Part shown: piece by piece, positions 1-64,000 of the stretch
Layout of the letters: the number at the start of each line of letters is the position of its first letter
Position numbering within the stretch: the first letter of the stretch is position 1
DNA from: Candidatus Peregrinibacteria bacterium GW2011_GWF2_39_17
Lineage (GTDB): Bacteria > Patescibacteriota > Gracilibacteria > UBA1369 > UBA12473
Direction of reading: 5' to 3'
Length of the DNA stretch: 64,000 bases
NCBI GenBank assembly: GCA_000993615.1
Contig: LBWM01000007.1
Location: 1-64,000 of the forward strand
The notes under the pieces: model-generated
Seen by the model: the letters and a program-made list of their open reading frames with translations, nothing else
What the model was told of the DNA's origin: nothing
Database searches by the model: none
Made by a program: the position numbers and the translations under genes

Positions 1-75
1 ATCGTCTGAGGGAGAAGGCTTTAACCTTGGGGCGGGAGTGATGTCTCTCTCTTCACTTTTTAAATTCTACTCCTT

Positions 76-121
76 CCCTACCTCTCTAGGATATATATAG
101 GGAGGGAGGGGAAATTTTTTT
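76..121 (+). terminator. Intrinsic terminator of a gene left of the window
   Basis: An imperfect hairpin (C/T-rich arm near 76-90 against the G/A-rich arm near 100-112, with G-T pairs and one mismatch, AT-rich loop) is followed by a run of seven Ts on the plus strand. A weaker hairpin, AGTGA/TCACT plus Ts, lies just before it at about 37-60. Together they would end plus-strand transcription entering from outside the window. Nothing coding is visible in positions 1-119. Confidence 0.55.
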
Positions 122-440
122 AAATTACCTTATCAATTTCTTCCTTCAACTTCTCCTTAGACTGAAATCCAACCATTATTTGAACCGGTTGACCTCCTTT
201 AAAAATGATCAAAGAAGGGATGCTCATAATCCCGTAGCGTTGGGCAATCGCTCCGTCCTGATCGACATCGAGTTTTCCGATTTTTACTTTATTCTGATAT
301 TCCGTGGCTAATGCTTCGATAATCGGGGCAATCTGTTGACAGGGGCCACACCACGTAGCAAAAAAATCAACTAAAACTGGTTGGTCCGATTTAAGCACTT
401 CAAGGTCGAAATTATCGTCAGTAAAATGTTGAGCAGGCAT
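120..440 (-). CDS. trxA: Thioredoxin
   Basis: About 106 residues, normal for a thioredoxin. It carries the canonical active site WCGPC near residue 30, the cis-proline motif SIPSLIIF, and the conserved glycine-rich end. It should act as a cytosolic dithiol reductase for proteins such as ribonucleotide reductase or methionine sulfoxide reductase. An in-frame ATG 13 codons upstream exists, but the start at 440 begins right at the family's N-terminus. The upstream DNA reads TATAAT directly against this ATG, and a second TATAAT-like box lies about 50 nt upstream. No Shine-Dalgarno sequence is visible. No thioredoxin reductase gene lies nearby. Confidence 0.93.
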   Translation of the reverse strand: MPAQHFTDDNFDLEVLKSDQPVLVDFFATWCGPCQQIAPIIEALATEYQNKVKIGKLDVDQDGAIAQRYGIMSIPSLIIFKGGQPVQIMVGFQSKEKLKEEIDKVI

Positions 441-548
441 ATTATAAGTAAGTAAAAAAATAAAATAACTTAAGAGCAAAAGCTAAAATATTATACTGCT
501 TTTGCCCTATTTGCGAAACCCAAACTTTATTAAAAATTAAAAAAAGGG

Positions 549-554
549 TATAAT
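549..554 (+). promoter_or_regulatory. -10 box of the amidase gene
   Basis: TATAAT at 549-554, about 57 nt before the ATG at 611. The -35 region is poor (TTTATT at about 526). No ribosome binding site precedes the ATG. Confidence 0.45.
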
Positions 555-610
555 ATTTAGATAAATTACGTTATATACAAGTGTTACTAAAATTGTCTTG
601 TTTTTAAAAT

Positions 611-3600
611 ATGTTTTTAAAAAATTATTCTAAAAAAGTGTTTCAAATAAAGAATATTTCAACGATTTTAATCGGCACTATTCTAATTAGTGTTTGTTTT
701 TTATTAAGTAGTTTTTCAATTAACCAGGACGCTGTTTCGGAATTTAATTCCGGCGGAATTAAGGCCAGCACCATAACCACTGGTGACTCTGTCCATTTAA
801 AGCTTTCATTAGCAGCCTCCTCATCGCCAGTTGCAACTAATTACGAAAAAAACACTACTTTTATTTCCCAAATTTATCCCTCCAACTTTCCATTTGTGGC
901 CGTAAAATTATCCTGGGAAGAAGCTAATAAAAAAGGTTCAAATATTGCCATTGCGGTGCGCTTTAAAGAGGAAAAAGGAAATTGGAGCCCTTGGCAAGAT
1001 GTCCAGGAAGATAATGATCTTATTGGAGACAAAATTATCGAAACTTATAGTGAAGGATTCTTAAGTAAGCAATCTTTGATTCTTACGGCTCCGTCCATTG
1101 CGATTCAATATCGCGTAATTTTAAGTACTGTAGATGGCACCACGACGCCATTTGTTCGGTCAATGACCTTTCATTATATCGACGCGGCTTCCTCAAGTGA
1201 TCAGGATTCAGCTCTAAGTTTGGAAAGAGAAATTATAACAGAACCATTAGCTAAAATCCAAGAGCCGCAAGCGCGATTAACCTTTGGTACCGGATCAATC
1301 AATATTATTCCCAGAGCGCAGTGGGGAGCTGATGAAAGTTGGCGTTTGAGTAGTTATTTTGGTGAGGGAGAAGATGATTCTATCGTTTCCGAAGAACCAA
1401 CCGGTAATATCGCTGATGATGCTGGCGTCAAAAACGGCGAAAATCTTTCCTTTCAAGAGCTTTATCCCCAAGAATTTGAACTTACTAAAACCATAACCAA
1501 AGATGTGCAAAATCAAAAATTATATTGGCCACTTGAATACGCTAAAAATATTCAAAAAATTGTTATTCACCATACCGCTAGCACTCCAAATTTAGCCGAT
1601 CCGGCAGCCTCGGTCCGGGCGATTTATTATTATCACGCCATTACTCGTGGCTGGGGTGATATTGGTTATAATTATTTAATTGATCCAGAGGGAAATATCT
1701 ACGAAGGTCGCTATGGAGGAGATGGTGTGGTTGGTGGCCATTCTCGCGGTTATAATACCGGTTCAATCGGCATTGCCTTAATTGGTAATTATCAAGACTC
1801 AGAAGTGCCTTACGCTGTTTTAGATTCTTTAACCAAGTTGATTGTGGCTAAAGCGGATCTTTTTAAGATCAATATTGCTGGTTTTAGTTCTTTTCGAGGT
1901 GAGGTGATTCCTAATTTAGTTGGACACCGTGATGTTGGCAGTACGGCTTGTCCTGGGAAAAAAGTTTATGACTTACTAGGGGTCTTAAAAAAAATTGCAG
2001 CCACCAATGCTGAATTAATTATCAGCTCGGGGTTAGGCTCAGAAGATCTTAATTTTGAGCCGTTTGCTTTTTCTAATGTTAATGATTATGTGGCTATTAA
2101 TTTGAAGCCAGAAGCCTCCACGACCATTGAATTAAAACTTAAAAATACTGGGCAGGAAGCCTGGAATAATCAAACCTATTTAATTGTAAATCAAAATCCA
2201 GCCGCTGAATCATTAATCCATCTCGAAAAAACAGGTGTTAATGCTAAAGGAGTTGCGATGATGAAGGAGTCAATGGTTAAACCAGGAGAGATCGCGACTT
2301 TTCAAATTAAGGCACAAGCCTATTTGGTCGGAGGATTCCAAGCTTTAGAACTCACTCCGATTTTTAATGGCACCAAAAAAACCGCTCATTACCTAACTTT
2401 ACCTCTTTACATTTCCACGCCTACTTTAAGCTACCAATTAGTTAAATTTGGTGCCCCCGGTGCTAGAGTCAAGGCTGGAACAACCTTCACAGTTGTGGTT
2501 CAAATAAAAAATACCGGTAATGTAAATTGGTATCGTGAAAATATGTATTCCTTAAAAATGGGCACAGCCTCTCCTAGAGATAGAACTAGCGGGTTTTTAG
2601 CTAATGGCGGCAATCGGTATGGGTCACTTAAGGACGAAGTAGTTGTCCCAGGGGCTATTGGGACATTTGAACTAAGCCTTATGGCACCCAAAAGACCAGG
2701 ATATTACGTGGAATACATGCAACCAGTGATTGATAATGCCGGTTGGCTAGAGGGAGGTTTAATCCAATTCGCCATGAGTGTTTACGATGATCAAACACAA
2801 GCTTTGTTCATGCAGCGCAGTGATGCTAAAATTTTCTCTCCAGGAGAAGTGCAAGCTGGTTGGGTTGAATTAAAAAATATTGGTAATCAAACCTGGAAGC
2901 AAACTGGCGGCAGTAATAAAGTCGTTGTTGGGGTGATTAAGCACCCTTCAATTGGGGTAGAGTTACCAACGCTAGGTCAATTTGAGGTTAAACCAGGCAA
3001 AACTGCTAGGCTTAATTTTAAAGTAACTGCACCAAAAACACCTGGCAATTACGCAATTTTATTACGTCCAAGGCTTGCGACTGGTCAGAATTTAATGCCA
3101 AAACCAATTTATTTTACCTTTAGTGTCCAGGGGAATATCCAGAATCAACCAGCTAACCTTGACCAGGAACTAATTCGTCTTAAATTAAGTTATGATGAAA
3201 GCCAAAATAGTCATCCTCAAATTAGTGCGAATAATGATTTTAATATTGTATTAAATGGTACGGTTTTTCAAGCCATAAAATCAGGCGAAAAAGTTGAAAT
3301 TAGTAATTTAGAAAGCAGATACCAATTAAAGCAGGGGGGTAATGTTTGGATAGTTGATGATTACCCGCGTTTTGTGCCGAAAACAAGTGAGACGATCATG
3401 GAAATAGTCAATTACGATCATAGCCCAGCCTGGAACCAAAATTTAAATGATAATCTTTATCGTGGGACATTGGAGGTAAGACTCGAAAACAATAATTTGA
3501 TTATCATCAATGAGCTGCCAATGGTTGATTATCTGGCTGGTTTGGCCGAAGTCGCTAATAGTGATCCTCAAGAAAAAGTAAAAACCATAGCAGTCTTAGC

Positions 3601-4024
3601 TCGAACTTATGCCCGGTATTACCTGAGTGGGCAGGAAGTAAAATTTTCAGGAAAACCCTATGATGGCACTGATAATCCTGATGAATTTCAAAAATATCTT
3701 GGGTACGGATATGAATTGCGATCCCCAAATATGAGGAAAGCGGTAATTGATACCAAGGGAGAAATTGTGACATATCAAGGGAAACTCATTAAAACGCCTT
3801 ATTTTAGCGCTAGCCCAGGTTATACCCTTAGCGCAAAAGAAGTTTGGGGATGGGAAAATACGCCCTATTTAATTGGGGTAAAAGATAGTTGCAGTGCCTC
3901 AACTTTTTCTGGACATGGAGTGGGATTAAGTGGGTGTGGAGCTACAATCTTAGCTAATCAGGGGCAAACTTATCGGCAAATTATAAAATATTATTATACT
4001 GGGGTCGAAGTTGAGGTAAAATAG
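611..4024 (+). CDS. Secreted amidase / NBR1-like repeats / SpoIID wall-remodelling protein
   Basis: This 1137-residue protein has a short basic N-terminus and one hydrophobic segment (about residues 15-37), so it is exported or membrane-anchored. Residues about 230-460 form an amidase_2/PGRP-type N-acetylmuramoyl-L-alanine amidase: the zinc-ligand region VIHHTAS near 318, GHRDVGSTACPG near 438. Three Ig-like repeats of the NBR1 type follow (near 493, 617 and 741), each with a KNTG...W-type signature. Residues about 870-1137 are a SpoIID/LytB domain ending in GHGVGLSGCGA, the family's conserved motif. In sporulating Firmicutes SpoIID is a lytic transglycosylase that needs glycan stripped of peptides by an amidase (SpoIIP); here both activities appear in one chain. 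The domain calls are confident. The joint function, probably septal or surface wall processing, is inferred. Confidence 0.88.
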   Translation: MFLKNYSKKVFQIKNISTILIGTILISVCFLLSSFSINQDAVSEFNSGGIKASTITTGDSVHLKLSLAASSSPVATNYEKNTTFISQIYPSNFPFVAVKLSWEEANKKGSNIAIAVRFKEEKGNWSPWQDVQEDNDLIGDKIIETYSEGFLSKQSLILTAPSIAIQYRVILSTVDGTTTPFVRSMTFHYIDAASSSDQDSALSLEREIITEPLAKIQEPQARLTFGTGSINIIPRAQWGADESWRLSSYFGEGEDDSIVSEEPTGNIADDAGVKNGENLSFQELYPQEFELTKTITKDVQNQKLYWPLEYAKNIQKIVIHHTASTPNLADPAASVRAIYYYHAITRGWGDIGYNYLIDPEGNIYEGRYGGDGVVGGHSRGYNTGSIGIALIGNYQDSEVPYAVLDSLTKLIVAKADLFKINIAGFSSFRGEVIPNLVGHRDVGSTACPGKKVYDLLGVLKKIAATNAELIISSGLGSEDLNFEPFAFSNVNDYVAINLKPEASTTIELKLKNTGQEAWNNQTYLIVNQNPAAESLIHLEKTGVNAKGVAMMKESMVKPGEIATFQIKAQAYLVGGFQALELTPIFNGTKKTAHYLTLPLYISTPTLSYQLVKFGAPGARVKAGTTFTVVVQIKNTGNVNWYRENMYSLKMGTASPRDRTSGFLANGGNRYGSLKDEVVVPGAIGTFELSLMAPKRPGYYVEYMQPVIDNAGWLEGGLIQFAMSVYDDQTQALFMQRSDAKIFSPGEVQAGWVELKNIGNQTWKQTGGSNKVVVGVIKHPSIGVELPTLGQFEVKPGKTARLNFKVTAPKTPGNYAILLRPRLATGQNLMPKPIYFTFSVQGNIQNQPANLDQELIRLKLSYDESQNSHPQISANNDFNIVLNGTVFQAIKSGEKVEISNLESRYQLKQGGNVWIVDDYPRFVPKTSETIMEIVNYDHSPAWNQNLNDNLYRGTLEVRLENNNLIIINELPMVDYLAGLAEVANSDPQEKVKTIAVLARTYARYYLSGQEVKFSGKPYDGTDNPDEFQKYLGYGYELRSPNMRKAVIDTKGEIVTYQGKLIKTPYFSASPGYTLSAKEVWGWENTPYLIGVKDSCSASTFSGHGVGLSGCGATILANQGQTYRQIIKYYYTGVEVEVK

Positions 4025-4066
4025 TTCTGAAAGAATCAGAAACTTCCTAATTCTTATTTTGTTATT

Positions 4067-4651
4067 GTGATTTTGCTTGCCATCAACACCGCTTCCAAGG
4101 AAAGCGCTATCGCCCTAATTGAAAGTGGGATTGTTCTGGGTGAAGATTCTTGGGGAGCTGCCGCCAATGAAACTGAAAAATTATTACCCAATCTTCAAGC
4201 CTTGCTTCAAAAAGGGAAGAAGAAATGGCAAGATTTGGAAGGAATTTTTGTGACCAAAGGGCCTGGCGCTTATACAAGCTTAAGGGTAGGTATCGCGGTG
4301 GCTAATAGTGCTGCTTGGGTTTTAAAATTGCCAATGTTTAGTGCAGATGTTTTTGAGGTCTGGGAAAAAAGGCTTACGCTTGATAGGCAAATTGCGCCCC
4401 ATGCTATAGTCGTGGATATAGGTCGTGGTAATTATCGTTTGACAGGGGATACTCATAGCTATTCCTTGGAGGAATTAATTGATTTAGGTAAGCCTTGTTA
4501 TGGTGAATTGCCAGATGACTTTAAGACAAAAGCAGAAGTTGATTTTAGCTTTGGCCAAGGAGTGGCTAATTTTGATTTTTGGAAATTGTCTAAAGAAAAA
4601 ATGATTCAGCCCTTATATAGCAACCCTCCCAATATTACTTTGAAGAAGTAA
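4067..4651 (+). CDS. tsaB: tRNA threonylcarbamoyladenosine biosynthesis protein TsaB
   Basis: 194 residues with the TsaB (YeaZ) signature: N-terminal ILLAINTASKESAIAL, and KGPGAYTSLRVGIAVANSAAW near residue 65. TsaB is the inactive ASKHA-fold partner of TsaD in the complex that makes t6A37 on ANN-decoding tRNAs in the cytosol. It starts with GTG 42 nt after the amidase gene and has no Shine-Dalgarno sequence. It is slightly shorter than the E. coli protein at the C-terminus. TsaD, TsaC and TsaE are not in this window. Confidence 0.88.
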   Translation: MILLAINTASKESAIALIESGIVLGEDSWGAAANETEKLLPNLQALLQKGKKKWQDLEGIFVTKGPGAYTSLRVGIAVANSAAWVLKLPMFSADVFEVWEKRLTLDRQIAPHAIVVDIGRGNYRLTGDTHSYSLEELIDLGKPCYGELPDDFKTKAEVDFSFGQGVANFDFWKLSKEKMIQPLYSNPPNITLKK

Positions 4652-4673
4652 TAAGTTTTTTTTAGAAAAAGCA

Positions 4674-4701
4674 TTGACAATTAATTGAAAAAGACTATAA
4701 T
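4674..4701 (+). promoter_or_regulatory. Strong sigma70-type promoter
   Basis: TTGACA at 4674-4679 and TATAAT at 4696-4701, a 16-nt spacer, both perfect consensus hexamers. Transcription should start near 4708, well before any sizeable ORF, which implies a structured leader or independent small RNA. Confidence 0.8.
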
Positions 4702-4707
4702 AGCTAT

Positions 4708-4802
4708 CCTGTGTCAAGTAGTAATGGTTACTTTGGAAGTTAAGAAGTAACCGTTAAGAACAAGGGATGAAGCTCAGGGAGGGGGTTTCATCTCTTGTTT
4801 TT
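4708..4802 (+). ncRNA. Candidate small RNA or attenuated leader with intrinsic terminator
   Basis: The predicted transcript has two hairpins. The first pairs GGTTACTT (4726-4733) with AAGTAACC (4745-4752). The second pairs CAAGGGATGAA (4761-4771) with TTCATCTCTTG (4787-4797), 11 bp with one G-U, and is followed by TTTTT: a good intrinsic terminator. A possible 8-codon ORF (starting ATG at 4724) sits inside hairpin 1, but its codons point to no amino acid pathway. The RNA is either a roughly 95-nt small RNA or the leader of the downstream small gene. I recognise no known RNA family. Confidence 0.55.
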
Positions 4803-4829
4803 GATTAAAAGTTAATTTAAGCTGTAGCC

Positions 4830-5069
4830 ATGTCATTAGGCCAATTTGACCAATTTAAAATTCAGGATCCCGCAGGCAGAGATACTCAGTCGACGAGGGC
4901 GTTGGATGCGCGACTTTTGGCTGCTGCGCCTGTGGCTCAATCACGACCTAAGGGAAAAGTTACCCCCATAGCGGATATTTTAAGGGATACAGCTGGCTCT
5001 TTGTATAATGCTGGCGGAGTTTTAACTGTCGGGGGATACCAGCCCCGAATTGGAGAATTAATTTCGTAG
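4830..5069 (+). CDS. Hypothetical small protein
   Basis: 79 residues, no recognised domain, signal peptide or membrane segment. It is Ala/Gly/Arg-rich in the middle (LDARLLAAAPVAQ) and ends in GGYQPRIGELIS. It starts 28 nt after the terminator hairpin of the upstream small RNA and stops 12 nt before rsmI, so it could be expressed by read-through and cotranscribed with rsmI. The ORF is open and well placed, but I cannot assign a function. It may be a real lineage-specific gene. Confidence 0.45.
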   Translation: MSLGQFDQFKIQDPAGRDTQSTRALDARLLAAAPVAQSRPKGKVTPIADILRDTAGSLYNAGGVLTVGGYQPRIGELIS

Positions 5070-5081
5070 CTAATCATCCCA

Positions 5082-5741
5082 ATGCTTTATATTGTCTCCA
5101 CCCCGATTGGTAATCTCGAGGATATTACTTTACGCGCACTCCGAATTCTTAAGGAAGTAGATTATATTGCGGCTGAAGACACGAGACGTACCGGCATTTT
5201 GCTCCATCATTTTGAAATCCAAACACCGCAGATCAGTTTCCATTCATACAGTAGTGACGCGAAATTGGATAAAATCATGGCCATGCTCCATGAGGGAAAG
5301 CATGTGGCTTTGGTCTCAGATTCTGGAACGCCAGGCATTTCCGATCCTGGATACCTTTTGATAAGGCGTGCGGTTGAAGAAGGAATTGAAATTACGCCTA
5401 TTCCAGGCTCTAGCGCTTGTTTATCCGCACTCGTTGTTTCAGGGTTACCCATGGATAAATTTATCTTTATCGGATTTTTGCCAGTAAAAAAGGGTAGAAA
5501 AACGCTCCTGGAAGGACTAAATAGCGAAAAGCGAACAATAATTTTATACGAAGCACCTCATCGCCTTCAACGCACCCTTAAAGATTTGGACGAAAATGGT
5601 TTTTCTGATCATAATCTCGTAATTGCCAGGGAGCTTACCAAAATACACGAAACAATTTATCGCGGTACCGTAAATAATCTTCGAAGTAATTTAAAAAATC
5701 AGGTTTTAAAAGGCGAGATGGTGTTAGTTTTGCACCGTTAA
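5082..5741 (+). CDS. rsmI: 16S rRNA (cytidine-2'-O)-methyltransferase RsmI
   Basis: 219 residues of the tetrapyrrole methylase (SAM-dependent) fold. The signature runs are visible: LYIVSTPIGNLEDITLRAL at the start, AAEDTRRTG, LVSDSGTPGISDPG, and PIPGSSACLSALVVSGLP. RsmI 2'-O-methylates C1402 of 16S rRNA at the decoding centre. The protein stops after the catalytic domain and lacks the C-terminal extension of about 60 residues found in E. coli RsmI, which fits a reduced genome. It lies 12 nt after the hypothetical small gene. Confidence 0.93.
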   Translation: MLYIVSTPIGNLEDITLRALRILKEVDYIAAEDTRRTGILLHHFEIQTPQISFHSYSSDAKLDKIMAMLHEGKHVALVSDSGTPGISDPGYLLIRRAVEEGIEITPIPGSSACLSALVVSGLPMDKFIFIGFLPVKKGRKTLLEGLNSEKRTIILYEAPHRLQRTLKDLDENGFSDHNLVIARELTKIHETIYRGTVNNLRSNLKNQVLKGEMVLVLHR

Positions 5742-5761
5742 TTTTTAAATCGGTTTTTTTT
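5734..5761 (+). terminator. Weak terminator after rsmI
   Basis: ACCG (5734-5737) pairs with CGGT (5751-5754) around an AT-rich loop, followed by a run of eight Ts. The stem is short, so termination may be partial. Confidence 0.4.
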
Positions 5762-5821
5762 AATTTTTTGTTTAGAAAATGTTCATGGTCAATATGCTAG
5801 TTTTGTTGTGCCTGAGGAGGG

Positions 5822-5929
5822 AAGGAGTTCGTTATTGGATTATTCTCACCTTAAATAGAGTGATCTCACATAAAGAGCCAATCCAATCTGCTCTTGGATC
5901 GCTACGGAAAGTCAAATAGGGAACTCCTT
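5822..5929. ncRNA. Candidate rod-like structured RNA between rsmI and leuS
   Basis: Nested perfect helices: AAGGAGTTC (5822-5830) with GAACTCCTT (5921-5929), and ATTGGATT (5834-5841) with AATCCAAT (5880-5887). A further small hairpin pairs TCAC (5846-5849) with GTGA (5860-5863). The element is non-coding and sits between convergent genes. It could be an independent plus-strand RNA (a possible TATGCT -10 lies near 5794) or the 3' end of the leuS mRNA on the minus strand. There is no U-run directly after it on either strand. The rod-like shape is loosely like 6S RNA, but I see no conserved 6S sequence. Confidence 0.4.
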
Positions 5930-5934
5930 AGGGC

Positions 5935-8418
5935 TTATCTCACCACAAAATTCACTAGTTTCCCTGGTACAAAAATTTCTTTAACTATTTTTTGATCTGC
6001 TAAATAGCGTTGAACATTAGGTTGCATTTTAGCTAGCGCAAAGGCGTCATCTTTAGAAATTAATTTGGTGGTTTCGACCATGCCGCGCAGTTTCCCATTT
6101 ATCTGAATAACTAGATTGATTGTTGATTCGGCGATAAGTTTTTCGTCATATTTAGGCCATTTTTGATCAAAAATACTCTCGGAGCCACGTTTTATATCCA
6201 AAGTGTCATTCAAAAGTGCCCATAATTCTTCGCTCAAATGAGGTGCCATTGGGGCAATTAATTGAGTTACAATTTTTTTATGTTTTTGATCCAAGCCTTC
6301 TTTAGTTACTTCATTTATAAGTTCCATCAAGGCCGCTAAAGCGGTGTTAAAATGTAGATTTTCAATATTTTCAGTTACTTTTTTAATGGTGCGGTGGGTA
6401 GCTCGTTGGCTCTCCGGTGAAATTTTTGCGAGGCTTGGGCCAGATAGTACTTTCCAGATTTTTTGGACAAAACGCACTATTCCAATAATACCCTTATCGT
6501 TCCAATCACCCCCCTGCGTAAAAGGTCCCATAAACATTAAATACATGCGAAAAACATCACTCCCATATTTTTGAACAAACGCATCTGGACTGACCACATT
6601 TCCGCGCGATTTAGACATTTTAGCCCCATCTTTGGTGATCATCCCTTGGTGGACGAGACGTTTAAATGGCTCTTTGGAAGGGATGAGCCCTGCATCGAAA
6701 AGCATTCGATTCACAAAACGGGCATAAAGGAGGTGCATACAGGCGTGTTCCGGGCCACCAATGTACATATCAACCGGACTCCATGTTTTAAGGATCTCTG
6801 GGTCGAATGGCTTATTTTTGAGAGTAGAGGAGGGATAACGCAAAAAATACCAACTGGAACAGACAAAGGTGTCCATGGTATCGGGCTCACGGGTTGCTTT
6901 TCCCCCACATTTTGGGCAGCGCGTATTCATAAAGGCTGTACTAGTGGCTAAAGGCGCTTTCCCTTTAGGTTTATAATTCTTTATACGAGGTAAAACCACG
7001 GGCAAATCCTTTTCTGGCACCGGCATTTCTCCGCACTTTTCACAGTTAATAATGGGAATCGGTGCTCCCCAGTAGCGTTGGCGCGAGATGAGCCAATCAC
7101 GGAGCCGATAATTGACAGTCCTTTGTCCCATTTTTTTCTTTTTAAAGTAAGCGATCATATCCTGACGAACTTCTCCCCATCGACGACCTTTAAATTCTTC
7201 TGGCGTCGTTAAAATTCCATCTGAAGCATGGTGATAGCAATATTCTAAATTTTTCACTTTTTTTGCTTCTATTGGATCTTCGGGAAACATGACGGGTCTC
7301 AATGGGATGGCGTATTTCTTGGCAAAAGCAAAATCGCGTTCATCATGAGCACTGCAATTCACAATCCCACATCCATAGTCCATTATTGCAAACGAAGCTA
7401 CCCAGAGCGGTAAGTCACCTGTACCATAAGGATCTTCGATATAATGACCAGTAAAAATTCCTTCCATGGACTCATCCGCATCAAAACGTTTGGCCATTTT
7501 TTTCTTATTAATCCGTTGCGCGCAGGCCATCACTTTTTTTTCAAGGGAATGGCCTTTCATGATTTTAGAAAGGAGTGGGTGATCGGCCGCAATCACTGAG
7601 AAAGTTTGGGCTTTAAATGTTTGGGGAACAGAGTCAAAAACATCAAAGCTATAATCAAATCCTTTGATTTTGCACCTAAAATTAACTCCCTCACTCTTCC
7701 CAATCCAGTTTTTCTGCATGGTGATCGTCTTCTCCGGCCAATCCAGTCCTGAATAATCGAGCAATTTCTCGGCATAATCCGTGATGCGCCAAAACCATTG
7801 CGCCAATTTTTTTTTGGTCACTTCACTCTTGCACCGGTCGCAAATTCCATCTTGCACTTGTTCATTTGCCAGAACCGTTTTGCACCCAGGACACCAGTTG
7901 ACCGGAGCCTTTTTCTTATAGGCCAACCCCCGCTTGTACATCTGTAAAAAGAGCCACTGCGTCCAGCGGTAATAATCCGGTTCGCTAGTGTTGACCATGT
8001 GCGACCAGTCGTACATGGCCCCCAATTCCTTAAGCTGGCGAATCATGGTTTTTACGTTTTTGGCAGTACTCGTAGCTGGTGCAATGCCGGTTTTGATCGC
8101 ATAATTCTCTGCAGGAAGGCCAAATGCATCAAATCCAATGGGTTCAAAAACGTTATAGCCTTTCATGCGCATAAAACGTCCCCAAGAATCCGCAGGTCCA
8201 AAATTATACCAGTGGCCGATGTGTAATTTATCTCCAGACGGATACGGGAACATGACCAAATTATAGTAAGGTTTGCCTTTTTTTGACTTAAGATCAGTAT
8301 GGAAAAGCTTTTTAGTCTCCCAGATTTCTTGCCATTTTTTTTCAACTTTAGCTGAATTATAAAAGTCCTGTACCTGATTTTTTAAAGTTAATTTTTTGGT
8401 GGCCTGATTTTTGGGCAT
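5935..8418 (-). CDS. leuS: Leucyl-tRNA synthetase
   Basis: 827 residues, typical for bacterial LeuRS. The class I signatures are present: HIGH near residue 66 (GDKLHIGHWYNF) and KMSKS near 598 (AKMSKSRGN). Zinc-binding Cys pairs appear in WCPGC...CDRC near 175. A CP1 editing domain lies between the halves of the Rossmann fold, followed by the anticodon-binding domain and the C-terminal tRNA-contacting domain (NLVIQINGKLRG). It charges tRNA-Leu, one of which lies at 46.2 kb in this window. It is transcribed alone from a promoter at 8445-8472, with no T-box or leader peptide. Confidence 0.97.
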   Translation of the reverse strand: MPKNQATKKLTLKNQVQDFYNSAKVEKKWQEIWETKKLFHTDLKSKKGKPYYNLVMFPYPSGDKLHIGHWYNFGPADSWGRFMRMKGYNVFEPIGFDAFGLPAENYAIKTGIAPATSTAKNVKTMIRQLKELGAMYDWSHMVNTSEPDYYRWTQWLFLQMYKRGLAYKKKAPVNWCPGCKTVLANEQVQDGICDRCKSEVTKKKLAQWFWRITDYAEKLLDYSGLDWPEKTITMQKNWIGKSEGVNFRCKIKGFDYSFDVFDSVPQTFKAQTFSVIAADHPLLSKIMKGHSLEKKVMACAQRINKKKMAKRFDADESMEGIFTGHYIEDPYGTGDLPLWVASFAIMDYGCGIVNCSAHDERDFAFAKKYAIPLRPVMFPEDPIEAKKVKNLEYCYHHASDGILTTPEEFKGRRWGEVRQDMIAYFKKKKMGQRTVNYRLRDWLISRQRYWGAPIPIINCEKCGEMPVPEKDLPVVLPRIKNYKPKGKAPLATSTAFMNTRCPKCGGKATREPDTMDTFVCSSWYFLRYPSSTLKNKPFDPEILKTWSPVDMYIGGPEHACMHLLYARFVNRMLFDAGLIPSKEPFKRLVHQGMITKDGAKMSKSRGNVVSPDAFVQKYGSDVFRMYLMFMGPFTQGGDWNDKGIIGIVRFVQKIWKVLSGPSLAKISPESQRATHRTIKKVTENIENLHFNTALAALMELINEVTKEGLDQKHKKIVTQLIAPMAPHLSEELWALLNDTLDIKRGSESIFDQKWPKYDEKLIAESTINLVIQINGKLRGMVETTKLISKDDAFALAKMQPNVQRYLADQKIVKEIFVPGKLVNFVVR

Positions 8419-8444
8419 AGTAAAGAAGATATTAAATCTTCGCT

Positions 8445-8472
8445 ATTATAACTTAGACCTTCTAAATGTAAA
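8445..8472 (-). promoter_or_regulatory. leuS promoter
   Basis: Read on the minus strand: TTTACA (8467-8472), 16-nt spacer, TATAAT (8445-8450). The ATG follows 26 nt later. A short AT-rich hairpin (GAAGAT/ATCTTC) lies in the 5' UTR. Confidence 0.6.
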
Positions 8473-8536
8473 AATGCAAAAGAAACCAAGCGCACTCATC
8501 TTTTTCTAGCTAATTCAAGGGATTAGTCCTGGTTTA

Positions 8537-8725
8537 CTATTTTAGTAGCTGAATAACGCTTGAGCTATGATGCTCGAATAAGCTATCGGTATTGAGGTTA
8601 TTTGGTAAAGTTTCATTAGTTCCAAAAACCAACATCCCCATGGTCAGACTGATTAAAAAAATTGAAATTACGACAATAACCAGTTTTGTGCGAGGATTTA
8701 ATCGAAAATTGAAGGGGTTTGGCAT
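8537..8725 (-). CDS. Small single-pass membrane protein, hypothetical
   Basis: About 62 residues from the ATG at 8725. The N-terminus is basic (FRLNPRTK), followed by a single hydrophobic helix (LVIVVISIFLISLTMGMLVF) and a polar C-terminal tail. An upstream in-frame ATG at 8767 would add 14 residues; I prefer the shorter form because it gives a compact basic N-terminus before the helix. The gene lies upstream of leuS on the same strand with an approximately 118-nt gap. Function unknown. Confidence 0.45.
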   Translation of the reverse strand: MPNPFNFRLNPRTKLVIVVISIFLISLTMGMLVFGTNETLPNNLNTDSLFEHHSSSVIQLLK

Positions 8726-8859
8726 TGATTTTTGTTTTATTTGAGCCGAAAAGAGGACACTGAACAATTAAAATAATAAAATATTTATAACAAAAAGTCA
8801 ATAGCTATCAGGCCGATTAAGTTCAAAATAAGTTATAATAAAAACATTAATTTACCAAA

Positions 8860-9300
8860 ATGCCCATGGAAAATGCTACTATTCTGCCAATTTTGCAGAA
8901 AATACCCTTATTTTCCGAACTTAATTCGGAAGATCATGCGGAAATTATTAAACATATCGCTTTAAATTATTTTCCAGTCAATTACACCCTTTTTAAGGAA
9001 GGCGATATGGGAGATAAGCTTTATATTATTAAGTCTGGTTTTGTAAAAATAGTGCATCCTTCTAGCGAGAATGAGCCGATTGCTACCCTTGGGCCCAATG
9101 AGTTTTTTGGAGAAATGGCTTTGTTTGAAGAAAGGCCAAGAAGCGCGTCCGCAATTACAACCGCTGATTGTGAAATTTTTCTTTTGGAAAAGTCTGATTT
9201 TTATAATTTGGTCTTAAAAAATCAAAGTATTGCCGGAAAACTTAGTGAGGAATTTTTGAACCGAGTTAAAAATAATCAGGAAAAATCTAATTTGCTCTAA
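8860..9300 (+). CDS. Cyclic-nucleotide-binding-domain protein without DNA-binding domain
   Basis: 146 residues that make up one cNMP-binding beta-roll. The phosphate-binding cassette reads FFGEMALFEERPRSASAIT, close to the CRP/PKA consensus including the Glu and Arg that contact the ribose and phosphate. CRP has a helix-turn-helix after this domain; here the chain ends after a short helix. It may be a stand-alone nucleotide sensor or partner subunit. A TATAAT box at 8834-8839 implies a 5' UTR of about 14 nt with no Shine-Dalgarno sequence. Its partner is unknown. Confidence 0.8.
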   Translation: MPMENATILPILQKIPLFSELNSEDHAEIIKHIALNYFPVNYTLFKEGDMGDKLYIIKSGFVKIVHPSSENEPIATLGPNEFFGEMALFEERPRSASAITTADCEIFLLEKSDFYNLVLKNQSIAGKLSEEFLNRVKNNQEKSNLL

Positions 9301-9365
9301 TTTGCGTAATAGACTCCTTCGCCTAAATAATTTCGATTAACGAAAGCTTAAAAAAGATATTTATC

Positions 9366-10322
9366 TCAAGACTCCTTGGCTGGCTCTCTAGCTGATTCTC
9401 TGGCACTAATTTCAGCTGCAGTAGTAAGTTCTAAAAAAGTAAAAACCCAGACTGCAGTTGAAAAAACTTGCAAAATTCCTCCTAGGTAAGCTGAAAAATA
9501 CATTCCGATTAAGGCCATTACACAGCCTACGATTAAGCCTATTTTTGCCAAGGCAAAGGCGGCTAAAATTCCGGTCGAAATAATAATTACCGAAGGGATT
9601 AACAGGACTAAAATAATATTTAAGAAAATACGCAACGTAATTAGAACCATAAGCATCAGCATTAAAATGGTGTGTTGCCAATGCCGAATTACGAGTTTGG
9701 AACTAGCTCCCATTGATTCAATAACCTGTTTTTCATCAATAATAATAAAATATTCCGAATAAGTAAAAAGCAATAGCAGTAAAAGGCCAACAGCCAGAAT
9801 AAGGATAAAAGGGATAAGTAGAATTTCAAAAGCCCCGGTCCCCAGATTTCGAATTACAAAAGAGGCTTCAGTTAGTAAACCAAATAAACTAAAGGTACGA
9901 ATAATTAAATGATATTCAAAAAGTGGCAAAAAATGAAGGAAACCAAAAGAAATTCCTTCTACCGGTTTCACCATTTGACCATTTCGTTTGCGGGCGATTA
10001 ATTGCACTAATGCGCCTTTGGAAAAAATGGGTAAGGTAAAATAAAATAGAACAATAATCGCTACTAGCACGATTAAAATAATCCCCAGGGATGGCTGGGA
10101 AGACAGGAAGGAACTTAAATAAATAATAACATCACTTGTGAACGAGGAACCATGATATTCGCGAAAAATGGGTGATTTCCAAAAAGATAAAACCTGATAC
10201 ATCACATAGCAAATTCCAACCAGTAAGCCAATAAATTCCGGAACAAAGGCATACCACCACATTAAAGGTTTATTAGTTTGCGTAAACCGCCAAGCATCTC
10301 GGATAATCTCCTTATAGTTCAT
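9366..10322 (-). CDS. Polytopic membrane protein, hypothetical
   Basis: 318 residues with about six to seven hydrophobic segments: near residues 22-45, 80-105, 150-165, 168-195, 215-240, 243-262 and 270-295. The N-terminal pattern (DAWRFTQTNKPLMWWYAFVPEFI) resembles a family of uncharacterised multi-pass proteins common in ultra-small bacteria. I see no catalytic or transporter motif. The C-terminus ends in a charged repeat-like tail (ISARESAREPAKES). It is convergent with the cNMP-binding gene and divergent from corA. Confidence 0.7.
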   Translation of the reverse strand: MNYKEIIRDAWRFTQTNKPLMWWYAFVPEFIGLLVGICYVMYQVLSFWKSPIFREYHGSSFTSDVIIYLSSFLSSQPSLGIILIVLVAIIVLFYFTLPIFSKGALVQLIARKRNGQMVKPVEGISFGFLHFLPLFEYHLIIRTFSLFGLLTEASFVIRNLGTGAFEILLIPFILILAVGLLLLLLFTYSEYFIIIDEKQVIESMGASSKLVIRHWQHTILMLMLMVLITLRIFLNIILVLLIPSVIIISTGILAAFALAKIGLIVGCVMALIGMYFSAYLGGILQVFSTAVWVFTFLELTTAAEISARESAREPAKES

Positions 10323-10415
10323 CTTTTTGATTATAACGAGATGCTTCGAAAACGCAAAATTTGTAGTAGTGTAATAATAGAATTATTGATATAATTTTTC
10401 TAAATAATCCTTTTT

Positions 10416-11336
10416 ATGGAAAAATTAACTACTGTAAAACACGATGACATTCGTTGGCTGGATATTGTGCATCCTGACGAAAAAAGCATCAAGCGCTTAA
10501 AAAGAAATTATAAATTTCATGAGTTAGATCTAGAAGATTGTTTGTCTGAAAATCAGCGGTCAAAAATAGACGAATATGCTGATTATCTTTTTATTGTTTT
10601 GCATTTTCCTTATTACGATCGTATCCGCAAAAGAATTATCGCGGAAGAAATAGATTTTTTTATTGGGGCAGATTATTTGATCACTCTCCATGATGGTCAT
10701 TTGAAAACCATGGAGAAGTTAATAACTAAATGCAAAAAAAGTAAGGCGGATTTAAAGGAATATTTAGGAAAAGGCACTGGTTATTTTCTTTATATTATTA
10801 TTAGAGAGCTTTTCGACGATTCATTTGGCATTATTGATGATATGGAAAAAGGAGTGATTAAAATGGAGAGAGATTTATTCGAAGAAAATACGGAAAAAGA
10901 TATGGTGCGGGATATTTTATGGCTTAAAAAGGATGTAATTAATTTTCGTTTAATTATTGCTCCACAACGAGCCGTTATTGCTCAGCTTGAGCATAAAAAT
11001 AAGAAATTTTTACCGGAAAATCTGGAAGTTTATTTTGATGATGTGGTTGATAAAATTGAAAAATTATGGAGTAATTTAGAAACTTTAAAAGAAATCACCG
11101 AAACTTTACAAAATACGAACGAAGTCCTAATTTCGCATCAAACTAACCGCGTAATTAAAACTCTGACGGTCTTTTCGGTGATTTTATTGCCTTTGACTTT
11201 AATTACCAGTTTTTATGGCATGAATGTTAATTTGCCTTTCGGATGGCATTCTTTAGCGGTGTGGGGGATTAGTATTTCTATGTTGGGGTTGGCAATATTA
11301 ATGTTGATTTTTTTCAAATGGAAGAGATGGATTTAG
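10416..11336 (+). CDS. corA: CorA-family magnesium/divalent cation transporter
   Basis: 306 residues. A soluble N-terminal funnel domain with long helices is followed by two C-terminal transmembrane helices. The signature SFYGMNVNLPFG (GMN motif) closes the first helix near residue 268. CorA forms a homopentameric channel for Mg2+ (also Co2+/Ni2+). The loop after GMN is the position that selects cations. A TATAAT at 10390-10395 gives a short 5' UTR of about 14 nt and no Shine-Dalgarno sequence. It is a monocistronic gene. Confidence 0.9.
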   Translation: MEKLTTVKHDDIRWLDIVHPDEKSIKRLKRNYKFHELDLEDCLSENQRSKIDEYADYLFIVLHFPYYDRIRKRIIAEEIDFFIGADYLITLHDGHLKTMEKLITKCKKSKADLKEYLGKGTGYFLYIIIRELFDDSFGIIDDMEKGVIKMERDLFEENTEKDMVRDILWLKKDVINFRLIIAPQRAVIAQLEHKNKKFLPENLEVYFDDVVDKIEKLWSNLETLKEITETLQNTNEVLISHQTNRVIKTLTVFSVILLPLTLITSFYGMNVNLPFGWHSLAVWGISISMLGLAILMLIFFKWKRWI

Positions 11337-11390
11337 GTTGGATTTAGGTTAGTCTTGCAAAGATAGACAATCTTGGGTAAAATTCATTCG

Positions 11391-11399
11391 TGTTATACT
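11391..11399 (+). promoter_or_regulatory. Extended -10 promoter of rpsO-pnp
   Basis: TGT followed by TATACT (11394-11399), an extended -10 arrangement; the -35 is weak (TTGGGT at 11373, 15-nt spacing). The rpsO ATG follows about 95 nt downstream. Confidence 0.5.
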
Positions 11400-11501
11400 A
11401 AGCTTCGCATTTATTAAATAATATTAAGACCTAAACATTTTCAAAACTAATAAACCGAGCGAAACAGTGTAATTTTTTATTTTTTATTTTCAAAAATCGC
11501 A

Positions 11502-11765
11502 ATGAAACGTTCACAAAAAAAGCAAATTATCAAAAAGCATTCTACCCATGAAAAGGATACTGGTTCCCCGAAGGTGCAAATCGCCATTCTTAGTGAACGA
11601 ATTACGAGCTTAACTGATCATTTGAAATTGCATCCAAAGGATTTTAGTTCTCGGCGAGGTCTCTTAAGTTTAGTTGGGAAACGCCGTAAATTACTTAAAT
11701 ATTTACAGGTAACAGACAAAGAAACTTATGATGATTTACTCGAGAAACTAGGAATCAGGGCGTAA
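11502..11765 (+). CDS. rpsO: 30S ribosomal protein S15
   Basis: 87 residues, the standard length for S15. The conserved features are [16 protein letters not shown] in the first third and the rRNA-binding run [19 protein letters not shown]15 binds the central domain of 16S rRNA early in assembly. It lies immediately upstream of pnp, the same order as in E. coli and many other bacteria. No Shine-Dalgarno sequence precedes the ATG. Confidence 0.97.
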
Positions 11766-11804
11766 TTTTTTTTTAGTTATTTTATTTCTTATATCTCTTA
11801 GGTT

Positions 11805-11863
11805 GAGCAATAGGTCACAGGTTATCTTCTAAAAAATAGAAGATTACTTGAATCTTGTTGCTC
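11805..11863 (+). promoter_or_regulatory. Hairpin leader between rpsO and pnp, likely autoregulatory
   Basis: Outer helix GAGCAA (11805-11810)/TTGCTC (11858-11863) encloses an 8-bp hairpin ATCTTCTA (11824-11831)/TAGAAGAT (11837-11844). No U-run follows, so it is not a terminator. In E. coli the rpsO-pnp spacer folds into a hairpin cut by RNase III, after which PNPase represses its own mRNA. Position and shape suggest an analogous control here; the mechanism is inferred. Confidence 0.55.
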
Positions 11864-11900
11864 ATGATAGAGAAGGGATAATTATCCTTAACCCTCTTTT

Positions 11901-14048
11901 ATGGCAACAGTCCAATCGGTTAGTTGCGAATTAGCCGGCAAATCCTTAGTGATTGAAACCGGTCGTTTAGCGCATCAAGCTAATGGTGCAGTGACAATTC
12001 GTTTGGGAGATACTATGGTTTTAGCTACCGCTGGCATGAATCTTAATTCTAAGGATGAGGTTGATTATTTCCCTTTGATGGTTGATTACGAGGAGAAATA
12101 TTACGCAGCCGGGAAAATTAAGGGCAGTCGTTTTATTAAGCGAGAAGGACGCCCATCTGATAATGCTATTTTGATTTCGAGAATGATTGACCGTCCAATT
12201 AGGCCACTTTTCCCTAAGGGGATGACAAATGATGTTCAGTTAATTATTTCCGCTTTGTCCGCTGATTTAGTAATCCCTCCGGATAGTATTGGAATTACAG
12301 CGGCTTCTGCCGCCCTAATGGTTTCCGGTATCCCGTTTGGCGGGCCGGTAGCCGGAGTTCGTATTGGCTATATCGCTTTAGAAGAGGGGGGGGTAGAGCA
12401 ACTGGTAGTTAATCCGACTTACGAACAAATTAAAAATGGTCGACTCAATTTAATTGTAGCTGGGACTGCCGACGCCATTACTATGGTTGAAGCGGCTTGT
12501 AATGAAGTTACGGAAAATATTATTTTGCAGGCTTTAGAACTGGCACATCAAAATATTAAAATTTTATGTGAATTGCAGAAAGAATTAGCTCAAAAGGTAG
12601 GAGCAGTTGCTTTGGAAGCAAAGTTTATGAAGCATGATGAAGAAGCTGAAAAAGCGGTTGACGCGTTTATAACCCGAGAAATGTTAGATGCTATTAAGGG
12701 AAATGGTAAAAAAATAATTAAAGCCAAAATTCATGAATTAGAAGAGCGTTTGTTCCAGCATCTTGCCGCCCCATTAGAGGAAGGTGTTTTCAGTAAGTCA
12801 AAATTAGGGGAAATTTTAAATGATCGTTTGGAAACAACGATGCGAGCTAATATTTTAGAAAAAGGCGAACGACTTGACGGTCGGGCATTAGATGAAATTC
12901 GTCCTATTAATATCGAGCTTGATTTGTTACCTAGGCCACATGGATCAGCCTTATTCCAGCGCGGCGAAACTCAAGCTTTAACTATTACTACTTTGGGGGC
13001 ACCTGGAGATGCTCAAATTATTGATACTATGGACGAAGATGTGACAAAACGCTATATCCATTATTATAATTTCCCCCCCTATTCGGTTGGGGAGGTTAAA
13101 CCTTTGCGTGGCGTTTCCAGGAGAGAAATTGGGCATGGTAATTTAGCGGAAAGATCTTTAGATCCAGTGATTCCTTCCAAAGAGGAATTTCCTTATACGA
13201 TTATGTGTGTTTCCGAAATAACCACTTGTAATGGATCAAGTTCAATGGCTTCGGTTTGCGGTTCATCATTATCCTTAATGGCGGCTGGTGTCCCAATTAA
13301 GCGACCAGTGGCGGGTATTGCCATGGGCTTAATTGTTAAGGATAAGGCCGACGCCAGCTTAGGTTACACGATTCTTACTGATATTCAGGGCATGGAGGAT
13401 TTTGCTGGAGATATGGATTTTAAAGTTGCTGGGACAGAAGAGGGGATTAATGCCTTACAAATGGATATCAAGGCCAAAGGACTTTCTTTGAGTATTATGA
13501 AAGAGGCTTTGGATCGAGCTAAACAAGCTCGAATATTTATTTTAGGGGAAATGGCCAAGGTCTTGCCTGCTGCCCGCCAGGAATTATCCAAATATGCTCC
13601 GTTAATTACGACAATTCAAATTAATACTGAGCAAATTCGAGATGTTATTGGTAAAGGAGGCGAAACAATTCAAAAAATTACAGAACAATGTGGAGTTACA
13701 ATTGATATTGAGCAAACAGGTTTAGTTTTGGTCACCGCTCCGGATCAAGCTAGTGGGCAAAAAGCAGTTGATTGGATTAAGATGATTACCTATGTTCCTA
13801 AAGTTGGAGATGTATTTGATGGCCGAGTGACGCGTATTATGGATTTTGGTTGTTTCGTAGAACTTGTTCCTGGGAAGGAAGGATTAGTTCATATTTCGGA
13901 ATTGGAACACTTTAGGGTAAATAAAGTTGAGGATGTGGCCAAGATAGGGGATAAAATGAAGGTTAAGTTGATGGAAATAGATGATATGGGACGTTATAAT
14001 TTGTCGCGCAAAGCTTTATTACCTAGGCCTGAAAAATTTACAAATTAA
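11901..14048 (+). CDS. pnp: Polyribonucleotide nucleotidyltransferase (PNPase)
   Basis: 715 residues with the full PNPase architecture. First RNase PH domain (residues about 10-230), helical domain, second RNase PH domain (about 310-550) with FQRGETQALTITTLG and the catalytic-site region around DFAGDMDFKVAGT. Then a KH domain (IRDVIGKGGETIQKI near 575) and an S1 domain to the end (VGDVFDGRVTRIMDFGCFVEL). It degrades RNA 3' to 5' using phosphate. Downstream it is convergent with copA, 36 nt away. A run of eight Gs at about 12386 is within frame and does not break the gene. Confidence 0.97.
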   Translation: MATVQSVSCELAGKSLVIETGRLAHQANGAVTIRLGDTMVLATAGMNLNSKDEVDYFPLMVDYEEKYYAAGKIKGSRFIKREGRPSDNAILISRMIDRPIRPLFPKGMTNDVQLIISALSADLVIPPDSIGITAASAALMVSGIPFGGPVAGVRIGYIALEEGGVEQLVVNPTYEQIKNGRLNLIVAGTADAITMVEAACNEVTENIILQALELAHQNIKILCELQKELAQKVGAVALEAKFMKHDEEAEKAVDAFITREMLDAIKGNGKKIIKAKIHELEERLFQHLAAPLEEGVFSKSKLGEILNDRLETTMRANILEKGERLDGRALDEIRPINIELDLLPRPHGSALFQRGETQALTITTLGAPGDAQIIDTMDEDVTKRYIHYYNFPPYSVGEVKPLRGVSRREIGHGNLAERSLDPVIPSKEEFPYTIMCVSEITTCNGSSSMASVCGSSLSLMAAGVPIKRPVAGIAMGLIVKDKADASLGYTILTDIQGMEDFAGDMDFKVAGTEEGINALQMDIKAKGLSLSIMKEALDRAKQARIFILGEMAKVLPAARQELSKYAPLITTIQINTEQIRDVIGKGGETIQKITEQCGVTIDIEQTGLVLVTAPDQASGQKAVDWIKMITYVPKVGDVFDGRVTRIMDFGCFVELVPGKEGLVHISELEHFRVNKVEDVAKIGDKMKVKLMEIDDMGRYNLSRKALLPRPEKFTN

Positions 14049-14084
14049 GCGGCACAAGAGGTTACGATCGATTTTGGGCATTTT

Positions 14085-16973
14085 TTACCCCATTCGACTC
14101 AACCTTGCAAATAGTAGAAATGCCGCGGTAAAGAGGATGCCCATCCCAAAAGGGGCAATGGTCGAGATCCAATTGCGACGACCCGGCTTGAAGTATTTCA
14201 AAAAGAGTGAATTAGAAACAACGGATACCGAGCTGAGCGCCATGGCCAGTCCAGCCAATTCCGGTTTAAGGATAATGTCCCAGGCCACAAATAGGCGAGC
14301 CGCAATCGGTATGCCGATGATGTTGTAGAACAGTGCAAAGAACATATTTTGCTTAATTTTACCCATGGTGTCGCGACTTAAATCGATCGCGGTCAATACA
14401 TCACGCAAATCATCCTTGATGATGACGATTCCGCCGGTTTCCATGGCCACATCTGTGCCGCCTCCCATGGCAATGCCAAGATCAGCCTGAGCAAGCGCGG
14501 GCGCATCATTGATCCCATCACCCACCATAGCCACTTTAAACCCTAAACTTTGTAATTTTTTGACTTCATTCGCCTTGTCGTCCGGCAAAACTTCAGCCAA
14601 AATATTTTTAATACCCGCCTGCCTGGCAATGGCCTGAGCTGTTCGAAGATTATCACCCGTGATCATATAGAGATTAAGTCCACGTTTTTGCAATTCGCGT
14701 ACGGCCTCAACTGAACTTTCTTTTAAGGTGTCGGCCACGGCAATCATGCCGATGACTTCGCTTTCAGAACACAATGTCACCACGGTTTTTCCCGCGTCTT
14801 CGAGTCGTTGGGCCTTTCGTGCGGCCTTTGATCCATCCAAATGGGCGATTTCCGAAATGAGTTTTTGATTTCCGAGATAATATTTCTTACCGTCAATAAT
14901 GCCTTCCACCCCATGACCGGGAATGGCCTTAAAATTTTGGGGTTCCTGCAGAGAAATGGTTTCTTCTTCAGAATATTTCACAATGGCTTCAGCCAGGGGA
15001 TGCTCGGAAAGTTTTTCCAAACTTGCGGCCAACGCCACAATATCCTCTTCGTCCTGAGTCCCCAAACTGATGACGTCCGTCACTTCAGGATGCCCTTTGG
15101 TCAATGTTCCTGTTTTATCAAAAACAATCGTTTTAATTTTACAAGCGGCCTCAAGTGGTTCACCTCCTTTTATTAGGACACCGTATTCAGCGCCTTTGCC
15201 CGTTCCCACCATAATGGCGGTTGGAGTGGCCAAGCCCAGTGCGCAAGGGCACGCGATCACGATAACCGAAGTAAACGCCATTAAGCTAAATGTCCACCCT
15301 GCGCCCAAAAACGCAAACCACACGAGGAATGTTAAAGCAGCCAGGATTAAAACAATCGGAACAAACCATGAAGAAATACGATCCGCAACAGCCTGAATTG
15401 GCGCTTTGGAACCTTGCGCTTCTTCAATCAAGCGGATGATTTGGGCCAGAGCGGTTTCACTGCCCACGCGGGTGGCTTTGAATTCAAAACTGCCGTGCTT
15501 ATTAATTGTAGCACCAATAACTTGATCGCCACTGTTTTTTTCAACTGGGATGCTTTCCCCAGTGAGCATCGACTCATCGACAGAGGAAGTCCCTTTAGTG
15601 ATGACGCCATCCACCGGGATTTTTTCCCCAGGACGCACCACGACAATATCCCCAATGATCACCTGCTCGATCGGAATATCCGTTGTGAGTCCATCACGAA
15701 TCACTCGAGCTGTTTTCGGCTGCAAGCCCATGAGTTTTTTAATGGCATCAGATGTACGGCCCTTTGCTTTGGCTTCAAGCCATTTGCCGAGCATCACGAA
15801 CGTGATCAAAAACGCAGCGGTTTCAAAGTAGAGTTCAGGAATTTTTGCTCCATTCAATCCAATAATACTTTGATTAGCGATGGCATAAGCGATGAATTGG
15901 CCTAAACTATAAAAATAAGCCGTGCTCGTGCCAATGGCGATCAAACTGTCCATATTAAAAGTTTTCATGCGCAAACTGCTCCACATGCCTCTGTAAAAAC
16001 CCGCACCGATGAGGAATTGGACGGGAGTGGTCAAAATAAATGACAGGATGCCAACGTACGGCAAAAGCCATGCCTTTCCGGGTAAGAAATTAAAAAAATC
16101 AAAAAACATAAAATAGACCATCGGCAAACTGAGCGCAGCGCCCCATAAAAATTTTTGCCACTGTTTTTTAATCATCTCCTCACGCCTATTTTTTTCGGCA
16201 TCGCGATCTTCTGTGTAAAGTTCCGCTCGGTAACCAGCATGTTTGACGGCTTCCATTAAATCATTAACCCCTACCGAGGAGGTGTCGTATAGAATGCGCG
16301 CTTTTTCTGCAGCAAAATTAACATTGGCTTCCTTGACACCTTTTAAATCCTTTAAACTGCGTTCGATGATGCCCGCGCATGAAGCGCAATGCATCCCGAT
16401 GATGCTTAGATAGGCCTGCTCATCTTTTTTATGACCAGATACTTGGATATTGTTTTTTGGTAAAGCATGGACTGAGGGCTGCTCCAGCGATTGCATGCCC
16501 GAAAAAACGCTAAACAGTTGTCCTATTTTGGACGAATTCAAAAGCTTGTCGACAAATTGATCGATGTCATCATGGCCCTGTGGGATTTCAAATTCGCCCT
16601 TTTTATGTTGGATGAGTTTTCCGGAAAAATTGGGCTGTGCTCCGTTGGATGAAAATGCCCCTTCAGCCTCAATGGCGGATTCCAATCTTATTTTAAACGG
16701 GGATTGACTACTCACCGTCTTCTTTTTTAATACAAGGGGGGGGGCATCAAGGGCTTCGCGTTTTACAAGAGTGGCTTTATAGCCGGATTTAGTAATGGTT
16801 TTTAAAAGGACATCATCAGAGATAGGTTGTGATGTTTCAATCTGACCTTGTCCAGAGGCGTAGTCTATTTCTGCCTTCAGGATGCCAGGTATTTTTTGTA
16901 AATCACTGGCGATGATTTTTTCACACGACTTACAATGCATTCCTGAAATTTTGACAATGATTTTTTCAGACAT
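14085..16973 (-). CDS. copA: Copper-exporting P-type ATPase CopA
   Basis: 962 residues, a P1B-1 ATPase. Two N-terminal heavy-metal-associated domains are visible, GMHCKSC near residue 11 and GMHCASC near 192, separated by a linker of about 100 residues unlike the usual short one. Then come the eight-helix core, actuator motif TGES, membrane copper site CPC (IACPCALG), phosphorylation site [17 protein letters not shown], and [12 protein letters not shown]. It pumps Cu(I) out of the cytosol. It is the last gene of the csoR operon, 29 nt after the copZ-like gene. The operon looks richer in G+C than its neighbours, which may reflect transfer. Confidence 0.95.
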
Positions 16974-17002
16974 GGGACAAAGGAGTTAGGTTAATAAAGG
17001 AA

Positions 17003-17218
17003 TTATTGATGGATTTTATCTACAGTTTTATCAATGGCCTTCAAGGCATTTACAATTTCTTCCCATACAAGCTGTCGTTTAGAAATGACCTTAGAAAGGC
17101 CAGTTTTTAGCTCCACACTAGCGTCATCCACACCAGAGATTTCTTGCAGGGCACCTATACTTAATTTGACGCACGCCTCACATTCCAAATTGGTAATTCT
17201 AAAGTTTGTCGTAAACAT
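17003..17218 (-). CDS. copZ: Heavy-metal-associated domain protein, CopZ-like copper chaperone
   Basis: 71 residues forming a single HMA (ferredoxin-like) domain with a CEAC metal site near residue 13 (LECEACVKLSIGAL). The first variable position of the usual GMxCxxC motif is changed (NLECEAC), but both Cys are present. It probably ferries Cu(I) in the cytosol to the neighbouring CopA. It sits 12 nt after the SafE gene and 29 nt before copA. Confidence 0.8.
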   Translation of the reverse strand: MFTTNFRITNLECEACVKLSIGALQEISGVDDASVELKTGLSKVISKRQLVWEEIVNALKAIDKTVDKIHQ

Positions 17219-17230
17219 GGGTTATTTGGG

Positions 17231-18577
17231 TTAAATGATTTTTAAAACGTCGCCCTCAATCACGATGAACTTCCCTCTATACATGCCCATGGAACATGAA
17301 AACGGAATTTCACCCACTTTTGCAGGAGTAAATTCAATGATGTTTTCTCCTTTTTTAAGTGATTCATTGACTCCATAAGAAGGAACGACAAGAGAACTGG
17401 CACAAGAAAATGGAGCTGTGGAATTGATGATCCAACGGACAGGTTTATTGACTTGAATAGTGAACACGTTGGGCGTGTACCCGCTATTACCTTGCGTCAT
17501 GCGTACTTCTTGAAATTCACCATTAACTGTAACCGTAGGTTCAACAGGAAGTGTGACCGAGGAAATTAAGCGACGGCCATTGGTCACATTCAATGTACCT
17601 AAAAAGATTACGGCTAAGCCAGCAACCATGAAAAATAATCGGGCTTGTCTGCCACGAAAAATTGACGAGAGTCCTCCAACGCCTAAAAGTCCAGGCGCTG
17701 TGCCTAGAGCGAAAAGGCCCATGATGAGTGCTCCCTGAAAAAAACTACCTGTGCTGACAGCATACAATTGCATGGCCTGCGTAAACCCACACGGCAAGAA
17801 AAAAGTTAGCGCGCCTGTGAGGATAGCTCCACTGTGATTATATTCACGTTGGTCTTTATGTAACCCAAATAATTTAGAAATAGACGAGGGCAAGCTGATG
17901 CTTTTATCACGTAAAGCCGGGAATATTTCGATCAACTTTAGGCCTAAAAATATCATCACCCCACCGACTATAATCGTCATGACGCCCAGTACATTGGGCG
18001 AAGGTTTTAACACAGATCCCAAAAGTCCAATCATCCCACCCAAAATGGCATACCCTATTATCCGGCCTAAATTAAAATAAAGATGGGGTCGAAATTTTTG
18101 CATGGGCGTGGCTTCTGGATGCATTTCTGCATGGCGAGCGGAAAGTCCAAGCACCAATCCACCCACAAGCGCCATGCACGTTGAAATTCCGGCCACGAGT
18201 CCTACGACAAGCGCGACAATAAGTCCCGTGTTTTCAAAATTTGAGCCCAAGTCGATATTGAAAATCCCCAAACTCTTCGCGATGAAAAATAAAACGATGA
18301 GAATTAGCCCTGCTTTTAATAAATCCTCGTAATCCATGGGTTCAGTGGAAATCCAGGGCAGTTTTTTGGGGTTACCCAGCTCGTAACCAGCCTCCTCAAT
18401 GGCAAGAGCTAACTTTTGATTAGACGGTTTAGCCCCTTCGTAACTGATTTCGGCCTGTCCGGAATGGTAGCTGACGTGTACTTGATGAACCCCGGGAATT
18501 TTTTTGAGATTTTTTTCGATAATTATTTCACATGACCGACAGTGCATGCCGCGTATTTTTATAGTGATTTTATTCAT
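17231..18577 (-). CDS. HMA - SafE/DsbD-like membrane - cupredoxin fusion protein
   Basis: 448 residues in three parts. Residues 1-68 are an HMA domain with GMHCRSC. Residues about 85-335 are a six- to seven-helix sulfite exporter TauE/SafE (DsbD/UreH-like) membrane domain. Residues about 350-448 are a cupredoxin-like beta-sandwich with PFSCASS and FSCSMGMYRGKF, giving two Cys and Met residues as likely copper ligands instead of the usual His-Cys-His-Met set. Such fusions are known from copper-resistance loci. A plausible role is moving Cu(I) or electrons across the membrane to an extracytoplasmic copper site. It starts 4 nt after csoR, so it is cotranscribed and probably copper-induced. Confidence 0.82.
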   Translation of the reverse strand: MNKITIKIRGMHCRSCEIIIEKNLKKIPGVHQVHVSYHSGQAEISYEGAKPSNQKLALAIEEAGYELGNPKKLPWISTEPMDYEDLLKAGLILIVLFFIAKSLGIFNIDLGSNFENTGLIVALVVGLVAGISTCMALVGGLVLGLSARHAEMHPEATPMQKFRPHLYFNLGRIIGYAILGGMIGLLGSVLKPSPNVLGVMTIIVGGVMIFLGLKLIEIFPALRDKSISLPSSISKLFGLHKDQREYNHSGAILTGALTFFLPCGFTQAMQLYAVSTGSFFQGALIMGLFALGTAPGLLGVGGLSSIFRGRQARLFFMVAGLAVIFLGTLNVTNGRRLISSVTLPVEPTVTVNGEFQEVRMTQGNSGYTPNVFTIQVNKPVRWIINSTAPFSCASSLVVPSYGVNESLKKGENIIEFTPAKVGEIPFSCSMGMYRGKFIVIEGDVLKII

Positions 18578-18581
18578 AGAA

Positions 18582-18857
18582 TTATTTGGTGGTTAAATTG
18601 AAAGCTTTGATGAGTTCTTGGGCAAAAGCCAGGCGCTCCGTGGTCTTGCGTGAATTTAATTTGTTACCGCCGCAGGAAAGCAGGTGACTTTCTAATATGG
18701 AATTGTTGGCCTGTTTGAGGAGGCCAATGGCGGCATTGATTTGCTGAGCAATACTTACACAATAGCGGTCTTCATCTATCATTTTTTCGATCAACTTTAG
18801 TTGGCCGTTGACCTTTTTGAGGCTGATTTTAATTTTATTGGTATAGGGTTGAATCAT
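18582..18857 (-). CDS. csoR: CsoR-family copper-sensing repressor
   Basis: About 91 residues of the all-helical DUF156/CsoR family. The Cu(I) ligands are in the right order: Cys in RYCVSIAQQ, then His and Cys in ESHLLSCG, matching the C-H-C set of true copper sensors. The N-terminal run KISLKKVNGQLKLIEKMI is typical. I place the start at 18857; the upstream ATG at 18950 would add a hydrophobic stretch not found in the family and would run through the promoter. It is the first gene of the operon and probably represses it. Confidence 0.88.
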   Translation of the reverse strand: MIQPYTNKIKISLKKVNGQLKLIEKMIDEDRYCVSIAQQINAAIGLLKQANNSILESHLLSCGGNKLNSRKTTERLAFAQELIKAFNLTTK

Positions 18858-18895
18858 AGGTGTGGGTGACTTAAGGAATATATGTATATGTATAA

Positions 18896-18932
18896 ACACA
18901 CCTAATATACCTATACCTATGGTGGAGGTCAA
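18896..18932 (-). promoter_or_regulatory. csoR operon promoter with embedded operator
   Basis: Minus strand: TTGACC (18927-18932), exactly 17 nt, TATATT (18904-18909). The spacer and -10 are filled by a CACC...GGTG inverted repeat with ATAGGTATAGGTATAT between the arms, resembling GTAT/ATAC-type CsoR operators. A tetrameric repressor bound here would block RNA polymerase until copper is present. Confidence 0.65.
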
Positions 18933-19023
18933 TAGATTTTTCTTTATCACTTTTATTCTAAAAATATTGTAATAAAATAAAGACTTGGGTATAGTGACGC
19001 ACGATTAAGATGTTTTAAAATCC

Positions 19024-19098
19024 GCGGGTATCGTATAGTGGCTATTATGCGGCCTTGCCAAGGCCGAGACACGGGTCCGATTCCCGTTACCCGCTCCA
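19024..19098 (+). tRNA. tRNA-Gly (GCC)
   Basis: A complete cloverleaf: acceptor GCGGGTA/TACCCGC, anticodon stem GGCC/GGCC around the loop TTGCCAA (anticodon GCC), T-arm ACGGG/CCCGT, discriminator T, and an encoded CCA at 19096-19098. Confidence 0.95.
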
Positions 19099-19617
19099 AG
19101 CAAGAAATCGCGATTTACTGTTTGGATCTGTTTGTATGATGAGGCTCTTTTTAGGGATTTTTTGTGGAAACCTGCGCAAAAAAAGCCACGCTCAAATCTT
19201 CTGTTTTTTCGAGGCGTGTAACTTGCAGGAAAAGAAGTTCAGCAAAATTTTTCCTTTGCTATTTTTTCAAAATGAGTATACTTAAAAAAATAATTGATCT
19301 TTGAAAATCCAATTTCAAAAAGGGGTAGCGACAACGCTACACCTTTAATAGGGTACAGGATAGAAATAGTCTAAATAAATATCTTTATATAGTTCTTTTT
19401 TTAAAAAAAGGATTGGAAAAGGTATTTATCAGCTCATTTTTGGGGAAAATGATTAAATTTAGTTTTTGAAGATTTTTTGCTATTTTTTTTGGTTTTTTGC
19501 AACGAAAAGACGTTATGAAAAGTAAGTTTTTTCTTCTCTCAAAAAGGGGGATTCATATTTAAAATACTATTTTCCTGCGTGCTAAAATTTCGAAATTTTA
19601 TTATCTAACCATAAATT
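19099..19617 (+). other. 519-nt intergenic region with hairpins upstream of pitA
   Basis: No gene is supported here; the ORFs overlapping the tRNA are fortuitous. There is a two-part stem near 19172-19230 (CCTGC/GCAGG outside, CACGC/GCGTG inside), a terminator at 19241-19267, and a short GC hairpin GTAGCG (19325-19330)/CGCTAC (19335-19340). The last 200 nt before pitA are very T-rich. A small RNA between the tRNA and the terminator is possible but unproven. Confidence 0.4.
19241..19267 (+). terminator. Intrinsic terminator downstream of tRNA-Gly
   Basis: AGCAAA (19241-19246) pairs with TTTGCT (19255-19260), followed by ATTTTTT. It would end the tRNA-Gly transcript or a small RNA overlapping the 19172-19230 stem. 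Confidence 0.55.
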
Positions 19618-21150
19618 ATGGCCATTTTTGAATGGTTGGCAATTGTTTGTTTAGTTTGTTTGGCGTTTGGCGATTTGATGGTCGGGGTAGCCAACGATGC
19701 GGTTAATTTTGTGAACTCAGCGATTGGCGCAAAGGTCGCTTCACGAAAAGTTATTATGCTGGTCGCGTCCATTGGGGTAATTATTGGCGCAACGTTTTCC
19801 GATGGAATTATTGAGGTGGCACGGAAAGGGATCTTTAATCCCGAGTTTTTCACATTACAAGAAGCCATTATTTTGTTTACCGCAGCAGCCATGGCAGATC
19901 TCATTCTACTCGATTTATTTTCCACTTTTGGCTTACCTACTTCAACGACCGTTTCTATTGTATTTGAAATTTTTGGAGCAGCCTTTATTTTAGCGCTATT
20001 AAAATTAGGAAACCTGGATCAGGCGTGGGAAACCATCAATAGTGCCTCGGCCATCAAAATCATTACCGGTATTTTCCTTTCTATCGGAGTAGCATTTATT
20101 GTGGCCATTATCGTGCAATTTATTACGCGCTTACTATTCACTTTTGATTATCATTCTCGTCTTAAAAAATGGGGGTTTTTGTGGAGTGGAGTTGCGCTAA
20201 CGTGCTTATTTTATTTCATTTTGGTGGTCGGAGGTAAGCATGCGACCTTTATGACAGAAGGGACGAAAGGATGGATTGAGGGGAATCTCAATATGCTTTT
20301 AGGTAGCTCATTAGTTGTACTTTCGGTTATTTCCTATACCTTAATTCACCGTGGTGTTAATATTTTAAAAATTATTGTTCTCATTGGGACTGGTGGCTTG
20401 GCGATGGCGTTTGCAGGAAATGATTTAGCTAATTTTATCGGGGTTTCCGTCGGAGGCGTTCATGCTTTTTTAGGAGCGGATTTGTCGGGAACTTTGCCTA
20501 CTCCCACTTGGGTGTTGATTTTGGCCGGTTTTGTGATGGCTTTTTCTATCTTTACTTCGAAGAAGGCCAAAACAGTCACGAGTACCGAAGTGAATTTGGC
20601 TAGCCATAAAAAATCGGTCACTCAACAATGGAAATCCAATGGTTTTGTAGAACACTTGACGCGACTTATTCTTTTTCTATATCGAGGAATTCTACGCATT
20701 TTCCCTAAAGCGTTGCTCCAAACAATCAAGTCACGGTGGACGGGGACAGAGCGTAATCATCTTGAAGAAACCCATTCCGATTTCGATTTACTCCGCGCCG
20801 CAGTTAATTTAATGGTTTCCGCAGTTCTTATTTCTTTTGCAACAGCCCATAAGTTGCCGCTTTCTACGACTTATGTGACCTTTATGGTGGCCATGGGGAC
20901 CGCTTTGACCGATGGGGCTTGGGATCGCGAATGTGCTCCTCATCGAATTCATGGGGTGCTGACAGTGGTGAGTGGTTGGTTTATTACCGCCTTTATGGCC
21001 TTTTTGATAGCCGGAGTCGCCGTCTCGATTCTTTATTTATTCCAGATGTATGGACTTTTGTTTCTCATTGTCGTCACTATCGTAATTATTTATAAATTAT
21101 ATCATCTTCATGAAAAGAGAAGTGTAGCCCGTGTCGGGAATCAAGGATGA
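19618..21150 (+). CDS. pitA: PiT-family inorganic phosphate transporter
   Basis: 510 residues and about ten to twelve hydrophobic helices. The PiT repeat signatures occur in both halves: GVANDAVNFVNSAIGAKVAS near residue 23 and AGNDLANFIGVSVGG near 268; FGLPTSTTVSI and LPLSTTYVTF are the second repeated motif. It imports phosphate, usually as a neutral metal-phosphate complex with H+ or Na+. A cytosolic loop of about 60 residues separates the halves. The TGA stop is followed by a strong terminator. It has no PhoU-like partner here. Confidence 0.92.
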   Translation: MAIFEWLAIVCLVCLAFGDLMVGVANDAVNFVNSAIGAKVASRKVIMLVASIGVIIGATFSDGIIEVARKGIFNPEFFTLQEAIILFTAAAMADLILLDLFSTFGLPTSTTVSIVFEIFGAAFILALLKLGNLDQAWETINSASAIKIITGIFLSIGVAFIVAIIVQFITRLLFTFDYHSRLKKWGFLWSGVALTCLFYFILVVGGKHATFMTEGTKGWIEGNLNMLLGSSLVVLSVISYTLIHRGVNILKIIVLIGTGGLAMAFAGNDLANFIGVSVGGVHAFLGADLSGTLPTPTWVLILAGFVMAFSIFTSKKAKTVTSTEVNLASHKKSVTQQWKSNGFVEHLTRLILFLYRGILRIFPKALLQTIKSRWTGTERNHLEETHSDFDLLRAAVNLMVSAVLISFATAHKLPLSTTYVTFMVAMGTALTDGAWDRECAPHRIHGVLTVVSGWFITAFMAFLIAGVAVSILYLFQMYGLLFLIVVTIVIIYKLYHLHEKRSVARVGNQG

Positions 21151-21180
21151 AAGGGCTGTAAACGGAGTGAGGTAAAAGGA

Positions 21181-21211
21181 AAAGCCCTATGCAAAAATAG
21201 GGCTTTTTAAA
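21181..21211 (+). terminator. Intrinsic terminator of pitA
   Basis: AAAGCCCTA (21181-21189) pairs perfectly with TAGGGCTTT (21198-21206) and is followed by Ts. Confidence 0.85.
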
Positions 21212-21225
21212 AAGAGATGTGGAAA

Positions 21226-21252
21226 TAAAAAAATCGCCTGAATTAGAGGCGA
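21226..21252 (-). terminator. Intrinsic terminator of the tRNA-His transcript
   Basis: TCGCCT (21234-21239)/AGGCGA (21247-21252). On the minus strand the stem is followed by a run of about eight Ts. Confidence 0.7.
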
Positions 21253-21260
21253 ATGTTTCG

Positions 21261-21330
21261 TACTGCAGTAATTGATATTGTCTACGGATTAAAATTTCAA
21301 TATCTAAGCTCGCAATATTAATCTGCAGTA
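21261..21330. repeat. Imperfect inverted repeat between pitA and tRNA-His
   Basis: Arms 21261-21280 and 21312-21330 are near-perfect inverted copies, each with a TACTGCAG-type core, around a loop of about 30 nt. A TCTACG hexamer also appears twice (21281-21286, 21331-21336). It lies in the tRNA-His downstream region; no gene is here. Confidence 0.45.
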
Positions 21331-21405
21331 TCTACGAACAATTCTAGTTTAACATACTTTAAAATCAAAAAGCAAGAGATTTTTTTAACCGCTTGGTGTG
21401 TGATC

Positions 21406-21483
21406 TGGGGTGACTAGTGGGATTTGAACCCACGGCCTTCGGAGCCACAATCCGACGCTCTAACCAACTGAGCTATAGTCACC
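21406..21483 (-). tRNA. tRNA-His (GTG)
   Basis: Minus strand: an extra 5' G (G-1) opposite C73, as expected for tRNA-His, acceptor GTGACTA/TAGTCAC, D-arm GCTC/GAGC, anticodon loop TTGTGGC (GTG), T-arm GTGGG/CCCAC, and an encoded CCA at 21406-21408. Confidence 0.95.
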
Positions 21484-21627
21484 ACAATAAAACCTGACTG
21501 GACTATCGCATTGTACGAATTATAAGCCTTAAGGGCAATCTAAAATTTTAAGCGCATCTTGGACGAGCTTTATTTTAGGATTTGTCCTATTGTGTTCGAC
21601 TTTCCCCTTTGTTATGATTAATTTGTT

Positions 21628-22149
21628 ATGGTAAACATCATACTTAAAGATGCAATTTCACCTGCTGGAAGAATAATCATCAAAAGGCTGAAATGGTTTA
21701 CGGGGTTAAGTTTCTTGGCTATGCTTTTTGCTGCTTACCTTGTTTATTTGCATTTTGAACCAACCAGCGACGCTCCCTGTAATATTAATGAATATTTGAA
21801 TTGCGATGTTGTTAATAGAAGTTCTTATTCTGAAATTTTAGGTATTCCGGTTGCAATTATTGGATTTTTGGCCTACGGTTTTTTCTTTTTAATGGGACGC
21901 GCTCTTTATAAAAAATTTCGCTTCACTAAATGGCACCGCGCCCTTATTGCTCACAATTTGTATTGGCTTCTTCTAATTTTGCTTGCCATCGGAATTCTGT
22001 TTTGTTTTTATTTGACCTATATTGAGTTTTTTGTTCTGCAGGTGGTGTGTATTTTTTGTGTTGCCCAGCAAATCATTATTTTAATAAACCTCTTTCTCAT
22101 GGTTAGTATTTTGCGTTTGTCTTCTAGTGAGCGAAAAGGGGAGTTATAG
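21628..22149 (+). CDS. VKOR-family disulfide-generating membrane protein
   Basis: 173 residues with four hydrophobic helices. The VKOR signature is complete: Cys pair in the first loop (APCNINEYLNCDVVNRSSYSEILGIPVAIIG) and the quinone-proximal CIFC pair near residue 142. VKOR homologues oxidise a thioredoxin-like partner outside the membrane and pass electrons to quinone, replacing DsbB. Such a partner is encoded 27 nt downstream. A TATGAT box at 21613-21618 with a TTGTGT -35 (17-nt spacer) places transcription start within a few nucleotides of the ATG. Confidence 0.93.
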   Translation: MVNIILKDAISPAGRIIIKRLKWFTGLSFLAMLFAAYLVYLHFEPTSDAPCNINEYLNCDVVNRSSYSEILGIPVAIIGFLAYGFFFLMGRALYKKFRFTKWHRALIAHNLYWLLLILLAIGILFCFYLTYIEFFVLQVVCIFCVAQQIIILINLFLMVSILRLSSSERKGEL

Positions 22150-22176
22150 AGTTGCTAATTTTTAACCTAAATATAA

Positions 22177-22617
22177 ATGTTTTCAAAAATTAAAATTACA
22201 AAAGTGGCCTTTTTAGGATTTTTGTTTGGGTTATTAATTTTTCAGGGATGCAGTAAGGTTGATCGTCCCGCGTATGATCAATTTGCCCAGTGTTTGGCTG
22301 ATCAAGGTTTAAAAATGTACGGTGCATTTTGGTGTTCAGCTTGTTCCTCGCAAAAAAAACTTTTTGGTTCATCTTTTCAATATGTTGATTATATTGAATG
22401 TGATGACCGTGATCCAAGTGGTAAGGGGCAAGCTGAGCTTTGCAAGGAAAAAAATATTGAAAGCTATCCAACGTGGACTTATACGGATGGACGAAAATGG
22501 GTTGGGGTGCAGACCTTTGAAAAGCTTGGAAGTATTGCTAATTGCCCAGTCCCCCCATCAGGTGATAGCAGCTCTAATTCGGATCCCACCATTGATATTA
22601 CTGTCCCATCAGAATGA
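22177..22617 (+). CDS. Exported thioredoxin-like partner of VKOR, probable lipoprotein
   Basis: 146 residues. The N-terminus has a hydrophobic segment ending in IFQGC, a possible though not ideal lipobox. A short thioredoxin-like domain follows with the active site FWCSACSSQKKLFG, close to the thioredoxin domain of natural VKOR-thioredoxin fusions. The conserved cis-Pro appears in IESYPTW. The tail is Ser/Pro-rich. It should accept disulfides from VKOR and oxidise secreted proteins, doing the job of DsbA. The two genes form an operon ending at the hairpins at 22617-22694. Confidence 0.85.
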   Translation: MFSKIKITKVAFLGFLFGLLIFQGCSKVDRPAYDQFAQCLADQGLKMYGAFWCSACSSQKKLFGSSFQYVDYIECDDRDPSGKGQAELCKEKNIESYPTWTYTDGRKWVGVQTFEKLGSIANCPVPPSGDSSSNSDPTIDITVPSE

Positions 22618-22640
22618 AACCCCCCAGTGATGGGGATTTT
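22617..22640 (+). terminator. Terminator of the VKOR operon
   Basis: A CCCC/GGGG hairpin with loop CAGTGAT just after the stop codon is followed by ATTTT. Confidence 0.6.
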
Positions 22641-22661
22641 ATAGAGGAATTTCTAAAAAGA

Positions 22662-22694
22662 AAAAGCCCCTCTCTCGCTGAGAAAGGGGCTTTT
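22662..22694. terminator. Strong bidirectional terminator
   Basis: AAAAGCCCC (22662-22670) pairs with GGGGCTTTT (22686-22694), with further C/T-A/G pairing inside. Poly-A before and poly-T after make it work on both strands, between the VKOR operon and the convergent metalloprotease gene. Confidence 0.85.
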
Positions 22695-22769
22695 ATTAGG
22701 CATCAAGGAATTACTCAGTCGAAACCAAATAACCCTTAAATACCTAACGTTTTGTATCATTTAGGGGCT

Positions 22770-23588
22770 CTAAGAAAGAGTCCAGAATGATTGAAGGTCA
22801 AAGTCTAATCGAGTGACGTCGTAGACCCGATTTTTTATTTCTAAGATTTTAGGCAATGATTCTTGTAACTGATATTCTTGCCCCTTAAAAACGACGTCTC
22901 GAAGGAAGATATATTTTTTGGCAACCTCTTCATTATGCGCTGCATAAAAACGAAACAGGCGACCGTGTAAAATATAAGCTGCATAGGATTCCGCAAAATC
23001 TTCTTGCGGCAATTCCTGTGAATAGCCTGATATAAAATTACTGACTGGAGAGTTAGATTTTAAGGAACTACTATTTAGCCAACTAATTTTGTAAAATTGG
23101 ATACTAGGATCATCACTATAGACTGGGTTTCCTCTATCGTCAAATTGACTTTGTTGTTTATTTTTTTTACTGGAAAGTAGGCCAGTATCAACTATATGTC
23201 CTAATTCATGTACTACTACAGCCGCCATTTCTTGTTCATCGATATTAACGCAACGAATAACCATAGTATGTCCTCCGCCTAGTCCTCTCCTTATTGTGGG
23301 ATCAAAGCTAAGGGTTAAGTTTTGGATTTCCTGTACGTGGTTAGCTTTAAGGGAGTTTAAGGTCTTAGCCAAAATATTTTCGCACCACTCAAGTTGCTCC
23401 TGATTTGCGTTCCCTTTAATTTTATAAGGAATTGCCAGGTTTGTTAGATCATTCGGTGTTTTTAAAATTGGGGTTAGCTGAATATCATCTTCAGGGGCCT
23501 GATAATGGGCCTCACGAGGTGGCCCCTGAAGGGTAGATAACGAAATAAACGAAGCTAGAAGAAAAATTAGTAGTTGTCTCAACATCAT
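22770..23588 (-). CDS. Exported putative zinc metalloprotease
   Basis: 272 residues. A signal peptide is visible at the N-terminus (LLIFLLASFISLSTLQG). The zinc motif HExxH reads VVVHELGHIVD near residue 128, and a candidate third ligand sits in EDFAESYAAYILHG near 198, the gluzincin-like arrangement. It is probably secreted or anchored and cleaves a peptide or protein substrate I cannot identify. It is monocistronic and convergent with the VKOR pair. Confidence 0.75.
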   Translation of the reverse strand: MMLRQLLIFLLASFISLSTLQGPPREAHYQAPEDDIQLTPILKTPNDLTNLAIPYKIKGNANQEQLEWCENILAKTLNSLKANHVQEIQNLTLSFDPTIRRGLGGGHTMVIRCVNIDEQEMAAVVVHELGHIVDTGLLSSKKNKQQSQFDDRGNPVYSDDPSIQFYKISWLNSSSLKSNSPVSNFISGYSQELPQEDFAESYAAYILHGRLFRFYAAHNEEVAKKYIFLRDVVFKGQEYQLQESLPKILEIKNRVYDVTRLDFDLQSFWTLS

Positions 23589-23706
23589 AAGCGGTCAAGA
23601 AATGAATGCACGCTTTTGATGTTTGTTTTTGGTGGTTAAAAGATTGCATCTTATACATAAAATTTATATTTGTCAATAGTGGGTCTAATCATTACTTCCT
23701 AATTTC

Positions 23707-23735
23707 TTGACTTTAATTAAAGCCATCCTTATACT
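23707..23735 (+). promoter_or_regulatory. Promoter of rpsU-prmC-prfA
   Basis: TTGACT (23707-23712), 17-nt spacer, TATACT (23730-23735). Start near 23742, giving a 5' UTR of about 24 nt without a Shine-Dalgarno sequence. Confidence 0.75.
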
Positions 23736-23765
23736 CACCAAGCAATTTAACAGGAACTTAATCTT

Positions 23766-23972
23766 ATGGCAGTTAGAGTTTTTAAAAACACGAAAGAATC
23801 ATTTGAAAGATTCCTCTCCCGCTTTGATCAGGCTGTGCAGAGAGCCCGAATTGTTCGGTTGCTTCGTGAACGACGCTATCGCACCAGGAAGCCAAGTAAG
23901 CGTATTCTGAGGACCGCGGCTTTAAAGCGAACCAATTTTCGAGCGGAGCGAGAGAAAAAGAAATTTTATTAA
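23766..23972 (+). CDS. rpsU: 30S ribosomal protein S21
   Basis: 68 residues, very basic, with the S21 pattern MAVRVFKNTKESFERFLSRF and RRYRTRKPSKR. S21 helps the 30S subunit pair with mRNA near the anti-Shine-Dalgarno end, which is interesting in a genome where Shine-Dalgarno sequences are rare. An overlapping longer ORF in another frame starts earlier but matches nothing. It leads the operon with prmC 8 nt downstream. Confidence 0.9.
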   Translation: MAVRVFKNTKESFERFLSRFDQAVQRARIVRLLRERRYRTRKPSKRILRTAALKRTNFRAEREKKKFY

Positions 23973-23980
23973 GTTTTTAA

Positions 23981-24832
23981 ATGCCCTTAGTTTTAAACAC
24001 CACCAGCCGGGGGGGGTATCTTGATCATCCTCGATTTCTCGGAAAGAAGGCAGCAGCAGAACTTTTGCTGGCTGATATTTTGGGAATTTCTAAAGAAAAA
24101 ATGTTTGCTTATCCAGATCGATCCCTAAACCAAAAGGAGATTCAATCATTCGAAGCTTTTTGGTTTCGATTTGAGCAAGGTGAACCAATGGCTTATCTCT
24201 TAAAGCGCAAGGAATTTTTTAATTTGAATTTTTACGTTGATTCTAGGGTCTTAATTCCCAGGCCCGAGACTGAACTATTAGTAGAAAAAGCGCTAAATTT
24301 AGCAAAAAATTATCTTCACCCGCGGTTTTTGGATATTGGTACTGGTTGTGGGGCTATAGCCTTAGCTATTCAATCAGTTCTGAGAAAAGCCAAAATTTGG
24401 GGAAGTGATATTTCAGAAGATGCTTTAGAAGTTGCTCATCTTAACGCTAAAAATCTCCATCTAACCCAGGTTGATTTTGTTAAGTCTAATCTTTTAGGAC
24501 AAATTCCTTTGGAACAATGGCAGCCGCATTTTTTTATTGCGAATTTACCTTATATCGGGACCAAAAAGTTTAATTTTGTAGAAAAAAATGTTCAAAGGTA
24601 TGAACCAGAGTTGGCCTTGTTTGGCGGAGAGGATGGCTTGGATCTTTATCGAATTTTATTTGGGCAGGTTAGAAAGTCATCTTGGATTCCCCATTTTTTG
24701 ATAGGCGAATTTGGTTTTCAGCAACGCGTTGCACTGGCAAAAATTATTAGCGCCAATTTTCCTTTGGTTGTGGTGAATTTTTATCAGGATTTAGCTGGTT
24801 TAGATCGTTTTTTCGTTATAAAATGGCATTAA
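23981..24832 (+). CDS. prmC: Release factor glutamine methyltransferase PrmC
   Basis: 283 residues. The SAM-binding motif is FLDIGTGCGAIALAI near residue 112, and the N-terminal signature RVLIPRPETELLVEKAL near 88. The catalytic NPPY motif is NLPY here (ANLPYI), a change that may still allow glutamine binding. PrmC methylates the Gln of the GGQ loop in release factors. It is followed 28 nt later by prfA, its substrate, the reverse of the common prfA-prmC order. Confidence 0.88.
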   Translation: MPLVLNTTSRGGYLDHPRFLGKKAAAELLLADILGISKEKMFAYPDRSLNQKEIQSFEAFWFRFEQGEPMAYLLKRKEFFNLNFYVDSRVLIPRPETELLVEKALNLAKNYLHPRFLDIGTGCGAIALAIQSVLRKAKIWGSDISEDALEVAHLNAKNLHLTQVDFVKSNLLGQIPLEQWQPHFFIANLPYIGTKKFNFVEKNVQRYEPELALFGGEDGLDLYRILFGQVRKSSWIPHFLIGEFGFQQRVALAKIISANFPLVVVNFYQDLAGLDRFFVIKWH

Positions 24833-24860
24833 AATTCCTTTCAAAAATTAAATTATCAGA

Positions 24861-25925
24861 ATGCTCGCTAAACTCAAACCATTTTACGATGAATTTCAAG
24901 ACATTGAAAAAAGGATGGCTGATTCCGAAGTTATTGCTGATCAAATCCTTTATCAAAAATTGGTACGTCGCCGAATTGAAATTCAGTCACGTGCTGAAAT
25001 TTACAGTGCTTTAAGGAAGATTGAGGATACAATTCAAGAGGCAACTCTTATGCTTGAAGAAGCAACGGATGAGGAAACTAAAGATTTTTTAAAACAAGAA
25101 ATCAGTAAGGCTAGGCATGATCGAGATCATGTTCTTGATGAGGCAAAGGTCGCGCTTTTGACAATTGACCCTAATGACAGTAAAAACTGTATTTTTGAAA
25201 TTAGAGCTGGCGCAGGAGGAGATGAGGCTGCTCTTTTCGCTGAAGAGCTTTCTCGAATGTATTTTCGCTATGCGGAGTCAAAAAATTTTACTCTTACCCT
25301 AATCGCTAAGAGCGAAAATTTAGTAGGTGGGGTTAAAGAAATAATTTTTAAAGTTAGCGGAGTAGGGGCTTATGGTCATTTAAAATATGAATGTGGGGTG
25401 CATCGTGTTCAGAGAGTTCCGGTAACCGAAAGTCAGGGACGGGTTCATACCTCAACTGCAACAGTTGCCGTGCTTCCCGAAGTTGAAGATGTAGATTTTA
25501 AAATTAGAGATGAAGATTTAAGAATTGATGTTTTTAGGGCTGGCGGGCATGGTGGACAATCGGTTAATACCACTGATTCTGCGGTGCGTATCACGCACTT
25601 GCCAACTGGTTTGATTGTTATTTGTCAGGACGAGAAATCGCAACTTAAAAATAAGCTTAAAGCCATGGGAGTATTGCGGTCGCGGCTTTATGCTATTGAG
25701 CAAGAAAAAAGGCAAAAAGAGTTAGGTGAAAAAAGATTAGCCCAAATCGGGACCGGTGACCGGTCTGAAAAAATAAGAACCTACAATTTCCCTCAAGATC
25801 GAGTTACTGATCATCGTATTAAGCAAAGCTGGAGCGATCTTCCTGGTATTATGAATGGTGAAATCGAAGAAATGGTACTTGCTCTTGAAAAAGCAGATCA
25901 AGCAGAGCGCTTAGTTAATGCTTAA
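24861..25925 (+). CDS. prfA: Peptide chain release factor 1
   Basis: 354 residues. GGQ is present ([19 protein letters not shown]) and the codon-recognition region reads [20 protein letters not shown], so the stop-reading tripeptide is PVT, of the RF1 P-x-T type. RF1 reads UAA and UAG. No RF2 gene is in this window, yet UGA ends several genes here, so RF2 should exist elsewhere. The last 11 nt overlap the 3' end of nadB, which is convergent. Confidence 0.95.
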
Positions 25926-27450
25926 GTGTTTTTTTTGTCTTCTCGGGGCTTAAAAGATAGTGACCGCCTAAGGATTTTTTCCTTTTTAACGCGGCTTGAG
26001 TTACTGCTTTGGCTGTGAGTAACATATTTTCGGTTTCTTTTAGTAAAATATTTAGGCCAGGAAAATGGGGGAGTTTGGCTTCCAAAATATCCAGTTTTTG
26101 TTTTGCTTCTTTAAGTCCTTTCGTCGTTCGAATAACTCCGACTTTCTCCCACATAATTTTCCGAATGCGGTATTTAATAGATTTTAGTTTTTTGACTAAT
26201 TTTGGTGAATTTGGTTGCAGCGCTGGTTTTACAAAATGGGGTATTTGATCCATTTTTTCACGTGCCGGAGATCTTAAAATTTGATTACTAAAAACTAAAG
26301 CTTCAAGAAGTGAATTCGAGGCTAAACGATTGGCTCCATGCACTCCTGTCCAGGCTACTTCTCCAAACGCATAAAGATATTTAATTTTTGTTTCGCCATG
26401 TAAATTAGTCATTACTCCTCCACAGCTATAATGAGCCGCAGGCGCTATTGGAATTAAATTTTTGGTGAGATTAAGTTTGTAGCGCAGAAGTCGTTGATAA
26501 ATGCTCGGAAACCTTAATTCAATTTCGTGGCTGGGCTTATGACGAATATCCAAAAAAGCGCCACCATTAAGATCTTCTTGGTAAACACAGCGAGCTACAA
26601 TGTCACGGGGAGCTAAATCCATTTTTGGATTATATTTTTTCATAAAACGCTGTCCTTTACGATCAAGCAAGATAGCACCTTCTCCGCGCAGCGCCTCACT
26701 GAGTAAAAATTTTGTTCGTCCTCCAATTTTGAGTGCCGTGGGGTGAAACTGTAAAAATTCTAGATCCCGACATTTTAAATCTGCCCGCATGGCCATCGCA
26801 ATCCCGTCACCAGTTGAAATTGACGGATTGGTTGTGTAGTAAAAAATTTGCCCCAACCCTCCAGTGGCTAGGACAATACGATTTCCGAAAATATTTTGTA
26901 CATTTTTTTTTCGCACAATTTGAACTCCGTAACAAATTTTCTTAATGGTTAGTAAGTCAATTGCAAAAGTGTGTTCCCATAAGGTTATTTTTGGATTTTG
27001 GGCTACTTTTTTAAGCAAGGTTTTTTCAATGGCTGCTCCGGTATAATCACCAACAAAAGCAATTCGGCGTTCACTATGACCACCTTCGCGCGTTAAAAGT
27101 AGTTTTCCTTGGACATTCGTCGCAAATGGGACACCGAGTTCAATTAAGCGGCAAATCGCTTCTGGGCTATTTTTCACCATAAATTCAACTGCATTGCGTT
27201 TATTATGAAAAGAGCCAGCTTCCATGGTGTCCTGTACATGTTTTTCAAAACGATCTGCCTTATTAAGGACAGCGGCAATCCCTCCTTGGGCTCGATTAGT
27301 GCTCGACTCAATGGATTTTTTTTTGGTAATAATCAATACCCGGCCTTGTTTCGCCGCATTAAGCGCAAAGTTAAGTCCAGCAATCCCTGAACCAATGATA
27401 ATGGTATCAAAGTGGATTTCAGGATCCCTTTTTAATTTCGTCATACTCAT
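25915..27450 (-). CDS. nadB: L-aspartate oxidase
   Basis: 511 residues, FAD-dependent. FAD site [20 protein letters not shown] at the start, [13 protein letters not shown], and the substrate-site region [16 protein letters not shown] are all characteristic. It oxidises aspartate to iminoaspartate, the first step of de novo NAD synthesis. NadA and NadC are not in this window. It overlaps aroK by 4 nt, so it is translated from the aromatic operon, an unusual setting (see findings). The succinate dehydrogenase flavoprotein is a paralogous family, but the [10 protein letters not shown] run favours NadB. Confidence 0.92.
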
Positions 27451-27953
27451 AATTTAATTTTTTTAACCTGAGCTAGGAGTAAATCAAGATTGGGCCAGTG
27501 GTTAATATCATGGATGATGTCTGCCACTTCATAGTACCGCTTTTTGCGTTTTTTCCACAATTCTTCTAACTCCTCCATTGCTGAATTAGCGCCAGTAAGT
27601 GCAGGACGAAGGTAGCTTTTTTCTAAATTGCTTTTTAGGGTCGGTAAGCTACATTCCAAGAGGATCACTAAACCATTTTTCTTGAGCAGTTTGGCGTTTT
27701 CCATATCCATCAATGTCCCTCCTCCGGTTGCGATCACAGTTTGATCTAAAGTAGCGCAATATTTTGTTACTTTTCTTTCCTGTTTGCGGAAATCCTTCCA
27801 TCCCTTTGTATACACAAAATCATTAATAGAAATACCTATTTTTTTCTCAATTTCCTGATCAATATCAATAAAATTCCATTTTAGTTTTTGAGCCAATTCA
27901 CGGCCTAGACTTGTTTTTCCACTGCCACGCATGCCAGTTAAAATGATATTCAT
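27447..27953 (-). CDS. aroK: Shikimate kinase
   Basis: 168 residues. P-loop GMRGSGKTSLGREL, the shikimate-binding DIDQEIEKKIG, and the GGGTLMD loop are all present. It phosphorylates shikimate at O3 with ATP. It lies between aroA (3 nt upstream) and nadB (4-nt overlap). Confidence 0.93.
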   Translation of the reverse strand: MNIILTGMRGSGKTSLGRELAQKLKWNFIDIDQEIEKKIGISINDFVYTKGWKDFRKQERKVTKYCATLDQTVIATGGGTLMDMENAKLLKKNGLVILLECSLPTLKSNLEKSYLRPALTGANSAMEELEELWKKRKKRYYEVADIIHDINHWPNLDLLLAQVKKIKL

Positions 27954-27956
27954 CTT

Positions 27957-29216
27957 TTAGTAGAAAGAAGGAAATGGAGTAATCGGATGAGCCTTACGTA
28001 AGTCTTTCCAAAAATTAGGGTAAGTTTTTTCCACACAGCGCGGATTTTCGATTTTTAATCCTTTTATTCGGCAACCTGCCATACCAAAGCACATGGCTAA
28101 CCGATGATCATTATAGGTTGCCATTTTCGCTCCCCGTAATAATTTTGGATTCCCGTTGATTACTAAGCTATTTTGCTTTTCCGTAGCCGCAATATTTAGC
28201 TTTCTAAGCTCAGTTGATATGGCCTGTAAGCGGTTTGATTCTTTGATTTTTAGAGTGTGGAGCCCTCTTAGTTCGGTTTCACCTTCTGCAAAGGAAGCCA
28301 CCAGAGCTAAGGTCATGGCTCCGTCTGGAAAATCATTAGCTCCAACTATACCGAGGGGAATAAGTTCTGTCGGTCCCGTAACCATAATTCCAGTTTGATC
28401 TGCTTTTACCTTACAGCCCATTTTTTCCAAATAATCCAAGAGTCGAACATCTGGCTGAAGACTGTTTCGAGAAATTCCCCTAGTTTTGATAGTTTTACCA
28501 GTAATAGCGGCCAAACCCCAAAAATAGCTGGCACTGGAGGCGTCAGCTTCAATCTCAAGTGTGGTTGGTTCATAGGATTGATGGGGAATTTTAAAAGTGT
28601 GGGAATTTGGAGTCGTAATATTTTGTATAAAAAATTTGTTCATTATTTGAGCTGTTATCTCTAAATAAGGCCTGGAATTTACTTTTCCTTTAACTTGAAT
28701 TTCTAGCCCCTGCGCTAACAAAGGAGCGAGCATCATTAGGGCAGAAATATATTGGCTACTATTTTGTCCTTTAATTTCCACTCTATTGTGCTTAATTTGG
28801 TGGCCATAAATCTTAAGAGGAGGACATCCATTTTGAGATTCGATTCTCACCCCTAAGGCTTTTAGGGCATCTAACAGATCTTTGATAGGACGTTCCCTCA
28901 TGCGAGCATTGCCATCTAAATAACTTCTAAACTTTTGATTCGCTAAGATTGCGGTTAGGAAACGCATACTTGTTCCAGAATTTTCCAAATAAAGCGGTTG
29001 TTTTGGCCGTACTAATCGCCCTGAACTAATAATGTGCAAGTCATCTTCCTCAACATTAATTATCACGCCCAAGGCTTTTAGCGCGTCCATCATTGCTACG
29101 GTATCATCACTCCATAGAAAATGACGCAAAATTGTTGTTCCATTTGCTAGTGCGGCAATTAGAAGCGCGCGGTTACTAATACTTTTCGAGCCGGGGATTT
29201 TAATAGTAGGGATCAT
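27957..29216 (-). CDS. aroA: 3-phosphoshikimate 1-carboxyvinyltransferase (EPSP synthase)
   Basis: 419 residues, normal length. The substrate-site motif is IPGSKSISNRALLIAALANG at the N-terminus; LENSGTSMRFLTAILA near residue 78, RERPIKDLLDAL, and YNDHRLAMCFG near 375 are the other signatures. It joins shikimate-3-phosphate and PEP. It follows aroB by 97 nt. Confidence 0.95.
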   Translation of the reverse strand: MIPTIKIPGSKSISNRALLIAALANGTTILRHFLWSDDTVAMMDALKALGVIINVEEDDLHIISSGRLVRPKQPLYLENSGTSMRFLTAILANQKFRSYLDGNARMRERPIKDLLDALKALGVRIESQNGCPPLKIYGHQIKHNRVEIKGQNSSQYISALMMLAPLLAQGLEIQVKGKVNSRPYLEITAQIMNKFFIQNITTPNSHTFKIPHQSYEPTTLEIEADASSASYFWGLAAITGKTIKTRGISRNSLQPDVRLLDYLEKMGCKVKADQTGIMVTGPTELIPLGIVGANDFPDGAMTLALVASFAEGETELRGLHTLKIKESNRLQAISTELRKLNIAATEKQNSLVINGNPKLLRGAKMATYNDHRLAMCFGMAGCRIKGLKIENPRCVEKTYPNFWKDLRKAHPITPFPSFY

Positions 29217-29313
29217 TGTATCTCATTGATAAAATATACTCTACGTTACAAAATTAGATGGTACGACATAACCTTATCGCAATAAAAAGAGTGTAGACTT
29301 TTAAATTTAAAAG

Positions 29314-30405
29314 CTAAAAGCGAAGTAGGACAGATTGTACTTCATTTTCAGTCACGTCGTTGACAACTATAGGGCGACCAGGGCGTTTTAATAAAGTGAA
29401 AGTGTAAGTATTAAGTGCAGAATTTTTTTTGTCATGTTTAAGTGCCTGAATAATTGGCTGACGATCAATGCTGCCCGGTAGTTTTGTCGGTAAATGGAGT
29501 GTTTTTAAAAGTTCCTCTATTCTTTGTTGGTGTTTTTGGGCGAGTAAATTGCGTTCCCGAGCTAAACAATTTTCAAGATTCATCCCAATAGCCACTGCTT
29601 CGCCATGATTAAGTCGGTATCCGCTGGCATGCTCAATCGCATGTCCAATGCTGTGTCCGTAATTAAGCAACATCCGTAAATTATTCTCTTGTTCATCATT
29701 TTGAACAATTTTAGCTTTAACTTTGCAAGAACGTACTAGTAATTCAGTTATTGTTGTGGTGTGCCCATCCAGCGCTTTTTCTGGAAATTTACGGAGAATT
29801 TTTAAGATTTTTTTATCCGCCAAAAGTCCATGCTTAACAATTTCTGCCAATCCATTACGTATTTGGCGTTTAGATAAAGTGCTCAGAAGTTGCGGGTCAA
29901 TATAAACCCTTTTCGGTTGAATAAAACTTCCTATCAAGTTTTTCCCCAGTAGTAAATCTACTCCGGTTTTCCCTCCAATGCTTGCATCACACATGGCTAA
30001 TAAAGTGGTCGGAATTTGGATAAAAGAAATGCCGCGCATATAAATTGAAGCTACAAACCCCGCCACATCACCAACCACTCCTCCACCCAGTGCAATTATG
30101 CAGCTTTGACGGTTATGTCCCAGTTGAACCATTTGCCCAACTAGTTTTTCCACGGTGGCTAAATTTTTATTTTTTTCTCCGGCTTGGAAAGAAAGAAGAG
30201 TAGTTTGCATGTTTAATTTACGCATTGCTCCCTGGAGTTCTTCTCCATAAAGTTTTCGGAGATTGGTGTCTGTAATAAGACAATATTTAGTGGCTAGGAC
30301 TTGCTTAGCGATGTCACCTGCTATTTGTGAAAATAATCCGGGCTCAATGAAAAGATCATAGGAATTATTAATTTTTTTCTTAAGTTTAAGCGAAATTATT
30401 TTCAT
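29314..30405 (-). CDS. aroB: 3-dehydroquinate synthase
   Basis: 363 residues. The NAD-binding run is IALGGGVVGDVAGFVASIYM, then PTTLLAMCDASIGGKTGVDL, and metal-binding NYGHSIGHAIEH and HGEAVAIGM. It converts DAHP to 3-dehydroquinate. It starts 42 nt after aroF. Dehydroquinase, shikimate dehydrogenase and chorismate synthase are not in this window. Confidence 0.95.
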   Translation of the reverse strand: MKIISLKLKKKINNSYDLFIEPGLFSQIAGDIAKQVLATKYCLITDTNLRKLYGEELQGAMRKLNMQTTLLSFQAGEKNKNLATVEKLVGQMVQLGHNRQSCIIALGGGVVGDVAGFVASIYMRGISFIQIPTTLLAMCDASIGGKTGVDLLLGKNLIGSFIQPKRVYIDPQLLSTLSKRQIRNGLAEIVKHGLLADKKILKILRKFPEKALDGHTTTITELLVRSCKVKAKIVQNDEQENNLRMLLNYGHSIGHAIEHASGYRLNHGEAVAIGMNLENCLARERNLLAQKHQQRIEELLKTLHLPTKLPGSIDRQPIIQALKHDKKNSALNTYTFTLLKRPGRPIVVNDVTENEVQSVLLRF

Positions 30406-30447
30406 ACGACAGTCAATTAGGAATAGGTTAAAAAGGCTTAAATTGCC

Positions 30448-31461
30448 CTAAATGCTCCTGCCAATAGCCTTAGTAATTGCTTTAATTTCCTCCATCATGG
30501 GCATTAGCATGTCTGGTGTGATGGACTGATCACCATCCGAAAGTGCTTCATCAGGATGAGGATGCATTTCCACTATTAAACCATCTGCGCCAGCCGCAAT
30601 CGCAGCCCTGGATACTGCTGGGACCAAAGTTCTTTTTCCAGTTGCATGACTGGGATCAACTACCACTGGCAAATGGCTTAATTCCTTAAGTAAAGGAACA
30701 ACGCTAATATCAAGCGTATTCCTAGTTTCGGTTTCAAAAGTACGAATACCCCGTTCGCATAAAATTACTTCTGAATTACCTTCTGACATAATATATTCAG
30801 CCGCAAGTAAAAATTCCTTAATTGTACTACTTAAGCCTCTTTTTAAAAGAATTGGCTTTTTGGTTTTCCCCACTTCTTTGAGAAGATTAAAATTCTGCAT
30901 ATTGCGTGCTCCAATTTGTAAAATATCAGCGTATTTTGAAATTAAAGGAACATCTCTCGGGTCCATTACTTCGGTCACTACGATCATGTTGTAGGGAGCG
31001 GCAGCTTGCTTAAGAAGTTTTAGCCCTTTTTCGCCTAGACCTTGAAAGGAATAAGGCGTAGTTCTTGGCTTAAATGCTCCTCCTCGCAAAATTCGAATAC
31101 CAGCCTTATGAATAATAGCGGCCGATTCTTCGATTTGCTTTTTGCTTTCAACACTACATGGGCCAACCATCATTACTATTTTATCTCCCCCAATTTCCAC
31201 ATCTTTGATTTTAATTATCGTATTTTCCCACTTGGTTTCTCTCGAAGCCAATTTGTAAGGTTGTAGTACCGGCATAACTTTACTAACGCCAGGTAAGGAG
31301 CTCAGATGGCTAACATCCAAAATGCGTTCATCGCCAATTACCGCAATGACAACGCGTTCAGTTCCAATCAAGGGCATTGGTTGTAGATTTTGCCCTCTGA
31401 GTTCATCAATAATGCGCTGAACTTGTTTTTCTGGGGCGTGGGCCTTCATAACAATAATCAT
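30448..31461 (-). CDS. aroF: DAHP synthase with N-terminal regulatory domain
   Basis: 337 residues. Residues about 1-75 form a small ferredoxin-like/ACT-like domain; the TIM barrel follows with MVGPCSVESKKQIEESA, LRGGAFKPRTTPYSFQG and VDPSHATGKR. This is the Thermotoga-like class in which the N-terminal domain mediates feedback inhibition by Tyr or Phe (established family knowledge). It condenses PEP and erythrose-4-phosphate, the committed step. The first ATG is at 31461; an ATG four codons later is possible. It is preceded by an aromatic leader-peptide attenuator, so both transcript level and enzyme activity may respond to aromatic amino acids. Confidence 0.93.
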   Translation of the reverse strand: MIIVMKAHAPEKQVQRIIDELRGQNLQPMPLIGTERVVIAVIGDERILDVSHLSSLPGVSKVMPVLQPYKLASRETKWENTIIKIKDVEIGGDKIVMMVGPCSVESKKQIEESAAIIHKAGIRILRGGAFKPRTTPYSFQGLGEKGLKLLKQAAAPYNMIVVTEVMDPRDVPLISKYADILQIGARNMQNFNLLKEVGKTKKPILLKRGLSSTIKEFLLAAEYIMSEGNSEVILCERGIRTFETETRNTLDISVVPLLKELSHLPVVVDPSHATGKRTLVPAVSRAAIAAGADGLIVEMHPHPDEALSDGDQSITPDMLMPMMEEIKAITKAIGRSI

Positions 31462-31625
31462 AGATTTGGAAGTTATAAGATTTGGAGAAAGATTGAGTTT
31501 AGCTTTGCCAGGGATAAAGACAGGATCTAGCGTAATTCATTGCGTCGACATCCGGCCTGATATTTATTTGGTGGACACGATTTTTCCGTTTTGATGTTAA
31601 CATGGGTGAACGGGTTAAGAAAAAT

Positions 31626-31653
31626 AAAAAAATCCCCTCGAGACCGTAGGGGA
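31626..31653 (-). terminator. Attenuator terminator upstream of aroF
   Basis: Minus strand: TCCCCT pairs with AGGGGA (plus coordinates 31633-31653) and is followed by seven Ts (31626-31632). It lies about 36 nt after the leader ORF stop and 165 nt before aroF. A competing helix GGAGT (31683-31687)/ACTCC (31651-31655) shares the first terminator arm and could act as antiterminator. Confidence 0.72.
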
Positions 31654-31688
31654 GTGTTATAATTTATGACTTTCAAACTAAAACTCCT

Positions 31689-31781
31689 TTACGGCCTTTT
31701 CGAAAAATAAAAGTAAAACCAAAACTCTCCATTTATTAAGAAGTTTTTTTTCTGGCTTGTTTGGAGAGCTAATAAATTCAT
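31689..31781 (-). CDS. Aromatic leader peptide of the aro operon
   Basis: A 30-codon ORF, ATG at 31779-31781, TAA at 31689-31691. Residues 20-26 read Phe-Trp-Phe-Tyr-Phe-Tyr-Phe (codons about 31704-31724), seven aromatic residues in a row. A 7-bp helix, minus-strand CTCTCCA (31762-31768) with TGGAGAG (31725-31731), lies inside the ORF just before the aromatic codons, as a pause hairpin would. A downstream terminator and the aroF gene complete the classical leader-peptide attenuator layout seen for pheA, trp and his operons. No direct evidence of translation exists, but this run occurring by chance in exactly this position is very unlikely. Confidence 0.82.
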   Translation of the reverse strand: MNLLALQTSQKKNFLINGEFWFYFYFSKRP

Positions 31782-31812
31782 AATGGACAATGACAATAAA
31801 GATGCTAAGCAC

Positions 31813-31821
31813 AGCATAACA
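31813..31821 (-). promoter_or_regulatory. Extended -10 promoter of the aro leader
   Basis: Minus strand: TG, one base, then TATGCT (plus coordinates 31813-31818), about 31 nt before the leader ATG. No good -35 is visible, as is common for extended -10 promoters. Confidence 0.45.
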
Positions 31822-31863
31822 GAATTTTGAAAATGAAAAAGAGATTTTTTTAGAGTAAAATTA

Positions 31864-31893
31864 TTGACAGTCTAAATGGGCTAATGCTAAATA
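31864..31893 (+). promoter_or_regulatory. Promoter of the cysteine leader and operon
   Basis: TTGACA (31864-31869) with TAAATA (31888-31893) at 18-nt spacing. Start near 31900, about 30 nt before the leader ATG. Confidence 0.65.
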
Positions 31894-31929
31894 TAAAAGA
31901 ATCTAAAATTTAGAGTAAGCTACTTAAAT

Positions 31930-31995
31930 ATGATTTATTCTCAGTTAATTAGTAATTGTTGTTGCCTAAGCAAGGAAGCGCCACTGGAGAGCTGA
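31930..31995 (+). CDS. Cysteine leader peptide of the cys operon
   Basis: A 21-codon ORF, ATG at 31930, TGA at 31993-31995. Codons 10-12 (31957-31965) are TGT TGT TGC, three cysteines in a row (context Ser-Asn-Cys-Cys-Cys-Leu). Helix TCTCAG (31939-31944)/CTGAGA (31992-31997) encloses these codons, and a small hairpin TTGC/GCAA overlaps and follows them. The intrinsic terminator at 32017-32053 comes next, then the cystathionine beta-synthase-like gene. Cys is rare in bacterial proteins, so three in a row upstream of a Cys-making operon is strong circumstantial support for ribosome-mediated attenuation. Confidence 0.8.
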   Translation: MIYSQLISNCCCLSKEAPLES

Positions 31996-32016
31996 GATTT
32001 TAAATTTAAAATTATT

Positions 32017-32053
32017 TAGCCTTCAGTAGGTTGCTACGGAAAGGCTATTTTTT
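32017..32053 (+). terminator. Attenuator terminator before the cys operon
   Basis: TAGCCTT (32017-32023) pairs with AAGGCTA (32041-32047), with an inner GTAG/CTAC stem, followed by TTTTTT. It ends 21 nt before the first structural gene. CTGAG of the upstream helix can instead pair with TTCAG in the terminator loop side, a possible antiterminator. Confidence 0.75.
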
Positions 32054-32074
32054 ATTTTCTAATTTTTCCCTACT

Positions 32075-33055
32075 ATGCCTGCAACTCATTCTATTTTAAG
32101 GTCAATCGGAAATACTCCTCTTGTTAAATTAAAAAGAATAAACCCATATTCAAATATTGAGCTTTTGGTAAAACTAGAATTTTTTAATCCCAGTGGGAGT
32201 ATTAAAGATCGAATTGTAAAGCATATTATTGAACATGCTGAGGCTGAAGGATTAATTAAGCCAGGTGGGACAATTGTTGAAAACACATCTGGCAATACAG
32301 GCGCGGCCGTGGCCATGATTGCTGCGATCAAGGGCTATAAAGCTATTTTGACCATGCCTGATAAAGTCAGTGTGGAAAAACAAAATTCACTTAAGGCTTA
32401 CGGCGCCAAAATTGTAGTTACCCCAACGTCAGCATCACCAGATTCACCAGACCATTATGTAAATACAGCCAAGCGTATTGCAGCGGAAACTCCAAATAGT
32501 TTTCGTGTTAATCAATATGATAACCCTAAAAATCCTGAGGCTCATTATCTTTCAACTGGGCCGGAAATTTGGGAACAAACCAAGGGGGCCGTAACTCATT
32601 TTGTGGCAGCTGGAAGTACCGGTGGCACTATTAGTGGAATTGGTCGATATCTTAAGGAAAGAAATCCTAATATTAAAATTATTATGCCGGATCCGATTGG
32701 ATCAATTTATTATGATTATTTTAAAACCGGCCAGATTCGGAAAGATGGTAGTTGCAGCTATCAAGTGGAAGGTGTCGGGGAAGATCACCTTGCTAAGGCT
32801 ATGGATTTTTCTTTGGTTGATGATATGTTTCAATTTACAGATCAGAATGCTTTTTCTACGGCCCGTCGTTTGGCTAGAGAGGAAGGTATTTTCGGTGGGG
32901 GGACTGGTGGGGCAAATGTTTGGGCCGCCTTAAAATTAGCTCAATCTCTTACAGAACCAGCCACTATTGTTACTGTAATCCCGGACAACGGGGTAAAATA
33001 TTTGAGTAAATTTTACAATGATCAGTGGATGCTCGAAAATAATTATGAAATTTAA
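32075..33055 (+). CDS. Cystathionine beta-synthase / cysteine synthase family enzyme
   Basis: 326 residues, PLP fold type II. The PLP lysine lies in PSGSIKDRIVKHI near residue 45, the phosphate/substrate loop in ENTSGNTGAAVAMIAA, and the PLP phosphate site in AAGSTGGTISGIG. The later run KIIMPDPIGSIYYDYF and VEGVGEDHLAKAMDFSLVDD is closer to cystathionine beta-synthases than to O-acetylserine sulfhydrylases. With the next gene it forms a pair like mccA-mccB of Bacillus, which makes cysteine from homocysteine via cystathionine. It lacks the C-terminal CBS regulatory domains of eukaryotic enzymes. Confidence 0.88.
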   Translation: MPATHSILRSIGNTPLVKLKRINPYSNIELLVKLEFFNPSGSIKDRIVKHIIEHAEAEGLIKPGGTIVENTSGNTGAAVAMIAAIKGYKAILTMPDKVSVEKQNSLKAYGAKIVVTPTSASPDSPDHYVNTAKRIAAETPNSFRVNQYDNPKNPEAHYLSTGPEIWEQTKGAVTHFVAAGSTGGTISGIGRYLKERNPNIKIIMPDPIGSIYYDYFKTGQIRKDGSCSYQVEGVGEDHLAKAMDFSLVDDMFQFTDQNAFSTARRLAREEGIFGGGTGGANVWAALKLAQSLTEPATIVTVIPDNGVKYLSKFYNDQWMLENNYEI

Positions 33056-33074
33056 AACTTCTAACCAAACTAAT

Positions 33075-34217
33075 ATGCAATTTTCCACCAAAGTTATTCA
33101 TGTGGGGCAAGAGCCTGAAAAAATTACCGGAGCGATTATCCCTCCTATTTATATGACCTCTACTTATGTCCAAGAGACCCCTGGAAAGGATCGAGGCTAT
33201 GATTATACTAGAGCTGGAAATCCAAATTTTTCCAATCTTGAGCATGCGCTCTCTGCCCTAGAAGAAGGAAAATACGCAACGGTTTTTTCTTCGGGTTTAG
33301 GCGCGATTACCGCCTTGCTCTCTAGTTTAAAAATAGGCGATAAAGTTGTAGGGACAAATGATATTTATGGCGGTACGCATCGTTTATTTGATCAGGTTTT
33401 TAAACCGTTTGGTCTCCATTTTGAGTTAATTGATACGCAGAATTTACTAGAAGCAGAGAAAATTTTAAAAAAAGAACCTAAATTTATTTTCCTGGAATCT
33501 CCTACAAATCCCCAATTAAAAATATCAAATATTAAAGAAATTTCTAAGCTAGCTCATAAATATGGTGTGTTAGTTGTGGTGGATAATACCTTTGCTTCGC
33601 CCTATTTTCAAAATCCGCTTTTGTTAGGGGCTGATATTGTTTTGCATAGTACAACCAAATATATTAGCGGCCACTCTGATATTATCGGTGGCGCCGTTAT
33701 TACAAATAGCGAATCTTTAAAGGGGAAAATGGATTTTGCCCGCAAGGCCATGGGCATTAATCCCAGCCCTTTTGATGTTTGGTTAATTAGTCGCGGAATT
33801 AAAACTTTGGCAATTAGGATGCAAAGACATGGTGAAAATGCTCTAAAAATTGCTCAATATTTCGAAAATAATTCTATGGTTAAAAAGGTTTATTATCCCG
33901 GATTACCAAGCCACCATAATTATGAGATAGCAAAACAGCAGATGAGAGGATTTAGTGGTATGGTCTCAGTTGAATTTGATTTAGATTTAGAGCAAATAAA
34001 AAAAGTAATTTCCTCATTTCAGGTTTTTTCCTTAGCTGAAAGTCTTGGCGGAGTTGAATCCTTGGTTGATCATCCAGCCAGTATGACCCATGCTTCTATC
34101 CCAAAAGAAAAGCGGCTAGAAAACGGGCTTACTGATGAATTAGTAAGATTTTCAGTCGGGATCGAAGACATTGAAGATTTAATAGGGGATTTAAAGCAGG
34201 GACTTTCTAAGGCCTAA
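33075..34217 (+). CDS. Cystathionine gamma-lyase/synthase family PLP enzyme
   Basis: About 380 residues of the Cys/Met-metabolism PLP family (fold type I). Motifs: IIPPIYMTSTYVQ, DYTRAGNPNFSNLEHALSAL, FSSGLGAITALL, VVVDNTFASPYFQNPLLLGADI and the PLP lysine in LHSTTKYISGHSD. SLAESLGGVESLVDHPASMTH is the C-terminal signature. I place the start at 33075 (MQFSTKVIH), where homologues begin; the ORF opens earlier, at 33018. Next to a CBS-like enzyme the likely role is cystathionine gamma-lyase, giving cysteine. A gamma-synthase activity cannot be excluded from sequence. Confidence 0.9.
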   Translation: MQFSTKVIHVGQEPEKITGAIIPPIYMTSTYVQETPGKDRGYDYTRAGNPNFSNLEHALSALEEGKYATVFSSGLGAITALLSSLKIGDKVVGTNDIYGGTHRLFDQVFKPFGLHFELIDTQNLLEAEKILKKEPKFIFLESPTNPQLKISNIKEISKLAHKYGVLVVVDNTFASPYFQNPLLLGADIVLHSTTKYISGHSDIIGGAVITNSESLKGKMDFARKAMGINPSPFDVWLISRGIKTLAIRMQRHGENALKIAQYFENNSMVKKVYYPGLPSHHNYEIAKQQMRGFSGMVSVEFDLDLEQIKKVISSFQVFSLAESLGGVESLVDHPASMTHASIPKEKRLENGLTDELVRFSVGIEDIEDLIGDLKQGLSKA

Positions 34218-34290
34218 AAAGGTCTTTTGGAAAGTTTATTACCAGTCGTCACGCTAAAATGCTCTAGTACCTTTAGCTATTTCAATGTGT

Positions 34291-34303
34291 TATGATACGC
34301 GCA
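34291..34303 (+). promoter_or_regulatory. -10 box of a leaderless glycosyltransferase mRNA
   Basis: TATGAT at 34291-34296 is 6 nt before the ATG at 34303, so transcription is predicted to start at the ATG itself. The -35 region is weak. Confidence 0.5.
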
Positions 34304-35406
34304 TGCAAGAACCACGTGTAGCTATTGTTTGTGATTGGTTAACCGATTGGGGAGGCGCAGAACGCGTTATTTTAGCCATTCATAAACTTTACCCCAAAGC
34401 TCCAATTTTCACTAGTATTTATAACGAGGCTAATTTCCCTGAATTAAAAGGGGTAGACGTACGAACTTCTTTTATTCAGCATTTTCCAGGGGCAAGGCAT
34501 CACCATCAGTGGTATTTGACGTTTATGCCAGAGGCCTTTGAATCTTTTGATTTGAGTGATTACGATATTGTGATTTCCAGCGCACATTCCTGTGCCAAAG
34601 GTGTAATTACTAAACCAGAAACCCTGCATGTTTCCTATTGTCATACCCCGCCGCGTTATTTATGGGATGATTGGCACAATTATGTGGCTAATTATCCATG
34701 GCCAAAATTTTTAAAACATACTTTTATTTCTAGTGCTCTTCATCGTCTTCGTCTTTGGGATCGAGCCGCATCTGAGCGTGTGGATCACTACATTGCCAAT
34801 TCTAAATATGTCGCAAATCGAATTAAAAAGTATTATCGGCGCGATTCGATAGTTATTTATCCTCCGGTGGAAATGACTTCGTTTAAAAGCACAAAGCGCG
34901 CGGATTATTTTTTAGCTGTGGGCAGATTGATTCCTTACAAGAGATTTGACCTGATCGTGGAGGCTTTTAATGATTTAAAGTTACCGCTTAAGATCGTGGG
35001 TATTGGTAATCAATTTAATTGCCTTAAAAAGGCTGCCTATGAAAATATTGAATTTTTAGGAAAAATACCTGAGGGAGAATTACAAAATCTTTATAGTCAT
35101 GCCAAAGCACTTATTTTCCCCCAAGTTGAGGATTTTGGAATTATTCCGGTGGAAGCTATGTCCCACGGCTGTCCAATTATTGCTTATGCTGCTGGGGGGG
35201 CGCTAGAAACCGTAAAAAATAAGGTTTCGGGCATTTTTTTTGAAGAGCAAAGCACTCAATCTCTTAAAAATGCGCTTGAAAAATTTAATTATCTTCAATT
35301 TGAACCGGGAAAAATTAGCAAACACGCGGAACAATTCGGAGCCGAAATTTTTACTAAGAAACTTGCTAGTTTTATTGAAAAGGAGTGGGCGAAAATTTCC
35401 AAGTAG
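34303..35406 (+). CDS. GT4-family glycosyltransferase
   Basis: About 367 residues, GT-B fold. N-terminal VAIVCDWLTDWGGAERVI and C-terminal nucleotide-sugar site VEDFGIIPVEAMSHGCPIIAY, with the E-x7-E motif typical of family GT4; the acceptor-side loop is SYCHTPPRYLWDDW, common in mannosyl/rhamnosyl-type enzymes. It probably adds a sugar to a lipid-linked or surface glycan at the inner face of the membrane. It is followed by a Wzz-like gene and a second GT4 gene. The start chosen (34303) matches the -10 box placement; an ATG 18 nt earlier would overlap the -10. Confidence 0.85.
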   Translation: MQEPRVAIVCDWLTDWGGAERVILAIHKLYPKAPIFTSIYNEANFPELKGVDVRTSFIQHFPGARHHHQWYLTFMPEAFESFDLSDYDIVISSAHSCAKGVITKPETLHVSYCHTPPRYLWDDWHNYVANYPWPKFLKHTFISSALHRLRLWDRAASERVDHYIANSKYVANRIKKYYRRDSIVIYPPVEMTSFKSTKRADYFLAVGRLIPYKRFDLIVEAFNDLKLPLKIVGIGNQFNCLKKAAYENIEFLGKIPEGELQNLYSHAKALIFPQVEDFGIIPVEAMSHGCPIIAYAAGGALETVKNKVSGIFFEEQSTQSLKNALEKFNYLQFEPGKISKHAEQFGAEIFTKKLASFIEKEWAKISK

Positions 35407-35438
35407 CATTTTTTTAAACTTAAGGTTAAAATCAGCTT

Positions 35439-36362
35439 ATGGATCCTCGCGAAATGTTTTCTCTAATCAGACGTCATCTGGTCTTTATAGTAGGAATGTG
35501 TTTGGTAGGTTTCTTTTTGGGAATTGGGTATACTTTTTATTTTGATCATGGCGAAAAAGGAGCTACCATTTTTTTAACAATTGGTATGCAGGTTTCTGAA
35601 AATACGTCCGCGGATCAGTATGTGACCAACGAAAGTAATAATGTTATTGATCAGTTTACTGAAACAATTCAGGGATGGTTTCTTAATCCTGCATTTCAGG
35701 TTAGGGTTAATAACCGAATCGGCTTTGATACTTCCCTAAGTTTTCGTAAGCAAGAAAAGCAAAATTTAGTTGTCAACCTTGTTGTCCCGTCTTTGGTTGA
35801 TCCCACTCGTGCGGCCAACGAGCTCATTAATGAATTGAAAAATGAAATTCAAGCTTATGATAAGGCAACCGGATCGCATTTTGTTTTAGCGTTAAGCTCA
35901 ATTACGGCTTACGAAAAGGATTCAAATATCAGACTAAATATTTTGGTAGCGCTTTTGCTGGGATTTTTTAGTGGTATTTTACTAGTTGGTTTATGGGAAT
36001 ATTTTAATCGGAAAGTTAGTTTCGGGTTTCAGGTGGAAACCATTTTAGAAAAACAGCCTCTTTATCGTTTGCCAAACAAGCGAAAAGAAAATGCTCTCAA
36101 GAGTTTCCTGGATGCATCCCTGTCTGCCTTTACTAAACCAATAATTTTACTGGAATTGGGCGATTTAGGGATTTTTTCACAAAAAAAATCTCTTCAAGCC
36201 GATTATAATGTTCATGTCCGCAGTTACCCCCTTGGCCTAAAGGACCTGCCGAATGAATTTTCCCTCATTTTAATTGTTCAATTAGGTTACACTTCTGAAG
36301 ATCTACTTTGGAATCTAAAAAGCTTGTACGGAGAGCAGATTTATTATGTTCTAATTATTTAA
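35439..36362 (+). CDS. Wzz-like polysaccharide chain-length/co-polymerase protein
   Basis: 307 residues. Two hydrophobic helices (about residues 14-34 and 165-188) flank an extracytoplasmic region of about 130 residues. Such topology and the N-terminal MFSLIRRHLVFIVGMCLVGF are those of Wzz/KpsE-type proteins that set polysaccharide length. After the second helix is a cytosolic domain of about 110 residues without a visible kinase P-loop, which differs from bacterial tyrosine kinases of this class. It lies between two glycosyltransferase genes. Confidence 0.65.
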   Translation: MDPREMFSLIRRHLVFIVGMCLVGFFLGIGYTFYFDHGEKGATIFLTIGMQVSENTSADQYVTNESNNVIDQFTETIQGWFLNPAFQVRVNNRIGFDTSLSFRKQEKQNLVVNLVVPSLVDPTRAANELINELKNEIQAYDKATGSHFVLALSSITAYEKDSNIRLNILVALLLGFFSGILLVGLWEYFNRKVSFGFQVETILEKQPLYRLPNKRKENALKSFLDASLSAFTKPIILLELGDLGIFSQKKSLQADYNVHVRSYPLGLKDLPNEFSLILIVQLGYTSEDLLWNLKSLYGEQIYYVLII

Positions 36363-36364
36363 TT

Positions 36365-37516
36365 ATGATTATTGGAATTGATGTTCGCGCTTTAATGCAT
36401 GGACGAACAAGTGGAGTTGAAAATTACATTAGGTCACTTCTTAAGGCTTTATTTGAGATCGATAGTGAAAATCAGTATGTTCTTTTTTATAATTCCAGAA
36501 AAGAATGTCAGAATTTTTTACCCCCATTTGATGGGCGAAGGGTTAAAGTCGCCCGTTATAGATACCCAAACAAGCTTTTGCATTTGCTATGGCGGTTTTT
36601 TAAATATCCCAAAATTGATAAAATAATTCTAAGGAAAATTGGTAAACAACTCGATGTTTTGTTTGTGCCTGACCCAAGGCCATCTCCTGTTTCAAAATCA
36701 GTAAAAAAAGTAACTACTTTTCATGATCTGGTCTTTGAGCGTTATCCGCAGCATTTTTCTTGGAAAAGTAGGCTTTGGTTTGCGGTTTTAAACCCTAGGG
36801 AAGAGGTGCGTTCCAGTACGCATTTGATTGCGGTTTCAGAATTTACTAAGCGCGAATTGCAGGAATTGTATTGTGTTGAAGAAAATAAAATTACAGTTAT
36901 CCCGGAAGCTGTTCCTGGAAAGCTTAAACCCGAAAAGGATATCTTTTTATTAAAAACAATCCGCGAAAAGTACGCCCTTCCGGAAAATTTTTTCCTAACT
37001 TTTTCCACCCTTGAGCCGCGTAAAAATTTAGAAAGCGTAAGTAAAGCCTATGGAATTTTTCAAAAAAAATCCCCTTTAGAAACTTATCGTTTAGTATTAG
37101 CTGGAAGGCGCGATCCACTTATCTTTGGGAAAGTTTTTATTGATGATCATCCCGATATTTTATTGCCAGGATTTATTGATGAAGCTGACAAGGCAGGGCT
37201 TTATACCCTAGCTAGTGGTATGATTTTTGTTTCAACCTACGAGGGATTTGGTTTGCCTGTTTTGGAGGCCATGGCTTGCGGGACTCCAGTTATTGCTTCT
37301 AATACCACCTCTATCCCAGAAGTTACTGATGATGCAGCTATTTTAGTTGATCCCTATGATAGTGAAAAAATCGCTGAGGCGATGGAAAAATTAACTAGAC
37401 CAGAAATTCATGAAGAATATCGCCAGAAAGGCCTACAGCACGTTAAACAATTTAGTTGGCTGAAGGCTGCTAAAAAAACTCTAAAAGTATTTAATGGAGA
37501 GGCTGATGAACTCTAA
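36365..37516 (+). CDS. GT4-family glycosyltransferase
   Basis: About 383 residues, GT-B fold. N-terminus [21 protein letters not shown] and the donor-site signature [25 protein letters not shown] with E-x7-[17 protein letters not shown] is the usual GT4 linker motif. I use the start at 36365 ([10 protein letters not shown]), 2 nt after the stop of the Wzz-like gene; the ORF extends 19 codons upstream into that gene. Expected to act on the same surface polysaccharide as its neighbours. Confidence 0.88.
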
Positions 37517-37613
37517 TAGCAATTCGCCATAAAAACAGCATGCCTACTTGGAGCTTTTTAAAGCTATTAAGCTAAATATATACAAATGATCCGTCTAATA
37601 ATCCTTACTCAAA

Positions 37614-38843
37614 TTATTTTGACTTTGTTGAGTAATCGTTAATAAAGATAGATATTGCGGTGGCTAAGGGTACTGAAATAATAATTCCCACGATCCCCAG
37701 AAAATTATATCCAATTAACATTCCAATAATAATTATCAAAGGGCTTAATCCCACGGCTCGGTTCATAATAAACGGCACAATAATATGATTCTCAAATTGT
37801 TGAATCAAAATATAAAAAAGGAAAATCCAAAAAGTTAGAGAAATAGAAGTGTTAAGCCCGATAAGAACAGCTGGGACCGCCGCTACAATCGGTCCGATAA
37901 CCGGTACTAATTCCATCATTCCGGCCATTAGAGCAAGCGTTAAAGCGTAATCCACACGTAAAATGGAAAGTCCGATGAAGGTTAAAGCAGCTATGGCCAA
38001 CATTAATTTAAGCTGACCTCTAAGCCAAAATCCAATTTTCTCCTTAATTGCTTCACTTTTTTCGGCAATGTAGCGAGCATGTTTGGAAGGGAAAAGAGAG
38101 CTGAAAAATCCTTCAATCCCATCTTCATCCACAACCATAAAAAAAGTGAGTACCAGGATAAGGACAGCGTTCATAAGCCCATTAAAAAGAATCTTAATTG
38201 CATTCCAAGTATTCCCAGCTAGTCCCTGCAGTTGAAAGGCGACTTGCTCTAGGGCGGTTTGCAAATGTTTGGTTAGAGTTTCTTGGTCAATGCTGTGCAG
38301 AAAATCATTTATAAAGGACTGAATATTTTGAGAATAAGGAAGATTTTCGATTAATGGTCCCCTGGAAATGTTCATCACCAAACTTTGTAATGTCCGTGCC
38401 AATTCTAATAATTGATGAACAACTAGCGGAACTAGCGTCGAAATAAATAATGCTAAAACAACAAAAAAGATTAAATAAATTAGGAGTACGCTAGCATAAC
38501 GCGGTAAACCTTTGCTTTGCCAGTGATCAACAATGGAATCTAAGGCCGCGGACAGAAACAAGGAAATAAAAATAATGATCAAAATATCTTTAATCCCATA
38601 AAGAAATAGAACTAAAATTAACAAACCTAAAACCACAAGAGTCGCTTTGGCTACACTACTCATTGAAAATTCTACTCTAATTTTTTGTTCATTTGAGGGG
38701 GGGGTGGGGGTAGAAGCTTCTATTATTGGGTCGCGATGTTTCGAGGCTTTTTGTTGACTTTTAAGGTTGCTGATCTTTTGGCGTAACTTTTGGAGTTGAG
38801 TCAAAGTTGCATTTAAAAGTGTCTGTAAGGATTTTTTTTTCAT
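37614..38843 (-). CDS. PerM / AI-2E family transporter
   Basis: 409 residues. A cytosolic N-terminal coiled coil (about residues 10-35) is followed by six to eight hydrophobic segments. The conserved C-terminal part GMMELVPVIGPIVAAVPAVLIGL and the final FLGIVGIIISVPLATAISIFI fit the UPF0118 (PerM/AI-2E exporter) family. The substrate is unknown; family members export AI-2 or act as Na+/H+ antiporters. It is the last gene of a minus-strand run with the pilin-like gene and yggS. Confidence 0.85.
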   Translation of the reverse strand: MKKKSLQTLLNATLTQLQKLRQKISNLKSQQKASKHRDPIIEASTPTPPSNEQKIRVEFSMSSVAKATLVVLGLLILVLFLYGIKDILIIIFISLFLSAALDSIVDHWQSKGLPRYASVLLIYLIFFVVLALFISTLVPLVVHQLLELARTLQSLVMNISRGPLIENLPYSQNIQSFINDFLHSIDQETLTKHLQTALEQVAFQLQGLAGNTWNAIKILFNGLMNAVLILVLTFFMVVDEDGIEGFFSSLFPSKHARYIAEKSEAIKEKIGFWLRGQLKLMLAIAALTFIGLSILRVDYALTLALMAGMMELVPVIGPIVAAVPAVLIGLNTSISLTFWIFLFYILIQQFENHIIVPFIMNRAVGLSPLIIIIGMLIGYNFLGIVGIIISVPLATAISIFINDYSTKSK

Positions 38844-38867
38844 AAAAAAGATTTAGGGGTTAAAATT

Positions 38868-39311
38868 TTAGCTAGTTAGTTGCACTTGAATAACATTAAC
38901 CAAAATCCAAGCAAGAAGAGTAATAACAAGGCCAATTAAGGCATAGGTAATGGTTTTTTTCCCTTTTTCTTTGTCATCAGTGAGCCCTCCAGACATGTAC
39001 CAAAATCCGCCAAGCATCACCGAAAGAACACTTACAGTCCCAGCAATGCCAATAAAAAAATTAGCAATATAGGTAATAAAATAGGGGAGCATCCAAAGAT
39101 GAAGTTTGCCGGTTTTAACTGCACAAGCAAGATAATCATCACGTGATTCAAGTGCTTTAATTTTACTCATAATTACATCTGGGCTTTGATTCATGATAAC
39201 CGTACAATCTAGGGCTTCATCGCCTCTTGGCAAAAGTGTGTCTTGCGCCAAAACACCCCCTGGAAAGAAAAAAGCAGTAAGGAATAAGGAGACAAATATT
39301 TTTTTCATCAA
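38868..39311 (-). CDS. TrbC/VirB2-like pilin-type membrane protein
   Basis: 147 residues. A signal peptide (IFVSLFLTAFFFPGGVLAQ) precedes a short extracytoplasmic domain with two Cys (LDCTVIM, YLACAV), probably a disulfide. Two hydrophobic helices follow (about residues 75-105 and 122-143) around GGFWYMSGGLTDDKEKGKK. The pattern, two C-terminal helices with a GGxxY..GG..D.EK..GK loop, is that of VirB2/TrbC-like proteins common in ultra-small bacteria. No other type IV secretion gene is nearby. A structural pilin or membrane scaffold role is possible, unproven. Confidence 0.65.
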   Translation of the reverse strand: MMKKIFVSLFLTAFFFPGGVLAQDTLLPRGDEALDCTVIMNQSPDVIMSKIKALESRDDYLACAVKTGKLHLWMLPYFITYIANFFIGIAGTVSVLSVMLGGFWYMSGGLTDDKEKGKKTITYALIGLVITLLAWILVNVIQVQLTS

Positions 39312-39380
39312 GGGAAGGTTAGATACTTGTGTAGTATAGCGCTAGCCTTAAATCCAGACAAGAGTCTGTGCGAAGAGGGA

Positions 39381-40031
39381 CTAGCCAAAAACACCGTGAC
39401 CGATTCTGACCATGGTTGAGCCTTCTTGTAGTGCTATTACGTAATCATTAGTCATTCCCATTGATAATTCTTCCAAGGCCACATTTGCTAGATCGGCAGA
39501 TTTTATTTTGTTGAAAAGTAGGCGCATAAGCTTAAAATAAGGTTTTGCTTTTTGGGGATTTTCATCCAACGGCATAATTGCCATTAGCCCTCTTATCTTT
39601 ACATTTTTTAATTCTGCTCCAATTTTATGCGTTATTGCTAGTATTTCTAATTTATCGAACCCGTGCTTTTGTGGCTCATTTGCCACATTCACTTGTAGAA
39701 AAATAGGCATTATTTTTTGCTGCTTATTAGCTTCAAGGTCAACTATTTTAGCTAAACGATAACTATCTATCGATTGAATGACATCAAATAAGCTCACAGC
39801 CTGTTTCACTTTATTGGTCTGCAAATGCCCGATAAAATGTTTTTCGACCGGTAAGAACAAATTGGGAAATTTAGACGCTGCCTCCTGAATCCGATTTTCC
39901 GCGATTAAAGTAACTCCAGAGTTAATCGCTTCTTCAATTTCTGAGACTGAATGATTTTTGGTTACCACTAATAATTTTACGCCCGGTCCTAGGATATTTT
40001 TTAGGTTGTGGATATTGGCGGAAATACTCAT
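39381..40031 (-). CDS. yggS: PLP homeostasis protein YggS/PROSC family
   Basis: 216 residues, alanine-racemase-like TIM barrel. PLP lysine near the N-terminus in LLVVTKNHS, ENRIQEAASKF, FIGHLQTNKVK, and the C-terminal SMGMTNDYVIALQEGSTMVRIG are the family signatures. It binds PLP and balances its pool. It fits with the PLP enzymes of the cys operon, though not encoded with them. It starts 67 nt from der on the opposite strand. Confidence 0.93.
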   Translation of the reverse strand: MSISANIHNLKNILGPGVKLLVVTKNHSVSEIEEAINSGVTLIAENRIQEAASKFPNLFLPVEKHFIGHLQTNKVKQAVSLFDVIQSIDSYRLAKIVDLEANKQQKIMPIFLQVNVANEPQKHGFDKLEILAITHKIGAELKNVKIRGLMAIMPLDENPQKAKPYFKLMRLLFNKIKSADLANVALEELSMGMTNDYVIALQEGSTMVRIGHGVFG

Positions 40032-40098
40032 TATTTGGTATAGTTAATTTATTCAGTGCCAAAGTGATTTTAACTTAAATTTTTTAATCTATCTACCA

Positions 40099-41433
40099 GT
40101 GTTACCGGTTGTTGCCATTGTGGGGAGGCCCAATGTCGGGAAATCTTCTCTTTTTAATCGGCTTGCTGGGAGAAGGCATGCTATTGAATCTCCGGTGTCC
40201 GGAACAACCAGAGATCAGATTTCAAAGCTAGTTCGACTTTCTAAGCACAATATTCTTTTGATTGATACTGGGGGATTGGAAATTGGGAATGAAGGCGACA
40301 TTGAAAAAGATGTTCAGGCGCAAGCTAACGCCGCTATTGCCGGAGCAGATGTGGTGATTTTAGTAGTTGATGTTCGATTTGACCCTACGGCCGATGATTT
40401 TCACGCCGCAGAGCTTTTGCGAAAATCAGGTAAACCTTGTTTGATGGTGGCGAACAAGTGCGATCATTTGGGGAGATTAGAAGAAAAAACTTTTAATTTT
40501 TTTGAACTGGGATTTGATCAACCCATTGCTGTTTCCGCTATCCAGGCCATTGGGCTTGATGAACTTAGAGAGGGGATAGAACAGCAAGTTAGTGCTTTAG
40601 GATTTCCTGCCCTGAATGATAAAATAACCCCAAATAAGGGGATAAGACTGGGGTTTGTAGGGAGACCAAATGTCGGTAAATCTTCACTGATTAATGCCTT
40701 GTTTGGCAAAAAAAAAGTTATAGTTTCTGAGATACCAGGGACAACTAGAGATGCCGTTGAAGTTCCGTTTTCCTACAATAATGACGATTTTATTCTAATT
40801 GATACCGCTGGCGTTAGAAGGAGAGGAAAAATAGAGAAGGGAATTGAAAAATATAGTGTGATGCGGAGTTTTCAGGCGATTGAGGATTCGGATATCGTAG
40901 TTTTGGTTTTAGATGGAAGTGATGGTATTCGGGCACAAGATTTGCATGTGGTGGAATTTATCTTGGAACAATATAAGGGTTTGATTGTGGCCATTAACAA
41001 AGTAGATACTTTTGATGATTTTGATCAATCCAGGCGCCGTTTTGAAAATATATTGCGTCACCGTATGGCTTTTGTCCCTTGGGCACCAGTGGTCTTTGTC
41101 TCTGCGTTGGAAAAGCGAAATTTATTTACCATTCTTGATTTAGCCATTCAAATCGAACAGGAAAGAATAAAAAAAATTCCAGATCAGGAATTGCAAGCGT
41201 GGTTAAATGAAACAGTGGCCAAGCACGTTCCGGCCGGTAATCGTGGAAATCGGCAAGCTGAATTAATAGGCATTAAACAGAGAGGAAATAAACCGCCCAC
41301 CTTTGTCTTCCAGGCTAAAAATGCAGAATATTTCCATTTTTCCTATAAGCGATTTCTCGAAAATCAATTTAGAGAAAAATTTGGATTTATTGGGACTGGA
41401 ATTAAGATGGTTTTTGATCGATCATATCTTTGA
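40099..41433 (+). CDS. der: Ribosome assembly GTPase Der (EngA)
   Basis: 444 residues with two G domains and a KH-like C-terminal domain. P-loops GRPNVGKSSLFNRL near residue 9 and GRPNVGKSSLINALFG near 191; the switch motifs are SGTTRDQ and PGTTRDAVEVPF; NKCD and NKVD give guanine specificity. It acts in 50S ribosomal subunit maturation. It starts with GTG and has no Shine-Dalgarno sequence. Confidence 0.96.
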   Translation: MLPVVAIVGRPNVGKSSLFNRLAGRRHAIESPVSGTTRDQISKLVRLSKHNILLIDTGGLEIGNEGDIEKDVQAQANAAIAGADVVILVVDVRFDPTADDFHAAELLRKSGKPCLMVANKCDHLGRLEEKTFNFFELGFDQPIAVSAIQAIGLDELREGIEQQVSALGFPALNDKITPNKGIRLGFVGRPNVGKSSLINALFGKKKVIVSEIPGTTRDAVEVPFSYNNDDFILIDTAGVRRRGKIEKGIEKYSVMRSFQAIEDSDIVVLVLDGSDGIRAQDLHVVEFILEQYKGLIVAINKVDTFDDFDQSRRRFENILRHRMAFVPWAPVVFVSALEKRNLFTILDLAIQIEQERIKKIPDQELQAWLNETVAKHVPAGNRGNRQAELIGIKQRGNKPPTFVFQAKNAEYFHFSYKRFLENQFREKFGFIGTGIKMVFDRSYL

Positions 41434-41582
41434 TGCATCTTAATGCCGCCCTGCGACAGTATCGGCATAATGTATTAGCAATTAGGACATGAATGTCTTT
41501 TTCGTGAGATTCTAAGAAATCGTTAATTTCCCCCCATTTGTTCGATGATGAGCTTTTTAGTATATTTTTAGAGAATTAAAAA

Positions 41583-42536
41583 TTATTTTTTTATGGATGT
41601 CCAATTTTGCCATAAATCTGCTAAATTTTTCCGCTGATCATTGTTGTGAAATTTAAGTATATCCCGAGAAAGAATGATGGCCGTTGATTTCTCGGGAATT
41701 TTAAGTCGCTGTTTTTTTTGGTTGGCGCGTTTTAGTTGCCAAGTAGCTAAACGATTTTCAAGCCATTGACCTCCTTTTGAATCAAAGATTTTTTCACCAA
41801 GATTTTTAAGATAAATTAGTAATGGAGGGGCAGACCTAAAATAGATTTTTTGTTCTAATAGTGGTTGTGCAAAAAATTCCTTTAACCATTTGCTGTTAGC
41901 TTTTAAAAATTGTTCATAAACATTTATCGATCCAGAAATGGGTTGCAAAGTTCTTAACCAATAGGCCAGATAAATATCCTGTCCCTGGATGCGAATTGAG
42001 CTCAAATTTAGTTGATTTTCGGTAATGAAAAAACTTAAGCAAAATCGTCCAGTGATCTTTTTACCATGACGCCTAACCCCTAAAATATGCAGCCAAAAAG
42101 TAAGAAGCAATCGAGCCGTAAATAATCGACCAGATTTAGTAATTATCAAAAGATCAATATCGCTTTTAGCGGTCGGGTTATTATAGGCTAAATTGTTGCA
42201 AACCGCCACCAGGCGTAGATAGGGAATAAGGTTAAAAATCCATTGATAACGATGAATACGTCCCCACATTTTTTGGGCGATTTTTGCTCGGTCTTGCCTG
42301 GTTATAGCGTAATTTTTAGCATTCTTAAGTTGATAAAATAAATTATTTTTAACTACATTTTTGTTGCTATTTAAAATTGATCTGATTTTAGTGTAATTTG
42401 AGACGTGGACCAGTAAATAATTTTCTATTTCCTCGATTGTGAGTGGGTATTGAAATAAATTAAAATAGGCCAATGTTTTTAGTACCGCTTGTTGGTAATT
42501 AAAAGAGGTAGTATTTAGTTTTCGAGGTTTGGACAT
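41583..42536 (-). CDS. Nucleotidyltransferase-fold protein, hypothetical
   Basis: 317 residues. An N-terminal part of about 75 residues looks like a winged helix (YFNLFQYPLTIEEIENYLL). The central NNPTAKSDIDLLIITKSGRL has the two-Asp motif of the polymerase-beta nucleotidyltransferase superfamily near residue 120. The C-terminal half has helices and basic patches but no name. Proteins of this layout are frequent in Candidate Phyla Radiation genomes (my recollection, not checked). Substrate unknown. Convergent with der. Confidence 0.6.
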   Translation of the reverse strand: MSKPRKLNTTSFNYQQAVLKTLAYFNLFQYPLTIEEIENYLLVHVSNYTKIRSILNSNKNVVKNNLFYQLKNAKNYAITRQDRAKIAQKMWGRIHRYQWIFNLIPYLRLVAVCNNLAYNNPTAKSDIDLLIITKSGRLFTARLLLTFWLHILGVRRHGKKITGRFCLSFFITENQLNLSSIRIQGQDIYLAYWLRTLQPISGSINVYEQFLKANSKWLKEFFAQPLLEQKIYFRSAPPLLIYLKNLGEKIFDSKGGQWLENRLATWQLKRANQKKQRLKIPEKSTAIILSRDILKFHNNDQRKNLADLWQNWTSIKK

Positions 42537-42681
42537 AAGTGACCGATTGCAATTAATTTGAATTCATTCGCTCTCCAATCCCACCCTCCCGGGGGCCACC
42601 ACCACTCTCGAATATAGCATATTTGACATGAATAAAACCTTGCAAAAGTATGAAATACTTATCCTAAAGGAGGTAAATTGT

Positions 42682-42694
42682 TATAATTAACTCA
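42682..42694 (+). promoter_or_regulatory. -10 box of a leaderless uvrC mRNA
   Basis: TATAAT (42682-42687) is 6 nt before the ATG at 42694, which places the expected transcription start on the ATG. An AAAGGAGG at 42665-42672 is 21 nt from the ATG, too far to serve as a ribosome binding site. Confidence 0.5.
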
Positions 42695-44880
42695 TGTCCT
42701 CTTTTAAATCCATTATTATTAATCTTCCACACTCTCCAGGAGTTTACCGATTTTTGGACGATAAGGGTGGAGTTCTCTATGTGGGCAAAGCTATTGACCT
42801 CAAAAAACGCGTCAGTTCCTATTTTCGCAAGCAAAAAAATCAGCCCATGCGTTTGCAAAAACTGATCGAGAAAACCGTGAACATCGAGTATACGGTGGTC
42901 GATTCCGAACTCGAAGCCCTCATTTTGGAAACCAATCTCATCAAATCCTACCGGCCGCGTTACAACATTTTGATGAAAGACGATAAAAATTATGTGTATC
43001 TTAAAATCACAACGAATGAAGATTACCCACGCATTACAGTTACTCGCCAAGTCGAACGAGACGGTGCGCGCTATTTCGGGCCAAAAGCCTCAGCCGGGGA
43101 GCTTTACCGCACCCTCAAATGGCTCAAAAAGGTTTTTCCCTATCGCCATTGTGGCCTCGACATCCGATTTAAGGGAGATTCGACTGAACCGCTGCGAACC
43201 GGACAACCGGGTGAAGGAGGAGGCCCATTCAAGGTTTTGGTCACGCATAAGGTCCTCAAATACCCCTGCATCGATTACCACATCAAACGGTGTGTGGGGC
43301 CTTGCATTGGCACAGTTACTCCTGAGCAGTACAAAAAATTCATTCTTCCCATTGTGCATTTTTTTGAAGGCAAAACCGACGAAATCGTGAAGGATTTAAA
43401 AGAAAAAATGCAGCAGGCCGCTTTCGGAAAACAGTTCGAAAAAGCCGCGCGCATTCGTGATCAACTGTTGGAAATGGAGCATTTGATGGCGCCGCAGCGG
43501 GTGAGTAGCCCGGATGGCATCGATAAAGACGTCATCGGCCTTGTGACCGAGGGCGGGATGGGATATGTGAGTCATTTCATGTTTCGTGCGGGAAAATTGA
43601 AAAGTCAGGAAAATTTCATCCTCAATGCCGTGCATTTGGAGTCCGGTGCTGAACTTGAAGACGCGGAAATCCTGTACGCATTTGTGCAGCAATACTATGA
43701 AAAAGCCACAGACATCCCACGCGAAGTGTTGCTTCCAGAACCTTTTCCACAAGCCAAAACAATCGAGGAATGGCTCACGACGTTAGCCAATCATCCAGTG
43801 AAATTTTTTCATCCCAAGCAAGGAAAAAGTAAAGCTCTCATTCAACTGGCCAATGACAACGCGCACAGTTTCGCCAAAAAAACGCAGGTGAGTTGGCAAA
43901 ATAAGGAAGGTAAGGGGGTGGAAGACGCCCTAAAGGGGCTTCAAAAAATACTCAAACTACCCAAGTTGCCGCAGCGCATCGAGGGGTATGACATTTCCCA
44001 TTTGGGCGGGCAGGATACCGTGGGCAGCATGGTGGTGGTTGAAAAAGGCCTGCCCAAAAAAGCGGACTACCGTCATTTTAAGCTCAGAACCGTGCAAGAG
44101 CGCATCGATGATTATGCGGCCATGAATGAAGTGCTGCAGCGGCGATTGAGGTATTTGGAGCCCATTTTAAGCGGGATGAGGAAAGCAAAAAAGAAAGAAA
44201 TTCCTCAAATTGAAAAAATCCTCACTCGAGAAAAATTGGACACCGACGATTTGATTCCGCACAAAATATTGATCATTGAAAAACGCAAAAAAATCGTGGG
44301 CATCGTGCGCACCAAACCCATCGAAAAAGACGCCAACGAATTGGCGTCGTTGTGGGTGGACCCGAGCTGTCGAGGCGAAGGATTGGCTCGTGAGTTGGTT
44401 TATGCAGTCATGGCGAAACAAAGAAAAGGGAAACTTTATGTGCTGCCGTGCCAAACCTTGATCGATTGGTATGGATCACTGGGTTTTCACGACGTGAAGG
44501 AAATACCCAAATTTTTTGAGGATAAGGCCACGCGATGCGTAAATGCCTGCTTGATTGAAAAACCAGTGGTCATGGTTTATAGGTTTCCAAAAGGGGAAGG
44601 GGACACCTCATTGACGCGAAAGCCGCATTTGATCATGGTGGATGGGGGGAAAGGGCAGGTGAGCGTGGCCGCGGCCACGCTGAAAAAAGCAAAACTCAGC
44701 ATTCCTTTGATTGGATTAGCCAAAAAAGAAGAGGCCATTTTTATGCCCGGGCAATCCAAGCCACTCATCCTTCCCAAAGAATCCGCAGAACTTCAACTCC
44801 TCCAGCGTCTTCGCGACGAAGCCCATCGCTTCGCCCTCAAATATCAACAAGGGTTAAGAGGGGAGCGATTAAAAAGTTAG
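42694..44880 (+). CDS. uvrC: UvrC excinuclease subunit with inserted GNAT acetyltransferase domain
   Basis: 728 residues against about 600 for typical UvrC. In order: GIY-YIG nuclease (SPGVYRFLDD...LYVGKAIDLKKRV, residues 12-90), Cys cluster with an unusual insert before YPCIDYHIKRCVGPC (near 190), UVR helix (FEKAARIRDQLLEMEHL), and an RNase H-like nuclease with GYDISHLGGQD near 431, VDGGKGQ near 648 and HRFA near 711. Residues about 490-640 are inserted between the first two nuclease motifs. They carry a GNAT signature, ELASLWVDPSCRGEGLARE near 549, and WYGSLGF. The C-terminal helix-hairpin-helix pair is missing. All nuclease residues are intact, so the enzyme could still make both incisions in UV repair. 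G+C is higher than in flanking genes, suggesting transfer. Confidence 0.9.
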   Translation: MSSFKSIIINLPHSPGVYRFLDDKGGVLYVGKAIDLKKRVSSYFRKQKNQPMRLQKLIEKTVNIEYTVVDSELEALILETNLIKSYRPRYNILMKDDKNYVYLKITTNEDYPRITVTRQVERDGARYFGPKASAGELYRTLKWLKKVFPYRHCGLDIRFKGDSTEPLRTGQPGEGGGPFKVLVTHKVLKYPCIDYHIKRCVGPCIGTVTPEQYKKFILPIVHFFEGKTDEIVKDLKEKMQQAAFGKQFEKAARIRDQLLEMEHLMAPQRVSSPDGIDKDVIGLVTEGGMGYVSHFMFRAGKLKSQENFILNAVHLESGAELEDAEILYAFVQQYYEKATDIPREVLLPEPFPQAKTIEEWLTTLANHPVKFFHPKQGKSKALIQLANDNAHSFAKKTQVSWQNKEGKGVEDALKGLQKILKLPKLPQRIEGYDISHLGGQDTVGSMVVVEKGLPKKADYRHFKLRTVQERIDDYAAMNEVLQRRLRYLEPILSGMRKAKKKEIPQIEKILTREKLDTDDLIPHKILIIEKRKKIVGIVRTKPIEKDANELASLWVDPSCRGEGLARELVYAVMAKQRKGKLYVLPCQTLIDWYGSLGFHDVKEIPKFFEDKATRCVNACLIEKPVVMVYRFPKGEGDTSLTRKPHLIMVDGGKGQVSVAAATLKKAKLSIPLIGLAKKEEAIFMPGQSKPLILPKESAELQLLQRLRDEAHRFALKYQQGLRGERLKS

Positions 44881-45498
44881 AAACTTTTTAAGCATTTTTT
44901 GTTGCTCCTTTCTAGTGGCTGTTACTTCGTCTCCCCCATGGAAAACAATATTTCTTAATTTTCTTAATTGATCACAGCTACCAGAATTTTGGCTAGGGGA
45001 TAGGTGAAATTCTCTATCGAGAATGCTTTGAAATGCATCTAGGGTAGCAAGTACTGTTCTCTCGAAATCTCTTCGCCTGGCTTCTTCATCGACAGCTACT
45101 GGCGGAGTGGTAGCCAATTGATCTGATTCTATTTTTTTCCCGCTATAAGTGAAAATTCTCTCCCTTTTATTGGGATCAATTTTAACAGAAGGTAAAAATA
45201 TAGAACATGAATCGCCGGGAAATGAGTCGGGATCAGTTAATTCAGATTCTCTTAAGGAAGAAATATATTCCATATCCCTTGTCAAGGGTCCTTCGAGAAG
45301 TTGATAGATTAGCTTTCCATTTTTAGTTTTCTTTACAAGCAGTGCAGTAGTGCTGCCATTAGGTGTACAGCCGTTTTGTAAGCGCGGCTTTAATGTGGCT
45401 AAATTTGTTGTTGGCTCATCAATTAGCCTAAATCCTGGTAAAAGCTTAGGGAATAAATACATTGCGGGTACCTCCGTATCAGTAGGATACTCAGACAT
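44869..45498 (-). CDS. Hypothetical protein
   Basis: About 209 residues from the ATG at 45498, preceded by a TTGACA/TAAAAT promoter. No signal peptide or membrane helix. The C-terminal half has a predicted helical segment (EEARRRDFERTVLATLDAFQSIL) and a region with KLRNIVFHGGDE. I recognise no domain. Its 3' end overlaps the 3' end of uvrC by 12 nt. Codon use is closer to the AT-rich majority than to uvrC. Confidence 0.6.
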   Translation of the reverse strand: MSEYPTDTEVPAMYLFPKLLPGFRLIDEPTTNLATLKPRLQNGCTPNGSTTALLVKKTKNGKLIYQLLEGPLTRDMEYISSLRESELTDPDSFPGDSCSIFLPSVKIDPNKRERIFTYSGKKIESDQLATTPPVAVDEEARRRDFERTVLATLDAFQSILDREFHLSPSQNSGSCDQLRKLRNIVFHGGDEVTATRKEQQKMLKKFLTF

Positions 45499-45523
45499 TT
45501 TAAAATTGTTAATTGTTGTTATA

Positions 45524-45551
45524 ATTTTAACAAAAATATCAATTTTGTCAA
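45524..45551 (-). promoter_or_regulatory. Promoter of the hypothetical gene at 44869-45498
   Basis: Minus strand: TTGACA (45546-45551), 16-nt spacer, TAAAAT (45524-45529). Confidence 0.6.
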
Positions 45552-45600
45552 CCACAAGTCCATGTTATTTTAAACCCAACGGTCGTAAACTAATCATGTT

Positions 45601-46056
45601 ATGTCTCTCAAATCTCAACTCCAATCCGATCTCACCGAGGCCATGAAGGCCAGAGATGAAGTTAAGGTGGCCACTCTGCGATTATTGAAGGCAGCGACTA
45701 TGAAATTTGAAGTTTCCGGGAAAGAAAAAGTAGAAGCCACAGACGACGATGTTTTGAAAATCCTTAAAAAAGAGGTCAAACAACGCCAGGATTCCATTGA
45801 GCAATTTGAAGCAGGCAATCGCCACGATTTAGCCGAAATTGAACGCAAGCAACTGGCGGTTTTGGAAGGTTATCTCCCTACCCAAATGAATGCCGATGAA
45901 CTCAAGGCCATTGTGCAAGCCATTATCACTGGAACAGGAACAAAAAGCCCGAGTGATATGGGCAAAGTCATGGGGCTAGCCATGAAAAAAGTCGCGGGGC
46001 AAGCCGACGGTTCCATGGTACGTGAGATGGTGCAAAAAGCATTAACCGCTCTTTAA
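45601..46056 (+). CDS. GatB/YqeY domain protein
   Basis: 151 residues of the YqeY family: LKSQLQSDLTEAMKARDEVKVATLRLLKAA at the start, then YLPTQMNADELKAIV and the C-terminal ADGSMVREMVQKAL. YqeY resembles the tail domain of the GatB amidotransferase subunit and is thought to bind tRNA, with no catalytic role known. G+C is higher than the neighbours, like uvrC. Confidence 0.92.
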   Translation: MSLKSQLQSDLTEAMKARDEVKVATLRLLKAATMKFEVSGKEKVEATDDDVLKILKKEVKQRQDSIEQFEAGNRHDLAEIERKQLAVLEGYLPTQMNADELKAIVQAIITGTGTKSPSDMGKVMGLAMKKVAGQADGSMVREMVQKALTAL

Positions 46057-46080
46057 AAAAAGTCCGAGACAAAAAGGTGA

Positions 46081-46175
46081 GTAGATTTCCTCGAGCCCAC
46101 GAAGTCGCGACCGATTTTGGGTCTCGTGGGTCCCAAAATGGTCAGGCGACTGAGTTTAGCGAGAGTGAAATCTAC
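46081..46175. ncRNA. Candidate structured RNA between yqeY and tRNA-Leu
   Basis: A perfect 9-bp outer helix GTAGATTTC (46081-46089)/GAAATCTAC (46167-46175) encloses an 18-bp interrupted hairpin: AGTCGC (46103-46108)/GCGACT (46146-46151), GACC (46109-46112)/GGTC (46140-46143), ATTTTGGG (46114-46121)/CCCAAAAT (46132-46139), loop of 10 nt. The element is non-coding and G+C-rich. It matches no RNA family I recognise. It could be a small RNA, a tRNA-Leu precursor leader or a mobile palindromic unit. Confidence 0.5.
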
Positions 46176-46198
46176 GAACAACATTTCGGAGGGGGTCC

Positions 46199-46227
46199 CG
46201 AAGGGGGAACCAGCTGTGCCCCCTTCG
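46199..46227. repeat. Perfect 9-bp hairpin before tRNA-Leu
   Basis: CGAAGGGGG (46199-46207) pairs with CCCCCTTCG (46219-46227), loop of 11 nt, ending 5 nt before the tRNA. It could be a processing signal for the tRNA precursor or part of the adjacent structured element. Confidence 0.5.
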
Positions 46228-46232
46228 ATAGA

Positions 46233-46318
46233 GCCCAGGTGGCGGAATGGTAGACGCGCTGCGTTCAGGTCGCAGTGGGGGCAACTCCGTGGAGGTTCAA
46301 ATCCTCTCCTGGGCACCA
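46233..46318 (+). tRNA. tRNA-Leu (CAG)
   Basis: Long variable arm as expected for tRNA-Leu. Acceptor GCCCAGG/CCTGGGC, anticodon stem TGCG/CGCA with loop TTCAGGT (anticodon CAG), variable stem of about 5 bp, T-arm GAGG/CCTC, and an encoded ACCA end (46315-46318). Confidence 0.95.
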
Positions 46319-46333
46319 CTTTTTCTTCTCGAA

Positions 46334-47056
46334 TTATAAAAAATATTGTTCAAAATGGATTTGATCTTCTTTAAATCCTTTTTTCTTTAGAATTAGTAAA
46401 AGTTCGGTAATCATCTCCTTTCCTCCGCATAAATAGACATCAGTGTTTTTAATCTCTAAATTTTCGCCTTGAAGTATTTGAGTTACTCGTCCTTTCCTGC
46501 CTGTCCGGTTTTCTTTTGAACGTGAAAGGCAATAAGTATAAGTAAATTGAGGATGTTTTCGTGTCCACGAATCCAAAATTTCTTGATAAAAAATATCGTT
46601 TTCCGAACGAACCCCTAAATAAAGTTGAATTTTCCCTGGCGCATTGTTTGTTAATCGATTCTCAATCATAGCCCTAAGAGGAGCTATGCCGGTGGCTGTG
46701 GCTGCTAAAATTAAGTCTCGATCAGGGAGAGATTTTAGGGTGAAAAATCCAAAAGGGCCTTGCATTTCCGCCTCTTGACCTAGTGTCCAATTTTTCATTA
46801 ATGGCGTTAATTTGCCGTCTGGTAAAATTTGGACACAAAGTAAAATTTTATTTTCTGGCGATAAGGAACTAGCAATAGAATAGGCCCGACTAAGCAATTC
46901 TTTGGTTTGGGGATGTCTAGTTTTGACTAGCACAAATTGACCCGGTAAAAAGGTAATTGTTTTTGGCTCCACTAATTCAAATTCAAAATCGTAAATATTG
47001 TGCGTCAGTTGGCGTTTTTTTGTAAGCCTAATAGTGTAAGTAAGAGGAAGTGGCAT
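46334..47056 (-). CDS. FNR-family flavoprotein reductase
   Basis: 240 residues of the ferredoxin-NADP+ reductase superfamily. FAD motif RAYSIASSL near residue 56, glycine-rich loop MQGPFGFF, pyridine nucleotide site LAATATGIAPLRAMI near 118, and the C-terminal VYLCGGKEMITELL. No iron-sulfur domain is attached, so it passes electrons between NAD(P)H and a separate carrier or electron acceptor. It lies 9 nt after the Memo gene on the same strand. The partner is not in the window. Confidence 0.88.
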   Translation of the reverse strand: MPLPLTYTIRLTKKRQLTHNIYDFEFELVEPKTITFLPGQFVLVKTRHPQTKELLSRAYSIASSLSPENKILLCVQILPDGKLTPLMKNWTLGQEAEMQGPFGFFTLKSLPDRDLILAATATGIAPLRAMIENRLTNNAPGKIQLYLGVRSENDIFYQEILDSWTRKHPQFTYTYCLSRSKENRTGRKGRVTQILQGENLEIKNTDVYLCGGKEMITELLLILKKKGFKEDQIHFEQYFL

Positions 47057-47065
47057 GCTTAAAAT

Positions 47066-47959
47066 TTACCTTAGAAATTGAAAAATTCCAAAAATGTGAC
47101 TGGTATTATCTAATGGATTTTTAGCGTCACCAAGTGAGGTACTTGAAGTTCGCTTCCATAAGGAAAAATGGAGGGCTTGTTTGGCTTCCAGAAGCTTGAG
47201 TAATAAATACAATGATTCAGGAGAATCCATGGCTACTGCATCCGGTGAAAATTCCCCGGGAGAGTGAGCTAAATTTGTAAGATCCTCTAAAGAAAAAGAT
47301 TGGGGTTGAACGGATTTTAGCCATTCGATGGTTTGGTTATCATTTTCTAAAGCGATTTTCTCGGACTCATAATGGGTAAAATCGATACTAGCCACAATAA
47401 GTGTTTTGGAAAGGTCGAATTGTATTAGTTGATCTCGAAGGAGATCGAGAACCGATTGTGGGGTTTGAGTTTTAAGAATAATAGGAGTTACATCAGCTTG
47501 AGGAAAATAGTGATGTAAAAAGAAAAGGTGGGTGGTAATGCCATGTTCTTTTCCAAATTTTTTTGGTTCAATAGCAAGAGGTGAATGAGTTGAAAGTGTG
47601 CTGATCCAGGCTAGATTGAGAGGTGGGGTATTTAAAATAGTGGGAAAAAGTTGATTTGTGGTTTGGGCATAATGATAACCATAATTAAAATGATTTGGGC
47701 TAAGAAGGATAATATGCTCAACATCCCTTGAAGCAAATTGAGTATAAAATTGATCAATAAAGTGTTCTACCAACAAGTGATGCGGCAAAATAATACCAAG
47801 CACTTTTTCTGGATTTTCTGTAGTGATTTTAGGGGTGCAGCTTATGAGCGCGCTCGCCAGAGCGAGCGCGCTCATAAAAGAAAAAATTATTATCCTTACC
47901 CTGCGGGCTTGTTGCAGGGTGTTTATTCTATAAATGAAATTTTGTTTTATTCTTGCCAT
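47066..47959 (-). CDS. Exported Memo (AmmeMemoRadiSam B) family protein
   Basis: About 297 residues. Memo signature: the His motifs PHHLLVEHFIDQF, LSPNHFNYG, KEHGITTHLFFLHHYF and ASIDFTHYES, which in other Memo proteins bind a metal in a dioxygenase-like fold. Unusually there is an N-terminal hydrophobic segment ending in ALISC, a good lipobox, so it appears to be an exported lipoprotein. Memo proteins often sit with AMMECR1 and a radical-SAM enzyme, neither of which is here. It starts inside the 3' end of the upstream lipoprotein gene (13-nt overlap); an alternative ATG at 47983 adds 8 residues. Function unknown. Confidence 0.75.
   Translation of the reverse strand: MARIKQNFIYRINTLQQARRVRIIIFSFMSALALASALISCTPKITTENPEKVLGIILPHHLLVEHFIDQFYTQFASRDVEHIILLSPNHFNYGYHYAQTTNQLFPTILNTPPLNLAWISTLSTHSPLAIEPKKFGKEHGITTHLFFLHHYFPQADVTPIILKTQTPQSVLDLLRDQLIQFDLSKTLIVASIDFTHYESEKIALENDNQTIEWLKSVQPQSFSLEDLTNLAHSPGEFSPDAVAMDSPESLYLLLKLLEAKQALHFSLWKRTSSTSLGDAKNPLDNTSHIFGIFQFLR
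47842..47877. repeat. Perfect 16-bp inverted repeat inside the Memo signal-peptide codons
   Basis: TTATGAGCGCGCTCGC (47842-47857) and its exact inverse complement (47862-47877) are separated by CAGA. The repeat encodes the alternating Ala-Leu-Ala of the signal sequence. It would fold into a very stable hairpin in the mRNA about 80 nt after the start codon. Confidence 0.85.
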
Positions 47960-49758
47960 GGCCTGGAAGAAGTTCCTCCCCATTCAAATAAAGTGAAGCC
48001 CCGTCTCATCACAGGGGACAAAGTTTGAGTTGGTATCGATAAATACGAATCCGTGGGATGATAGAACATCAAAATGCGACTCATCGTAGTCGGAGCAGGA
48101 GTGACCGTGAGCGGAGCAATGGCGTTCATTTCCTGAGTGCCCAAAAAGCTTATGAAGAAGTAAGCTTGCTTGTTTTTCAGCATTCGAGGCAACCAGAAAT
48201 CCACAAAATCTGCTTTTTCTTGAGTTAAAAATCCGAGTTTATCCAAAGAACTATCTAAAAAAGTGGCTAAATCTTCACGCGCGATCACAAATCCTTGGTC
48301 AGGAGAAACACTGGGTTTCCCTTGTCCTTCCCAAAAAAGATAAGGATAAGTTTGCCCATCCGCGTAATTGAGGAGCGTCCCATCTGGAGAGGCTTGCACC
48401 ATCCAGCCGTTTTCGCCATACGCAGGAACGGTTTTACTGAAGGAAGTGACGCCCACTTGAACCGAGACATCCGTTGTTTCCTGAGGATAAAGATAAATCA
48501 CGGGCTTTCCACATTCAGCGAGAGGTTTAAAGTCCTTGTGACTCAACGTACTCCATCGACCGAGGGGATCCTGCCAATACAAAATGGGATTTGCATCCAC
48601 ATATTGGTCAAAAGTAAGCAGTGTATAGCCTTCATTGTCGACTTTCCACTGATACATATCGCGATACGTCTGGTAGGACTGAGCGAACACTTCTTGCTCT
48701 GGAGTGAGGGGAACGTTCACAGTAGCTTCAATCGGGTTTTTGACCACATAAAGATCCACTCCGCTATCGGTTTGGCCGACTTTTTCGAGGTTATTCACAT
48801 CAGCCGTGACGAGGAAGTAGCAATTTCCATCAATCCCACACCCGGAGACTGTGTACGAATAAGTTTCCGAGAGGTTAACGCGCATAGGAAAACCAATATC
48901 AGGAGGCGTAGCGCCCAGCGTTAGCCAGGTGGTTTGATTTTCAGCAAAAAAGCCGGGATTGTAGTCGTATTGGGAATGAGAACCGTCTGGAGCCTGAACA
49001 TAAAAACAACCCAGATTTGAAGGATTTTCAGAAGTGCCAGGGAAATAGACATCGCCGATAGAAGGATCTTTGAAGGTCACATTTCTGAAGGGATCCGCTA
49101 AATAAGACTTGTCTCGGTGAGATAAGGTGAGGACTCCTTTTCCGTCAGGAAGTTCAATTTGTTCGGGCAAGGTCAATCCGGCTAAAACAATTTGCTCATC
49201 CTTTTTGGTCATCAGAGGGCTTAAATAATCGGGATAATATTCCGTAGAATAAGGTGCCAAAAATGTGAGCGTTTGAGTGGCTTCATCCCATGCAAAACGG
49301 TAGAGATTTGGAGAAAAGCACGGGCCTTCGCAGTCCAAATTGAGAACAACCAGTTTTTGCCCTTCGTAAGGCAATCCTTTTGTAAAAATCGTGCCCACTT
49401 CATACCAATGGAAGAAAGGAGCCAAATTCGTTTCCCATGAAAACTGGGCAGCGGTTGTGGAATTGGGATTTCCTCCAAGCATTCCTTCGCTATAAATTTT
49501 AAACAGGTCGTCTTTGTAGGGCGCGAGAAAGGTTTCGCGATCGAGCTGCACAATGCCGGTGTACTGGATGTCTCCGGTTTGAAAATAAGGGGCGATTTCG
49601 GGGTTGAGGAGGTCTACAGCCACCGGAGTTTCGCCTTTGCCGTCTGGAATAACTGGAACAGCCTTTTCATCTTGAAATAAGCTGCACCCCCCAAATAAAG
49701 AGGTGAGAGCGGTCATTAAGCCTATTAAAATAAGTGATGACCTAAAAGTTACGCGCAT
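47947..49758 (-). CDS. Large surface lipoprotein, hypothetical
   Basis: About 603 residues from the ATG at 49758. The signal sequence SSLILIGLMTALTSLFGGC ends in a clear lipobox (FGGC), so the mature protein is lipid-anchored outside. No enzymatic domain is recognised. The motif CGKPVIYLYPQETTDVSVQV near residue 430 recurs, as I recall, in other uncharacterised proteins of Candidate Phyla Radiation bacteria. The N-terminal half is rich in acidic and aromatic residues. G+C is higher than the adjoining genes. It is the first gene of a run with Memo and the FNR-like reductase. Confidence 0.7.
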   Translation of the reverse strand: MRVTFRSSLILIGLMTALTSLFGGCSLFQDEKAVPVIPDGKGETPVAVDLLNPEIAPYFQTGDIQYTGIVQLDRETFLAPYKDDLFKIYSEGMLGGNPNSTTAAQFSWETNLAPFFHWYEVGTIFTKGLPYEGQKLVVLNLDCEGPCFSPNLYRFAWDEATQTLTFLAPYSTEYYPDYLSPLMTKKDEQIVLAGLTLPEQIELPDGKGVLTLSHRDKSYLADPFRNVTFKDPSIGDVYFPGTSENPSNLGCFYVQAPDGSHSQYDYNPGFFAENQTTWLTLGATPPDIGFPMRVNLSETYSYTVSGCGIDGNCYFLVTADVNNLEKVGQTDSGVDLYVVKNPIEATVNVPLTPEQEVFAQSYQTYRDMYQWKVDNEGYTLLTFDQYVDANPILYWQDPLGRWSTLSHKDFKPLAECGKPVIYLYPQETTDVSVQVGVTSFSKTVPAYGENGWMVQASPDGTLLNYADGQTYPYLFWEGQGKPSVSPDQGFVIAREDLATFLDSSLDKLGFLTQEKADFVDFWLPRMLKNKQAYFFISFLGTQEMNAIAPLTVTPAPTTMSRILMFYHPTDSYLSIPTQTLSPVMRRGFTLFEWGGTSSRPWQE

Positions 49759-49847
49759 AAAAAAATAATAGAAAATAGATATTTCCATTTTCTATTACCT
49801 CCTATCACAATACAATAGAAAGATTGTCGGTCATTTATCTTAATAAA

Positions 49848-50849
49848 CTAGTGTAAAGTCACGTCTGGCCTAGAATTTTCCAAAGGAAGAGAACTTCGCA
49901 TCTTGGTTTTAGTGGTGAGTTGTTGTAGTTCCCTAGATAGTTCCGCGATCTGTTTTCTAAGTAGAAATATTTCTTTCTGTTGTTCAGTGTCTAAATTATG
50001 CCCTTTTTTTATTAGAATTGCCCTTAACTCTTGTATAATTTTCATGCTTTTATCTAGTTGAGCCTGGAGTTGGGTTAATTCATTTTCTTTCGCTGATAGT
50101 ATTCCATTAAGAGCTTTCGCATTAGCTTCCCACCTAGTTTTTTCCATTTTTAAGTCACTGATGATTGTATCACCGCTTGCTATTGCTTGTTTTTGTTGTT
50201 CTTCTAGGCTCAAGGATTCATTGAGTTTAATTCTCAATGCACTAACCTGGTCTCCTAACTTTTCCACGACTGCATTTGCCCTTTTTAATTCATCATCCTT
50301 TTTTCCATCAAAAAATGCTCTGTCTTTTTCAGCTCTGGCCATAGTTTTTTGTACCCTTATGCCCTTTAATTTTTGGTGAATTAGTCCGGCCGCAAGTCCA
50401 AGAATTATGATCGGCGACAATATTCCTTCAATTTTCCCCCGTATATCTTGTCTATTTGCTTCCACTGGCTCACCAGAAATCATTTCAACTGTTTTTTTGT
50501 CCACTACTGGCACTTCTGCCTGTTTTCTTGCTGTAACTAAAGTAATTCCCTCTAAAACAGGGAAAAACCCATCGCTATTTGGAGTTTCTAAAACTTTTTT
50601 TACTTTTCCTTTTAATACATCAACACTAAGCGGCTTACCATCAGCCCCCAAAAAAAGATTTTCCGCAGTCTCAGGATTATGATCCGTATCAATCCCAAAT
50701 ACCCCTTGGCTATTAATGAGGCTCCCTTGTTGCAATTCAGGTGGAAATTTTTCTCCTTCCTTGGGTAGTACTCTAATTTGATGGGTTTGATCTACCAGGA
50801 GATCAACGGTGTAGCTATCAGAATGCGGATTTTTTTGGTTATTAACCAT
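49848..50849 (-). CDS. Membrane-anchored coiled-coil protein, hypothetical
   Basis: 333 residues. A polar N-terminal domain (about 1-135) precedes one hydrophobic helix (GILSPIIILGLAAGLIHQKL, near 140-160). A long coiled coil follows (about 175-315), with heptad-like repeats of Leu and Glu/Lys/Gln. The C-terminus is basic and disordered. No known domain. It is 39 nt after the 50889-51617 gene and probably cotranscribed with it. Confidence 0.65.
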   Translation of the reverse strand: MVNNQKNPHSDSYTVDLLVDQTHQIRVLPKEGEKFPPELQQGSLINSQGVFGIDTDHNPETAENLFLGADGKPLSVDVLKGKVKKVLETPNSDGFFPVLEGITLVTARKQAEVPVVDKKTVEMISGEPVEANRQDIRGKIEGILSPIIILGLAAGLIHQKLKGIRVQKTMARAEKDRAFFDGKKDDELKRANAVVEKLGDQVSALRIKLNESLSLEEQQKQAIASGDTIISDLKMEKTRWEANAKALNGILSAKENELTQLQAQLDKSMKIIQELRAILIKKGHNLDTEQQKEIFLLRKQIAELSRELQQLTTKTKMRSSLPLENSRPDVTLH

Positions 50850-50888
50850 AAACTATAAAATTAATAAGAAATTTAAATTAAGATTAAC

Positions 50889-51617
50889 CTATAGATCGTC
50901 CAGGTTCCCTTCGATATAAGGGGGAGTGGGTTCTAAGTGATCTAAGCTTCCATCAATTGTGTTAATTTCGTTTTGAATTGCAAGCTTAATACGTTGTAAT
51001 TCGTTTTTTGTTCTAGAGAATAGTCGCTTTTTTTTCTCTAAACGTTCAACTGTAACTTCCACCGCTTGGATAATCCCCGGATTTTTTTCGAGCCTGGCCC
51101 CAGTATCAATTACAAAAAGAAGCTTGTCTCCACGTTTAACTTCAATTTTTTTACCTTTATCAGTTACTTCGAGCAAATCATTAACTGCCATGGAATTTAC
51201 ATCCGCAATCTCTTCGTAATAAGCTGAAGCGGAGCTTGTTTGCTTTTGATGAAGTAAAACACAGATGGTTTCCATGACGTGCAAATCCAAGAGCGCGGCA
51301 AGCATAGGTGTTAATGGAGTATAGGTTGGTTCATAGAGTTTTCGCAGAGCTTTATATAGGGTATCAACTTGGTTTAAATCCTGTTCTTTATTTGGCGCCC
51401 ATTGCTGTTCAATTTGCTGAATTTGTCCAGCATCAAGTTTGATATTAGAAAAACTGGGGGAATGATGAAATTTCTCTCGATAATTAGCGCGCATTTCCAG
51501 GAGACGGCGAGTAAATACTTCTTGTTGAGACTGGACTTCTTTAATTTGAGCTAATCCAGGGGTAATCTTGGGATTTTTGTGACTATGTTCTGGTTTTGAA
51601 TAAAAACCGGTATCCAT
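50889..51617 (-). CDS. Hypothetical soluble protein
   Basis: About 242 residues, mostly helical, without signal peptide. The C-terminal part (VTVERLEKKKRLFSRTKNEL and following) is charged and helical. The N-terminal region has PSFSNIKLDAGQIQQIEQQW. I recognise no family. The start at 51617 is preferred; the ATG at 51647 adds 10 residues. Together with the coiled-coil membrane protein it forms a two-gene operon from the promoter at 51679-51706. Confidence 0.6.
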   Translation of the reverse strand: MDTGFYSKPEHSHKNPKITPGLAQIKEVQSQQEVFTRRLLEMRANYREKFHHSPSFSNIKLDAGQIQQIEQQWAPNKEQDLNQVDTLYKALRKLYEPTYTPLTPMLAALLDLHVMETICVLLHQKQTSSASAYYEEIADVNSMAVNDLLEVTDKGKKIEVKRGDKLLFVIDTGARLEKNPGIIQAVEVTVERLEKKKRLFSRTKNELQRIKLAIQNEINTIDGSLDHLEPTPPYIEGNLDDL

Positions 51618-51678
51618 ATTTTCCCCTTGGATTTGATATTTAACCATTTAAATTTATAGTTTAGGACTAAATCTTATA

Positions 51679-51706
51679 ATTATAACATTTTTTAAGAATT
51701 AAGCAA
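51679..51706 (-). promoter_or_regulatory. Promoter of the two-gene hypothetical operon
   Basis: Minus strand: TTGCTT (51701-51706), 16-nt spacer, TATAAT (51679-51684). Confidence 0.6.
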
Positions 51707-51972
51707 GATTTTTATTGCTAATTTGCGGTGAGATTCAAAACAAAATAATCGTTCTCGAAATTCTTCGACCGAAAAATCATCTTAAAAGTTTCAAAAATAT
51801 GTTGGCAATGAGCGAAAGGTTTTTGAGGATCTGTTGACTTAAAGCCATTTTAACTTAAAATTAAAACCTCGCCGGTGGTGGGGGGGCAGCCACAGCCACT
51901 TGAAACTTTTCATAGGTTTCAGGTGTCAAAAAGAGCGACTACTCAAATTTTTATTTCTTCTAATTTCATTCT
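51707..51972 (+). other. Non-coding upstream region of the 1418-residue surface protein
   Basis: No gene seen. It has a TTGACT at about 51834 without a convincing -10, a G-rich stretch near 51875-51892, and an imperfect hairpin TGAAACTTTTCATAGGTTTC around 51900-51920. Plus-strand promoter control of the large gene is unclear. Confidence 0.3.
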
Positions 51973-54900
51973 ATGAATATCTCAAAATTTTCAAAGAGGA
52001 AACAAGCAATTATTGCGCTTCAATTATTGGTCGCAATGTTGTTTTTCATTCCAAATGCTTATGCGTTGCAATCCACGGTAACTACTACTACTTCGCAACG
52101 TGGGCCAAATACTACTCAGTCCATAAATACCCAAACAACTTCTCCTAATACTTCCAGCTCTTCGAATTTAGGAACTACAACACCTTCTTATATTGAAGAA
52201 AATTTAGCCGAAAATAATTTCGATCTTTACGTGGATAGTATTGCTTATAAGGTGATTAATTATTCGTCAACAACAATGGAGGAATTTTTGAGAGTTAACT
52301 TTTGTTCTAGCGGAATTACAAACGATCAATACAATCAGAGTACTGAAATAAGCCTAACTGCTAACGGAATTACAAAAAACAGCCAAGTCGGACTTTATTA
52401 TTTGGCTTATCCGGATAATTGTTTTACAAAGGATTATCCCTTGAAGGACTTTGGATTTGGGATGAATTCCTCTTATTACGTTGGGCATCCAACCACGAAT
52501 TTGCCGGTTCAGGCTGACATCGGAATAATTAATAATGTTTGTGAATTCGCGATTGAAGAAGATTGCAATAGCACCGATGAAATCATTTCCGCAAATAATT
52601 ATCAGGCGGAAGACATCTATCTACCACTTGATACTAGAGTGGATCTCTATTTTGGTAAAATTGGCAATTCTTATATTCGTTATGATGTTGGGGCACCTAA
52701 TCAAGATAAATTAACCTTAAATACTTGTCAGAAAAATATCGCCTTATCTAAAAAGGGGGTCACCTACGCGAATTTTGACCTTAAATTGTCGAGTATTAGC
52801 GGCGAAGGAGCAGAGGAAATAATTTTAAAAACCATCACTAAAAAAGTTAGCTTTTCGGTTCAAAAAAATTGTCAGGAAATTACATTTAATGCCGCTGATT
52901 TTATCGGGACTCAAAACGGTGGACACATTGCTGGTGCCTATTCCATGAAGGCCGAAATTGTGGGTGTATACCCTGAATACGAGGGGACTACACCTGAAGT
53001 TAGTGATAATAACAATATTATCTACGAGTCGGTTACAGTCGCGGATAACTCGGTGGATTTTTATATTCCACAAAATCAGTCTTATCCTGGGATTTCTTAC
53101 GAATCCAGTAGTGATACGATGAAATTTGATTATTGTCTTAAATCAAAATATCCAGTCGATGTGGCCGGAGTTGTTTTAGGAGTAGAATTAAACGGAAAAA
53201 CCTCTAATATAGGGATTGGGGCACTTGCTGATGGCGAATGCAAGTCAGCTTATTTTAGCCCTTATGATTTCGGAATGGGGCTTGACTATGGCGAACATCA
53301 GGCCGGAGTTTATAAAGTCGCTGCTTATCTTGATTCTCCGGAAATTTATAATATTTATTACGAGGCCGATGAAAATAATAATAAATTACTGCTCGATAAT
53401 TTTAATTTACCTGCTGCTGGAAGTATGCCAGAATTATTTCTTGATAAAGAAAATGGTGATCAGCCGATGATCGGTTATGATTTTAGCGCCGATTCTTTTC
53501 AAGTGGGATATTGTATCGAGAATGTAAGTCCAGAGAATGATATTGTGATTAGTTTCACTGCAAATGATAAGACCGTTAAAGAGAATTTTAAAAATAATAC
53601 CTATAGTCAGGAAGGTTGTGGCATAGCGAATTTTCCCATAAAAGGATTTGATATCAGTAATGCTTACGGACAGCACGCTTCTGGTAAATATGAAGTTAGT
53701 GCCTACATTGATCCACCAATCACTAATAGTAGTAATACTTGGATTGGGGCCTATCAGGAATATGATGAAGCCAACAATCAGTCCGGGGTAGTGGAAGTTG
53801 AAATAGAAGATACCAGGTTAAATTTAAGCCTCAGCAATTTAACCTATGATCAGACGACAAAAATGTTTAGCGTCGATTATGCAGTTTCTAATCGTCCAGC
53901 ATCATTAAACAATGTCTTACTTCATTTTACAGCCTTAAATGCCCCTTATTATGACGAAATAAATAAAATGGAATTAGATCCGACTGAATATATCCAAGTT
54001 GATTTATTAAAAGGGAATAACGGAACAATAATTTCTAGTTCGATCGATTGGTTTTTAGCCGAAAGTAAGGTTATTTATCCTTATGCTGGGCCAATGGTCG
54101 CTACTATCGATCCTGATAATTCTTTAGATGAACAAAACGAAAGTGATAATGAAATGAGCATGACCATAAATTATGCGCCACCCACAGGAACAGGAAATCT
54201 TTATATTAACACAGCCGCTGGGGTAAAAGGAGTTTCCTATGTAGCTAATGCTTCGTATGTTGATAAAAAAACCGGAACAACAGTGAATGTTTATGACTCT
54301 TTCCAAGTTGATTATTGCCTACAAGGTATCAGTAGTGATGAATTGGCCCAAATGGAAGTAAGCATTTTGGTAAATGGGACTCCAGAAACTATGATTTATG
54401 ATTTGGGAAACCAAGATGAGTGCGCTTCAATTTATATTCCGCTTTATATGGCTAAGATTAGCACTGGCAACAATCAACACGCGGCCGGCACTTATGAAAT
54501 TGTTGTTAATATGGACCCTAATAATCTGATTAATGAAGTTAAGGAAGAGGATAATCAATATTTAGCTCGGGTTGATGTCCCGAACACAATTATTGATTTG
54601 GCAATAGTGGCGGTTTCTCATGATAATGAGGAAAACGTTTTGGATATCGAATATCATATCCATAATCCTTACAACAGTGTGTCTGCGCAGAATTCTTTTA
54701 GCGTTCGGGTTGAAATCAACGGAATAGGGAATACGTTTTTGGTTACTCCGGATACAAAAATTTGTTCCAGTAACAATACTCCAGAATGTGGAATTTTAAA
54801 ATCTAACACCTTAAGCGTCGGCCATTATAATTTAACAGGTACGGAAACGGAGGTTAAGGCGTGGATCGTTATTGATCCTTCAAATAGTATAGTTGAAGCT

Positions 54901-56229
54901 GATGAAACTAATAATGGCGGAGATTTAATTATTCCTTTGGTTTGCAGTAATATTTATTATTTAGATCAGGATAATGATGGTTTCGGAGATGCTACTTCTA
55001 AAGTTATAGGTTGCAGTACCCCAAAGGGATATTCAGTTAATAAAACTGATAATTGCCCATCTGATTCAAACGTTGAGCAGTTCGATCAGGATAATGATGG
55101 TAAAGGAGATATCTGTGATGCTGACCTCGATGGAGATGGGGTTGATAATAGCTTGGATTGTGATGCTTATGATGCTTCGCAGGGATTGCCTTTCTCTTAC
55201 TACTATGATTCAGATCAGGATAATTACGGCGCTGGAATTTTGCAAAACAGTTGTACTTTTTCGGAAAGCTATGTCTATGCTGCTAGCCAAGGTAATGATG
55301 CCAATAATTACGATTCTACAATTTACCCTGGAGCGCCTGAATATTGTGATGGGAAGGACAATAATCAAGATGGGAAGATCGATGAAAGTTCAGGTGTTGG
55401 TATTACCTATTATGCGGATCCAGACAAAGATACAAAGGGGTCTGGCAGTGGCATGATCTTTTACACCTGCTCTGCGCCCGCTGGTTATGTTTCCAATAAC
55501 CTGGATAATTGTCCAAATATTAGCAACGTAGAGCAATATGACCTTGATAAGGATGGTCAGGGAGATGTGTGTGATAGTGATAAGGATGGAGACGGTATGC
55601 CCAATGATTGGGAAGATCAATATGGACTTAGTTCAGATTTTTACAATGCTTCTGGTGATTTTGATGGAGATAGCTACACCAACTATCAGGAATATCAACT
55701 TGGGTTAGATCCTAACCTCTATGCTACAATTATTCATTCAGCGGATATTTTCGATAGCCCAGTTTATGGGATTTGGAACTACATAGGGGATGGTTTTAAT
55801 GTAAAAAATGATCCTGAAAATTTCATTGAAGGGAATGGTAGCGTTTCATTTGATATGGTGGTAAATCAATCGACACAAGTATATGCAGGAATGAATCTTA
55901 ATAGCCAAAATCCGCTTGATTTATCAAATTATGCGTCTTCTGGCACTGTTCGGTTTTGGATTTATTTACCAGAAGTAACACATGTATACAATATAAGATT
56001 TTTATTGGGCAATGATGATCATAATTTTTGGGATTGGCGTATTTATGAATCAACACAAGGCGCATTTAAAGTGGGATGGAATCCAATTATGGTTTCAACG
56101 TCCACTCCCGCCCAAATTGCGGGATTAATCGATCCGAAATTAATAGATTTTGCATCAATTAGAATAAATTATGACGGCTCACAGACCGATCAGCAAAATT
56201 ATCGTATTGACGCTGTCACGATCGAATAG
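51973..56229 (+). CDS. Giant CARDB-repeat surface protein with calcium-binding segment
   Basis: 1418 residues. A signal peptide ([19 protein letters not shown]) precedes a Ser/Thr-rich stretch. Residues about 75-990 hold about six CARDB-like beta-sandwich repeats, each about 130-150 residues with a DLY/DFY...VxYC start and a Y-DEADNNN-type end. Residues about 995-1235 carry Asp/Asn-rich thrombospondin type 3-like calcium repeats ([25 protein letters not shown]) and MopE-like metal-binding motifs ([20 protein letters not shown]). The C-terminal 160 residues look like a jelly-roll carbohydrate-binding domain. The protein is secreted; no cell-wall sorting motif or anchor helix is visible. An adhesin or host-contact role is plausible, unproven. 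Confidence 0.8.
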
Positions 56230-56235
56230 TAAAGA

Positions 56236-56263
56236 TTGACTTTTATTTCGGGGTAATTATTAT
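56236..56263 (+). promoter_or_regulatory. Promoter of purL-purQ
   Basis: TTGACT (56236-56241), 16-nt spacer, TATTAT (56258-56263). The ATG is 33 nt downstream. No riboswitch-like fold is seen. Confidence 0.6.
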
Positions 56264-56296
56264 ATCCGCGTCCTTACGATTATTTCTAAGCTTTAA

Positions 56297-59137
56297 ATGA
56301 TTAGAACCTTATCTGTCTTTCCAAAAGATCCCTCCATTGATAGTAAAGGTAAGAGTCTTTTAGCCGATGCTAAAGAATTTTTAAAGGTCAAAACCATCGA
56401 AGAAATTCGTTGCGTTCGGAAATATTATTTAGAAGGAGTTATTGAGTCGGATTTTGAAGCCTTAAGAGCCAAACTATTGGTTGAAGAAGTTTGGCAAGAT
56501 TATGCCATTGATGCGAATTTTTACCCTAATCACCCTCACCAAATCGAAATAGCGTATAAGCCAGCAATGATGAACCCCGAAGTGCGTAGTTTGAAAGAAA
56601 CAGCTAAAGCCTTGGGTATTACACTCAAAGCCGCTGATTCATGTTGGGTTTATTATTTTTTCGGCTCAAACATTGATCAAGCTGAAGTTCAAAACATTAT
56701 TACTAAATTAGTGATGAATCCTTTAATTGAAGATATTCGCACCGAAACGCCGCAAACCCTTATTATTTCAGGACAAATTGGCAAAATAAACACGATTCCG
56801 ATCCGAAATATGGGAGATAAAGAATTAATGGCTCTAAGTCAAAATACTTTATTTTTGACTTTGGAAGAGATGCACACAATTCAAAATTATTTTCAGAAAA
56901 TTGGAAGAGATCCTTATGATGCAGAGTTAGAGACCTTGGCTCAAACATGGTCAGAGCATTGTGGACATAAAACTTTTAAAGCGAATCTAATCATTGACGG
57001 GCAAGAGGTAGTACCGCTTTATAGGCGCCTTAAAGATGCAACAAAAGCTATTAATCATCCTCGCGTGATTTCTTGTTTTAAGGATAATTCCGGAGTTTTT
57101 AAAATTAATGATCAGTATGGTGTTTGTATGAAGGTGGAAACTCATAATTCACCATCTGCTTTGGATCCGTACGGTGGTGCCATGACCGGGACTGGTGGCG
57201 TTTTGCGTGATATTGTGGGAACCGGGAAAGGCGCAAAAGTTATTGCCTCTACGGATATCTTTTGTTTAGGGCCACCAGATCTTGCTGAGGAAAAAGTACC
57301 GGAAGGATGTAAACATCCTCGTTTTATTTTAAAAGGAGTAATTAGAGGAGTAGCAGATTACGGCAATCAAATGGGTGTGCCCACTGTTAATGGGTCACTG
57401 CATTTTCACGAAGATTTTCGAGCCAAACCAACGGTAATTGTGGGGGCGTATGGACTTATTTCGATAGATAAGGCTCAAAAAGGGGAGCCAGAATCAGGAG
57501 ATTTAGTTCTTAGTGTGGGTGGTAAAACCGGACGGGACGGAGTGCACGGAGCTACTTTTTCTAGCGCTGAAATGACCGCTGAAACCGAAAAAGTAAATGC
57601 ATCGGCTGTACAAATAGGTGATCCGATTGAGGAGAAGCGGGCATTTGATGCCATCCTAGAAATGTCAGCGCAGAATATAATCAAGGCTATTACTGATTGC
57701 GGAGCCGGTGGTTTTTCTTCAGCTGTAGGAGAAATGGGCTCAAAGACTGGCGTAAGCATAGATTTGGAAAAGGCTCCTTTAAAATATCTTAGTTTGGATC
57801 CCTGGGAAATTTGGATTTCCGAAAGTCAGGAAAGAATGATTATAGCGCTTTCCCCTGAAAATTTAGGAAAAGCGCAGGCTATTTTTTCAAAATACAACGT
57901 GGAAGGAACTGTTATTGGTACTTTTACAGATGATCAGCAGCTAAGAGTTCGTTATAACGGGGAAACCCTTTGCGATTTGCCCATGGATTTTGTTCATGGT
58001 GGATTAGCGCAACTTTCACTTGAAGGAAAAACTGAAAAATTTAAGTTTGAAGAACCTTCCGCATCTGTTTTGCAAAAAAATAACTATAACGAGGCTTTAA
58101 AAACCATAATGGGAAATTACAATGTTTGTTCAAAAGAATTAATTGTCCGTAAATATGATCATAATGTGCAGGGGACAGCAGTTCAAATGCCCTTTGCCGG
58201 AGGTAATCATCAAAGCCCCAATAATGCCAGTGTTCTGGAACCTCTCCCCGGAATGAAGCAGGGTGTTGTTATAGGCCACGGTTTAAATCCGATTCTTAAT
58301 CGCCTGGATCCCTTTTTGGGTTCAAAATGGGCTATTTTAGAAGCAGTAGCCAATATCGTGGCTCAGGGCGCTGATCCTGAAAACATTGCTCTCTTGGACA
58401 ATTTTATTTATCCGAAACCAGATTCTAAATATTTAGCGGACTTAAGTCGCGCCATTGATGCTTGCGTGGAAACGTCAAAAGAGCTTGGTATGCCGTTTAT
58501 TTCTGGGAAAGACAGCCTTAGTTCGACTTATCGTCGAGGCGATAAAGTAATCCATATTCCTCCGGTGCTATGTGTTTCTGCAGTTGGGATAATTGAAGAT
58601 ATTGAGAAAACAATTTCTTCTCCTTTTAAGAAAAGTGGTAACAAAATAGTACTTATTGGTGAAACAAAGCCAGAGCTAGGGGGCTCAATATATTATGATT
58701 CGCTGGGCTATGTTGGGACACAAGTGCCCACCATTGATACTAAGCTGGCTTTTCAAATTTTTAAGGCTATCCACCAGGGAATTAAGCAGGGGATTATCCT
58801 TTCTTGTCAGGATATAAGCGAGGGAGGGTTAATCTCAAGTATTGCGGAAATGAGCTTTGGTGAATTGTTTGGAACAAAAATTGTAGCCTCAGTCGAAGGA
58901 ATGAAGGATTACGAATGGTTATTTTCGGAATCACCGGGAAGATTTGTCTGTGAAGTTGCGGAGAAAGATATGGGAATACTTAAAACCATTTGCGATTCTA
59001 TTCCGTGCATTTTAGTGGGCGAAATTAATTTGGAACAAAGAATAGTTGTTGAACTAAATCAAAAATCAGTTCTTGAACTGAATATAAATGATCTAAAACA
59101 GGAATGGCAGGCACCAATGAAAAAGGTTTTTGGGTAG
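56297..59137 (+). CDS. purL: Phosphoribosylformylglycinamidine synthase, PurS-PurL fusion
   Basis: 946 residues. The N-terminal 150 or so residues look like a PurS-type pair of domains (two similar ferredoxin-like units), and the rest is PurL: TWSEHCGHKTFK near 215, ETHNSPSALDPYGGAMTGTGG near 280, KDSLSSTYRRGDKVIHIPPV in the second half. PurL makes FGAM from FGAR, glutamine-derived ammonia and ATP. PurS normally bridges PurL and PurQ; here it appears fused to PurL. PurQ is encoded 37 nt downstream, so the enzyme is a two-chain complex. Other purine genes are not in the window. Confidence 0.92.
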   Translation: MIRTLSVFPKDPSIDSKGKSLLADAKEFLKVKTIEEIRCVRKYYLEGVIESDFEALRAKLLVEEVWQDYAIDANFYPNHPHQIEIAYKPAMMNPEVRSLKETAKALGITLKAADSCWVYYFFGSNIDQAEVQNIITKLVMNPLIEDIRTETPQTLIISGQIGKINTIPIRNMGDKELMALSQNTLFLTLEEMHTIQNYFQKIGRDPYDAELETLAQTWSEHCGHKTFKANLIIDGQEVVPLYRRLKDATKAINHPRVISCFKDNSGVFKINDQYGVCMKVETHNSPSALDPYGGAMTGTGGVLRDIVGTGKGAKVIASTDIFCLGPPDLAEEKVPEGCKHPRFILKGVIRGVADYGNQMGVPTVNGSLHFHEDFRAKPTVIVGAYGLISIDKAQKGEPESGDLVLSVGGKTGRDGVHGATFSSAEMTAETEKVNASAVQIGDPIEEKRAFDAILEMSAQNIIKAITDCGAGGFSSAVGEMGSKTGVSIDLEKAPLKYLSLDPWEIWISESQERMIIALSPENLGKAQAIFSKYNVEGTVIGTFTDDQQLRVRYNGETLCDLPMDFVHGGLAQLSLEGKTEKFKFEEPSASVLQKNNYNEALKTIMGNYNVCSKELIVRKYDHNVQGTAVQMPFAGGNHQSPNNASVLEPLPGMKQGVVIGHGLNPILNRLDPFLGSKWAILEAVANIVAQGADPENIALLDNFIYPKPDSKYLADLSRAIDACVETSKELGMPFISGKDSLSSTYRRGDKVIHIPPVLCVSAVGIIEDIEKTISSPFKKSGNKIVLIGETKPELGGSIYYDSLGYVGTQVPTIDTKLAFQIFKAIHQGIKQGIILSCQDISEGGLISSIAEMSFGELFGTKIVASVEGMKDYEWLFSESPGRFVCEVAEKDMGILKTICDSIPCILVGEINLEQRIVVELNQKSVLELNINDLKQEWQAPMKKVFG

Positions 59138-59174
59138 AAAGTTTTCTGGCTTTATTGTTTTAATTCTAAATTAA

Positions 59175-59942
59175 ATGAAACCTAAAATAGCGCTTCTTTA
59201 TACCGAAGGAATTAACAGAGATCAGGAAAGTGGTTATGCTTTCCGCTTAGCCGGAGGTGAAACTGAATTAGTTCATGTTAGTGAATTGAAAAGCGGTGCT
59301 AAGAAGCTGGCCAATTATCAAATTTTATTTTTACCTGGTGGTTTTGCCAATGGTGACCACCTTTTTTCTGCTAAAATTTGGGCTAGTGAATCATTAGCTT
59401 ATTTTGGCGATCAACTACAAGCTTTTGCCCAGGATGATAAATTGATTATCGGGATTTGTAATGGATTTCAATGCCTGATTAGAACCGGGCTCCTTCCTTT
59501 TAATCATCTTGGTAAAATCGAAGCCACTTTAACTCATAATGCTTCTAATTCTTTTCAATCCAGGTGGGTAAAATTAAAAATTGAATCTTCAAATTGTGTT
59601 TTTACACGAGGTTTGGAGGGGCAAATTATTCGCACACCAGTCTCGCATGGTGAAGGTCGATTTTTAGCTCCAGAAGATGAATTAAATAAAATTGAGCAAG
59701 AAAAACAAGTGGTTTTTCGTTATGTCGATGAGCAGGAAAATCCCACTCAAATTTTTCCAGCAAACCCCAACGGTTCCACGAATGCTATTGCTGGACTTAC
59801 TAGCCCCAATGGTAAAATTTTAGGACTCATGCCGCATCCGGAATGTAATACCATCTGGAATCACTACCCGAATTGGAATGAAGAAAAGCAGAGAGGAGGG
59901 GAATGTTTGCAGTTATTTAAAAATGCCGTGACATATTTTTAA
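59175..59942 (+). CDS. purQ: FGAM synthase glutaminase subunit PurQ
   Basis: 255 residues, class I glutamine amidotransferase. Nucleophile Cys in IIGICNGFQCLIRTGLLP near residue 97, with the His-Glu pair in GLMPHPECN near 221. It releases ammonia from glutamine for PurL. The ending is 2 nt before the convergent M23 peptidase gene. Confidence 0.94.
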   Translation: MKPKIALLYTEGINRDQESGYAFRLAGGETELVHVSELKSGAKKLANYQILFLPGGFANGDHLFSAKIWASESLAYFGDQLQAFAQDDKLIIGICNGFQCLIRTGLLPFNHLGKIEATLTHNASNSFQSRWVKLKIESSNCVFTRGLEGQIIRTPVSHGEGRFLAPEDELNKIEQEKQVVFRYVDEQENPTQIFPANPNGSTNAIAGLTSPNGKILGLMPHPECNTIWNHYPNWNEEKQRGGECLQLFKNAVTYF

Positions 59943-59944
59943 CC

Positions 59945-61591
59945 CTATCGTTCTTCGAAAGAAGAATCGTTGGCTGAATTATTTTCAAGCGTTTGTTGAA
60001 TGGATTCTTCAAATCGTTGTTGGTTAGGCGTGTTTTGTAAATTTTGCAAATCAGCCTCAGTAACTCCCTGATCAGCCAAATCCTGCTCCAATTGTTGTTG
60101 AAGTATTTTTTGGTATTTTTCCGGTAAATAATCAAGAGGAACCTCAGCCAAAGCTAAATATTCCAGCGGATCGACTAAAACTCCATTTTGGTAAACCTCG
60201 AAATGGAGATGCGGACCAGTGGTGCGAACTCCTGCTCCCGGTGTTCCTGGGGTACCGCCGCTTAAGGCTACAATTTGGCCGCGTCTCACAAAATCTCCTT
60301 CCTTAACCAAAATTGCCGACACATGACCATAGACCGTCATTGCTCCTTTTTGATGGGCAAGTACCAAATAGCCATAACCTAGTTTTGCCTTGGAATCGCT
60401 TAAAGCTGCTGCATCATATACTTTGAACGCAAATCCGTCAGATGGAGCATAAATCACAGACCCGTGATTGGCGCGAATATCAAGAGCATGATGGGCGACC
60501 CCAAAAGCTGTAATATAGGAAGCATCATCAAAATAAGCAGTAAGTCCAGATGCGGGCGAAACAGGCCAGTCAAGCTTTAAGAAATCAGCTGCTTCATTAG
60601 TACTAAAATCCGCTTCCGTTTCATCGCGAATTGTTTGAATAGTTTGTAAATCAGCTGCGGTAAGAGTTTGTGACAGAATTGAAAAACGTTCATCTAAAAG
60701 ATTAATATTGTCGTAGAAAGAAGCAATCTCATTGGTAACTGCTTCCTGGGCAGCTAAATATGAAGCAAAAAGGTCGCGATAAATTTGATCATTTCCTTTG
60801 GTTTCATTTAGTAAATTTTGTTTTCCCTCAAACTGAGCTTGTAAATTGCGATGTTCTCCTTCTAACTGATCGCGAAGATCAGTAAGTTGCTCATGCTTAA
60901 TGTTGAGTTCGTAATTATTTCGTTTAATTTGATGATCAAGAGTTAAGAAGTGATCCATTAAAGTTTCGGCCTGATTTTCAAGCATCCCAAGGTAGGTATT
61001 TTGCTGCAAAACACTAGAAATTGTTTCTGGTTGAAGAAGGATTTTAAATCCATTTAAGTTGTTGCTATTATCGTAATAAAGATTTTTTTCAAGGTAAAGT
61101 AGGCGCAAGTAAGATTTTAAAATGTCACGTTGATGTTCTTGTTCCAGGGTATTGAAATTAACAGCTTCTAAACTTTTCCTAATATCAGTTTCTTTGACTG
61201 CAATTTGCGTTTCTACATTTCTAATTTTATTTTCACTTTCCCCTACCAATCCCTCTAAATGATTAACCTGGGATTGTAAGTCACTAATTTTGTAGCGATT
61301 TTGGTCAATTGTAGTGCGAGTTTCATCAATTTTGTCTTGAAGGCTTTGATAATTGTTTTGAGCTGATTGTAAGTAATCGCGTAATTTTATAAGCAAATAA
61401 GCGTTGCGCAAGGCGTCAGGGTCCAAGTTGCTAGTGTCAGGATTATCATTGCTTAGTTCATCTGTATTTGATGAGTCATTCGCTAATGAGGGCGCATAAG
61501 TACCTTGAGCCAGCACCGGGGAAATGTTTAAGCTAAATATTACGAGAATTAAAATCAGAAATCTGTATCGGAATTTTAAAGGAGATAGCAT
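59945..61591 (-). CDS. EnvC-like secreted M23 murein hydrolase or activator
   Basis: 548 residues. A signal peptide (FLILILVIFSLNISPVLAQ) precedes a coiled coil of about 200 residues (about 60-300). The M23 domain follows: HHALDIRANHGSVIYAPSDG, then YGHVSAILVKEGDFVRRGQI and TGPHLHFEVYQNGVLVDPL. The zinc ligands His-x3-Asp and HLH are all present, so the endopeptidase is probably active, unlike E. coli EnvC, whose site is degenerate. Coiled coil plus M23 is the EnvC/NlpD-type architecture for division-site wall splitting, consistent with the amidase/SpoIID protein at 0.6 kb. After the M23 domain is a Gln/Asn-rich tail of about 70 residues of unknown role. Confidence 0.88.
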   Translation of the reverse strand: MLSPLKFRYRFLILILVIFSLNISPVLAQGTYAPSLANDSSNTDELSNDNPDTSNLDPDALRNAYLLIKLRDYLQSAQNNYQSLQDKIDETRTTIDQNRYKISDLQSQVNHLEGLVGESENKIRNVETQIAVKETDIRKSLEAVNFNTLEQEHQRDILKSYLRLLYLEKNLYYDNSNNLNGFKILLQPETISSVLQQNTYLGMLENQAETLMDHFLTLDHQIKRNNYELNIKHEQLTDLRDQLEGEHRNLQAQFEGKQNLLNETKGNDQIYRDLFASYLAAQEAVTNEIASFYDNINLLDERFSILSQTLTAADLQTIQTIRDETEADFSTNEAADFLKLDWPVSPASGLTAYFDDASYITAFGVAHHALDIRANHGSVIYAPSDGFAFKVYDAAALSDSKAKLGYGYLVLAHQKGAMTVYGHVSAILVKEGDFVRRGQIVALSGGTPGTPGAGVRTTGPHLHFEVYQNGVLVDPLEYLALAEVPLDYLPEKYQKILQQQLEQDLADQGVTEADLQNLQNTPNQQRFEESIQQTLENNSANDSSFEER

Positions 61592-61785
61592 ATTAAAGAT
61601 ATTGGGCTGAACGGGAAAACAATAAATCTTTATATTTTACCTGATTCGGATTAGAAAATCCATCATTATAGCTTGAAAAGACCTGATAAGATGGTAAATT
61701 TCTAGCAAGTAATCTGGGTTTGTCTTCTTGTTTAGGTGGTGGCTGTCTGGGGTTTGGGATTCGAAATCTGTTTATTTTAAAATAT

Positions 61786-61859
61786 TGGGGCGTCGCCAAG
61801 CGGTAAGGCACTGGTTTCTGGCACCAGCATCCGGGGTTCGAATCCCTGCGCCCCAGCCA
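61786..61859 (+). tRNA. tRNA-Gln (CTG)
   Basis: Complete cloverleaf: acceptor TGGGGCG/CGCCCCA, anticodon stem CTGGT/ACCAG with loop TTCTGGC (anticodon CTG), T-arm CGGGG/CCCTG region with TTCGAAT, discriminator G, encoded CCA at 61857-61859. Its 3' part is duplicated 2050 nt downstream. Confidence 0.95.
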
Positions 61860-61862
61860 TTA
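61833..61862 (+). repeat. Putative attachment-site copy 1 (3' end of tRNA-Gln)
   Basis: A 30-nt stretch from the T-arm through CCATTA recurs at 63883-63912 with two mismatches. tRNA 3' ends are classical integration sites. Confidence 0.65.
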
Positions 61863-61874
61863 GGATATTGTGAA

Positions 61875-62423
61875 ATGAATAGTTTTACTATGCTAAAAAG
61901 CATAAAAATATCGGGATATAAATTGATCAAGGAAAGACCACTTGATCTTAAAAATTTAGCAAAGGTTAATTACTTTATTGGGAAAAATGGTTCCGGGAAA
62001 AGCTCTATCATTGAGTTAATAATGATGGTTTTTAACGCACAATATTGGAATCAAGATGATGCCAAAATTAATGAAGCCTTCGGAGATACCGATGTGGTAT
62101 TCAGCTCAGATTTTGCATTTGAGTACTCTTATGAATCTGATAAGGTTGAAGAGCTTGTAAAAATTGGGTTAAAACCAGGTCTTTTTAAGAGTGGGAAAGC
62201 CGTTTTACAAAAATTCAGTGGTAACCATTTAAGCGACATTGGTCACTATTTTGATTTAAGCAATTCAAGAAAAACTATTCCTCACAAAGAGCTTCTGACT
62301 TTGGATCTTGATACCTTACCTGCTTTTATTAATCGCGAAGATTTAAAGGGGTTTTTTATTTTGAAATCACATGCCAAGAACATGAAGATGGATGTTCCCA
62401 AAAATTTTTGGTGGACTTCCTGA
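61875..62423 (+). pseudogene. Truncated AAA/ABC-type ATPase (RecF/OLD-like) fragment
   Basis: About 182 residues from the ATG at 61875: SIKISGYKLIKERPLDL, then Walker A in YFIGKNGSGKSSIIELIMMVF near residue 37. Proteins of this type run 350 residues or more with a signature motif and Walker B, none of which is present. It stops soon after the segment DLKGFFILKSHAKNM, where a convergent ORF begins. It is therefore probably a decayed fragment, perhaps of an OLD-family or RecF-like nuclease/defence ATPase. It begins 15 nt after the tRNA-Gln CCA. Confidence 0.6.
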
Positions 62424-62634
62424 ATTCTTTTTCTGGGAGATCGCAGATTTTATGTTTTTCGCGCATCGTTTTGATGAACAGTTTGTAAGTGATGGGATAA
62501 TCTTCATGACCTTCAATTAGCTTTCTCATTTTCTGGTAATGCTCACGGTCAATTTCTGGAGAACACTTCTTTATACAAACATTTCCGTGAAACCAGTTTA
62601 AAACATGTAGGACTTTAGCTCTCTTTTTAGTCAT
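62356..62634 (-). CDS. Hypothetical small protein downstream of fic
   Basis: 92 residues, basic, no membrane segment or recognised domain. It overlaps the fic stop codon by 4 nt, so it is probably translationally coupled. Its C-terminal 23 codons overlap the end of the ATPase fragment on the other strand, which may mean the junction fused two pieces. Small proteins next to Fic genes are often antitoxins, but such antitoxins usually carry the inhibitory (S/T)xxxEG motif, which I do not see here. Confidence 0.45.
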   Translation of the reverse strand: MTKKRAKVLHVLNWFHGNVCIKKCSPEIDREHYQKMRKLIEGHEDYPITYKLFIKTMREKHKICDLPEKEFRKSTKNFWEHPSSCSWHVISK

Positions 62635-63695
62635 AATAGTGATTTGTATCTTGTAGCCCGTCCTTCACCATATCGCTCGATTTTTTTGAGATCTAAAAGT
62701 TTTGTTAGTACTTGGAGGACTGTTCCTACAGGCATCTTTAGTTTTTCACGAATTTCTTTGGGGCTAACTGTTTCCTGTGTCTGGACGTATTCCCAGACCA
62801 TGCGCTGTTTTTCAGAGAGAAGATGTTCAATTGATTCTTTGTCTAAAAGTTCAACTGCCAGCCGAGTCTGTTTTAGAAAAATAGTGAGAAAAAAGAAAAG
62901 CCATGGAGTGATGTCTTCTTTTTTGCTTTTCCAGGTTTTTTGTGATTTATTCAAAGCTAAATAGTAAGAATTTTTATTGTCCTCCACCAGCTTTTCGTGC
63001 GAAATATAGGGGGTATAGGTATAGCCATTTTTCAAAAGAAGTAGATTCGTAAGAATGCGGGAGCTGCGACCGTTTCCATCTTGAAAAGGATGAATGGAGA
63101 GAAATTCAAAAATAAAGTGCGCGACCACTAAAAGTGGATGGATTTCTTTTTTAGACAATTGTATTTGAGTCCAATCTATGAGTTCCGAAATCTCTTTTTG
63201 CACCAAAGGAGGAGGAGTGGGATCGAATAAAACACTCAACATTTCCCCAGAACTATCTTTGGCCTCTACTCTATTGCTCCCAAATTTGTAGTGCCCCCGA
63301 TGACGTTGATCTTTTTCTGAATACTTTAGTAATTCGTGATGGATATGTTTTATCGTATTTTCACTCAAGTTGATCTCTGAATAAGATTCGAAAATGTTAT
63401 TTAACAGCTCAGCATAACCAGCCACTTCCTGCTGGTCTCTTGTTTTGAGTTTTTGGATTTTGAGACCTTTCAGCAGTTTTTCTACTTCCAAATCTGAAAG
63501 TCTTGCCCCTTCAATACGAGTGGAAGAGCCTGTTGAAGTCACAATCACAGACTGTTTCAAACGGTTAAGAACTTGTGGAGATAAATTTACACCCGCTCTC
63601 CATTGTCCCTTCAATTCTTCAATCTGAGCCAGAAGATTATAAATCTTTTGTCCCATTTTAGGTTCGAAGAGGAATCTTTTTTTGAAACGATCCAT
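62631..63695 (-). CDS. Fic-domain protein (class II, self-inhibited)
   Basis: 354 residues. N-terminal helices include SSTRIEGA near residue 57, matching the inhibitory motif (S/T)xxxEG of class II Fic enzymes. The catalytic motif IHPFQDGNGRSSRIL near residue 196 fits HPFx(D/E)GNGRxxR exactly. A C-terminal winged-helix-like domain (about 290-354, KEIREKLKMPVGTVLQVLTKL) suggests DNA or partner binding. Fic proteins transfer AMP or other nucleotide groups onto target side chains. It lies in a small tRNA-bounded islet with a broken ATPase gene. The promoter is at 63721-63749. Confidence 0.92.
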   Translation of the reverse strand: MDRFKKRFLFEPKMGQKIYNLLAQIEELKGQWRAGVNLSPQVLNRLKQSVIVTSTGSSTRIEGARLSDLEVEKLLKGLKIQKLKTRDQQEVAGYAELLNNIFESYSEINLSENTIKHIHHELLKYSEKDQRHRGHYKFGSNRVEAKDSSGEMLSVLFDPTPPPLVQKEISELIDWTQIQLSKKEIHPLLVVAHFIFEFLSIHPFQDGNGRSSRILTNLLLLKNGYTYTPYISHEKLVEDNKNSYYLALNKSQKTWKSKKEDITPWLFFFLTIFLKQTRLAVELLDKESIEHLLSEKQRMVWEYVQTQETVSPKEIREKLKMPVGTVLQVLTKLLDLKKIERYGEGRATRYKSLL

Positions 63696-63720
63696 GGATT
63701 CAAATAAAGTTATATGCTTG

Positions 63721-63749
63721 ATTATAGGTGATTATATGTGATTTGTCGA
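63721..63749 (-). promoter_or_regulatory. fic promoter with TATAATCA direct repeats
   Basis: Minus strand: TCGACA (63744-63749), 17-nt spacer, TATAAT (63721-63726). TATAATCA occurs twice (once within the -10), suggesting an operator that could be recognised by the Fic winged-helix domain. Confidence 0.55.
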
Positions 63750-63882
63750 GACTTTTATCGATCCTAGTATATCTATAAACGACTTACAGAGCTATGGAGG
63801 AGGGGCACTCGGACAAAACAGTTTACAGATATCGCTAAAGACAGTTAGGCATTCCTTATTGCTTTTTACAGATTGAGAACTG

Positions 63883-63912
63883 GGGGTTCGAATCCTAGCG
63901 CCCCAGCCATTA
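63883..63912 (+). repeat. Putative attachment-site copy 2 (partial tRNA-Gln)
   Basis: 30 nt, 28 identical to the 3' end of tRNA-Gln, from the T-arm GGGGTTCGAATCC through GCGCCCCAGCCATTA. There is no complete cloverleaf: no acceptor 5' strand or anticodon arm is seen upstream, so it is a fragment. Confidence 0.7.
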
Positions 63913-64000
63913 CGTGCAGTTTGAAAGCCCATGATCCACTTTCCTAGGGAGAAGGAGAAGCGAATCCTAGGCTGGATTTGCTTTGTCCCGCCTCTGTTGG

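Follow-up and report, generated by a model that had tools for sequence, protein, structure and literature searches.

The aroF operon of a member of the Patescibacteria is preceded by a short open reading frame (ORF) with a run of aromatic codons, an intrinsic terminator and an antiterminator that competes with it, and leaders of this kind recur upstream of aroF at 52 loci from 18 families and several classes of the phylum. From this recurrence and from the modelled behaviour of the alternative structures, which switch as the original prediction had proposed, we regard classical ribosome-mediated transcription attenuation at the aroF leader as very probable. All coordinates below refer to the window, the whole stretch of 64,000 nucleotides that was analysed, and all features lie on its minus strand.

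The leader ORF (31689-31781), predicted at 30 codons, is present at that length, encodes MNLLALQTSQKKNFLINGEFWFYFYFSKRP and ends with the stop codon TAA at 31691-31689; an in-frame ATG further upstream could lengthen it by 12 codons. Its C-terminus, GEFWFYFYFSKRP, that is F-W-F-Y-F-Y-F-S-K-R-P-stop, contains the expected seven consecutive aromatic codons (codons 20-26, 31704-31724), which sequence and state folding mark as the control codons. Downstream follow, in the predicted order, aroF (DAHP synthase, 30448-31461; NF006421, TIGR01361), aroB (3-dehydroquinate synthase, 29314-30405; TIGR01357), aroA (EPSP synthase, 27957-29216; TIGR01356), an aroK/aroL-like shikimate kinase gene (27447-27953) and nadB (L-aspartate oxidase, 25915-27450; TIGR00551). 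Four of these pass the NCBIfam cut-offs, while aroK falls below them and is clear from its similarity to shikimate kinases. The final gene of the operon, nadB, overlaps aroK by four bases; NAD synthesis would be co-regulated with aromatic synthesis. The host genome measures 1.3 Mb and is 97.9% complete; its description as CPR-like was right, because a genome of the same order carries the name Candidatus Peregrinibacteria. In genome G000 chorismate synthase (PF01264) was not found, and aroF, aroB, aroA, aroK, trpE and prephenate dehydratase (PDT) are present; the gap reflects either the assembly or a real absence.

A search for aroF covered 89 genomes from the order, 192 from the class and 380 from the phylum, and the DNA upstream of the gene was collected. 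A fixed rule, which calls a leader when at least five of nine residues near the C-terminus are Phe, Trp or Tyr and a terminator lies 5-90 nt past the stop codon, recovered leader and terminator at 32 of 60 loci of the same order and at 12 of 25 from other orders of the class (44 of 85 together), as well as at 8 of 12 loci in other classes of the phylum. In the controls it returned one of 85 reverse strands and none of 255 dinucleotide shuffles; the aromatic leader is far beyond chance. Some, not all, of the 28 same-order loci (out of 60) that fail the strict rule are contig ends, paralogues or cases in which aroF is not the first gene. Every one of the 52 leaders contains both Phe and Tyr, 31 additionally contain Trp (UGG), five to eight residues of the nine-residue stretch are aromatic, and the terminator mostly lies 25-36 nt from the stop codon. 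Apart from the aromatic run the peptides drift between relatives: MNLLALQTSQKKNFLINGEFWFYFYFSKRP of the window and the C-terminal part of its nearest relative, NSWNFSYFYYFTLTS, have almost only that run in common, at 74% AroF identity. An aromatic-rich ORF kept while its other codons drift is what the original prediction had expected of an alignment, and the retention of the short ORF and its aromatic run at this position in relatives is the opposite of a refutation. In other phyla the rule found leader and terminator before aroF at 5 of 79 loci; those of a member of the Calditrichota, of Planctomicrobium and of an Acidobacteriota MAG look real, and the arrangement is therefore not confined to Patescibacteria.

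A sigma-70 scan of the window returned no promoter above chance and none that was convincing. Many relatives (family f24 and others) possess a good -35/-10 promoter whose -10 element precedes the leader ATG by 8-10 nt, which would make the leader mRNA leaderless or almost leaderless; in family f14 this spacing is mostly 22-26 nt. No Shine-Dalgarno sequence was seen by eye at the leader starts. The motif TAACC..AAAAA recurs right before the ATG of aroF, and of a second short ORF discussed below, in many loci of the order (e.g. L009, L018, L114 and L119), at the place expected for a Shine-Dalgarno sequence, and may represent a non-canonical signal for initiation in this group.

The terminator announced for the region after the leader stop exists (31626-31653, TCCCCTACGGTCTCGAGGGGA followed by TTTTTTT): a hairpin at 31653-31633 and seven T at 31632-31626, with -11.6 kcal/mol and with equivalents in relatives. 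A simple terminator scan of the window did not pick up this hairpin. Folding places the 5' arm of the antiterminator, region 2 (GGCCGTAAAGGAGT, 31683-31696), across the leader stop codon, and region 3 (ACTCCCCTACGGTC, 31642-31655) serves both helices, being also the 5' arm of the terminator. The GGAGT/ACTCC helix of the original prediction does compete with the terminator and share its arm, but it is merely part of the antiterminator, as CCGTA (31694-31690) pairs with TACGG (31648-31644) and extends it. The resulting duplex of CCGUA and GGAGU with ACUCC and UACGG is stronger than GGAGT/ACTCC alone, and the full antiterminator of the window, its loop hairpin included, reaches -19.6 kcal/mol. 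Folded without constraints, the leader has a minimum-energy structure that comprises this antiterminator and a hairpin within the ORF (31724-31769, 31769-31762 with 31731-31724). A pause-type helix had been claimed just before the aromatic codons; the hairpin is there, and a role as pause hairpin is possible on the modelled structure, to which the comparison across loci lends weak support.

The switch itself was examined by folding each leader in successive states, in which the ribosome footprint, reaching from the start of the A-site codon 17 nt upstream and 13 nt downstream, was kept unpairable; this is an equilibrium and not a cotranscriptional calculation. A ribosome placed at the stop codon gives a terminator probability above 0.5 in 48 of the 52 leaders (median 0.96), and one placed at the first aromatic codon gives a value below 0.5 in 47 of 52 (median 0.00). 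Some loci (L015, L023, L024 and L167) fail to switch as expected. The outcome depends on region 2: once this is shuffled, the stalled state has a terminator probability below 0.5 in only 99 of 612 cases, versus 46 of 51 for the real sequences, and the median rises to 0.96, which abolishes the switch. The duplex of regions 2 and 3 averages -13.8 kcal/mol across loci, and in 59% of them it falls within the top 5% when compared with partners taken from other families, a control that is conservative because many loci share GAGG/CCTC. In the model of the window, stalling at codons 20-24 yields the antiterminator, codon 25 is intermediate and codon 26 yields the terminator; the change thus falls between codons 24 and 26, and sensing is possible at five or six of the seven aromatic codons, counted from the first. 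On this point the original prediction needs amendment, the final one or two being too near to region 2 to sense.

The window differs from the E. coli leaders when no ribosome is present. In the ribosome-free state the terminator probability of the window is 0.00, so that the operon is predicted to be on, and only 15 of the 52 leaders are predicted to terminate, in contrast to E. coli pheL (0.97) and trpL (0.96), which are off. Since the E. coli leaders terminate in this state and the window and 37 of the 52 leaders do not, the family may be without a working anti-antiterminator. Support across loci for the hairpin within the ORF as such a 1:2 structure is weak, and the ribosome-free state is predicted on. 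Pairing of the start-codon side (region 1) with region 2, striking by eye in several loci, is likewise not claimed, as it barely beats cross-locus pairs and start-stop pairing in general lies little above such controls. Transcripts that are not translated are accordingly predicted to escape termination.

The attenuation that we favour would proceed as follows. RNA polymerase would start upstream of 31781, with a ribosome trailing on the leader ORF. When charged tRNA-Phe, tRNA-Tyr and tRNA-Trp are plentiful, the ribosome would reach the stop codon and cover region 2; region 3 would therefore pair with region 4 and transcription would stop at about 31626. When any of the three is scarce, the ribosome would stall on codons 20-25 and leave region 2 free to pair with region 3, the terminator would not form, and aroF-aroB-aroA-aroK-nadB would be transcribed. 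The ORF, its conservation, the terminator, the competing helix and the predicted switch are established by computation. We infer that ribosomes translate the leader and stall on it, that transcription ends prematurely, and that the operon responds to each of the amino acids and is switched on by starvation for Phe, Tyr or Trp.

A second short ORF, which we call uORF2 (31499-31603, MLTSKRKNRVHQINIRPDVDAMNYARSCLYPWQS), lies between the terminator and aroF of the window, ends in NYARSCLYPWQS and has its stop codon 37 nt ahead of the start codon of aroF. At 19 of the 34 loci with room for it there is an ORF that begins with ATG, has 14 codons or more and carries [L/A/S]-Tyr near its stop, with C-termini such as CLYRLW, YLYRR, WLYRR, KICLY, ICAYR and YSYQN; it occurs in 2% of shuffles, a figure that is optimistic because the motif was defined after looking, and on no reverse strand. 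The window and 13 other loci carry the form [L/A/S]-Tyr-[Arg/Gln]. The ORF also precedes aroF in family f20 of the class, where the aromatic leader was not found, and in the sets examined no case was found ahead of trpE, hisG or PDT, or ahead of aroF in other phyla. In all order-level cases listed the Leu codon of the Leu-Tyr type is CTT, and a constraint at the nucleotide level is therefore possible. We recognise uORF2 here as a new conserved short ORF and possibly an arrest peptide or a coupling ORF.

Two other readings of the locus build on this ORF. In the first, the control would have two tiers: an attenuator that senses aromatic tRNAs, has no anti-antiterminator and is on unless the ribosome gets to the stop codon, followed by uORF2, whose conserved C-terminus of the form [L/A/S]Y[R/Q] would serve as an arrest peptide that senses a metabolite or Tyr and acts on the translation of aroF. 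We hold this combination to be rather unlikely. Alternatively, attenuation could act mainly on translation or through Rho-dependent termination, by way of the ORF between terminator and aroF. The conservation of uORF2 against the shuffles, and its end 19-58 nt before aroF in the order, would suit such a role, but a terminator with T-run and an antiterminator accompany nearly all leaders, even those without room for uORF2, which makes this reading very improbable.

Attenuation through the aromatic codons can be compared with the upstream DNA of other amino acid operons. At 30 same-order loci of aroC (chorismate synthase) there is no convincing aromatic leader, two weak hits being judged chance. 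Before trpE, 7 of 30 same-order loci have leaders with Trp only (e.g. NWWW, WWWTR, KNWW; the seven carry WW, WWW or WSWHW), each with a terminator, and five of the seven switch in state folding. The sole match before PDT (pheA) that looks real comes from a genome (G046) in which PDT follows DAHP synthase. At locus L213 a leader-like ORF with nine aromatic residues out of nine (YWFYYYYFY) lies 989-878 nt upstream of the PDT match, before a DAHP synthase-PDT cluster. With no convincing leader before aroC, trpE leaders reading Trp only and PDT matched once beside DAHP synthase, the codon content thus follows the pathway. No convincing Leu leader was found before leuA. Apparent His-rich ORFs at his operons were rejected as leaders, being parts of what we take to be a TrpR/YerC-like protein gene. 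At four loci this small gene lies next to hisG on the upstream side and is itself followed by a terminator; by analogy with HisR of Gram-positive bacteria (PMC9413887) it may be a regulator of his genes. Second, divergent DAHP synthase copies occur at seven loci (L311-L317), and two of these copies share a contig with trpE, at a distance of a few kb; recoding of an in-frame TGA in these copies was considered and rejected, since a normal TGA stop had been read through by the search.

The change to WWW before trpE also speaks against the view that stalling comes, in the manner of TnaC, from the nascent aromatic peptide binding free aromatic amino acids inside the exit tunnel and not from tRNA starvation. 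A core of the form -F/W-x-F-Y-F-Y- is common to the leaders, as such an arrest peptide might have, but order and spacing of the residues are free (FWFYFYF, FFGFYF, WAYFYF, AFAYSFFYF) and the aromatic class alone is kept. Moreover, stalling at high amino acid levels would raise a biosynthetic operon at a time when its product is plentiful, which runs counter to the direction of this terminator and antiterminator, and we consider the explanation very improbable. That RNA or a protein binds the U-rich stretch, or that this stretch arose by coincidence in an AT-rich genome, with a hairpin that does no more than end an unrelated short transcript, is scarcely credible: the cores are indeed rich in UUU and UAU, but the reading frame is respected (aromatic fraction of the core 0.48 in frame, 0.17-0.21 in the other frames, 0.20 with shuffled bases), UGG occurs in 31 of the 52 leaders, the synonymous codons UUC and UAC are common, and neither the shuffles nor the aroC upstream DNA of the same genomes contain the leader.

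Ribosome-mediated attenuation by leader peptides is well known from other bacteria. By position and logic, the nearest known case is the AroR-aroF attenuator of Corynebacterium glutamicum, predicted in PMC4046766, in which an aromatic leader peptide likewise lies straight before an aroF-type DAHP synthase gene. According to the account of Neshat et al. (2014) cited in PMC11802643, stalling at its Phe-Tyr-Phe enhances transcription of the operon, with a reported response to Phe and not to Tyr. In contrast to AroR, the leaders described here belong to a different phylum and contain five to eight aromatic residues per nine, most often with Trp. With E. coli pheL-pheA and trpL-trpE they have in common the short ORF that carries regulatory codons, the terminator and an antiterminator competing with it; pheL, our positive control, shows a stall-dependent switch in the model as the window does, whereas trpL gives only a weak dip. 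Each of these two reads a single amino acid, unlike the mixed Phe/Tyr/Trp leaders. The window also differs from the Phe and Trp leaders of Rfam: a scan at gathering score matched no leader family, these included, and returned four tRNAs only. Leader peptide attenuators of Actinobacteria, found by comparative genomics (PMC1262725), and leaderless short ORFs of mycobacteria, whose leaders are translated without a normal ribosome binding site (PMC4633059), follow the same logic in other pathways and another phylum, and a near-leaderless start is suggested for the relatives, not for the window. A survey published in Genome Biology in 2010 (PMC2965389) recorded leader-peptide systems in Proteobacteria, Actinobacteria and, new there, Firmicutes only, and a review of Patescibacteria (PMC11665869) does not mention attenuation. 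The original prediction knew of no described case in the CPR, and our search for attenuation or leader peptides in Patescibacteria, CPR and Peregrinibacteria, in literature mostly outside subscription journals and preprints, found none, although an earlier report may exist.

The mechanism is classical, and the notable part is its phylum-wide spread. Amino acid synthesis is usually said to be absent from Patescibacteria, and to our knowledge little is known of their gene regulation. Those members that do make aromatic amino acids would control the pathway by a mechanism that needs no regulatory protein. The leaders form a natural series, mixed Phe/Tyr/Trp before aroF and WWW before trpE, in which codon specificity tracks the position in the pathway, and for this uncultured group they would provide a collection of small sensors that is ready to use.

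Follow-up and report, generated by a model that had tools for sequence, protein, structure and literature searches.

A probable cysteine-specific, ribosome-mediated transcription attenuator upstream of cysteine biosynthesis genes in Patescibacteria

Introduction

What is a short reading frame with three Cys codons in a row doing between a promoter-like sequence and a terminator, just in front of two genes that presumably make cysteine? The locus that raises this question lies on contig 7 of a 1.31-Mb genome (98% complete) of the Patescibacteria (CPR; Gracilibacteria in the broad sense), in an order represented by 89 genomes of 0.7 to 1.5 Mb. The whole stretch of 64,000 nucleotides that we analysed on this contig is called the window hereafter. 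To our knowledge, hardly anything has been learnt about how Patescibacteria control their genes. A first-pass annotation of the window had proposed that a shortage of Cys-tRNA stalls the ribosome on these codons, disrupts a helix enclosing them and permits read-through of the terminator. The anatomy of the locus, its predicted folds and its recurrence in relatives lead us to conclude that the element is very probably a cysteine-specific, ribosome-mediated transcription attenuator.

Results

The TTGACA hexamer, the 21-codon leader ORF and its TGT TGT TGC run, all picked out in the first-pass annotation, agree with the sequence base for base (Table 1). Its 7-bp terminator with six Ts, its spacing to the CBS-like gene and the gamma-lyase-like gene behind were likewise borne out by the sequence and by NCBIfam scores, and the TCTCAG/CTGAGA pairing around the Cys codons is present, forming together with the terminator in the minimum free energy (MFE) fold of the untranslated leader. 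The predicted start site lies about 30 nt upstream of the leader ATG, in front of which no clear Shine-Dalgarno sequence is visible in the window. A stretch resembling the promoter-like sequence of the window (TAGACA..TGCTAAATTT) stands at the equivalent place 5′ of the leader in G011, a relative of the same order in which the CBS-like and gamma-lyase-type genes are also side by side. From knowledge of the two families, we take this gene pair to be suited to making cysteine out of homocysteine. The class of the window genome includes families that read through TGA within genes. In the window genome itself, TGA closes 28 of the 221 ORFs that are 200 aa or longer; it is an ordinary stop, and the leader ORF therefore ends at 31995. 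The window and 20 other stretches of the genome (about 0.39 Mb, on which the genome-wide counts are based) hold 248 genes with products of 150 aa or more; the combination of a CCC leader and a terminator is unique among them to this locus.

Table 1. Features of the two divergent leader regions and of the genes behind the Cys leader (positions in the window)
Feature	Position	Strand	Details
Sigma-70-like promoter	31864..31893	+	TTGACA 31864-31869; 3′ of it, TGCTAAATA at 31885-31893; extended −10 TGC-TAAATA; match to consensus only
Leader ORF MIYSQLISNCCCLSKEAPLES	31930..31995	+	ATG 31930, TGA 31993-31995, 21 codons; codons 10-12 (31957-31965) TGT TGT TGC (Cys-Cys-Cys)
Protector helix	31939..31997	+	TCTCAG 31939-31944 with CTGAGA 31992-31997; Cys codons inside
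Antiterminator (predicted)	31977..32035	+	ACUGGAG 31983-31989:CUUCAGU 32021-32027; GCUGA 31991-31995:UUAGC 32016-32020; further inner AU-rich and outer pairs
Intrinsic terminator TAGCCTT-CAGTAGGTTGCTACGGA-AAGGCTA + T6	32017..32053	+	From the sequence; 7-bp stem, arms 32017-32023 and 32041-32047; T6 32048-32053; 21 nt from T-run to ATG (32075)
CBS-like/cysteine synthase family gene, without C-terminal regulatory domain	32075..33055	+	NCBIfam TIGR01137 408 bits (under cut-off 510), TIGR01136 332 bits
Cystathionine gamma-lyase/gamma-synthase-type gene	33075..34217	+	NCBIfam PRK07811, PRK07671 and others, 457-480 bits; none over cut-off
Aromatic leader MNLLALQTSQKKNFLINGEFWFYFYFSKRP	31781-31689	-	Before the shikimate operon of the window
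Terminator of aromatic leader	31652-31634	-	Before the shikimate operon of the window

Folds were computed by removing the RNA covered by a ribosome and folding the remainder, an equilibrium treatment that differs from co-transcriptional folding. Whichever of the three Cys codons occupies the A site, the uncovered RNA is predicted to form the antiterminator (−23.8 kcal/mol), which occupies the 5′ arm of the terminator (−12.9 to −13.7 kcal/mol). The computed probability of the terminator, P(terminator), is then 0.00 to 0.01 for stalls at C10 to C12, wherever between +9 and +18 nt the ribosome edge is placed, counting from the start of the A-site codon; it amounts to 0.90 with the ribosome at the stop codon and to 0.64 to 0.74 with no ribosome. 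When the spacer was dinucleotide-shuffled 150 times, P(terminator) never fell as low as in the window leader, in a comparison that uses the minimum over the stall codons and is thereby slightly favourable. The predicted folds support the sequence of stalling, helix disruption and read-through proposed in the first-pass annotation. The best antiterminator helix is larger than the CTGAG/TTCAG pairing named there (Table 1).

The comparative search that had also been suggested was based on genes of the cysteine-synthase family (TIGR01136) from the class and from a sample of the phylum. Thirty-eight cysK/CBS-family loci with enough upstream sequence were read, as well as 28 DAHP synthase and 18 cysE loci. 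At 17 of the 38 cysK/CBS-family loci, the gene is preceded by a terminator and, ahead of this, by a short ORF that contains neighbouring Cys codons (CCC at 12); no Cys-run leader with terminator was found at the other 21. Besides that of the window, 16 cysK/CBS-family genes thus have a leader placed alike, and the 17 loci span 14 family-level groups, 3 of them outside the class of the window genome. The Cys codons are kept in kind, with ACC in G011 (MKNKFKIFACCRALKG, with terminator; CBS-like protein 77% identical), CICCC in G217 (MIPTASCICCCTIEHCSRAT; 80% identical; terminator CTCTCGA-AGTA-TCGAGAG-T8), VCCC in G068, and Cys runs at 13 further loci. Other leaders read MNNKSDQKNCCCKACTKEVVFLYP (G028), MKPLNTYNQANNCCCNLGMIPRLYCLCSCR (G062), MLLISNCACCCCISCGGGCCK (G232) and MNSALRNTICCCTSLS (G328), and two complete leader-terminator units (MNKYLNLKQNCCCTNSL and MKYILKNLKIQFCCCKDPPCCS) stand in series before cysK in G608 (L147). 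Upstream of cysE, putative Cys attenuators were read in two TGA-recoded genomes, a single one in G165 (L191) and a tandem in G156 (L192; MNLSLQYIICCSSLISQGYFV and MFRKFYTSIFFCTPLEQERCCCCL).

Most Bacteroidota, Chlamydiae and other CBS homologs (L005-L083) gave no convincing Cys leader with terminator, with the clear exception of L012 (82% identical), which lies on a contig assigned to a Bacteroidetes bin and whose leader MKHSFYNDSCCCTLKSRLRACCCC is followed by a strong terminator. This leader resembles MNYFLHNSACCFPFIKLLRECCCC of G216 (L118), a member of the window's class, and the likeness possibly reflects misbinning or transfer of the gene plus its attenuator. Upstream of the CBS gene of Falkowbacteria SZUA-104 (L006, positions 300-390; 80% identical), a stretch without Cys leader looks like the L012 terminator region and is perhaps a decayed attenuator.

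The predicted switch also extends to relatives. At most of the 17 loci, P(terminator) is low for a ribosome on the Cys run but high for one at the stop codon (0.00 vs 0.98 in L127, 0.01 vs 0.93 in L138, 0.02 vs 0.97 in L148 and 0.00 vs 0.99 in L140), and its value at the Cys run mostly lies under those of nearly all spacer shuffles. By contrast, the switch is absent from the folding of L115, L129 and L147 and from the MFE folds of L012, where the terminator is still favoured at the stall; the simple model therefore does not fit all loci, and equilibrium folding may be a poor guide for these four, or their terminator may have been mis-assigned.

These observations bear on a reading in which the Cys-run leader acts through translational coupling or Rho-dependent termination, as put forward for Actinobacteria, and the hairpin is a by-product. 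Cys leaders of that phylum lack conserved terminators and yet are cysteine-responsive (PMC1262725; Canestrari 2020, as cited in PMC13236596), which lends this reading some credit. However, a hairpin with T-run lies between leader and gene at 17 of the 17 scored loci, where it is part of the scoring criterion, and at most of them it is mutually exclusive with the stall-dependent helix. In the window, moreover, some 80 nt separate the stop codon of the leader from the start of the gene, which is too far for simple coupling. We thus regard this reading as improbable in comparison with transcription attenuation.

Could the arrangement be fortuitous, an ordinary terminator of an upstream transcript combined with a spurious short ORF in which CCC occurs by accident? 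The genome is AT-rich, short ORFs and terminators are common in it (462 short-ORF/terminator pairs in the sampled sequence), and ORFs with CC only and a hairpin are found at 5 other genes of the 248-gene sample. Nevertheless, the recurrence at 17 of 38 loci already contradicts chance: in shuffled upstream regions, CC with terminator occurs in 13 of 1520 cases (0.9%) and CCC with terminator in 1 of 1520 (0.07%). Cys is also the commonest doublet and triplet among all twenty amino acids in these short ORFs, and the leader peptides of the recurring loci differ widely. At the DAHP synthase loci of the same order, a CC leader is found at 0 of 28 and an aromatic leader (W/F/Y; at least five of eight residues aromatic) at 16, with runs such as WGFFYFYF, WAFFYFFS and WGFEFYFYFY; at cysK/CBS loci, aromatic-run leaders number 0 of 38. 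There is thus a double dissociation between the two kinds of leader, each amino acid being matched to the gene downstream. Finally, the gene upstream in the window is divergent, so that no plus-strand gene is there to be terminated. Coincidence is accordingly a very remote explanation.

Control of the operon by a T-box or a metabolite riboswitch is just as implausible. A divergent T-box (L091, 2521-2764, minus strand; 59 bits, below the gathering score; E 1e-11) does precede a CBS-family gene of the same phylum, in G389, where the gene appears to have changed its sensing system. In the window, no Rfam family reaches its gathering score for the leader (chance matches only at E ≤ 10), neither the T-box model RF00230, which finds L091 in a like search, nor a riboswitch family matches the leader in L001 even at E 10, and the UGGN bulge sequence is absent by eye; no such family reaches gathering score at the other cysK/CBS loci either. 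A small functional cysteine-rich peptide, binding metal or redox-active, would agree with the six or more Cys of several leaders (e.g. MLLISNCACCCCISCGGGCCK in L134) but is highly unlikely given that the leaders range from 13 to 30 aa with variable Cys spacing, that residues outside the Cys run are mostly unconserved and that ORF and gene are always parted by a terminator.

Discussion

The attenuation mechanism that we favour would operate as follows. RNA polymerase would start about 30 nt 5′ of the leader, which a ribosome would then translate. With enough Cys-tRNA, the ribosome would reach the stop codon and cover 31983-31995, the terminator (32017-32053) would form and transcription would end. 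When Cys-tRNA is short, the ribosome would wait at Cys codons 10-12 and leave 31977-32002 free to capture the 5′ arm of the terminator (32016-32027), and the resulting read-through would give expression of the CBS-like and gamma-lyase-type genes, hence cysteine from homocysteine. A leader that is not translated would keep protector and terminator folded, which is predicted to be an off state. Three marks of a ribosome-mediated attenuator are found together: what reads as a run of codons for the operon's own amino acid in a short leader ORF, an intrinsic terminator between this ORF and the first gene and, in the computed folds, an antiterminator exposed only by a stall at the regulatory codons.

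The closest known system in form is uORFC-8-2, with 145 described examples, all of which lie upstream of cysS in Rhodobacterales (PMC8632094). As in the window element, a short uORF contains tandem Cys codons and is followed by a terminator-like stem and a U-run; ribosome-mediated attenuation by the level of Cys-tRNA has been proposed for it (PMC8632094). It differs by its exclusive location upstream of cysS in Rhodobacterales, by a Cys pair at codons 14-15 and by a conserved, alignable motif, whereas the patescibacterial element precedes cysteine biosynthesis genes (in the window, CBS-like and gamma-lyase-type genes and not cysS), has its triplet at codons 10-12 in the window, has no Rfam match and does not align between relatives.

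Cys-run leaders have also been predicted in Mycobacterium and Propionibacterium, where they stand before cys operons, and in Bifidobacterium longum, where one precedes cbs, explicitly without terminators (Seliverstov 2005, PMC1262725). In mycobacteria, polycysteine short ORFs have been reported as cysteine-responsive attenuators (Canestrari 2020, as cited in PMC13236596); they are leaderless and described as acting by translation attenuation. The likeness lies in the Cys-run short ORF before cys operons or cbs. The window element departs from these leaders by its predicted antiterminator and intrinsic terminator and by the distance between its predicted start site and its ATG. The first-pass annotation was thus right that Cys leaders are known in Actinobacteria, but the terminator form that it held to be new has its precedent in uORFC-8-2.

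The classical trp, his, phe, leu and ilv attenuators share with the window element a leader ORF with codons for the regulated amino acid and the protector/antiterminator/terminator arrangement, and differ by their amino acids and by the phyla in which the literature that we consulted describes them (Proteobacteria, Actinobacteria, Firmicutes). T-box leaders of cysteine genes also sense tRNA charging to control an intrinsic terminator, but they bind uncharged tRNA directly, without translation. On account of these comparisons, we place the window element among the classical ribosome-mediated transcription attenuators.

As far as the open-access literature that we searched shows, the novelty lies in the presence and spread of Cys attenuators in Patescibacteria, at cysteine biosynthesis genes and sometimes in tandem; no paper joining Patescibacteria with leader-peptide attenuation was found there. 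Our results would extend terminator-type Cys attenuation from cysS of Rhodobacterales to cysteine biosynthesis in another phylum, and the tandem units raise the question of a sharper control. Since such a recurring switch can be read from sequence, it directly predicts the amino acid to which a given gene responds, in cells that are uncultivated and often host-dependent. On a broader scale, it is rather likely that many Patescibacteria, whose genomes are small with few regulators, use ribosome-mediated attenuation as a main mode of amino-acid control. It would act through Cys at cysK/CBS and cysE, at times with two attenuators in series, and through aromatic residues (W/F/Y) at DAHP synthase, and its rapid evolution would preserve nothing but the codon run and the logic of the fold.

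The window carries an aromatic counterpart as well. Its shikimate operon (DAHP synthase, aroB, aroA, shikimate kinase and nadB) is divergent from the cysteine genes and is preceded by an aromatic leader whose computed P(terminator) is near 0 for stalls at F20 to F24 and 0.99 at the stop codon. As the Cys and aromatic attenuators are on opposite strands, the two operons meet with their attenuators back to back. This aromatic leader was initially read as MESFGFTFIFRKGRKGVLV, a frame dropped because homologs conserve the overlapping one (Table 1). Leader attenuation is not found at every amino-acid operon: a His leader was sought at hisG in 4 genomes of the order and none was found, and the CBS-family gene of G389 has its T-box. 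Upstream of hisG in L206 and L208, the end of a helix-turn-helix protein (..SETGASTATVTRVAHWLHHGEGGYKLVLKRL) is seen beside the his genes, which presumably recalls the TrpR/YerC (HisR) family. When runs of any amino acid were sought across 0.4 Mb of the genome, the output was too noisy for use. Elsewhere in the window, a large ORF resembling metal-transporting P-type ATPases (14085-18577, minus strand) appears by eye to carry two CxxC domains, next to an ORF that looks heavy-metal-associated and sulfite-exporter-like.

Follow-up and report, generated by a model that had tools for sequence, protein, structure and literature searches.

A GNAT-family domain carried within the RNase H-like nuclease of UvrC in Candidatus Peregrinibacteria and their relatives

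INTRODUCTION

UvrC is among the most conserved repair nucleases, and in the DNA studied here its catalytic fold is interrupted by what looks like a second enzyme domain. What is this domain, how old is its place in the nuclease, and what might it do there? We addressed these questions at the uvrC gene of Candidatus Peregrinibacteria bacterium GW2011_GWF2_39_17, in a window of 64,000 nucleotides (contig LBWM01000007.1, positions 1 to 64,000) from a genome of 1.31 Mb that is 97.9% complete. A first-pass annotation had placed a GNAT-like domain at 44164-44620 and regarded it as a folded, tolerated insertion.

RESULTS

The uvrC gene and its nuclease residues

The uvrC reading frame is intact and its product passes the UvrC equivalog model TIGR00194 (Table 1). 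Its UvrC matches in Pfam comprise GIY-YIG, UVR and two RNase H entries. The RNase H-like domain (PF08459, 2.3e-49) carries the Asp-Asp-His triad as D433, D650 and H711, and D433 is kept in 126 of 126 aligned UvrCs. Missing data aside, this triad and the GIY-YIG residues Y29, R39, E79 and N91 are invariant across the aligned UvrCs with and without an insert, in agreement with the earlier remark that the catalytic motifs flanking the insert are kept. UvrA and UvrB are each encoded by one intact copy in the genome (TIGR00631 1005 bits, TIGR00630 1407 bits).

Table 1. Features of the uvrC locus, in window coordinates
Feature	Position	Strand	Evidence or detail
uvrC gene, internal GNAT, no C-terminal HhH	42694..44880	+	728 aa; TIGR00194 E=1.1e-147
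GIY-YIG nuclease domain, residues 15-91	42736..42966	+	PF01541 1.9e-10; Y18, Y29, R39, E79, N91 present, and conserved wherever the aligned UvrCs have data
Stretch of about 34 residues, residues 154-188	43155-43257		GLDIRFKG..RTGQPGEGGG.., upstream of conserved YPCIDYHIKRC
UVR motif (UvrB-contact motif of the family), residues 230-262	43381..43479	+	PF02151 1e-6
RNase H-like domain, piece 1, residues 417-488	43942..44157	+	PF08459; catalytic D433
GNAT domain insert, residues 489-643	44158..44622	+	PF13508 3.9e-10; model pLDDT 77.8, pTM 0.75
Acetyl-CoA P-loop R-x-x-G-x-A = RGEGLA, residues 560-565	44371..44388	+	sequence
Y593 in WYGSLGF, usual GNAT general-acid position (role inferred)	44470..44472	+	sequence
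RNase H-like domain, piece 2, residues 644-728	44623..44877	+	D650 and H711; chain end, no (HhH)2
3' end of uvrC without (HhH)2	44836-44880		
Convergent gene, no assigned function	44869-45555	-	overlaps uvrC 3' end by 12 bases

The insert matches GNAT profiles

The insert sits between the catalytic Asp433 and Asp650. In a Pfam search with the whole UvrC, the PF08459 match is split and the intervening stretch matches PF13508 (4.1e-9), PF00583 (6.2e-8) and PF13673 (1.5e-6), all above the gathering scores. These profiles bear out the GNAT-like domain that had been proposed, and PF13508 is recovered again with the insert on its own. The borders, set by alignment with relatives, fall within 6 bases of those first given. 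By sequence alignment, the insert takes the place of a 4-residue turn in Thermotoga maritima UvrC and a 9-residue turn in Deinococcus radiodurans UvrC. The spacing from YDISH to DGGKGQ is 213 residues here versus 65-92 in uninserted relatives, so the gap of 20-30 residues that the first-pass annotation gave for other UvrCs was too short.

Through RGEGLA the insert conforms to GNAT motif A, R/Q-x-x-G-x-G/A. The N-acetylglutamate synthase/ArgA models stay below their cut-offs, at 27 versus 154 bits for PRK07757 and 21 versus 344 bits for PRK05279. A typical amino-acid acetyltransferase identity is ruled out by the NCBIfam cut-offs.

A GNAT fold is predicted inside the nuclease fold

AlphaFold models were built from four sequences. 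UvrC residues 271-728 gave pLDDT 76.6 and pTM 0.49, and the insert alone is the model m5c26bb33d1ef of Table 1. The C-terminal-half model matches the UvrC structure 2nrz (Z 22.3, rmsd 1.9 over 156 residues, 45% identity) and the N-acetylglutamate synthase 2r8v (Z 17.1, rmsd 2.1 over 138 residues), the latter match covering model positions 219-363, or UvrC residues 489-633. The GNAT structure matches of the models reach Z 13-17 over about 130-139 residues, and a Foldseek search with the insert on its own puts the same GNATs on top.

Thus, the predicted structure, a check that had been proposed with the original claim, has a GNAT fold inside the RNase H fold, with the mutual placement of the two domains unreliable in the model. 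The turn comes ahead of the beta strand with Asp650 at its end and, as judged from the fold, would lie at the strand end away from the active site, which may be why a domain of about 150 residues is tolerated there.

The insert is widespread in the order and class

Within Patescibacteria, to which the comparison was confined, UvrC matches were found in 56 of the 59 genomes searched of the order (Peregrinibacteria). In all 51 of its UvrCs with a measurable turn, the turn holds 103-313 residues, and most families of the wider class have inserts of comparable length. In the rest of the phylum the turn is mostly short. One UvrC from another class (L120, genome G176) nevertheless carries a clear relative of the insert, with a Pfam GNAT match of 5.1e-11 and 115 bits with the order's insert model. 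A narrow scan of named genomes with the insert alignment returned three loci, all from Candidatus Peregrinibacteria. The same insertion is therefore found in other UvrCs, as the first reading of the locus had suggested looking for.

The same junctions recur across dozens of independent genomes, so the insert is no assembly error and misassembly is ruled out. One insert of 313 residues (L035, genome G007) apparently holds two GNAT-like units in tandem, with a clear Pfam GNAT match for the first unit only.

The same turn receives unrelated domains

At least 40 extra residues occur at this turn in 104 of the 126 UvrCs of the phylum sample. Elsewhere in UvrC, additions of at least 40 residues were seen at only three sites, in 1-3 sequences each and with a maximum of 61 residues, which leaves this turn as the sole site of large insertions. 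The stretch at residues 154-188 is a separate observation; three relatives have 46-61 extra residues at its site.

In the class family f21 (14 UvrCs, SH-aLRT 100), the turn of some members is about 9-33 residues long, while that of others is occupied by a domain: a DUF559 domain in L102 (PF04480, 7.7e-35), a nucleotidyltransferase-like domain in L105 (genome G063; PF10706, 1.6e-6), one GNAT type in L108-L111 and another in L115 (PF00583, 2.3e-16). With the insert model of the order, these GNATs reach only about 0-45 bits, against 66-188 bits for the majority of the order's own P-loop-bearing inserts and 115 for L120, and so are probably separate arrivals. No free copy of the f21 GNAT was found in its own genomes. 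In another family, L117 (f23, genome G065) has a serine hydrolase in the turn (PF06821, 7.2e-12). The turns of L126 and L127 contain palindromic repeat peptides.

The DUF559 insert of L102 (genome G112, minus strand) is bounded by a 15-base terminal inverted repeat, GATTTCGCGGGATTT, and has inner palindromes. In the same bacterial family, f21, DUF559 domains also lie in frame, flanked by repeat-like peptides, inside an Elp3-like radical SAM protein (L170:766-2991, genome G063) and a valyl-tRNA synthetase (L174:700-3345, genome G112). Together the three cases suggest a mobile DUF559 element capable of in-frame fusion to housekeeping genes.

Probable inheritance of the insert with UvrC

Among the 58 P-loop-bearing inserts, distances of the insert and of the UvrC core are correlated (Mantel r 0.77, permutation maximum 0.16). 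The GNAT carriers appear in more than one place of the free UvrC tree, in which the class backbone and the deep branches are weakly supported, so more than one insertion of the same GNAT type is possible. The AU test (p 0.15) does not reject a single clade of GNAT-bearing UvrCs. These data support the arrival of the GNAT in this turn of UvrC before the class radiated, or early in that radiation, with inheritance alongside UvrC since. They are most simply, though not conclusively, read as a single early insertion with later losses.

A search of six genomes of the order for a free-standing GNAT that could have donated the window insert gave only weak GNATs of 22-32 bits. No terminal inverted repeats of at least 9 bases were found flanking the window insert, as expected for an old insertion.

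The acetyl-CoA site is lost repeatedly and its parts are lost together

We counted 93 inserts as the window GNAT type, some very degenerate ones being placed by position only, and scored the P-loop as intact when it fits a motif A of R/Q/K-x-x-x-hydrophobic-G/A/S. By this definition the acetyl-CoA loop is intact in 58 and lost in 35, with 18 minimum changes on the tree. Tyr593 is present in 54 of the 58 P-loop-intact inserts versus 10 of the 35 P-loop-lost ones (Fisher 8e-11). In about 10 independent tree pairs, P-loop and Tyr593 change concordantly in 6.2 and oppositely in 0 (median p 0.03), whereas the structural control positions GF597-598, Y582, P605 and D637 fall short of such coupling with the P-loop. 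Loss of the tyrosine along with the loop is as expected of a working site. Family f24 retains loop and tyrosine in nearly all of its 12 members.

In close pairs the measurable dN/dS is 0.03-0.30 for the insert and 0.02-0.17 for the core, and even the P-loop-less inserts fall at 0.14-0.30. Such low values indicate purifying selection on the insert at the protein level. Its dN is about two to five times that of the nuclease in most pairs. Some P-loop-less inserts have shrunk to 103-125 residues, and Y582 and GF597-598, in the fold-bearing C-terminal half, are mostly retained even without P-loop and tyrosine. As the acetyl-CoA site has been lost repeatedly without loss of UvrC, it is not essential to repair. 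Where present, to judge by these substitution patterns, the site behaves like a used one, and acetyltransferase activity of the insert is likely.

The (HhH)2 domain is missing

The UvrC chain stops 14 residues past HRFA, without an (HhH)2 domain. In studied UvrCs this domain normally ends the chain and is required for single-stranded DNA binding and 5' incision (PMC7835731). In L002, its nearest relative, the chain stops at the same position, so the absence is no local truncation, and since TIGR00194 is still passed the protein is a UvrC without HhH.

Such loss is common among the inserted UvrCs: HhH is absent from 44 of 103 inserted versus 3 of 21 uninserted relatives. Compensation for the insert was considered as the reason and set aside: the loss is commoner with inserts, but the presence of HhH changes 17 times on the tree.

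DISCUSSION

We consider it probable that this is a working UvrC with an inherited GNAT in a surface turn, the GNAT being a predicted acetyltransferase accessory to repair. With intact genes for UvrA and UvrB and every catalytic residue in place, UvrC would perform both incisions together with these partners. By sequence and predicted structure it carries, in a turn of the RNase H-like domain for the 5' incision, a whole GNAT domain whose nearest likenesses are the N-acetylglutamate synthase/ArgA GNATs. With the acetyl-CoA loop and the tyrosine kept together under selection in most lineages, the GNAT most likely binds acetyl-CoA and acetylates an amine, either of a small molecule or of something held close to the UvrABC complex. 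In several lineages the activity appears to be lost and a shortened scaffold to remain, so that the catalytic role would be accessory.

Its main competitor is that the insert is a tolerated passenger, arriving by chance in a permissive turn and kept foldable by selection without having a function. The unrelated domains in the same turn of relatives (DUF559, nucleotidyltransferase, serine hydrolase and other GNATs), the repeat-derived peptides of L126 and L127, the many P-loop losses and the faster evolution of the insert than the core are all as this explanation would have it. A passenger, however, is not expected, across order-level divergence, to keep both the loop and Tyr593 in 58 of 93 inserts, to lose them in a coupled manner or to hold them as constantly as f24 does, and we regard it as possible though rather unlikely. 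From these sequence comparisons an accessory acetyltransferase is most likely and is ranked first, with the passive insert second. Less probable still is a non-catalytic sensor or docking module that binds acetyl-CoA, CoA or a partner and positions or gates UvrC without need of catalysis. The retention of Y582 and GF597-598 where P-loop and tyrosine are gone, and the purifying selection on degenerate inserts, speak for such a module, but it leaves unexplained why the tyrosine tracks the P-loop.

A bolder proposal, which we hold to be doubtful, extends the accessory role to a bifunctional UvrC, in which the acetyltransferase would tie excision repair to acetyl-CoA or to protein acetylation, a link that the first-pass annotation had also suggested, and in which the turn would be a socket for swapped enzymes. 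If the socket part were true, GNATs of several origins, a DUF559 nuclease, a nucleotidyltransferase and a hydrolase would have been plugged in or swapped there. At the other extreme, an artefact of assembly or of gene calling, or decay of the UvrC, has a negligible chance, given the recurrence of the junctions, the in-frame joins at both borders and the retention of all nuclease residues. Profiles, predicted structure, conservation across order and class, and purifying selection instead agree with a folded and tolerated insertion, as the first-pass annotation had it.

An accessory acetyltransferase in UvrC would place an enzyme domain, inherited across a class, within the catalytic fold of a highly conserved nuclease that is itself intact. 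Its carriers, the Peregrinibacteria and their relatives, are very small bacteria that have not been cultured and that form a large group. Because the insert is inherited and its cofactor site is under selection, whether acetyl-CoA is linked to excision repair can be tested by point mutation. The turn also offers a natural series of domain-insertion experiments, filled with a GNAT, a nuclease, a nucleotidyltransferase, a hydrolase, repeat peptides or nothing, which is useful for learning how a folded protein takes up domains and which of them stay.

Among known proteins, Elp3 and TmcA also combine a GNAT domain with a nucleic-acid enzyme in one chain. They modify RNA rather than act in DNA repair, and their GNAT domain is not known to interrupt a nuclease fold. 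The UvrCs of T. maritima (2nrt, 2nrz) and D. radiodurans (8b0q) share the RNase H-like fold (Z 22, 40-45% identity), the same Asp/Asp/His triad and the N-terminal GIY-YIG, but have a turn of 4 to 9 residues in place of the GNAT domain. The N-acetylglutamate synthase/ArgA GNATs (2r8v, 5yo2, 5yge) are the nearest solved folds, are among the nearest by sequence and share the acetyl-CoA loop. The insert has 15-23% identity to them, scores far under the curated cut-offs of the NCBIfam amino-acid acetyltransferases and gives no indication of glutamate as its substrate.

Rickettsia palindromic elements insert in frame into protein-coding genes (reviewed in PMC10969869). The repeat peptides of L126 and L127 and the DUF559 insert of L102 resemble them. 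The window insert differs in being a conserved protein domain that is not flanked by terminal inverted repeats. In the literature searched, with subscription papers and preprints outside its coverage, we found no description of a UvrC with GNAT or other domain insertions. The component families are known, and the combination of UvrC with an inserted GNAT is new relative to that literature. The nearest published case is the conserved signature insert of Deinococcus UvrC (PMC5867870), which is alike in kind, being lineage-specific and in a surface loop, but consists of 16 residues as opposed to the whole domain carried here.
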